Source: Candidatus Pelagibacter sp.
Lineage (GTDB): Bacteria > Pseudomonadota > Alphaproteobacteria > Pelagibacterales > Pelagibacteraceae
Assembly: GCA_028226735.1 (NCBI GenBank)
Contig: JAOIYV010000010.1
Span: 1-29,388, forward strand
Length of the DNA: 29,388 nt
Direction of reading: 5' to 3'
A program made the position numbers and the translations under genes. The notes below the pieces were generated by a model, which saw nothing but the letters and a program-made list of their open reading frames with translations, made no database searches and was not told the origin of the DNA. Below are positions 1 to 29,388 of this stretch, one piece after another. The stretch's first letter is position 1. Every line of letters begins with the position of its first letter.

Positions 1-441
1 TAGTTCTAAAATTAAATCCTTAATTACTTCATCAATTAAATTTTTATCAATTTTAGACTCATATTTTCTTAATTTAAATTTATCTGAGTCATTATTAAAC
101 ATAAAGTTTTTTGTAATTTTTTTTGATTTTAATATTTCATTTTTTTCATAGATTTTAAAATCACAAACAATATTTATTCTGTATGTTTTAATATTGCCCT
201 TCGAGTCTTTTGCGGCTACATCTTTATTTTTTTTTGCTGACAGCTCAATTGTATAGACTCTATTTTCACCAAAACCATTGTATTTTTTTAATGATCTTAC
301 AATTTGATTAGTTAAATTATTCTTATTTTTTATCTCAATATCAGAAATACTAAATCCAAAGTCTTTTGATGAAAAAATAGGTTGGTAGTCACAAGCACCT
401 AAGAATAAAAACAAGAATATAATTTTAAATTTTTTTTTCAT
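1..441 (-). CDS. lptE: LPS-assembly lipoprotein LptE (3' end outside window)
   Basis: This is the first 147 codons of a lipoprotein that runs off the left edge. It starts [21 protein letters not shown]: a lysine-rich start, a hydrophobic stretch and a lipobox LGAC with the lipidated Cys near residue 16. The remainder is a small soluble domain without obvious catalytic motifs, as expected for LptE, which plugs the LptD barrel in the outer membrane and helps deliver lipopolysaccharide. Its ATG shares one base with the leuS stop (TAATG on the minus strand), so the two are translationally coupled. In alphaproteobacteria the gene directly after leuS is normally this lipoprotein, followed by holA. 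Family assignment rests on the lipobox, size and synteny, because LptE sequences diverge quickly. Confidence 0.75.
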   Translation of the reverse strand, partial: MKKKFKIIFLFLFLGACDYQPIFSSKDFGFSISDIEIKNKNNLTNQIVRSLKKYNGFGENRVYTIELSAKKNKDVAAKDSKGNIKTYRINIVCDFKIYEKNEILKSKKITKNFMFNNDSDKFKLRKYESKIDKNLIDEVIKDLILEL

Positions 442-2993
442 TACTTTATAATTAAGTTTATTAGTCTATTTTCAATATATATATATTTAAAGATATCTCT
501 ATTATCTAGGTTTTTGATAACTTTTTCATCTTTTTTCACCTCCACTAGAATTTTTTCTTTTTCAGTATTTTTTTTTATTTTTATCATTGATCTTTTTTTA
601 CCATTAATTTGTATTACGATGTCTACTTCATTTTTTTCTAAATATTTTTCTTCATAACTTGGCCAGCTTTTCTCTTTACAGTTTAAATCTTCTAAACACT
701 CTGAAATCAAATGTGGAATAAAAGGGCTCATCATTAGTAAAATTTTAATATAAGATTCTTTAAATACTTCATTGTTTATATCTTTGTGGATCTCACCATT
801 TAAATAATTGTAAGCTTCATGAAAATTTGCAATAATTACGTTATAATTAAAATTCTCTATATTTTTTGAAATTTTTTCTATTAGTGAATTTGTGAACTCA
901 AGCAAAGGTTCATTAATATTGTCATCAGTATCATGCTTACTTTCTTTATTTAGTTTAGTAATTATTTTTTTATGAAGTTCCCAAAGCTTTTGTATAAATT
1001 TATAAGAAGCTTTGATCCCTTGACTTGACCATTGAATATCTTTTTCTGGAGGGCTATCAGATAAAATAAAAAACCTTACTGCATCTGCACCATAATTTTT
1101 TATTATATCCTCTGGATCAATAGTGTTTTTTTTTGATTTAGACATAGACTCAACCGGTCCAACAGTTACAGTTTCATTTGTATTTTCTTTTTTATAAAAT
1201 TTTTTTTTATCACCACTTTCAACTTCTTCCGGGCTTAGCCATTTGCCATTTGCATCTTTATAAGTTTCATGGCAAACCATTCCCTGAGTAAAAAGTCCTT
1301 TAAAAGGCTCAGTAATATTTAATTCTTTGTTCTTATAAGATAGTGCCTGCATAAAAAATCTTGAATATAAAAGATGTAAAATTGCATGTTCAACACCACC
1401 AATATATTGGTCAACAGGCATCCAGTACTTAATTTCTTCAATGTTGAAACCATAATCCTTTTTATTTGATGAACAAAATCTCAAAAAATACCACGATGAA
1501 TCAACAAAAGTGTCTAAAGTATCTGTTTCTCTAGTACAATTTTCACCATTAATCACAATTTTTTTCCAGTTTATTTCATGATCTAAAGGATTTCCTTGAG
1601 TATTTAAATTATTAACTTTGGGAAGTTTAACAGGTAAATTCTCTGTGGGGATCTTAATAATTTCATCTTTTTCGTTAAAAGCGATAGGAATAGGACATCC
1701 CCAGTATCTCTGTCGAGAAACTCCCCAATCTTTTAATCTAAAATTAATTTTTTTCTTTCCTAGTTTTTCTTTCTCTAAAATTTTAATAGTCTCTACAATT
1801 GACTCTTCCGGAACTTTCAAGTTGTCTAAAAAATTAGAATTAAATATTACTCCACCACCAGTATAAGCAACGTCGCTTACTTTAAAGTCATTATTTTCAT
1901 CAACAGGTTTTACAACTGCTTTGACATCTAAATTATACTTAATTGCAAAATCCAAATCTCTTTGGTCGTGTGCTGGACAACCAAAAACTGCTCCAAAACC
2001 ATAGTCCATAAGAACAAAGTTTGCAAAATAGACTGGCACTTTTAAATTTTCATCAAGAGGATTTAGAGCAACTAAGTTTGTTTTAAAACCAATTTTTTCG
2101 GCTTGAGCTATTGACTCTTCCGTTGTTCCACTTTGAGAACATTTTTTTTTGAATTCAATAAAGCTTTTATCATTTTCAAAATATTTAGAGAGTGGATGGT
2201 CAGCTGAAAGTGCTAAAAAAGAAAAACCAAATAATGTATCAGGACGAGTTGTAAAACAATTTATTTCTTTAACTGGAAGATCTCCTTCTATTTTAAATTT
2301 AATTTCACACCCAAACGATTTACCAATCCAATTTTTTTGCATGGTTTTTACTTTGTTTGGCCACTCTTTTAAATCGTCTAAACCACTAAGGAGATCTTCT
2401 GAAAATTTTGATATATTAAAAAACCATTGATTTAATTTCTTTCTCTCTACAAGCGCTCCAGATCTCCAGCCTTTACCATCAATAACTTGCTCATTTGCCA
2501 AAACTGTTTGATCGATAGGATCCCAATTAACATAGTTTTCTTTTCTATAAACGAGGCCTTTATCATAAAGTTCTAAAAAAAATTTTTGCTGGTGTTTATA
2601 ATATTCGTCAGAACAAGTAGATATCTCTCTACTCCAATCAATTGAGAGCCCCAATTGTTTCAACTGGTATCTCATTGTCGAGATATTTTTTTCCGTCCAT
2701 TCCTTGGGGTTTAAGTTATTTTGTTTTGCAGCATTCTCAGCAGGCATACCAAACGAGTCCCAACCCATAGGGTGTAAGACATTGAAGCCTTGCATAGACT
2801 TATACCTAGCAGTAACATCACCAATCGTATAATTACGAACATGGCCCATGTGAATTTTTCCTGAAGGGTATGGAAACATTTCTAGACAGTAAAACTTTTT
2901 TTTATTTTTATTAACTTTAGAAGAAAAATATTTATTTTTATCCCAAAACTTTTGCCACTTATTTTCAGTTATTTTAAAATTATATCTATCCAT
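441..2993 (-). CDS. leuS: Leucine--tRNA ligase
   Basis: Class I aminoacyl-tRNA synthetase that charges tRNA-Leu in the cytoplasm. The 850 residues match the usual bacterial length of about 860. The HIGH-type motif is HMGH at residues 48-51, following PYPSGKI. The CP1 editing domain carries the threonine-rich TTRPDTLFG and the [12 protein letters not shown] segment, so proofreading of mischarged tRNA should be intact. The KMSKS loop is MSKSKKN near residue 615. The C-terminal part has the anticodon-binding helical domain and the small leucyl-specific tail. It lies between the DUF3576 lipoprotein gene (64-base gap) and lptE (one-base overlap), a conserved alphaproteobacterial order. Reading it as leuS is certain. 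Confidence 0.98.
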
Positions 2994-3057
2994 AAAAATT
3001 AATAAATATTAACATGAATAATTAAAATTTATATTAACAATAGTTATTAATTGCTAA

Positions 3058-3642
3058 TTAGTTATTTTTTTTGACTGGGTACTCCCCATCTTTTTTAACA
3101 GCCTTTTTTAAGTCTGAAGTTTTTAGTTTCGCAGCTTTTTTAAGTATAGCTAGTTTTATTTCATTATTAATATTACTTTCCAATAGAGATGTTGCACACG
3201 TTTCATTTAAACACTTTTTTTCATGGATAATAACCTCTAAGCCATCAGCTCTTATTTCATTGGATAAAAACATTACTGTTATTTTGATAGAATCTTTTGA
3301 GTTGTTTTCAGAAAACCAGTCTGTAATTATTATACCTCCACCATAGTCAGCGTTTACTAAAGGAATAAAATCTAGAACATCTAATGAAGCTCTCCACATT
3401 GGATTTGATGATGCAAAATCAAAAACACCTCCTTTTTTGTTCATTGCAGTAGAAAGTCTAAACCCTCTTCCTTCCTCAAGATTTTTTTTTCTTTTTTCAG
3501 CGTCGTTAACAGGGTTATCTTTATAATCAGTTTTTTTATACAAACCGCATGAGGCTGTTAAAGCAGAAAGAAAGATAAATAGAAAAATTTGCAGAATTTT
3601 TTTTAATGAGGCTGTATTTTTTAAAAATGTGGAATTTTTCAT
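3058..3642 (-). CDS. DUF3576 family lipoprotein
   Basis: Protein of 194 residues with a long positively charged leader, a hydrophobic segment and the lipobox LTASC (Cys near residue 32), so it is probably an envelope lipoprotein. The conserved part (GVFDFASSNPMWRASLDVLDF, then DYGGGIIITDWF) is characteristic of the DUF3576 family, whose function is unknown. Proteins of this family typically sit just upstream of leuS and lptE in alphaproteobacteria, as here, which hints at a role in outer-membrane assembly; that is inference from position only. The tail is lysine-rich. It diverges from the porin gene across a 189-base regulatory region. Confidence 0.85.
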   Translation of the reverse strand: MKNSTFLKNTASLKKILQIFLFIFLSALTASCGLYKKTDYKDNPVNDAEKRKKNLEEGRGFRLSTAMNKKGGVFDFASSNPMWRASLDVLDFIPLVNADYGGGIIITDWFSENNSKDSIKITVMFLSNEIRADGLEVIIHEKKCLNETCATSLLESNINNEIKLAILKKAAKLKTSDLKKAVKKDGEYPVKKNN

Positions 3643-3685
3643 AATTTTGATATATATAAGCGTTTTAAAGCATTAATGTGAACTA

Positions 3686-3724
3686 ATTATACTATTTATA
3701 CTAAAAATTGTTGCAATATTGCAA
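3686..3724 (-). promoter_or_regulatory. Candidate sigma-70 promoters for the DUF3576-leuS-lptE operon
   Basis: On the minus strand a perfect TATAAT lies at 3691-3686, with TTGCAA 19 bases upstream (3716-3711). An overlapping alternative is TATAAA (3700-3695) with TTGCAA 18 bases upstream (3724-3719). Both -35-like hexamers lie inside the 18-bp palindrome, so a protein bound there would affect this promoter. In a sequence this A+T-rich, -10 matches are common by chance, so this is a candidate only. Confidence 0.35.
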
Positions 3725-3726
3725 CA
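3709..3726. promoter_or_regulatory. 18-bp perfect palindrome, probable operator
   Basis: TGTTGCAATATTGCAACA reads identically on both strands with no loop, which suits a dimeric DNA-binding protein better than an RNA hairpin. It sits in the only long divergent intergenic region of the window, 106 bases before the porin start and 67 bases before the DUF3576 start. It is more G+C-rich than its surroundings. The half-sites contain TGCAA, a word I recall from alphaproteobacterial Fur/Mur-type sites, but I cannot verify that link from this sequence. Confidence 0.5.
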
Positions 3727-3831
3727 GTTTCATAAATTAATAGCAAAAAAACCATTAAATAATGCATATTTTGGATATTTTTAATACTTTGCCAGTATTC
3801 ATATATGAAAACAATAATAAAAGGAGAAATT

Positions 3832-4857
3832 ATGAATAAATTGAAAACTGGTGTAACAGCGTTAGCTGGTTCACTTATGACTCTTTCAGTTTCTGCTGGC
3901 GAAATGGCCGTAACAGGAACTGCGGAAGTTACTTATACTACAAATGGAGCAGTTAACACTGGTAATCCATATGGTATGAAAAACAACATTACGTTCAAAG
4001 GTTCAGGTGATGTTAACGGTAATGCCGTTAGTTACCAAACAACTATGAACGATGCTGGTTCATCAACTGTATCTACACTATTAACTGTAGACATGGGTGC
4101 AATGGGTCTGATTGGTTTTGATCAAGGAATGAGTTCATTCGGTACTGATACTGCTGATGATTCAATCCTACCAACAGCTTATGAAGAGCCAACTCACGGT
4201 GGTGGAACAGGTTCACTAGGTATTACTGGATCTCAAAACGTATTTGGTTACAAAAATACTTTTGCAGGTGTTAGTATTAACTTAGAGTATAACCCTGACT
4301 TCCAATACTCTGATAACGCAGACGGTTCTAAATCAGGAGCTCAAGCTGATGTAGCTGCTACTACAACTGTTAACGAAGCCACAGAAGCTGGTAACAAAGG
4401 TTCTTCTTTGAACTATGTTCTATCATATGCTCCTATGGACGGTTTAACTGTTGGTTTTGGTCACGCAGAGACTGAAAGTACTACTGCACTTGCTGGTGAA
4501 AGCGAAGACGCAACTGAAACTTTAGCTTATGTTAAATATGCTACAGGTCCAGTTACTGTTGGTTACTTCATCAATGAGCAACAAAACAACACAAAGGCCT
4601 CTGACGGTAAAAACACTGATGGTTACTCAGTTGCTTTTGCAGTAAATGATAGCTTATCGCTTTCATATGCTGAAAGAGAACTTGAAGTAGACGATGGTGA
4701 TACTTCTAACGGTACAGAGCAAAACACTGGTATCATGGCTTCATACACTATGGGCGGCGCTTCTTTAAGAGTAGCTCATAACGAACATGATTCAGTAGGT
4801 GGTGTTACTGGAACTAATACTGAAAATACAGAAATTTCTTTAGTATTAGCATTTTAG
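3832..4857 (+). CDS. Outer-membrane porin
   Basis: Abundant-type outer-membrane beta-barrel porin, 341 residues. I start it at the ATG at 3832 because AAAGGAG lies just upstream and the resulting N-terminus is a clean signal peptide (MNKLKTG, hydrophobic core, SVSA, then GEMAV). An in-frame ATG at 3805 would add nine residues ahead of that leader and has no comparable ribosome site. The mature protein alternates polar and hydrophobic residues, has Gly/Asn/Asp-rich loops and ends in LVLAF; a terminal Phe is the usual signal for the BAM insertion complex. Codon use is visibly richer in G and C than in neighbouring genes, as expected for strong expression. It has its own terminator. Substrate specificity cannot be read from the sequence. 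Confidence 0.88.
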   Translation: MNKLKTGVTALAGSLMTLSVSAGEMAVTGTAEVTYTTNGAVNTGNPYGMKNNITFKGSGDVNGNAVSYQTTMNDAGSSTVSTLLTVDMGAMGLIGFDQGMSSFGTDTADDSILPTAYEEPTHGGGTGSLGITGSQNVFGYKNTFAGVSINLEYNPDFQYSDNADGSKSGAQADVAATTTVNEATEAGNKGSSLNYVLSYAPMDGLTVGFGHAETESTTALAGESEDATETLAYVKYATGPVTVGYFINEQQNNTKASDGKNTDGYSVAFAVNDSLSLSYAERELEVDDGDTSNGTEQNTGIMASYTMGGASLRVAHNEHDSVGGVTGTNTENTEISLVLAF

Positions 4858-4884
4858 TTTATACCTAAACTTAAAAGTTTATTT

Positions 4885-4915
4885 AAAAGGCCTCCTTTTT
4901 GGAGGCCTTTTTTTT
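4885..4915 (+). terminator. Rho-independent terminator of the porin gene
   Basis: A perfect 11-bp stem (AAAAGGCCTCC at 4885-4895, GGAGGCCTTTT at 4901-4911) closes a five-T loop, and a run of eight T covers 4908-4915. It begins 27 bases after the porin stop. It is the only strong G+C-rich hairpin terminator I see in the window. The T-run overlaps the stop codon of the convergent sulfotransferase gene by two bases. Read from the other strand the hairpin is followed by TTTTAAAT, so it may also slow transcription arriving from that side. Confidence 0.93.
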
Positions 4916-6485
4916 ATTTGGATAATATTGAAAAAAGCTCTTTGAGCTCTACCTTATAATTTTCTGATAAATTAAGTGATGTTTTATAAATTTTTTGTCT
5001 TGCTTGAGTTATGCTTAGAGTTTTAATTGGTTTTTTATTCTCATGAAAATTTAAACAATCATTTTCCCATTTGAGACCACAGGCTTCAACTAGCGATTTG
5101 CTCTCATTTTCTTGATCATTAATTAATTTTTCATACTTTATATCATAAATATAGTTAGGAAATAAATTATGCCAAAATTTCATCAAATCTTTATATAGAT
5201 TATAATAATTTCCAAGTTCGTTCTGACTGTAGGTCCATCCTAAATCTGTGCCTGGAAAATTATTTTTATAAATAGATAAGCAGGTTTCTTCTGGATCTCT
5301 ATGACAATGAATAATTTTAGCATTAGGGAAAATTATTTTTATAAAGCCTATCCATAAAAAATTTAAAGGATTTTTATCAGTGACATATTGATCATTAAAT
5401 TTAAAATTTATTAAGTGATTGTTATATTGTTGTTGCCATTCACTAAAATCTATTTTTTTGATTGTTTCAGCATTCAATTTATTCCGATTAAAACTATCAT
5501 CAAAGAAATAATCTTTTACAATATTTGATAAAATAAATAATTCGCCAGCACCAAAAACTTTTGAATGACTGGAAATAATTTGTTCAACCAGTGTTGTGCC
5601 AGATCTAGGCATTCCTAAAACAAATATTATATTTTTATTATCTTTGTTATTATCTATTTTGAAAGAATTTATATCGAGGTCTTCAAAAGCCTTTTTGATC
5701 TTGTTGAAAAGATTAATTTCATCTTCTATACTAAACTTTAAACTTTTTCTTTTGAGTTCATTTGCTTGATTAATATGTTTAATTGACAGGCTAGACTTTC
5801 CTATTTTTTCGTAAGCGTTTCCGATTGCAAAATGTAGATTATACAAATTAGTAATATTTAGCTTTTGGTTTTTAATTTTATCCAGCATTGACTGTAAGTG
5901 CCAATCATCCTCTTTGTAATCAAGAATTTTTGTTAATAGAGCATCAGCTGGAGTAAAATTTTTGTTTAGTTCTAAGGTTTTTTTTGCATGAAAAATAGCT
6001 TCTTTGAAATTACCAATAGCCTGCAAGGTAAATGATTTGTTAAAGTGTGCAGTAAAATTATTATCATCAATTTTTAAAGCTTTATCATAAAGCTCAATAG
6101 CTTCATTTTCCATGTTCAAATCAGTTTTTAAATTACCGTAGTTAAGCAGTGTTAAAATATGGCTCGAATTTATTTCTAAAATTTTTAGATAATTTTCTTC
6201 AGCAGTATTAAAATCTCTTTCAGCTTTATAGGAGTTTGCTAAATTTAGTCTTAAATCAAGTGATAGTGGGTCAACTAACAAACCTTTTTTAAATGTTTTT
6301 TTTGCTTCATCATTTTTTTTTTGTTTTTGGTAAGAAATACCAATGATGTTAAACAGTGGTATAAATTCTGGATTTTTTTTTAAAAGTATCTTACTTTTTT
6401 GAATTGCAACATCATACTTAGCAACATTAAAGTAATTCATAATTTTTTTTATTTCATTTTTGAAATGTAAATCCTTACTATTCAT
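4914..6485 (-). CDS. TPR-repeat sulfotransferase family protein
   Basis: Two-part protein of 523 residues. Roughly residues 15-205 are tandem tetratricopeptide repeats, for example the unit with ALKIDDNNFTAHFNKSF. From about residue 285 a sulfotransferase domain begins with IIFVLGMPRSGTTLVEQII, the 5'-phosphosulfate-binding loop for the donor PAPS. The later CHRDPEETCLSIYKNNF fits the 3'-phosphate-binding motif. The protein therefore probably moves sulfate onto an unknown acceptor, with the repeats serving substrate or partner binding. No signal peptide is visible. It begins one base after the stop of the upstream ThiE/TenI-like gene, so the two are co-transcribed. The last codon lies in the T-run of the porin terminator. 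Confidence 0.85.
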   Translation of the reverse strand: MNSKDLHFKNEIKKIMNYFNVAKYDVAIQKSKILLKKNPEFIPLFNIIGISYQKQKKNDEAKKTFKKGLLVDPLSLDLRLNLANSYKAERDFNTAEENYLKILEINSSHILTLLNYGNLKTDLNMENEAIELYDKALKIDDNNFTAHFNKSFTLQAIGNFKEAIFHAKKTLELNKNFTPADALLTKILDYKEDDWHLQSMLDKIKNQKLNITNLYNLHFAIGNAYEKIGKSSLSIKHINQANELKRKSLKFSIEDEINLFNKIKKAFEDLDINSFKIDNNKDNKNIIFVLGMPRSGTTLVEQIISSHSKVFGAGELFILSNIVKDYFFDDSFNRNKLNAETIKKIDFSEWQQQYNNHLINFKFNDQYVTDKNPLNFLWIGFIKIIFPNAKIIHCHRDPEETCLSIYKNNFPGTDLGWTYSQNELGNYYNLYKDLMKFWHNLFPNYIYDIKYEKLINDQENESKSLVEACGLKWENDCLNFHENKKPIKTLSITQARQKIYKTSLNLSENYKVELKELFSILSK

Positions 6486-6486
6486 T

Positions 6487-7053
6487 TTAAAATTTTTTTA
6501 TTATTGACTTTACCAAATTATAATTATCTCTTATTAAAGAAATTGAGGCAAAGCCATAAGAATTTGTTAAATTTAATTTATTAATATTATTGGCATTTAT
6601 GCCGCCCAATGCAATAACTTTTTTTTTAGTATGATTAGCTAAAAGGTTAAATTTATTAATACCTAATTTTTTATTTTTATTCTTAGTTGAAAATATTGGT
6701 GATAAAAAAATTAATTCTACATTTTGTTTTTCTTTAATTTTTATTTGTTTTATGTTGTGAGCTGAGCCTAAAAGTAAAAAATCATTTTTAATTTTTTTTT
6801 TTATATGTTTTTGATTAAAAGATGGAATATAGGCGCCGTCTAGTTTTAATTTAATAGCTAAATCGATATTATTTGAAAGATAAAATTTTCTATCATCTCT
6901 TTTGCAACAGCTTTTAATTTTCAAAATATCCGTGGAAATGTCTTTTTTTTTATAATTTCGATAAATTATCGCAATCTTTTTATCTAATTTTCTAATATAA
7001 TTTTTATCATATTCATTTATAAAATAAAAAATTTTTGGTAAAGCAAAATGCAT
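6487..7053 (-). CDS. Thiamine-phosphate synthase / TenI-like protein, divergent
   Basis: Lysine-rich protein of 188 residues with the TIM-barrel signatures of the ThiE/TenI family. These are a GAYIPSF segment where ThiE has its HLGQ-type motif, LLGSAHN, VELIFLSPIFSTKNK (matching the GP-F-T-SK phosphate region), VIALGGIN, and a final FASISLIRD strand. The motif order is right, but several positions differ from true thiamine-phosphate synthases, notably the HLGQ segment. It could be an active ThiE, a TenI-type thiazole tautomerase, or a relative with another job. Its ATG and that of yggS are the two halves of ATGCAT, so the two genes overlap by six bases at their starts. The TPR-sulfotransferase gene follows after one base. 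Confidence 0.6.
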   Translation of the reverse strand: MHFALPKIFYFINEYDKNYIRKLDKKIAIIYRNYKKKDISTDILKIKSCCKRDDRKFYLSNNIDLAIKLKLDGAYIPSFNQKHIKKKIKNDFLLLGSAHNIKQIKIKEKQNVELIFLSPIFSTKNKNKKLGINKFNLLANHTKKKVIALGGINANNINKLNLTNSYGFASISLIRDNYNLVKSIIKKF

Positions 7054-7713
7054 AACTCAGTTAATAAACTAATTTCTCTTAAAAGGGAAATTTTAGAAAT
7101 TTCCCACAATCTTAACAAAAATAAAGGTGATGCTAAAATCATCGCAGTAAGTAAAACTTTTTCTATGAGTGATATTTTACCACTTATTAATCATGGACAT
7201 GTAGACTTTGGTGAAAATAAAATTCAAGAAGCTATGGAAAAATGGACAGATATAAAAAATGATTTTTCACATCTACAGCTACATATGATCGGTAAATTAC
7301 AAACAAACAAAGTTAAATATGCAATAAAGTTATTTGATTATATTCATTCATTAGACAGTATGAAGTTAGCTGAAAAAATTTCTAGCGAACAAATAAAACA
7401 AGGCAAAAAGGTGAAAATATTTATTCAGGTTAATATAGGCCAAGAGCCTCAAAAAGGTGGAATAGAAGTAGATGATTTAGAAAATTTTTATCAAGTGTGC
7501 TCTTCAAAGCTTGGATTAAATGTAGTAGGTTTAATGTGCATACCCCCAGAAAATGATCAACCATTAACTTATTTTAAAAAAATAAAAATTTTAAACGATA
7601 AATTCAGTTTAAAAGAGTTAAGTATTGGTATGTCAAATGATTATTTAGAGGCATTAAAATGTTATCCAACTTTTGTAAGAATCGGATCTAAAATTTTTGG
7701 TAAAAGAACTTAA
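7048..7713 (+). CDS. yggS: YggS/PLPBP family pyridoxal-phosphate homeostasis protein
   Basis: Cytoplasmic PLP-binding protein, 221 residues, close to the family's usual 220-235. The PLP lysine is K36 in IIAVSKTF. Further landmarks are DFGENKIQEA, LQLHMIGKLQTNK, IFIQVNIGQEPQKGG, VVGLMCIPP, LSIGMSNDY and a final VRIGSKIFG, the classic type-III-fold PLP phosphate site. Members are not known catalysts; they buffer free PLP and affect amino-acid and vitamin B6 balance. The start at 7048 agrees with the normal N-terminus, and any promoter must lie inside the divergent ThiE-like gene. The stop shares TTAA with the stop of the convergent L,D-transpeptidase-like gene. Confidence 0.95.
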   Translation: MHNSVNKLISLKREILEISHNLNKNKGDAKIIAVSKTFSMSDILPLINHGHVDFGENKIQEAMEKWTDIKNDFSHLQLHMIGKLQTNKVKYAIKLFDYIHSLDSMKLAEKISSEQIKQGKKVKIFIQVNIGQEPQKGGIEVDDLENFYQVCSSKLGLNVVGLMCIPPENDQPLTYFKKIKILNDKFSLKELSIGMSNDYLEALKCYPTFVRIGSKIFGKRT

Positions 7714-8198
7714 CCAATTTTAATTTTAGTTTTTTTATCTATTAGATTTAACAATATCTCAAAATCCTTTTTTTGAATTGCGATACATCCTGCAGTTGGA
7801 TTATAATTATTAGTTAGATGTATAAATATGGCACTACCTTTATTTGGGATATTTTTACTATTATAATTAATTGTAATTAAGTAATCATACTTGTTGTCTT
7901 TTCTATAAAAATTCTCTTTATTTTTTTTCGTAATTGTTTTTATTTCTTGGTTATATTTTTTATTTTTTGGATCATCACACCAGGCCATATCTTTGGTAAT
8001 AATTTTTTTTTTGATTTTACATTGCACATTTCCCACTCTATCTTTTCTAAAATACAATTTATTAAGATTAAAAAAACCTCTTGGCGTACAGTAATCTCCC
8101 TCTCTTTTTCTTGAACTTATGCCGTTTTTCCCTATACAGCATCTTATAATAAAGTTATCAATCATAAGAGTATCTTTATTTTTTATGTAGATTGTCAT
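7710..8198 (-). CDS. L,D-transpeptidase (YkuD-domain) family protein
   Basis: A 162-residue protein built almost entirely of a YkuD-type catalytic domain. Visible motifs are KREGDYCTPRGFFNL near the N-terminus, a central MAWCDDP, and the active-site region AIFIHLTNNYNPTAGCIAI, with the conserved His and catalytic Cys (TAGC where many members have SHGC). Such enzymes make 3-3 crosslinks in peptidoglycan or attach other groups to it through the Cys. Unusually for an envelope enzyme, I see no signal peptide or membrane segment at the N-terminus (MTIYIKNKDTLMIDNF). The gene starts 14 bases from a divergently transcribed winged-helix regulator. Confidence 0.82.
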   Translation of the reverse strand: MTIYIKNKDTLMIDNFIIRCCIGKNGISSRKREGDYCTPRGFFNLNKLYFRKDRVGNVQCKIKKKIITKDMAWCDDPKNKKYNQEIKTITKKNKENFYRKDNKYDYLITINYNSKNIPNKGSAIFIHLTNNYNPTAGCIAIQKKDFEILLNLIDKKTKIKIG

Positions 8199-8212
8199 AA
8201 GTTACCCTATCA

Positions 8213-8785
8213 ATGATTAAGCAGAATGTTAATGTTGTTAACTTTAATTCATTATACGAGATCTTAAATGAGATCAAAGATGATTTGTCTTTTAATGTAA
8301 TAAAACACGAAAAAGAGACAGATGTTATTAATGATAAAAAAAATATTACAGAAGACTCACTAATAATAACAAGCCCAAATAATAAGAGTTTAAGTGGAAA
8401 AAATTTATTAGTTTTGGATGATTTGCCAATGCCTATAGTTAGATTGGTTGAGCTAATTAATATTAACCTGATAAAATTAAAATTTAATCTTCAATCCAAA
8501 ATTAATATTAAAGACTACATTTTGAATTTAAATTCAAAATTTATTTCTAAAAAAGAAATTAATTTAAAATTAACTGAGAAAGAAATTGAAATTATATTAT
8601 ATTTAGATAAAAAAAAAGTTAAACACAGTGTTTTAGAGTTACAAAAGAATATATGGGGATATGCTTCAGATTTAGAAACACATACAGTTGAAACCCATAT
8701 TTATAGATTAAGAAAAAAAATAAGTGACAAGTTTGGCGATAAAAATTTAATCATTAGTAGTGATGAAGGATATTTTATTGAATAA
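8213..8785 (+). CDS. Winged-helix (OmpR/PhoB-type) transcriptional regulator
   Basis: The C-terminal ~75 residues are a recognisable OmpR/PhoB DNA-binding domain: LTEKEIEIILYL, the loop containing NIWGYASDLETHTVETHIYRLRKKI (recognition helix THTVETHIYRLR) and the closing wing LIISSDEGYFIE. The N-terminal ~110 residues take the place of a receiver domain, but I cannot find the acidic pair, phospho-acceptor Asp or Lys pattern of a normal receiver. It may therefore act without phosphorylation. It lies 14 bases from the divergent L,D-transpeptidase-like gene, so regulating that gene is a reasonable guess. The ArfA-like ORF begins inside its last codons. Confidence 0.75.
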   Translation: MIKQNVNVVNFNSLYEILNEIKDDLSFNVIKHEKETDVINDKKNITEDSLIITSPNNKSLSGKNLLVLDDLPMPIVRLVELININLIKLKFNLQSKINIKDYILNLNSKFISKKEINLKLTEKEIEIILYLDKKKVKHSVLELQKNIWGYASDLETHTVETHIYRLRKKISDKFGDKNLIISSDEGYFIE

Positions 8786-8888
8786 AAAAAATTTTATAGC
8801 AAAGTCTTTAAAAAATCTTAAATTTAGGCAAAGAGTTGTAAAACCTAAAAAAGGCAAGGGTAGTTATAAAAGAAAAAAAGCTAAATAA
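8778..8888 (+). CDS. arfA: ArfA-like alternative ribosome rescue factor (36 codons)
   Basis: A tiny basic protein whose core, FRQRVVKPKKGKGSYKRKK, closely matches E. coli ArfA (FRQRVEKNKKGKGSYMRK). The preceding NFIAKSLKNLK lines up without gaps with NAIEALLHDPL of ArfA. ArfA enters ribosomes stalled on mRNAs lacking a stop codon, places its basic tail in the empty mRNA channel and recruits RF2 to release the peptide. I choose the TTG at 8778 because AAGGA (8766-8770) lies seven bases upstream; an in-frame ATG at 8763 would give 41 residues but has no ribosome site. The ORF overlaps the regulator's end by eight bases and the adenosine-kinase-like gene's end by eight. It ends with a TAA soon after the KGKGSY core, and I see no hairpin like the one that destabilises E. 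coli arfA mRNA. Confidence 0.8.
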   Translation: MNKKNFIAKSLKNLKFRQRVVKPKKGKGSYKRKKAK

Positions 8889-9810
8889 GTCTAGCCCCTA
8901 TTTGTTGAATTATTTTTGATGACATTTCAGTGCCACTTTTAAGACTTTCATTCACTGATAAATTATTAATGTAACCATGAAGGTAACCTGCTGCAAATAA
9001 ATCACCAGCTCCTGTTAAGTCTAATATTTTAAGATTTTTTTTACTTTCACATTCAACTACCTCTTCTTTATTGATTGCAACACTTCCATTTTCTCCTCGA
9101 GTGATCACAAGCACTTTGCGATTTTCTTTTCCAAATGAAATAACATCATCAAAGTTTTTAGCGTTAATTAATGAAGTAATTTCTTGTTCATTAGCAAAAG
9201 TAATATCAATTTTATTTTTAACTAAATCTAAAAAATGTTTCTTATGTCTTTCAACACAGAATAAATCGGACAGTGACATCGCTATTTTATTTGAATTTTC
9301 AATTGCTTTATCAAAGGCTGATTTAGGCTCACCTTCATCCCATAAATACCCCTCTAGTAAAGTTATTTCGCTTTGCTTCACTGATAGTATATCGACATCA
9401 TTTTTATTAATTTTTCCAGAGGTTCCTAAAAATGTACACATTGTTCTTTCTGAGTCAGGAGTAATTAATATCAAGCAAGTTCCGGTTGGAAGAGTTTCTT
9501 TTTTTTTCTTGTAGAAATATTCAACATTTTCTTTTTTTAACCCATTCTCATATTTGTGACCTAAGTCATCATCACTAACTTTACCAATGAATCCAACCTT
9601 ATTTCCTAATTGAGATAAGCCAACAATAGAGTTGGCAACAGATCCTCCAGAAACAGTATTTTCAATTTTTAGAGACGATAGTAATTTTTTGAACTCAATT
9701 TCATCAACAAGTTTCATGGTACTTTTTGTTAATCTATTTTCTAATAAGTACTTATCCTCAACTTTACAAATAACATCAACTATCGCATTTCCGATACCTA
9801 GAATTTTCAT
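8881..9810 (-). CDS. PfkB-family sugar/nucleoside kinase, probably adenosine kinase
   Basis: Ribokinase-like kinase of 309 residues. It opens with ILGIGNAIVDVICKVED, has the substrate-binding SGGSVANSIVGLSQLG region and ends with the PfkB signature LDLTGAGDLFAAGYLHGY, in which D270 is the expected catalytic base and TGAGD forms the anion hole. The opening and the SGGSVAN segment resemble the alphaproteobacterial proteins annotated as adenosine kinase, which phosphorylate adenosine to AMP for purine salvage; a related sugar kinase remains possible. It starts one base after the nth stop and is the last gene of the dapB-nth unit. Its final codons overlap the ArfA-like ORF on the other strand. 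Confidence 0.88.
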   Translation of the reverse strand: MKILGIGNAIVDVICKVEDKYLLENRLTKSTMKLVDEIEFKKLLSSLKIENTVSGGSVANSIVGLSQLGNKVGFIGKVSDDDLGHKYENGLKKENVEYFYKKKKETLPTGTCLILITPDSERTMCTFLGTSGKINKNDVDILSVKQSEITLLEGYLWDEGEPKSAFDKAIENSNKIAMSLSDLFCVERHKKHFLDLVKNKIDITFANEQEITSLINAKNFDDVISFGKENRKVLVITRGENGSVAINKEEVVECESKKNLKILDLTGAGDLFAAGYLHGYINNLSVNESLKSGTEMSSKIIQQIGARLI

Positions 9811-9811
9811 A

Positions 9812-10465
9812 TCAAGCTTTTTTTATATTAATTGGATTTTTACGATTAGGATAACAAGTAGTACAAATTTTACAAGTTAAACCATAGCAACTTCTGGCCT
9901 GGCAATATTCTCTTCCATAATAAATTATTTGTAGATGAAGTTTACTCCACGTTTTCTTGGGAAAAATTCTCTTCAAATCTTTTTCAGTTTGTGTAACATT
10001 TTTTCCATTTGTTAATCCCCATCTTTGAGCTAAACGATGGATATGTGTATCTATTGCAAAAGCAGGCAATCCGAAACCTTGAGACATAACCACACTAGCA
10101 GTTTTGTGGCCCACGCCAGGTAGTTTTTCTAGCTCTTCAAATGTTTTAGGTACACTTCCATTATGCTTTTCTAAAAGTTGTTTAGACATTAAATAGATGC
10201 TTTTTGCCTTAATTCTAAAGATACCAATACTTTTTATTAGTCTTTCAATTTTTTTCCTTCCTAATTTAACAAAGTGTTCAGGTTTGTTGTATTTTGGATA
10301 TATATATTTTGTTACGTTGTTAACATTTAGATCTGTACATTGTGCCGATAAAAGAACAGAAGTTAAAAGAGTAAATTTATTTCTGTGCTTTAAAGGAATA
10401 GGTGTGGTGGGATAAATTTTATTTAATATTTTTAATATCTTTTTTGCTTTCTCTTTTTCATGCAT
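9812..10465 (-). CDS. nth: Endonuclease III (DNA glycosylase/AP lyase)
   Basis: Base-excision repair enzyme that removes oxidised pyrimidines and nicks the abasic site. The 217 residues include the helix-hairpin-helix LEKLPGVGHKTA with the Schiff-base lysine K121, and the catalytic D139 in AFAIDTHIHR, matching K120 and D138 of the E. coli enzyme. The C-terminal iron-sulfur loop is odd. Instead of Cys-X6-Cys-X2-Cys-X5-Cys it reads YCQARSCYGLTCKICTTC, keeping three of the four standard Cys positions, with Gly at the fourth and two extra Cys. Its ATG shares one base with the dapB stop, and the kinase gene follows after one base, so the three genes form one transcription unit. Confidence 0.95.
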   Translation of the reverse strand: MHEKEKAKKILKILNKIYPTTPIPLKHRNKFTLLTSVLLSAQCTDLNVNNVTKYIYPKYNKPEHFVKLGRKKIERLIKSIGIFRIKAKSIYLMSKQLLEKHNGSVPKTFEELEKLPGVGHKTASVVMSQGFGLPAFAIDTHIHRLAQRWGLTNGKNVTQTEKDLKRIFPKKTWSKLHLQIIYYGREYCQARSCYGLTCKICTTCYPNRKNPINIKKA

Positions 10466-11241
10466 TATTTAAAATTCAATAGATCTCTCATTGAATAAAG
10501 TCCAGCTCTTTTATTGGTAAGCCATTTTGCTGCAGTTAAAGCACCATCTGAATATAAAGTTCTATCAAATGCTTCATGGTTTAAAGTTATTATTTCTTTT
10601 CCACTTGAAAAAGTAACCTCATGTTCTCCAATAATCTTACCTTTTCTCAAAGAATTAAAATTAATTTTTTTCCCAAAAGGAAATGATTTTTTGTTTAAAA
10701 ATTTTTTACCTATTAGATTATATAAATTTTTGTTCTTTCCATCAGCAATGCCTTTTCCAAGCATTAAAGCTGTTCCTGATGGGTAGTCTTTTTTATGTTT
10801 ATGATGAATTTCAAATATTTTACTTAAATAATTATCCCCAAGAGACCCAGATGCAATTTCAGTCAAGTACATCAGTAAATTAACTCCTAAGCTCATATTT
10901 CCTGCTTTTAATATTGGAATTTTTTTTGAATATTTTTCAATTATTTTTTCTTCTTTTTGGGTAAAGCCAGTAGTTCCAATAACAACTTTTTTTTTTAAAT
11001 TTGAAGCAATCTTAAGGATTTCAAGGGTACATTTTGGAACTGTAAAATCTATAATAACGTCAGTTTTTTTAAATGTCTCGATTGTATTTAGACTTATTTT
11101 GATGCCAGCTATTTTTCTATTAATAGGTTTATTTTCTGTAAGAGAAACTAACTTAAAATTTCTATTAGGTTTAGAGGATTTAATAAGTTGTTGACCCATT
11201 CTTCCAAGGCATCCAGTAATAGCTAAATTAATTTTTTTCAT
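10465..11241 (-). CDS. dapB: 4-hydroxy-tetrahydrodipicolinate reductase
   Basis: Second committed enzyme of the lysine/diaminopimelate pathway, reducing the dihydrodipicolinate intermediate with NAD(P)H. The 258 residues start with a Rossmann nucleotide-binding loop, NLAITGCLGRMGQQLI. They include VVIGTTGFTQKE and the catalytic and substrate-binding stretch EIHHKHKKDYPSGTALML, in which the HH, the following Lys and the SGT match the family active site. The segment near GEHEVTFSSGKE belongs to the tetramer-forming C-terminal domain. Diaminopimelate feeds both lysine and peptidoglycan. The gene lies 37 bases after dnaJ on the same strand, so it may be read through from the chaperone genes. Confidence 0.97.
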   Translation of the reverse strand: MKKINLAITGCLGRMGQQLIKSSKPNRNFKLVSLTENKPINRKIAGIKISLNTIETFKKTDVIIDFTVPKCTLEILKIASNLKKKVVIGTTGFTQKEEKIIEKYSKKIPILKAGNMSLGVNLLMYLTEIASGSLGDNYLSKIFEIHHKHKKDYPSGTALMLGKGIADGKNKNLYNLIGKKFLNKKSFPFGKKINFNSLRKGKIIGEHEVTFSSGKEIITLNHEAFDRTLYSDGALTAAKWLTNKRAGLYSMRDLLNFK

Positions 11242-11278
11242 TTAAGAAAATATTAACCTTTTTTATCGTATTAGTCTT

Positions 11279-12400
11279 TTAGTTTTTCCAAAAACTTTTA
11301 GCTTTTTGAAAGAATTTTTTAATACTTGGATTTGATTTTTCATTTTCAATTTCTCTAAATTTTTCAAGCAATTCTTTTTGTGCTTTATTTAGTGAAATTG
11401 GTACTTCAGTATTTACCTGGACATAAAGATCGCCATTACCACTTCCTCTCATGTAGGGCATTCCTTTACCTTTTAGTCTAAACTGTTTGCCACTTTGAGT
11501 CCCATCTGGAATCTTTATTTTTGCTCTACCTCCGTCAATAGTTGGTATTTCTATTGTCGTTCCAAGTGCAGCATCAGCTATTGAAATAGGAAATTCAAAA
11601 AATAAATTTTCGTCCGATCTTTTAAAAAGATCATGAGAATGAACATTTATGAATAAATATAAATCACCACTAGTACCCCCTTTGGTTCCAGCCTCTCCTT
11701 TTCCAGCCAATCTTATTCTTGTTCCATCATCCACACCTTTTGGTATTGTTACAGATAATTTTTTTGAAGCTTGTTTATTACCTTGTCCGTTACAATCACT
11801 GCATGGGTTTGTTATTTCTTCACCGCTGCCGGCACATTGAGGACAAGTTTGCTGTACTGTAAAAAAACCTTGGTTAGATCTTACTTTACCATTTCCACCA
11901 CAAACAGTACACCTGTCTGGAGAATACCCTGGTTTAGATCCATTTCCTTTGCATGTAGGACATTTTTCAGTAGTTGAAAATTTTATATCTTGTTTTTTTC
12001 CTTCGTAAGCTTCTTCTAATGTAATTGATAAATCATATCTTAAGTCAGAGCCTCTATTATTTGTACTTCTTCTACCTCTAGATCTTCCCCCACCTCCAAA
12101 GTCTCCAAAAAAATCCTCGAAAATGTCTGAAAAATCAGCTCCACCAAAACCTCCACTTTGTCTTCCACCACCATTTTCAAAGGCAGCATGGCCGAAATTA
12201 TCATAGTTCTGTTTTTTTTCAGGATCTGAAAGAATACCGTAAGCTTCGCCTGCTTCTTTAAATTTATCTTCTGAAGTTTTATCACCAGGGTTTTTGTCTG
12301 GATGGTGTTTTACTGCTAATTTTCTATAAGCAGATTTTAATTCTTCAGGACTAGCATTTTTACCAACACCCAAGACGTCATAAAAATCTCTTTTAGCCAT
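11279..12400 (-). CDS. dnaJ: Chaperone protein DnaJ (Hsp40)
   Basis: Full-length class A J-protein of 373 residues that delivers unfolded clients to DnaK and stimulates its ATPase. The J domain has HPD at residues 33-35. A Gly/Phe-rich linker follows, containing [23 protein letters not shown]. The zinc-binding domain has four CXXCXGXG repeats: [24 protein letters not shown] and CSDCNGQG. Two beta-sandwich client-binding domains and a dimerising tail complete it. It sits 34 bases after dnaK on the same strand, the usual pairing. Confidence 0.98.
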
Positions 12401-12434
12401 AAGTTACTTTAAGATGATAGTGTTGTTTTGAGTC

Positions 12435-14378
12435 TTAAGCGCTTTTTTCTTTATCTTCTTCTTTTACTTCTTTTGCTTCTTCTTTTACCTCTTCAAAATC
12501 TGCATCCACTACATTATCGTCTTTTTTTCCTTCATCATTTTTATCACCTTGCTTAGATGAATCTGGTTTTTTTTCTTGAGACTTGTAGATAGCCTCTCCT
12601 AATTTCATAGAGGCCTGAACTAAACTCTCTGTTTTCTTTTTAATATCCTCTACGTCTTCTCCCTTTAGAGCTTCTTTTAGACTTGAAGATGAGTCTTCGA
12701 TAGCTTTTTTTTCAGTATCTGAAATTTTAGCACCGTGTTCTTTTAGATTTTTTTCTGTCGAATGAATTAAAGTATCAGCCTGATTTCTTACATCTACTGA
12801 CTCTCTTTTCTTTTTATCAGCATCTTTATTCGCTTCAGCCTCTTTAACCATTTTTTCAATTTCTTCATCACTTAAGCCACCTGAGGCTTGAATTTGAATT
12901 TTTTGTTCCTTTCCAGTTCCCTTGTCTTTTGCTGAAACATTTACAATTCCATTTGCATCTATATCAAACGTTACTTCAATTTGAGGCACACCTCTTGCTG
13001 CTGGGGCAATTCCAATTAATTCAAAATTTCCTAACATTTTATTGTCTGACGCCATTTCTCTTTCACCTTGAAGAACTCTAATGGATACAGCTGGCTGATT
13101 GTCTTCAGCCGTAGAAAAGACTTGGCTTTTTTTCGTTGGTATTGTTGTATTTTTTTCAATCAATTTTGTAGACACACCACCTAAAGTTTCAATTCCTAAT
13201 GATAAAGGTGTTACATCTAAAAGAAGCACATCTTTAACATCTCCTTGAAGTACGCCTGCTTGAATTGCTGCTCCCATAGCAACCACTTCATCAGGGTTTA
13301 CACTTTTATTTGGGTCTTTGCCAAAAAAATTTTTAACCTCAGCTAATACTTTCGGCATTCTAGTCATACCACCAACCATTACAACCTCATCTATTTCACT
13401 TGCTGTTACTCCAGCATCTTTAAGAGCAGTTTTGCATGGTGGTAAAGTTCTTGAAATTAGATCCTCAACCAGAGCTTCTAATTTTGCTCTAGTCATTTTT
13501 AAATTTATATGTTTAGGTCCTGTTTTATCTGCTGTTATAAATGGTAAGTTCACGTCTGTCTGTTCTGCTGATGACAATTCAATCTTAGCTTTTTCTGCCG
13601 CCTCTTTTAGTCTTTGTAAGGCTAACTTGTCAGTCTTTAGATCAATACCATTATCTTTTTTAAATTCTCCAACTAAATAATCAACAATAGCGTTGTCAAA
13701 ATCTTCTCCACCTAAAAAGGTGTCTCCGTTAGTTGATTTAACTTCAAATACACCATCACCTAGTTCAAGAATAGATACATCAAATGTTCCGCCACCTAGA
13801 TCATAAACAGCAATCTTTTTATTTTGTTTTTTATCCAAACCATAGGCTAAAGAAGCAGCTGTAGGCTCATTAATAATTCTTAAGACCTCTAGTCCTGCAA
13901 TTTTACCCGCATCTTTTGTTGCTTGTCTTTGAGCATCATTAAAGTAAGCTGGCACAGTAATTACAGCTTTAGTTACCTCTTGACCCAGATATTTTTCAGC
14001 TGTTTCTTTCATTTTTTGAAGTATAAAAGCTGATATTTGCGAAGGAGAATATTTTTCACCTTTTGCTTCAAGCCATGCATCACCTTTTTCGGAATTAACT
14101 ATTTTAAAAGGTGCTGCTGCAATATCTTTTTTTACTGTCGGATCTTCAAAATTTCTTCCAATTAATCTTTTTACTGCAAAAATAGTGTTTTCAGGATTAG
14201 TAACAGCCTGTCTTTTTGCTGGTTGACCTACAAGTTTTTCTCCATCATCTGTAAAAGCAACAACAGAAGGAGTTGTTCTTGCACCTTCAGCATTTTCTAA
14301 AACTTTAGGCTGACTACCCTCCATGATAGATACACACGAATTTGTTGTTCCTAAATCTATTCCGATAATTTTGCTCAT
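12435..14378 (-). CDS. dnaK: Chaperone protein DnaK (Hsp70)
   Basis: Cytoplasmic Hsp70 of 647 residues, the normal bacterial length. The nucleotide-binding domain opens with [17 protein letters not shown], holds [16 protein letters not shown] and [13 protein letters not shown], and is joined by the [16 protein letters not shown] linker to the substrate-binding domain. The helical lid follows, and the tail is very acidic and lysine-rich ([17 protein letters not shown]), in place of the EEVKD-like end of many homologues. TAGGA about eight bases upstream serves as ribosome-binding site. It lies between grpE (upstream) and dnaJ (downstream), all on the minus strand. Confidence 0.99.
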
Positions 14379-14396
14379 ATTTAAATCCTACCCTTC

Positions 14397-14424
14397 ATAT
14401 AAGTGTTAATTTTTAATCTACAAG
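14397..14424 (-). promoter_or_regulatory. Possible RpoH (heat-shock sigma) promoter before dnaK
   Basis: On the minus strand CTTGTA (14424-14419) is followed after 12 bases by ACACTTATAT (14406-14397), about 20 bases before the dnaK ATG. This resembles the sigma-32 pattern CTTGAA, 11-16 bases, CCCCATnT, with clear mismatches in the second element. No CIRCE-type inverted repeat (TTAGCACTC spaced from GAGTGCTAA) is present in this gap, so HrcA control seems unlikely here. The call is tentative. Confidence 0.3.
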
Positions 14425-14439
14425 TTCTGACCAATACTA

Positions 14440-15072
14440 TTAATTGTTCAAATTCTCTTTATTTTCCTCACTTTTTTCATCTTTTTTTTCTTTTTTTTTT
14501 GACACCCCAACTAAAGCTGGTCTAAGCAGCCTATCTTTCATCATAAATCCTTTTTGGATTTCTTGTATTATTGTTCCGGGTTCTTTTTGGTCATCTTCTA
14601 TTTCCATCATGGCTTGATGAAGATTAGGATCTAATTTTTTACCAATAGAATCTATGGGTACAATTCCATTTTTTGACAAAATAGATACCATGTCGTTGTT
14701 TATAATATCAAAATGTTCTAAAGTTTTTTTTAATGACTCTGTATCTTTCAAAGCTTCATCATTTTCTAAGATTTTTTTTGACCTTTCAAAATTATCAAAT
14801 AAATTTAAAGTTTCTTTTGCAAAAGCAAAACCACCATAGTTAAAAGCGTCCTCTCTTTCTTTTTCAAACCTTCTTCTTTGATTTTCCATTTCAGCAAAAG
14901 CTCTAGCTATTTTATCCTCTAGTTCTTTTATTTTTTCTTCTGGGCTGACTTCTTCGATTTCTTGGCTTTTTTCGGAAGCGTTTATTTCTGATTTTTCATC
15001 ATGATTTTCAGAAACTTCATCTTTTGACTCTAGTTCTTCATCTCGAATGCCAATGTTTTGATCTTTTTCCAT
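14440..15072 (-). CDS. grpE: Nucleotide exchange factor GrpE
   Basis: Co-chaperone that releases ADP from DnaK. About 210 residues: an acidic, disordered N-terminal third, then a long coiled-coil helix (KIKELEDKIARAFAEMENQRRRFEKE) and the compact head domain with the family signature around DPNLHQAMMEIEDD and IIQEIQKGFMMKDRLLRPALVGVSK. I start it at the ATG at 15072 (MEKDQNIG); an in-frame GTG at 15078 would add two residues, and neither has a convincing ribosome site. grpE is placed immediately upstream of dnaK. rdgB diverges from it only some 30 bases away; hrcA, often the gene before grpE, is absent. Confidence 0.96.
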   Translation of the reverse strand: MEKDQNIGIRDEELESKDEVSENHDEKSEINASEKSQEIEEVSPEEKIKELEDKIARAFAEMENQRRRFEKEREDAFNYGGFAFAKETLNLFDNFERSKKILENDEALKDTESLKKTLEHFDIINNDMVSILSKNGIVPIDSIGKKLDPNLHQAMMEIEDDQKEPGTIIQEIQKGFMMKDRLLRPALVGVSKKKEKKDEKSEENKENLNN

Positions 15073-15108
15073 TGTCACTTATATGGTATGAAATTTGATA
15101 ATTGCTAG

Positions 15109-15708
15109 ATGTTAAAAAAAAAAATTACAAAACTATTGATTGGCACCAATAATAAAGGAAAACTGAGAGAAATTAGGGATTTACTACCTGAAAACCTCAA
15201 AACTTACTCTCCAATAAACTTTAAAATCAAAAGTCCCTTAGAAAATGGGAAAAATTTTCAAGAAAATTCCTTAATTAAGGCTCAGTATTTTTTTAAAAAA
15301 TCAAAAATGGTGTGTTTATCAGATGACTCAGGTCTTGAAATAGATATTTTAGATGGCGATCCAGGTATTTATTCAGCTAGGTGGGGTGGTAAAAAAGGAG
15401 ATTTCGATAAGGCGATGAATAGAGTTTTTAAAGAATTACATAAAAAAGATAAAGACTGGAAAGTAAAAAAAGTAAAAGCAAGATTTGTATGTTCCTTGAC
15501 TATTTTTGGATTGAGTAAAATAATAAATTCTATTGGAAAAGTTGAGGGATATATTTCACCATCTAAGAAGGGAAAAAATGGTTTTGGTTATGATCCTATT
15601 TTTATCCCAAAGGGAAAAAAAATTACTTTTGGTGAAATGAAACCAATTCAAAAATACAAAATAGATCATAGATTCAAAGCTTTTAAAAAGATTAAAAAAT
15701 TTTTTTAA
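15109..15708 (+). CDS. rdgB: Non-canonical purine NTP pyrophosphatase (RdgB/HAM1)
   Basis: House-cleaning enzyme that hydrolyses ITP, dITP and XTP to monophosphates, keeping deaminated purines out of nucleic acids. The 199 residues show the family hallmarks in order: LLIGTNNKGKLREI (triphosphate loop), SDDSGLEIDILDGDPGIYSARWGG (catalytic Asp and nucleobase pocket), and GKNGFGYDPIFIPKGKKITFGEM near the end. The C-terminus, KAFKKIKKFF, is encoded in an A+T-rich inverted repeat, and the last 17 bases overlap the end of the convergent LpoA-like gene. In many alphaproteobacteria rdgB is found near hrcA-grpE, and that proximity is kept here. Confidence 0.97.
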   Translation: MLKKKITKLLIGTNNKGKLREIRDLLPENLKTYSPINFKIKSPLENGKNFQENSLIKAQYFFKKSKMVCLSDDSGLEIDILDGDPGIYSARWGGKKGDFDKAMNRVFKELHKKDKDWKVKKVKARFVCSLTIFGLSKIINSIGKVEGYISPSKKGKNGFGYDPIFIPKGKKITFGEMKPIQKYKIDHRFKAFKKIKKFF

Positions 15709-15715
15709 AAGCTTT
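15676..15715. repeat. 14-bp inverted repeat across two convergent stop codons
   Basis: AAAGCTTTTAAAAA (15676-15689) and TTTTTAAAAGCTTT (15702-15715) are exact reverse complements around a 12-base spacer. Both stop codons lie inside the repeat (rdgB at 15706-15708, LpoA-like at 15692-15694). Because of the symmetry, RdgB ends KAFKKIKKFF and the convergent protein ends KAFKKIF. A transcript from either strand could fold into a hairpin with U-rich flanks, so this may be a weak bidirectional terminator embedded in coding sequence. Confidence 0.7.
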
Positions 15716-16834
15716 ATCCTCAACCTTGTAAAAATTAAGAATATGATTAATTTTATTATTCTTTATCTCAAAAATTCCAACTTTTCCTTTAAATAAAGTT
15801 TGCTTTGCAAAAATTTTATCATCAATTACTAGTTTGTTTTGAAGTATCAAGTAATAAATAAGTCCTACTAAATCAAAACTTAAAAAAGAAAGTTGATTTG
15901 GGCGTTGTTCAAATTTGTTAAAATATTCCAATGAAAAATTTTCGTAATTTTTTTTATTTATTGATGGGAAATAAAGTGGTTGTGAACTCGTTTCATTTAA
16001 AAGAGACTCATCAAACCATTGATTAAGTGTTATAAAATATTTTTTTTTTGGTGAAATATCAGTGTATAATAATGAAGTTGTGACACTTTTAAGACTCTCA
16101 TCGAAGTCTGCAATTATTAAAGAGTCAAATTTAACATTTCCTAGCGTATCACGCCTTTTTAGTTTTTCAATCAAGTTTTTTTTGTTATTCTCATTTGATT
16201 TTTCCAACCGGGTTATTTCATCTTCGAGGTTTTGCTTTCTTACTCTATAGTTAGTAATTTTTTCTATCTGATTTGTAAGTTTTGTTGGGTCTATATTGTA
16301 CGTATGTTTTTTAATTAATTTTATTTTTGAAACAGAAATTGCTTTTTCAATTTCATTTTTATATTCAGCATCAGGTATTAAAAAAATAGTTTTTTTTATT
16401 TCTTTTAATTTAATAAATTTTTTTATCGCCTCTAGTTGTGAAGTAGCATTAATACCAGCATTAATTATATTTTTTGAACTATTATTACTCTTATTAGTCA
16501 AAGACAAAAATGTTACTTCTTTTAATTCATTAAGATATTCTAAGCTATTATTGAAAACTGGACCGATTATAATCTTTACACCTAGCTCTGATAATTCTTT
16601 TGCCGACCTTAATGCAATGTTTGGATCTGAACCGCTATCCTTAGGAATGATCTCAATTGATGTGTTATTGATTTTATTAATAGCAAGTTTAGTAGACTTT
16701 ATTATAGATTGACCAATCTCAGCATTCTTACCTGTTAAAGGAATCAATAACCCAATTTTAATTTTTTCGTTTGCATGAACATTTTTTAAAGATATTAAAA
16801 AAATCAGTACTATGAGTAATATAATTTTATTCAT
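15692..16834 (-). CDS. LpoA-like periplasmic binding-fold protein (penicillin-binding protein activator type)
   Basis: A 380-residue secreted protein. A signal peptide (MNKIILLIVLIFLISLKNVHA, then NEKIKIG) precedes a type I periplasmic binding fold: IKIGLLIPLTGKNAEIGQSI, LGVKIIIGPVFNNS, and a second lobe with FDSLIIADFDES and RPNQLSFLSFDLVGLIYYL. Residues about 195-235 form a charged helical insertion. I prefer an LpoA-like role (activating peptidoglycan synthase from the periplasm) over an amino-acid transporter subunit because no ABC permease or ATPase genes are nearby. The divergent rsmI and following BON lipoprotein match the yraL-yraM-yraP cluster of E. coli, where yraM is lpoA. A lipobox is not evident. 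Confidence 0.72.
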   Translation of the reverse strand: MNKIILLIVLIFLISLKNVHANEKIKIGLLIPLTGKNAEIGQSIIKSTKLAINKINNTSIEIIPKDSGSDPNIALRSAKELSELGVKIIIGPVFNNSLEYLNELKEVTFLSLTNKSNNSSKNIINAGINATSQLEAIKKFIKLKEIKKTIFLIPDAEYKNEIEKAISVSKIKLIKKHTYNIDPTKLTNQIEKITNYRVRKQNLEDEITRLEKSNENNKKNLIEKLKRRDTLGNVKFDSLIIADFDESLKSVTTSLLYTDISPKKKYFITLNQWFDESLLNETSSQPLYFPSINKKNYENFSLEYFNKFEQRPNQLSFLSFDLVGLIYYLILQNKLVIDDKIFAKQTLFKGKVGIFEIKNNKINHILNFYKVEDKAFKKIF

Positions 16835-16866
16835 TTTAGTGTTATTATTATAACGATTATAATTTA

Positions 16867-17730
16867 ATGATTCTAGATATTGAAAGTAAAAATAATAAGG
16901 TTAAAAATGGATTGTATATTGTATCTACTCCTATAGGAAATTTAGCCGATATTACTCTAAGAGCAATAGATATACTCAAAAAATCAGACTATATCTTATG
17001 TGAAGATACAAGAGTTTCAAAAAATTTATTAGTTAAATTTGATATTAATTCTAAGCTTATCTCAAATCATAAGTTTAATGAGAAAAAAAATTTATTAAAA
17101 GTAATTGAAATATTAAAATCTAATCAAGTTGTCTCACTTATCTCCGACGCTGGAACACCATTAATTTCTGATCCAGGAGCAATACTTGTACGTGAATGTT
17201 TAGTTAACGAAATTAATGTTTTCCCAATACCTGGCGCATCTGCTGTTTCAACAGCAGTTTCTATTAGTGGTTTTGATGAAAAATATTTTTTTTACGGTTT
17301 TTTTCCAGAAAAAAATATCAAGTTAAAAGAAGATTTTGAAAAACTATCTAATCTAGGTTGCTCTATTGTATTTTTTATTCCTCCACGAAAATTTAATAAG
17401 TCTTTAAATGATATTAAAAAATTCTTTTCAGGAAGAAAAATTCTAATTTGTAGAGAAATGACCAAGTTTTTTGAAGAATATATTAGATCTGATATAGACA
17501 AACTTGAGCATTTTAAAGTTAATCCGAAGGGAGAATTGACTATAGTTATATCTGAAAAATTAAAAGAAAAAAATTCGTCGATAACTTTAAATGAATCTGA
17601 TAAAAAAATTATTCAAAAAATGATTAAAAAATTAAGTATAAAAGATATTACAGATTTAATTAGCCAGAATAGCAATGTGCCTAAAAAAAAAATTTACAAT
17701 TATTGTTTAAAATTAAAAAATGAAAAATAA
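16867..17730 (+). CDS. rsmI: 16S rRNA (cytidine(1402)-2'-O)-methyltransferase
   Basis: SAM-dependent enzyme that methylates the ribose of C1402 in the decoding centre of 16S rRNA. The 287 residues are normal for the family. Signatures include LYIVSTPIGNLADITLRAIDIL at the start, ILCEDTRVSKNLL, SLISDAGTPLISDPG, FPIPGASAVSTAVSISGF, and a lysine-rich C-terminal helical domain ending with SNVPKKKIYNYCLKLK. It diverges from the LpoA-like gene across 32 bases. The DolP-like gene starts 11 bases before its stop. A YraN-type gene, often next to rsmI, is missing. Confidence 0.97.
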   Translation: MILDIESKNNKVKNGLYIVSTPIGNLADITLRAIDILKKSDYILCEDTRVSKNLLVKFDINSKLISNHKFNEKKNLLKVIEILKSNQVVSLISDAGTPLISDPGAILVRECLVNEINVFPIPGASAVSTAVSISGFDEKYFFYGFFPEKNIKLKEDFEKLSNLGCSIVFFIPPRKFNKSLNDIKKFFSGRKILICREMTKFFEEYIRSDIDKLEHFKVNPKGELTIVISEKLKEKNSSITLNESDKKIIQKMIKKLSIKDITDLISQNSNVPKKKIYNYCLKLKNEK

Positions 17731-18313
17731 AATTATTTTAACAAGTTTAATATTTTTAATTTTAACTGGATGTATAGGTGTATCTTCCACAGGTGTTTTT
17801 GGAACAGGTGTTAGTGTTGCTCTAGATCCTAGATCTATTGGAACGCAAATAGACGACTCTGTGATGCAGAAAAATATAGTAGGAAGATTATTGTTAAGAG
17901 ACAAAAACTATTTGTTATCTATAAAGGCGAAAGTTCTAGATGGTAAAATTTTTTTAACAGGAAAAGTTGACAATCCTGAAGAAAAACTTCATATCACTAA
18001 ACTAGCCTGGGAAACGAAGGGAGCCCGATCTGTAAAAAATGATATTAAAATTAAGGAGGAATTTAACTTTAAACAATCAGCTAAAGATTTATTAATAACC
18101 TCACAACTAAGAACGGCCTTAATATTTAATAAAAAAATAAAAGCATCAAATTATCAAATAGATACATACAAAAAAAAAATATTTATTTATGGAATCTCGC
18201 TAACAGGTGAGGAGAGAAAAGAAGTTATAAATGAGGCAAAAGAGATACTTGATGTTGAAGATGTTGTAGCAAGTATTTTTTTGGTTGATGATTTAAGAAT
18301 TCAAAAAAATTAA
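17720..18313 (+). CDS. BON-domain lipoprotein, DolP (YraP)-like
   Basis: Envelope lipoprotein of 197 residues. The leader MKNKIILTSLIFLILTGCIG has a lipobox LTGC (Cys at residue 18). Two BON repeats follow: one around IVGRLLLRDKNYLLSIKAKVLDGKIFLTGKVDNPEE, the second around LRTALIFNKKIKASNYQIDTYKKKIFIYGISL. Length and architecture match DolP of E. coli (191 residues), which binds anionic phospholipid at division sites and supports BAM function and outer-membrane integrity. It overlaps rsmI by 11 bases, with the LpoA-like gene on the other side of rsmI, as in the yra cluster. Its stop shares TTAA with that of the malic enzyme gene. Confidence 0.85.
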   Translation: MKNKIILTSLIFLILTGCIGVSSTGVFGTGVSVALDPRSIGTQIDDSVMQKNIVGRLLLRDKNYLLSIKAKVLDGKIFLTGKVDNPEEKLHITKLAWETKGARSVKNDIKIKEEFNFKQSAKDLLITSQLRTALIFNKKIKASNYQIDTYKKKIFIYGISLTGEERKEVINEAKEILDVEDVVASIFLVDDLRIQKN

Positions 18314-20598
18314 TTTTTTTTATTATAGTTAATTACCCCAGCTGAATATGCTGCAACTGAAGCTAAATTCAAAATATCAGAAGTTGACGATCTTAAGGGA
18401 GCAATCTCAATTGGTTGAGCCAAGCCAACTAACAAGGGGCCAATAACTTTTGCACCACCCATCTCTCTCATCATTTTATATGATATCGCAGCACTATGTT
18501 GACCCGGCATTATTAAAATATTTGCATTACCAACTATGTTAGAAAAAGGATAAAGTTCTTTATATTGAGCATTAAGAGCAACATCAGGCTGCATATCTCC
18601 ATCAAACTCAAAGTCCACATTTTTTTCTTTTAAAATATCTACTGCATTCTTTATGTGCTTTGTTCTACTTGTAAGAGGTTGACCAAATGTAGAATGAGAC
18701 ACAAAAGCCACTTTGGGATCAAAACCAAATAATCTCACAACTCTAGAGGCTGATATTGCAATCTCTGCGAGTTGTTCAGAGCTTGGGTACTCGTGAACAC
18801 TTGTGTCACCAACAAAAACTGTCTTTCCTTTACTTACAATCATATTAAGGCCAAACATTATTTCTCCTGGCCTAGGCTCAACGACTTTTTTAATTTTTTC
18901 TAAGGAAGCTCCATATCTTCTAGTGTTTCCTGTTACAGCTCCATCTGCGTCTCCACAAGAAACCATACATGAAGCCCAAATTACCCTATCATTTCTAACC
19001 ATTCTATCACAATCTCTTTCAAGTAAACCTTGTTCCCTTTGCATTTTTTTAAATAAAAAATTCACATATTTCTCTCTTTTATTTTTATCTGTCGAATTGG
19101 TTATTTCGATATCAAAGTTTTCACTATATCCAATTTCTTTTAGTCTTTGCTTTATAGTTTCTTTTTTGGCAACTATTATTGGCGTTCCTAATCCACTGTT
19201 CTTAAAAGCAATTGCTGCCTTTAATGTATTTTCGTCTTCTCCATCAGCAAAAACAATTCTTTTTTTGTTTTTTTTAATTTGATTGTTTATACCTTGCATT
19301 ATTGTTACAGAAGGATCCAGTCTTTGCTTAAGTTGTTCTTTGTAAGTTTCAAAATCCTCTATTTTTTTTCTCGCAACACCACTATCCATAGCAGCCTTTG
19401 CAACTGCAGCTGGGATTACACTAATCAATCTTGGATCAAAAGTAGAGGGTATAATATATTCTTTACCATAATGAGGTCTCTCACCGCCCATGGCTGCGAC
19501 TACTTCATCAGGGACATCCTCTCTTGCAAGTGCAGCAATAGAGTTTGCAGCAGCTACTTTCATTTCTTCATTTATAGTTTTTGCCCTTACATCTAATGCA
19601 CCTCTAAAAATATAAGGAAAACCAATTAAATTATTTACTTGGTTTGGATAGTCAGATCTGCCAGTTGCAATAATAGCATCATCCCTTACTTCTTGAATTT
19701 CCTCTGGGGTAATTTCAGGGTCAGGATTGGCGCAAGCAAAAATTATAGGATTTTTTGCCATTTTTTTTACCATATCTTTTGACAAAGCGCCTTTGGCTGA
19801 CAATCCTAAAAAAACATCTGCACCCTCTATTGCATCTGTTAAACTTCTATTTTTTGTTTCAATAGCGTGAGAAGACTTCCATTGATTTAAATTATCTCTT
19901 CCACGATATATAACTCCTTTTCTATCTACCATAGTTATATTTTTTTGTGGCACTCCACTATTTTTAAACAAATTAGTACAAGCCATCGCAGACGCTCCAG
20001 CTCCATTTACAACTACTTTAATATTTTTTATTGATTTTTTAGATATATCAAGAGCATTAATTAATGCTGCAGTAGTGATTATAGCAGTCCCGTGCTGGTC
20101 ATCATGAAAAACTGGTATATCTAAAATTTCTTTTAATTTTTCTTCTATAATAAAACAATCTGGTGCAGCAATATCCTCCAAATTAATACCCCCAAAGCTT
20201 GGTGCAAAATTTTTTATGCTATTTATTATTTCATTTGCATCATTGCAATCGATTTCTAAATCAATAGAATCAATGTCAGCAAATCTTTTAAATAGTACAG
20301 CTTTACCTTCCATTACAGGCTTAGAAGCTAACGCTCCTAAATTTCCCATACCTAAAATTGCAGAACCATTACTGATTACAGCTACTAAATTTCCTTTTGT
20401 TGTATAATCATAAGCAGCTTCAGGATTCGCAGCAATTGCACGAACTGGTGCTGCAACTCCTGGGGAATAAGCTAAAGCTAGATCTCTTTTTGAGGTCATA
20501 GGTTTAGATGAAATAATCTCAATCTTGCCAGATTTATTGCTATTATGAAAATCTAAAGCTTCTTTATCAGTGTAATGATCAATTTTTGTTTTTTTCAT
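18310..20598 (-). CDS. maeB: NADP-dependent malic enzyme with C-terminal phosphotransacetylase-like domain
   Basis: Converts malate to pyruvate and CO2 with reduction of NAD(P). The 762 residues have the MaeB layout: an N-terminal malic domain with LALAYSPGVAAPVRAI and VFHDDQHGTAIITTAALINAL, a Rossmann domain with VVVNGAGASAMACTNLF, IFACANPDPEITPEE and IIATGRSDYPNQVNNLIGFP, and from about residue 438 a phosphotransacetylase-like domain (RIVFADGEDENTLKAAIAF to the end). In other bacteria this added domain serves regulation by acetyl-CoA rather than catalysis. The gene stands alone on its strand, convergent with the DolP-like gene and 50 bases from divergent murJ. Confidence 0.96.
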   Translation of the reverse strand: MKKTKIDHYTDKEALDFHNSNKSGKIEIISSKPMTSKRDLALAYSPGVAAPVRAIAANPEAAYDYTTKGNLVAVISNGSAILGMGNLGALASKPVMEGKAVLFKRFADIDSIDLEIDCNDANEIINSIKNFAPSFGGINLEDIAAPDCFIIEEKLKEILDIPVFHDDQHGTAIITTAALINALDISKKSIKNIKVVVNGAGASAMACTNLFKNSGVPQKNITMVDRKGVIYRGRDNLNQWKSSHAIETKNRSLTDAIEGADVFLGLSAKGALSKDMVKKMAKNPIIFACANPDPEITPEEIQEVRDDAIIATGRSDYPNQVNNLIGFPYIFRGALDVRAKTINEEMKVAAANSIAALAREDVPDEVVAAMGGERPHYGKEYIIPSTFDPRLISVIPAAVAKAAMDSGVARKKIEDFETYKEQLKQRLDPSVTIMQGINNQIKKNKKRIVFADGEDENTLKAAIAFKNSGLGTPIIVAKKETIKQRLKEIGYSENFDIEITNSTDKNKREKYVNFLFKKMQREQGLLERDCDRMVRNDRVIWASCMVSCGDADGAVTGNTRRYGASLEKIKKVVEPRPGEIMFGLNMIVSKGKTVFVGDTSVHEYPSSEQLAEIAISASRVVRLFGFDPKVAFVSHSTFGQPLTSRTKHIKNAVDILKEKNVDFEFDGDMQPDVALNAQYKELYPFSNIVGNANILIMPGQHSAAISYKMMREMGGAKVIGPLLVGLAQPIEIAPLRSSTSDILNLASVAAYSAGVINYNKKN

Positions 20599-20648
20599 AT
20601 AATGTAATTAGATATACAAATGGAGCAAATTTAAGACTAATATGATTT

Positions 20649-22178
20649 ATGAACCTAATTAAGTCAACAGGCACATTTAGTTTTTTCACTATTATAAGCA
20701 GATTGCTGGGTTATTTGAGAGATATATTGATTGCAGTATTTCTTGGATCAGGTCCATTGGCTGATGCCTTCTTCGTAGCTTTTAGAATTCCAAATACATT
20801 TCGAAGACTTTTTTCAGAAGGCACGTTTAATGCAGCATTTGTTCCAAGCTATGCATCTGAACTTTCTCAGGGAAAAGAAAAATCTGATGAATTTGCTAAC
20901 AAAGTTTTTAATTTATTAATTTTGGGCTTGTTTTTTATAGTTGTAATTATTGAAATTTTTATGCCCATTTTTGTATTTCTTATAGCACCAGGTTTTAATG
21001 GGGATAGTCAAAAAATGGATATAGTAATTAATTTAACTAGAATCACATTTCCTTTTTTATTTTTTATAAGTTTAGCATCTTTTTTTTCTGCAATATTAAA
21101 TTCGCATAATAGATTTGCAGCAGCATCTGCGGCTCCAATAATTTTAAATATTTTATTAATAGGAGTTTTGTTTAGTGCTAAAATTTTAAATGATAACCTG
21201 GTTTATTATTTATCTTATGCCGTCACAGCATCTGGAATTATACAGTTAATTTTTTTATATTTATTTGTTAAAAATTTTTATTTACCAAAATTTTCATTTA
21301 AAATTAAAATAGATGAAAAGATAAGAAAATTTTTTAAAAAATTGTTACCCAGTATATTTTCTTCAGGTGTAACTCAAATAAATATTTTAGTAGGAACTAT
21401 TATTGCTTCTTTCCAAGCAAGTGCTGTTTCTTATCTTTATTATGCAGATAGAATTTATCAGATAAATTTAGCCATTGCTGGAATAGCAATTGGAACAGTA
21501 ATACTACCTCAACTTTCTAAATATATCGAAAATAATCAAAAAGACGAAATAATATTCATACAAAATAAAGCTTTGGAACTATGTTTATTTTTAAGTATTC
21601 CAGCGGCTGTGGCACTGGGTATAGCATCTGAAGAAATCGTTTCCGCTTTATTTGGCTATGGTTCATTTGATGAAGAAGGAGTTAAAAATTCTGCAAAAGC
21701 TTTATTCTATTTTAGCCTAGGTTTGCCAGCATTTTCTTTAATAAAAGTTTTTTCAAGTTTTTTCTTTGCACATCATAATACCAAGATTCCATTCTACATT
21801 TCTCTAATATCAGTTCTGCTAAATATTTTAGTTAGTGTGTTTTATTTTAAAAGTGTTGGGTTTATAATTATTCCTATTGCAACAACAATTTCTTCTTGGT
21901 TTAATAGTGTTTTATTATTTATTTTTTTAAAAAAAAGAAATTTATTTAATTTTAACTCATTATTAATAAATAGATTTATAAAAGTTTTAATTGCCTCAAT
22001 TATAATGGGATTATTTTTTAATTATTTAATTAATTTATTTGATAGTAAATTAGCTTATGAAGAAAATTTTAAATCACTATACTTAATTGGTTCAGTGCTA
22101 TCAGCACTTATTTTTTATCTGTTAATTGCTTTTTTTATCAAAGCTTTTAAAATTAGTGATATTAAACTAAAGTATTAA
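20649..22178 (+). CDS. murJ: Lipid II flippase MurJ
   Basis: Integral inner-membrane protein of 509 residues, mostly hydrophobic helices (13-14 expected), of the MOP superfamily. It flips the peptidoglycan precursor lipid II to the periplasm. Strong family signatures are SRLLGYLRDILIAVFLGSGPLADAFFVAFRIPNTFRRLFSEGTFNAAFVPSY at residues 18-70, including the charged cavity arginines, then LPSIFSSGVTQINILVGTIIAS and SYLYYADRIYQINLAIAGIAIGTVILPQLS. It heads a plus-strand run with trpS only four bases after its stop. Confidence 0.97.
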   Translation: MNLIKSTGTFSFFTIISRLLGYLRDILIAVFLGSGPLADAFFVAFRIPNTFRRLFSEGTFNAAFVPSYASELSQGKEKSDEFANKVFNLLILGLFFIVVIIEIFMPIFVFLIAPGFNGDSQKMDIVINLTRITFPFLFFISLASFFSAILNSHNRFAAASAAPIILNILLIGVLFSAKILNDNLVYYLSYAVTASGIIQLIFLYLFVKNFYLPKFSFKIKIDEKIRKFFKKLLPSIFSSGVTQINILVGTIIASFQASAVSYLYYADRIYQINLAIAGIAIGTVILPQLSKYIENNQKDEIIFIQNKALELCLFLSIPAAVALGIASEEIVSALFGYGSFDEEGVKNSAKALFYFSLGLPAFSLIKVFSSFFFAHHNTKIPFYISLISVLLNILVSVFYFKSVGFIIIPIATTISSWFNSVLLFIFLKKRNLFNFNSLLINRFIKVLIASIIMGLFFNYLINLFDSKLAYEENFKSLYLIGSVLSALIFYLLIAFFIKAFKISDIKLKY

Positions 22179-22182
22179 ATTA

Positions 22183-23184
22183 ATGAGTAAAAAAATTTTT
22201 TCAGGAGTTCAGCCAACAGGAAATCTTCACTTAGGTAACTATTTGGGTGCAATTAAAAATTTTGTAGATTTGAACAATCAAAAAGATAATAAATGTGTTT
22301 TTTGTGTAGTAGATCTTCATGCAATTACTGTTAAACAAGACCCTAAAAAATTAAAAAAAAATATAAGAGAAACAGCAGCAACTTTTATAGCAAGCGGAAT
22401 AGATCCTTCGAATAGTATTATATTTAATCAATCAATGGTTTCTGCTCATTCTGAAGCAGCATGGATTTTAAGTTGTGTTTCAAAAATTGGTTGGCTCAAT
22501 AGGATGACACAATTTAAAGAGAAGGCAGGAAAAGACAAAGAAAAAGCAAGTATTGGCCTTTACTCATATCCTGTTTTAATGGCTGCTGATATATTATTAT
22601 ATGATGCAACACATGTACCTGTGGGTGATGATCAAAAACAACATTTAGAATTATGTAGAGATATTGCCCAAAAATTTAATAATGATTTTGATGCCCCTGA
22701 TTTTTTAAAAGTTCCAGAACCTTTAATACAAAAAGAATTTTCAAGAATAATGAGTCTAAAAGATGGAATAAAAAAAATGAGCAAATCAGATCCTTCGGAT
22801 CTAAGCAGAATTAATCTTACGGATAATAAAGATGAAATATCTAATAAGATAAAAAGGGCAAAAACAGATGCCATGTCTTTACCAGACAGTATTGAAAAAT
22901 TAAATGAAAGACCAGAAGCTAGAAATTTATTAGGAATTTATTCAAGCATTAAAAATCAAAATCTTGAAAAATCAATAAATGAATTTAATGGAAAAAATTT
23001 TTCAGAATTTAAAGTCAAATTATCAGAGACTATAATTGAAAAAATTGATCCAATTTCTAGAGAAATAAAAAAATTATTAGATGATGAAAAATATTTAGAT
23101 GGAATTTTATTAAAGGGATCTGAAAAAGCAGACGAAATTGCGTCAAAAAAAATGAAAGAAATTAGAGAATTAGTAGGTTTTTAG
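22183..23184 (+). CDS. trpS: Tryptophan--tRNA ligase
   Basis: Class I synthetase of 333 residues, the typical size for bacterial TrpRS. The HIGH-type motif is within VQPTGNLHLGNYLGAI, the KMSKS motif is KKMSKSDPSD, and the tryptophan pocket region includes VLMAADILLYDATHVPVGDDQKQHLELCRDIA. It follows murJ after four bases. The murJ-trpS-nfu order is common in alphaproteobacteria. Confidence 0.98.
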   Translation: MSKKIFSGVQPTGNLHLGNYLGAIKNFVDLNNQKDNKCVFCVVDLHAITVKQDPKKLKKNIRETAATFIASGIDPSNSIIFNQSMVSAHSEAAWILSCVSKIGWLNRMTQFKEKAGKDKEKASIGLYSYPVLMAADILLYDATHVPVGDDQKQHLELCRDIAQKFNNDFDAPDFLKVPEPLIQKEFSRIMSLKDGIKKMSKSDPSDLSRINLTDNKDEISNKIKRAKTDAMSLPDSIEKLNERPEARNLLGIYSSIKNQNLEKSINEFNGKNFSEFKVKLSETIIEKIDPISREIKKLLDDEKYLDGILLKGSEKADEIASKKMKEIRELVGF

Positions 23185-23235
23185 TAAGATTTATTAATTA
23201 GTTTAAATTTTTTAATTAATCATTATATATAAATT

Positions 23236-23778
23236 ATGTTTGTGCAAACTGAAGTAACACCAAACCCAAATTCATTAAAGTTTTTGCCTGGAAAGACTGT
23301 GTCTAATAATGGTGTTTTTGAAGTTACTAAAAAAGAACAAATTGACAATGAGTTAGTTAGAAATCTTCTGTCAATTAATGGAGTAAAAGGGGTATTTTTG
23401 GGATCAGATTTTTTATCGATAAATAAGTCTGATAATGTAGATTGGGAAGATGTAAAGCATATAGTTATATCACTAATTAATGACTTTTATTCGACGGGAA
23501 AAGAATTTGTAATTGAAAATGGACTATTGGATAAAAAAGAAACTGATCTTATAGAAATTGAAAAAAAAATTATAAAAATTTTAGACACAAAAATTAGACC
23601 TGCAGTTGCAAAAGATGGTGGTGATATAAAATTTAAAGAATTTAAAAATGGTATAGTAAAAGTAGAACTTCAAGGGAGTTGTTCCGGATGTCCAAGTTCA
23701 ACAATGACACTTAAGCAAGGCGTGCAGAATCTTTTATGTCATTATTTGCCTGAGGTAAAAGAAGTCGTTGCTGTATAA
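23236..23778 (+). CDS. NfuA/NifU-type iron-sulfur cluster carrier protein
   Basis: Two-domain Fe-S carrier of 180 residues. Residues 1-90 form the Nfu N-terminal domain (MFVQTEVTPNPNSLKFLPGK). Residues from about 105 form the NifU C-terminal domain with KDGGDIKFKEF and the CxxC cluster ligands in GSCSGCPSSTMTLKQGVQNLL. It hands clusters to target enzymes, plausibly including MiaB and Nth in this window, though that pairing is inference. The next gene starts after two bases. Confidence 0.95.
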   Translation: MFVQTEVTPNPNSLKFLPGKTVSNNGVFEVTKKEQIDNELVRNLLSINGVKGVFLGSDFLSINKSDNVDWEDVKHIVISLINDFYSTGKEFVIENGLLDKKETDLIEIEKKIIKILDTKIRPAVAKDGGDIKFKEFKNGIVKVELQGSCSGCPSSTMTLKQGVQNLLCHYLPEVKEVVAV

Positions 23779-23780
23779 TT

Positions 23781-24920
23781 ATGAAAAAAAACATAAATTT
23801 TATTATTAGAACAAAAAACTTTTTTATTTTTAAACTTAATAAATTTATAAAAAAAAAATCATTTTTAATAAAAAAAGAAATTAGTTACTCAGAAAAAAAT
23901 AACCTAGGAAGTCTTCCTAGAACTTTATTATCTGGTTTGATACTTATTTCTATTTTTTTTGTTTCACCAATTTTTATTGAATTCACTAAAGAAAGAATGC
24001 TCGCTTTTAAAGATTTTGAAAATAAGTCAAAAAATAATTTTAAAAAAACACTAGAAGGTCAGTCAAGCCCAGTGGATAGTGAGTTAAATAAAACATTTGT
24101 TTTCGATGATATAATAGAATTTGATAATACCCCAGTCGATAGTGTGAGATTAAGTGCTTCGACTATTGAACAATTGTTTAAAGATACGAATTATAGTTTA
24201 AGTAAAGTTAGAAAAGAAAAATTAGTTAAACCTGTATCTTTAACATTGTTACCTCATGAAATAAAAATGATAGAGAATACAAAAAAAAGAAAAGACCTAT
24301 TTATCCAAATAATTTTACCACTAATAATTAAAGAAAATAATAATATTAAATTAGATAGGAAAAAACTTTTTAGTATTCTTAATAAAAGTAAAAATACTAA
24401 AGCAGAAAAAAGTTGGTTAGATTCAAAATTTAAGCAATATGGTGTAACAAATAAAGATGTGTCTACATTAAAAATTAGAATGGATGAGATACCAGTTTCA
24501 ATGGCCATAGCACAGGCCGCAAAGGAAACGGGCTGGGGAACATCTAGATTTGCACAAGAAGGAAATGCATTATTTGGACAATGGACCTGGTCAGGTGAAG
24601 GAATTAAACCGACTGGTGCGGATGATGATAGTACTCACAAAGTAATGAAGTTTAAGGTTTTACAAGCTTCAGTAAAAGCTTATCAAAGAAACTTAAATAC
24701 GCACTCGTCCTATAAAGAATTTAGAAGTGCTAGAGCAGAATTAAGAGATGAAAAGAAAAAACTTGATAGCCTAATATTATCTAAACATTTAGATAAATAT
24801 GCAGAAACTGGCAAGGAGTATGTTAGAATTTTACAACAAATCATTAAACAAAATAAATTAACAGATTTTGATGATGCAAAATTACTTCCATCTAGTATCG
24901 AATTAGAAAGTTTAATTTAA
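23781..24920 (+). CDS. Bax-type N-acetylglucosaminidase-domain protein
   Basis: A 379-residue membrane-anchored protein. The basic N-terminus (about 45 residues) is followed by one hydrophobic segment (LLSGLILISIFFVSPIFI), then a low-complexity linker. From about residue 170 comes a glucosaminidase domain with VSMAIAQAAKETGWGTSRFAQEGNALFGQW, in which the Glu of AKETGWG is the expected catalytic acid. The later VLQASVKAYQRNLNTHSSYKEFR is also typical of Bax proteins. It probably cuts or remodels peptidoglycan from the periplasmic face. Its stop shares TTAA with the stop of the convergent polysaccharide deacetylase, another possible cell-wall enzyme. Confidence 0.85.
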   Translation: MKKNINFIIRTKNFFIFKLNKFIKKKSFLIKKEISYSEKNNLGSLPRTLLSGLILISIFFVSPIFIEFTKERMLAFKDFENKSKNNFKKTLEGQSSPVDSELNKTFVFDDIIEFDNTPVDSVRLSASTIEQLFKDTNYSLSKVRKEKLVKPVSLTLLPHEIKMIENTKKRKDLFIQIILPLIIKENNNIKLDRKKLFSILNKSKNTKAEKSWLDSKFKQYGVTNKDVSTLKIRMDEIPVSMAIAQAAKETGWGTSRFAQEGNALFGQWTWSGEGIKPTGADDDSTHKVMKFKVLQASVKAYQRNLNTHSSYKEFRSARAELRDEKKKLDSLILSKHLDKYAETGKEYVRILQQIIKQNKLTDFDDAKLLPSSIELESLI

Positions 24921-25978
24921 TTCGTTTTTATTGAAAACTGAATTCCAAACCATCTCCATAGACCATTATCATTTAAAGAACAATTAATTCTCCCTCGTCT
25001 AAAAATAAATTTTTCCCGGAAATCTATTTTCAAAATATTTTTATTAAAAAAAACATTAGATTTTTCCCATTTATTACCCTCATCAGAGAAACAATTAATT
25101 TCACTTAAATTATTTTGGTTTTTAAAAAACTCAACTGAAAAATCAGGTGGATTATTAATACTTGTTAAATATTTTTCATTTGGCAACAATTGTTTAAATT
25201 CAAGAGGATAAAGATTAACTAAAAATTTAAATCTTTTTAAATCTCCATATTTTTCGTTAATAGGAAATCTCGGCAATTCATATCGATCTTTATTAACATC
25301 AATTACACCAGAGTGTTGACCAAAAGAAAATTTGAAATTCTTAGAAATATATTCTTTTATAAACGAACTATACTCTCCAAATGGATAAGAAAAAAATATA
25401 GGGTTATATCCAAGTTTTTTAATAAATATCTTACTTGCAGTATCGATATCTTTGACAAAATCTTTTTTTTCAAAATTAACTAAATAGTCGTGGGAATGAG
25501 AATGATTACCTATGTAAGCACTGGTTTCTTTTTCTAGTTCTTTAATTTGATCCCATGTCATATATCCATTTTTACCAACAGCTTCTGTAGAAACAAAAAG
25601 AATAAATGGAATTTTTTCTTTTTTTAAAAATGGCCAAGCATTCTCATAAAATGAAGTAAAAGCATCATCTATTGTAATCAGAATTTTTTTTTCTTTTTTT
25701 TTTAAGTCAAAATTATTTTCTAATTCTCCAGGGTTATAAAAACTATAATTTAATTCTTTAATTATTCTCATCTGTTCTTTAAAAACACTCATTTTTATAT
25801 TTGTTGAGGGATATTTTGATTCATCAAATCTGTGGTATATAAGTGCAAGTATACCCATATCATCAGAATAATATTTGATATTATTTTCTTCTGCTCTAGA
25901 ATTAATCATAAATATTAAAAATATTATGAATAGTTTAATTGTAGATGCGGCTAGAGATAAAATTTTTTTAACACACAT
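24917..25978 (-). CDS. Polysaccharide deacetylase (NodB-homology) family protein
   Basis: Exported 353-residue protein with a probable signal peptide (MCVKKILSLAASTIKLFIIFLIFMINSRA). The NodB-type domain shows the metal-binding acidic pair in ILITIDDAFTS (D104-D105), the paired histidines in NHSHSHDYL (H159 and H163) and the FFSYPFGEYS motif. It should deacetylate an N-acetyl or O-acetyl polysaccharide or peptidoglycan in the envelope. Some 100 residues after the catalytic domain carry no motif I recognise. The ATG at 25978 is the only start that gives a full leader, which puts the first 53 bases of the gene opposite the start of tsaB. Confidence 0.85.
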   Translation of the reverse strand: MCVKKILSLAASTIKLFIIFLIFMINSRAEENNIKYYSDDMGILALIYHRFDESKYPSTNIKMSVFKEQMRIIKELNYSFYNPGELENNFDLKKKEKKILITIDDAFTSFYENAWPFLKKEKIPFILFVSTEAVGKNGYMTWDQIKELEKETSAYIGNHSHSHDYLVNFEKKDFVKDIDTASKIFIKKLGYNPIFFSYPFGEYSSFIKEYISKNFKFSFGQHSGVIDVNKDRYELPRFPINEKYGDLKRFKFLVNLYPLEFKQLLPNEKYLTSINNPPDFSVEFFKNQNNLSEINCFSDEGNKWEKSNVFFNKNILKIDFREKFIFRRGRINCSLNDNGLWRWFGIQFSIKTN

Positions 25979-26312
25979 GATAGATAAAAATATTTATACT
26001 TGTAGCCACGAAAATAGCAAAATTAATTTTGAAAAAATGATAATTTTAATTAATAATTTTTTAAAAAATAACAAAAGTTCAATAAATAAAATAGAGACTA
26101 TTTATGTAAATAGAGGTCCAGGCAGTTTTGCTGGAATAAGAAATTCGCTTGCAATTATTAAGGCACTATATTTAACAAAGAATATTGATTATTATTGTTT
26201 TAGTATTGCTGATTTTGCTGGTCTAAATGAATTAAAGTATGAAGATGTGCCAAATTTATGCGAAAAATTTAAAATTAAAAAGAATTTGATTAATCCTATT
26301 TATTTAAGTTAA
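25926..26312 (+). CDS. tsaB: TsaB (tRNA t6A biosynthesis), unusually short
   Basis: Partner protein of TsaD in making N6-threonylcarbamoyladenosine at position 37 of ANN-decoding tRNAs. The N-terminal ASKHA fold is clear: NSLIVDAARDKIFLT and YVNRGPGSFAGIRNSLAIIKAL. I start at the ATG at 25926 because it gives the standard N-terminus; the in-frame ATG at 25875 adds 17 residues lying antisense to the deacetylase. At 128 residues it is far shorter than the usual 210-240, yet it ends INPIYLS, resembling the P-x-YLR end of normal TsaB. The missing part is therefore mostly internal. rimI, usually next, is absent, and fur starts eight bases later. Confidence 0.85.
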   Translation: MNSLIVDAARDKIFLTHMIDKNIYTCSHENSKINFEKMIILINNFLKNNKSSINKIETIYVNRGPGSFAGIRNSLAIIKALYLTKNIDYYCFSIADFAGLNELKYEDVPNLCEKFKIKKNLINPIYLS

Positions 26313-26320
26313 AATTAGAT

Positions 26321-26731
26321 ATGTCAAAAAATATTGAACAGAAGTGTCTAGATAAAGGTGTTAAGCTAACGGACCAAAGAAAAATCATCGCCAAGATTAT
26401 GTCACAGTCTAACGATCATCCAGACGTTGATGAGCTTTATAATAGAGTTTCAAAACTTGATTCAAAAATAAGTATCGCTACAGTTTATAGAACGGTAAAA
26501 CTTTTTGAAGAGTCTGGTATTTTAACTAAACACGAATTTAAAGGAGGGAAGGCAAGGTACGAAGAGTTAAATGAAGGACACCACGATCATTTAATAGATA
26601 TAAAATCTGGAGAAATTATAGAATTTGTAGATGATGATATTGAAAAATTACAAGAAAAAATCGCAGACAAATATGGTTATCGATTAGTAGATCATAAACT
26701 AGAACTGTATGGGGTTAAAAAGAAACCCTGA
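26321..26731 (+). CDS. fur: Fur/Mur-family metal-responsive regulator
   Basis: Dimeric metal-dependent repressor, 136 residues. The winged helix contains KLTDQRKIIAKIM and the recognition helix SIATVYRTVKLFEESGI. The metal-binding region has HHDH at residues 87-90 followed by LIDIKSGEIIEF. Enterobacterial Fur has CxxC in this place, and its absence here is typical of the alphaproteobacterial Fur/Mur group, some of which sense manganese rather than iron. The C-terminal YRLVDHKLELYGV is characteristic of the group. It sits between tsaB and miaB as in many alphaproteobacteria. I cannot tell iron from manganese specificity. Confidence 0.92.
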   Translation: MSKNIEQKCLDKGVKLTDQRKIIAKIMSQSNDHPDVDELYNRVSKLDSKISIATVYRTVKLFEESGILTKHEFKGGKARYEELNEGHHDHLIDIKSGEIIEFVDDDIEKLQEKIADKYGYRLVDHKLELYGVKKKP

Positions 26732-26735
26732 AGAA

Positions 26736-28076
26736 ATGCAAAAAAAAATATTTATTAAAACTTTTGGATGTCAAATGAACGAATACGACTCAAATCGTAT
26801 ATTTGATACAGTTAAAAAAATTGGTTTTGAAAAAACTGATAATTACGATCAAGCTGATTGTTATCTTTTGAATACATGCCATATTAGGGATAAGGCTAAA
26901 GAAAAAGTGTATCATGAAATAGGAAGAGTTAAAAAAATTTTTAGATCAAAAAAAAAACCAATTGTAATTATAGCAGGATGTGTGGCTCAAGCAGAAAATC
27001 AAGAAATGCTAAAAAGAGAACCATATATTGATATAGTCATTGGCCCACAGTCATATCATAAAATTAATGATACCATATTAAGTCACTTAAAAAATTCGAA
27101 GAAAGAGGAAGAAACTGAATTTGATAGTATTTCAAAATTTAACTATCTAAGTAAGATTAAAAATAAAGATAGCAATGTGTCTTCATTTTTAACAATTCAG
27201 GAAGGTTGTGACAAGTTTTGTCATTTTTGCGTAGTTCCATACACAAGAGGACCAGAGTATTCGAGACCTTTTGAACAAATTATAAGTGAAGCCAAAGAAT
27301 TAATTGAAAGCGGTGCTAAAGAAATTATTCTTTTAGGACAAAATGTGAATGCATATAGTTATTATAAAAAAAATAAAGAATTAAGATTGTCTGATTTATT
27401 GAGAGAATTAGAAGGTTTTAATCGATTAGAAAGAATTCGCTATACAACTTCTCACCCAAAAGACATGACAGATGACTTAATAAATATTTATAAAAGCTCA
27501 AATAAATTGATGCCACTGGTCCATTTGCCCGTACAGAGTGGGTCAAATAGAATTTTAGAATTAATGAATAGAAAACACACCATAGAAGAGTATTTAACGA
27601 TTTATGAAAAATTAAAAAAAATTAATAAGAATGTAAAATTTTCAAGTGATTTTATTATTGGTTATCCTGGAGAAAATGACAGTGATTTTAAAGATACAAT
27701 GAAATTAATTGAAAAAATTGATTTTATTAATTCTTATTCATTTATTTTTAGTCCAAGACCAGGCACTGTTGCTGCTGAGCTTGATTTAGTTGATAAAGAT
27801 AAATCAAAAGAAAGACTCAGTATAATTCAAAAAAAACTATTTGAGAATCAATTAAAAAAAAATAAATCTTTAGAAACAAGTATAGTAAATGTTTTAGTAG
27901 AAAATCAAATGAAAGACGGAATAAAATTGTTTGGAAGAACAGAATTAATGACCTCAGTAATTTTTGAAGGCGGTAAAGAAAATATTGGAAAAATAGTACA
28001 AGTTGAAATAACAAACAGTAATCAAAACAGTTTATTTGGAAAAATAAAAGAAAAATTTAGTAGAAAGGTCGCTTAA
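26736..28076 (+). CDS. miaB: tRNA-2-methylthio-N6-dimethylallyladenosine synthase
   Basis: Radical-SAM methylthiotransferase that modifies A37 of tRNAs reading UNN codons. The N-terminal UPF0004 domain begins KIFIKTFGCQMNEYDS, with further Cys in LNTCHIRDKAKEK and IAGCVAQAE for the auxiliary cluster. The radical-SAM CxxxCxxC is EGCDKFCHFCVVPYTRG, and the C-terminus is a TRAM domain (about the last 65 residues). I start at the ATG at 26736 because it gives the canonical MQKKIFIKTFGCQMN; an ATG at 26709 inside fur would add nine residues. About 446 residues, normal length. Confidence 0.97.
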   Translation: MQKKIFIKTFGCQMNEYDSNRIFDTVKKIGFEKTDNYDQADCYLLNTCHIRDKAKEKVYHEIGRVKKIFRSKKKPIVIIAGCVAQAENQEMLKREPYIDIVIGPQSYHKINDTILSHLKNSKKEEETEFDSISKFNYLSKIKNKDSNVSSFLTIQEGCDKFCHFCVVPYTRGPEYSRPFEQIISEAKELIESGAKEIILLGQNVNAYSYYKKNKELRLSDLLRELEGFNRLERIRYTTSHPKDMTDDLINIYKSSNKLMPLVHLPVQSGSNRILELMNRKHTIEEYLTIYEKLKKINKNVKFSSDFIIGYPGENDSDFKDTMKLIEKIDFINSYSFIFSPRPGTVAAELDLVDKDKSKERLSIIQKKLFENQLKKNKSLETSIVNVLVENQMKDGIKLFGRTELMTSVIFEGGKENIGKIVQVEITNSNQNSLFGKIKEKFSRKVA

Positions 28077-28080
28077 AAAA

Positions 28081-29082
28081 TTGAACAATATAATTTCTAA
28101 AAAAATTAATACTTCACTAAAGTTTGTTTATTCTGATAATAATTCTCTTAGTGTTATATTTCATGATAACGATTTATTAATGGGCGTTGTTGGTGAATTC
28201 AATAAAAATTTAAAAGAGTTAGAAAAAATAACAAATACAAATCTTTATTCGAGAGGCAACTCTATACTAATAAAATCAACGCCAGAACAAAATGAAATTA
28301 CAAAAAATGCTATTCAATTTTTAGCTAATCAATTTATTAATAATGGCAGTATTGAAAAAAAAGATATAATCTCATCAATTGATAAATTTATGATTAAAGA
28401 AAAAGTTAAAAATCAAAATATTTCTGACATAATAAAAACACCAAAAAAATCAGTTATACCAAGATCTGAAAGGCAAAAAAAATATGTTAGGGCTTTGAGA
28501 GAGAGCGATATCACAATATCAGCTGGCCCAGCTGGTACGGGTAAGACATTTTTAGCTGTAGCTGTTGCCTTAACAATGTTGCTTGATAAAAAGATTGAAA
28601 GAATTATTTTATCGAGACCTGCAGTAGAAGCTGGAGAAAGATTAGGTTTTTTACCTGGGGACATGAAGGAAAAAGTAGATCCTTATTTAAGACCTTTATA
28701 CGACTCACTTTATGACCTTTTTGATTTTGAAAAAATTCAAAGAATGATTGAAATTGGTGATATCGAAATAGCACCTTTAGCATTTATGAGGGGTAGAACT
28801 TTAAAAAATTCATTTGCAATTTTAGACGAGGCTCAAAATGCAACAGACACACAAATTAAGATGTTTTTGACACGTATTGGAGAAAACTCAAAAATAGTAA
28901 TAAATGGAGACCCTTCACAAATAGATTTACCACATAAAAATATGTCTGGGCTTAATAGGTCAAAAGAGTTATTGGGTCATTTAGATGAAATTTCAGTTAT
29001 AGATTTTAATCATTCAGACGTAGTGAGACATCCTTTGGTTTCTAAGATTGTAAAAGCATATTCAGAAAAAGAAAATGATTAA
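28081..29082 (+). CDS. PhoH-like ATPase
   Basis: YbeZ/PhoH-family ATPase of 333 residues that begins with TTG four bases after the miaB stop. The N-terminal ~115 residues include a KH-like region. The ATPase core has Walker A GPAGTGKT at 149-156, IILSRPAVEAGERLGFLPGD and Walker B FAILDEAQNAT, followed by FLTRIGENSKIVINGDPSQIDLP. Family members are linked with RNA metabolism and work alongside the YbeY nuclease; the ybeY start overlaps its last eight bases, which supports that pairing here. Confidence 0.95.
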   Translation: MNNIISKKINTSLKFVYSDNNSLSVIFHDNDLLMGVVGEFNKNLKELEKITNTNLYSRGNSILIKSTPEQNEITKNAIQFLANQFINNGSIEKKDIISSIDKFMIKEKVKNQNISDIIKTPKKSVIPRSERQKKYVRALRESDITISAGPAGTGKTFLAVAVALTMLLDKKIERIILSRPAVEAGERLGFLPGDMKEKVDPYLRPLYDSLYDLFDFEKIQRMIEIGDIEIAPLAFMRGRTLKNSFAILDEAQNATDTQIKMFLTRIGENSKIVINGDPSQIDLPHKNMSGLNRSKELLGHLDEISVIDFNHSDVVRHPLVSKIVKAYSEKEND

Positions 29083-29388
29083 TGTTGATGTAGTTTCTGA
29101 AAGTAATCTTTGGGAAAAAAAAATTAAAAAAAAAAATTATTTCTTTAATTCAGTAGTAGATTTATTTCCTAAAAAATATAGATTTATCCGAAAGAGAGTA
29201 TGTTTAACACTTCTGCTTTCAAATAATAAAAATATTAAAAAATTAAATAAAAAATTTAGAAATAAAAATAAATCCACAGATGTTCTATCTTTTCCTTCTG
29301 AAACAAAGATAAATTTAAAAAAATCATCTTATCTAGGAGATATAGTTATTAGCTACGAATTTATGAATAAACCAAAAACTTTAAATAA
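29075..29388 (+). CDS. ybeY: Endoribonuclease YbeY (3' end outside window)
   Basis: First 104 codons of YbeY, the metal-dependent RNase needed for 16S rRNA 3'-end maturation and ribosome quality control. The recognisable block is LLSNNKNIKKLNKKFRNKNK, then STDVLSFPS and SYLGDIVIS. The zinc-binding HGxLHxxGyDH motif would lie beyond the right edge and cannot be checked. The ATG at 29075 overlaps the PhoH-like gene's end by eight bases (ATGATTAA), giving translational coupling. The N-terminal half is very lysine-rich compared with typical members, in line with the base composition. Confidence 0.93.
   Translation, partial: MINVDVVSESNLWEKKIKKKNYFFNSVVDLFPKKYRFIRKRVCLTLLLSNNKNIKKLNKKFRNKNKSTDVLSFPSETKINLKKSSYLGDIVISYEFMNKPKTLN

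Follow-up and report, generated by a model that had tools for sequence, protein, structure and literature searches.

An ArfA-family open reading frame in SAR11 bacteria: a little-noticed occurrence of a known family, apparently under different control

The short open reading frame (ORF) at positions 8778-8888 of the window, that is, of the whole 29,388-nucleotide stretch of Candidatus Pelagibacter DNA analysed here, is real and is a member of the ArfA family; characterised ArfA proteins release ribosomes that have stalled on damaged messages. We consider it probable, at roughly 0.8, that the ORF encodes a functional, minimal ArfA, its rescue activity being predicted from the sequence. Some SAR11 copies already carry the name ArfA in databases, so what is described here is an established family in a setting that has drawn little attention, and its control is apparently different. 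SAR11 is among the ocean's most abundant bacterial groups. A published survey reports no ArfA in Alphaproteobacteria (PMC11633108), yet 100 of 148 genomes of the SAR11 order have one.

Identity and extent of the ORF

The features of the window to which the text refers are as follows.

7710..8198, minus strand: YkuD gene of the conserved neighbourhood (Pfam YkuD, 49.9 bits), kept in ArfA-less loci
8213..8785, plus strand: winged-helix (Trans_reg_C) regulator gene (Pfam, 41.4 bits), its stop overlapping the arfA start
8763..8888, plus strand: possible 41-codon form of arfA from ATG 8763, equal to the protein-database form
8766..8770, plus strand: AAGGA, 7 bases ahead of TTG 8778 and possibly its ribosome-binding site, the same in relative L013
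8778..8888, plus strand: arfA ORF, 36 codons from TTG, then TAA, with Pfam ArfA and PDB matches
8790..8873, plus strand: 28-codon core, aligned with E. coli ArfA residues 14-41, both gene overlaps excluded
8823..8837, plus strand: FRQRV, aligned with E. coli ArfA residues 25-29, described as RF2-binding in structures (PMC5378476)
8850..8867, plus strand: KGKGSY, aligned with the segment of E. coli ArfA described in the mRNA channel (PMC5378476)
8881..9810, minus strand: pfkB-family kinase gene (Pfam PfkB, 145.7 bits), convergent, its end overlapping the arfA stop by 8 bases

The first-pass annotation had recognised in the ORF, which translates as LNKKNFIAKSLKNLKFRQRVVKPKKGKGSYKRKKAK with TAA as stop, the functional core of E. 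coli ArfA, including FRQRV and KGKGSY. Both motifs were located, and the Pfam model of ArfA (PF03889) matches at 33.7 bits against a curated cut-off of 25.5 (E 2.5e-8), above background and far beyond chance. ArfA is the sole Pfam match, the GGQ peptidyl-tRNA hydrolase domain of ArfB being absent; an NCBIfam search of the ORF gave no match. All six chains listed by a PDB search are ArfA (of E. coli, judged by sequence; best E 8.4e-5), and the best alignment pairs ORF residues 3-33 with E. coli ArfA residues 11-41, so that the gapless match claimed for about 30 residues was found over 31. Within the core, 17 of 28 positions (61%) are identical to E. coli ArfA, and the E. coli order and spacing are kept, with the RF2-facing segment followed by the basic KGKGS channel segment. 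The Pfam ArfA domain is present in 37 of 37 protein-database matches, and P0005 and P0006 had already been called ArfA of Candidatus Pelagibacter by their source.

Three in-frame starts are found in the window (GTG 8760, ATG 8763 and TTG 8778). We favour TTG 8778 as the likely start, because in relative L013, which shares the upstream codons, ATA replaces ATG and the sole possible start is the TTG behind the same AAGGA; the 41-residue form is possible too. Of 79 copies, 41 (window included) have the start nearest the core where the window has its TTG, and many other copies have an ATG four codons before that position. The TTG behind AAGGA and the overlaps with the genes on both sides are as first described; 7 bases separate AAGGA from TTG, and the overlaps with the regulator and kinase genes are of 8 bases each when counted from TTG. 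The accompanying expectation that gene callers would easily miss the ORF was not supported: the 41-residue form is already in the database of predicted proteins (P0002, on 23 contigs), and eight further 41-residue relatives stand among the top protein-database matches.

Conservation, neighbourhood and distribution in SAR11

A SAR11-like source of the DNA had been proposed, and the DNA is indeed SAR11, the neighbouring kinase being 84% identical to uncultured Candidatus Pelagibacter MAGs. Eighty loci were drawn via this gene, all kept loci bearing SAR11 titles. The ArfA ORF is present in 78 of them, and in 73 it lies tail-to-tail with the kinase gene and directly adjoins it. From two loci (L004 and L006) arfA alone is missing, the kinase, regulator and YkuD genes standing in their usual order, and a PF03889 search of the two drafts behind them (G010 and G011) found no arfA elsewhere. 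Selection was analysed on the 28-codon core in 79 sequences, the 78 loci plus the window. Heterozygosity at codon positions 1, 2 and 3 is 0.14, 0.14 and 0.40; pN/pS is 0.08 among 95 pairs below 10% divergence and 0.13 among 751 pairs at 10-20%, and for more distant pairs, whose synonymous sites approach saturation, it rises to 0.23 (1,820 pairs) and 0.28 (415 pairs). Two shifted frames and one antisense frame gave 1.43, 1.77 and 2.26. The arfA core is thus under strong, frame-specific purifying selection as a protein, and the reading frame is conserved among relatives, one of the two points on which the first-pass annotation had staked its proposal. Across 112 SAR11 cores (some genomes counted twice), K31, K33-S38 and R41 are nearly invariant.

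At 64 of 69 loci the regulator gene runs 1-20 bases past the arfA start (4 bases at 24 of them), and at the other five the two do not overlap, counting from the start nearest the core in the 69 of 79 placements with a recognised regulator ORF (10 have none). This arrangement suggests translational coupling, and arfA is probably co-translated with the regulator gene. A convergent gene follows arfA in 113 of 116 placements (median gap 1 base) and a same-strand gene in three; some genomes enter the placement and core sets twice (L056 and L081, for example, are both in G005). Away from the regulator lies the arfA of G012 and G018. Some variants of the neighbourhood may be recorded here. The window's regulator (8213-8785), 190 residues long, is a winged-helix protein of OmpR type, and Pfam detects no receiver domain in it. 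Other genes separate the kinase gene from arfA in L010, L013, L029, L070 and L076; in L013, the locus looked at, they are oxygenase-like, namely three tandem ORFs of 200-201 residues (L013:6935-8887), the last of them matching 2OG-Fe(II) oxygenase (PF13759, 94.7 bits). Three genomes (G028, G047 and G136) have arfA beside the regulator and the kinase gene several kilobases off.

The wider distribution was followed in 148 genomes of the order, requested at ≥80% completeness, with A1, a profile mostly of SAR11 proteins. It matched 103 genomes at E <= 1e-3, one match each, and found no ArfA in 45. The matches are strong in 100 genomes (E <= 3.4e-13) and weak in three (G062, G029 and G020; E 6e-5 to 2e-4), which were left out of the ArfA-positive count because they are without KGKGS and are not assigned to ArfA by Pfam. 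Beyond these weak matches, no ArfA came from the 27 genomes that form a divergent group (kinase identity 44-50%). Outside this group, 17 of the 21 ArfA-negative genomes were covered at the locus itself (G091, G119, G121 and G128 gave no kinase match or a weak one): in all 17 the regulator gene lies next to the kinase gene, no more than 35 bases away, and ArfA is absent. The ArfA trait needs 7 changes on a 110-row kinase tree, against a shuffled mean of 20-22; the tree is that of one gene, with 41 of 107 inner branches drawn open and not all firm. We read this pattern as early presence of ArfA in the main group followed by several losses; several lineages seem to have lost arfA, which would make it dispensable there. 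Tentatively, we take the ArfA-negative G022 and G024 to be HTCC1062 and HTCC7211, the ArfA-positive G037 and G018 to be HIMB5 and HIMB114, and G020 to be LSUCC0530.

The ORFs behind the three weak matches, L225:1179-1286 (G020), L226:1144-1257 (G062) and L227:1008-1142 (G029), are ArfA-like, 35-44 residues long, without KGKGS and from divergent SAR11. That of L225 reaches the cut-off of DUF7230 (PF23876) with 27.0 bits, and DUF7230, of which a literature search on it gave no mention, may by sequence be related to ArfA. As a stand-in for ArfA it was rejected, with a match in one of 148 order genomes (below cut-off) and in four of 386 class genomes.

Whether the genome has ssrA, smpB and arfB had been named as a check; the answer obtained concerns the order, as does that on RF2, and not the window's own genome. 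Nearly all of the 148 genomes have the first two (tmRNA matches in 141, 140 over cut-off; SmpB in 137), and the ArfB model exceeds its cut-off in none of them, with two of 14 control genomes passing. Sub-cut-off matches to the ArfB model occur in all 148; those listed cover some 34 of 140 positions and lie in frames 223-373 residues long, which is what RF1 and RF2 would give. RF2 (TIGR00020) is over cut-off in both loci checked, from two order genomes. Lack of tmRNA was discarded as a reason for ArfA, the seven genomes without a tmRNA match comprising six with ArfA and one without, and the drafts being incomplete.

Like ArfA, ArfB (YaeJ) is a trans-translation backup; unlike it, ArfB is a release-factor-independent GGQ enzyme. 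The survey of 2,376 Alphaproteobacteria, which used nucleotide profiles, gives arfA in 0, arfB in 2,022 and smpB in 2,296 (PMC11633108). Its zero may be explained by limited sensitivity, because even the Pfam model, which matched nine of 11 genomes of SAR11 loci, was over cut-off in only four, or by the strains sampled. PF03889 matched nine of 386 class genomes, three of which (G002, G012 and G018) are also in the order set. ArfA-like matches with divergent cores were seen in six further class genomes (L195, L199-L203), five of them over the Pfam cut-off. Among the papers listed by literature searches of open-licence texts, none deals with ArfA in SAR11 cells. Among the best 120 of 7,624 matches of a protein search from A2, the named ones are chiefly enteric; a search from P0037 gave two matches.

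Mechanism, control and alternative readings

In E. coli, ArfA residues 31-48 are described in the mRNA channel and residues 25-29 against RF2 (PMC5378476). The basic C-terminal part of the SAR11 protein (KPKKGKGSYKRKK) would likewise occupy the mRNA channel left empty when a ribosome reaches the end of a broken message, the middle (FRQRV) would contribute a strand to release factor 2 (RF2), and the nascent chain would then be freed by RF2 without a stop codon. ArfA in SAR11 would thus depend on RF2 and back up tmRNA/SmpB in a lineage where ArfB was not found. Besides the ungapped core, the window's arfA shares with that of E. coli (YhdL, PF03889) a convergent next gene that it overlaps, in E. 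coli mscL by 4 bases. The E. coli protein differs in having 72 residues, a hydrophobic tail and a strong in-ORF hairpin, whereas the window's ArfA has 36 or 41 residues, a normal stop, no such hairpin and a start overlapping the regulator gene. ArfT of Francisella, set beside ArfA by description, is reportedly also a small factor recruiting a release factor. BrfA of Bacillus subtilis, described as a small release-factor-recruiting factor as well, is set apart by its described distinct sequence and N-terminal binding (PMC8012679).

As to control, the E. coli arfA message is reported to be often non-stop and curbed by tmRNA (PMC8012679). The first-pass annotation had seen neither an E. coli-type hairpin nor anything other than a normal stop soon after the core, and both statements were upheld. 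The ORF ends in TAA directly past the functional core, the E. coli-type hydrophobic tail being absent. In a scan of 60-base fold windows, E. coli arfA reached a best MFE of -29.1 (z -7.53, codon 47) and the window's arfA a best z of -1.41; the median best-window z among the 79 SAR11 copies is -1.08, L071 (-3.75) and L015 (-3.28) being lowest, and in none of them does a hairpin match the E. coli one in strength. The window region gave a fold z of 0.46 and no terminator, and the terminator scan found none in any of the 79 SAR11 copies. The known hairpin escaped that scan in E. coli, where the one site reported lies near the gene end; the true control is therefore the fold score. Hairpin control of the E. 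coli kind was rejected on the window scans and the 79-copy fold comparison, and SAR11 ArfA is predicted to be free of the tmRNA-mediated repression known in E. coli.

The convergent gene arrangement may leave another route for such repression. Were the overlap with the convergent kinase message to cause cutting of paired RNA, non-stop arfA messages would arise without a hairpin and a functional ArfA would still be under tmRNA control, an explanation that differs from the preferred one in control only. The convergent next gene in 113 of 116 placements, at a median gap of 1 base, would suit it, as would the overlap of E. coli arfA with convergent mscL, and one paper reportedly deals with arfA antisense RNA and MscL. 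SAR11 genomes are compact, however, and a gap near zero is expected in them anyway; with the three same-strand placements also against it, we hold this explanation to be improbable. A further alternative touches function itself. Two features speak against a simple transfer of the E. coli mechanism: the position of E. coli A18, where A18T is reported to abolish activity (PMC8012679), is K in the window and in 92% of SAR11 cores, and the window's ArfA ends at aligned position 45, two residues short of the shortest active E. coli form, which is reported active when cut at 47 and inactive if shorter (PMC5378476). Together with the tight linkage to the regulator gene, these would fit a relative of ArfA that has given up RF2 recruitment and, as a small basic peptide, still binds the ribosomal mRNA channel or RNA generally, for example in hibernation or in regulation of its neighbours. 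But the RF2-facing segment is conserved together with the channel segment, and K18, also usual in viral ArfA-like cores (79%), may be the family's other common state; we regard such a change of function as quite improbable. On the preferred reading, a functional ArfA, the extra lysines at 40 and 43 may compensate for the short end.

Being short, lysine-rich and in overlap with both neighbours, the ORF might also be taken for a chance ORF or a by-product of two overlapping genes. That explanation was ruled out by its presence in 78 of 80 loci and by frame-specific selection on a core that in the window lies outside both overlaps; the ArfA profile match and the existence of other genomes with the same neighbours and no trace of the ORF between them likewise make it extremely improbable.

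ArfA of phages

Scanning viral contigs with A1 gave at least 245 relatives, of which 80 loci were kept; the four SAR11 neighbour genes were sought beside these 80 copies and none was there. SAR11 cores are closer to the viral cores (mean 64%) than to E. coli (42%), the viral set being biased towards SAR11 by the SAR11-heavy profile used to pick it. The pelagiphage HTVC027P, whose host is the SAR11 strain HTCC1062 according to its record, encodes ArfA as gp30, and both this ArfA and its expression have been reported (PMC12753301). Together with other phage ArfA it belongs to the same family by alignment, with an NPxAK-type N-terminal part and a PKKG[KR]GS core; unlike the window's protein, it has 58 residues and an extra N-terminal part, and at 20.2 bits it falls below the Pfam cut-off. 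Two lysine-rich ArfA peptides had no tblastn match among phages at E <= 10, for which low-complexity filtering may be the cause. With a phage peptide that has an extra N-terminal part, 12 records were obtained, with E <1e-3 only for HTVC027P, CRP-212 and Cr30 (two records); also among them, at E 0.4, is Citromicrobium phage RXM, which is described with an annotated ArfA (PMC8953757). A DNA search with viral arfA gave two short, weak matches, and in Lederberg EXVC029P, the weak DNA match inspected, no ArfA is annotated.

A joint reading of these results can be offered tentatively, and as a whole we think it rather doubtful. A phage-type ArfA would have replaced ArfB as the backup of trans-translation in SAR11 and been freed from tmRNA control; it would be made steadily, co-translated with the regulator, as a second, permanent line of rescue; and lineages that lost it, apparently laboratory strains too, would be resupplied by ArfA-carrying phages at infection. 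If the strain names given above are right, two model strains are without ArfA and a phage of one of them brings its own, which would make it possible to test directly what phages gain from rescue factors. The SAR11 form, whose length falls below that of every E. coli form reported active, likewise tests which residues are needed, and its normal stop codon tests whether tmRNA must curb ArfA.

The ArfA core also occurs inside larger phage proteins of 99-142 residues (L140:4890-5297, L171:4980-5405 and L182:814-1110; similar in L147, L170 and L177). Pfam ArfA is over cut-off in all three tested (L140, L171 and L182), and in L140 two PHROG families of unknown function flank the ArfA core, one before and one after it.
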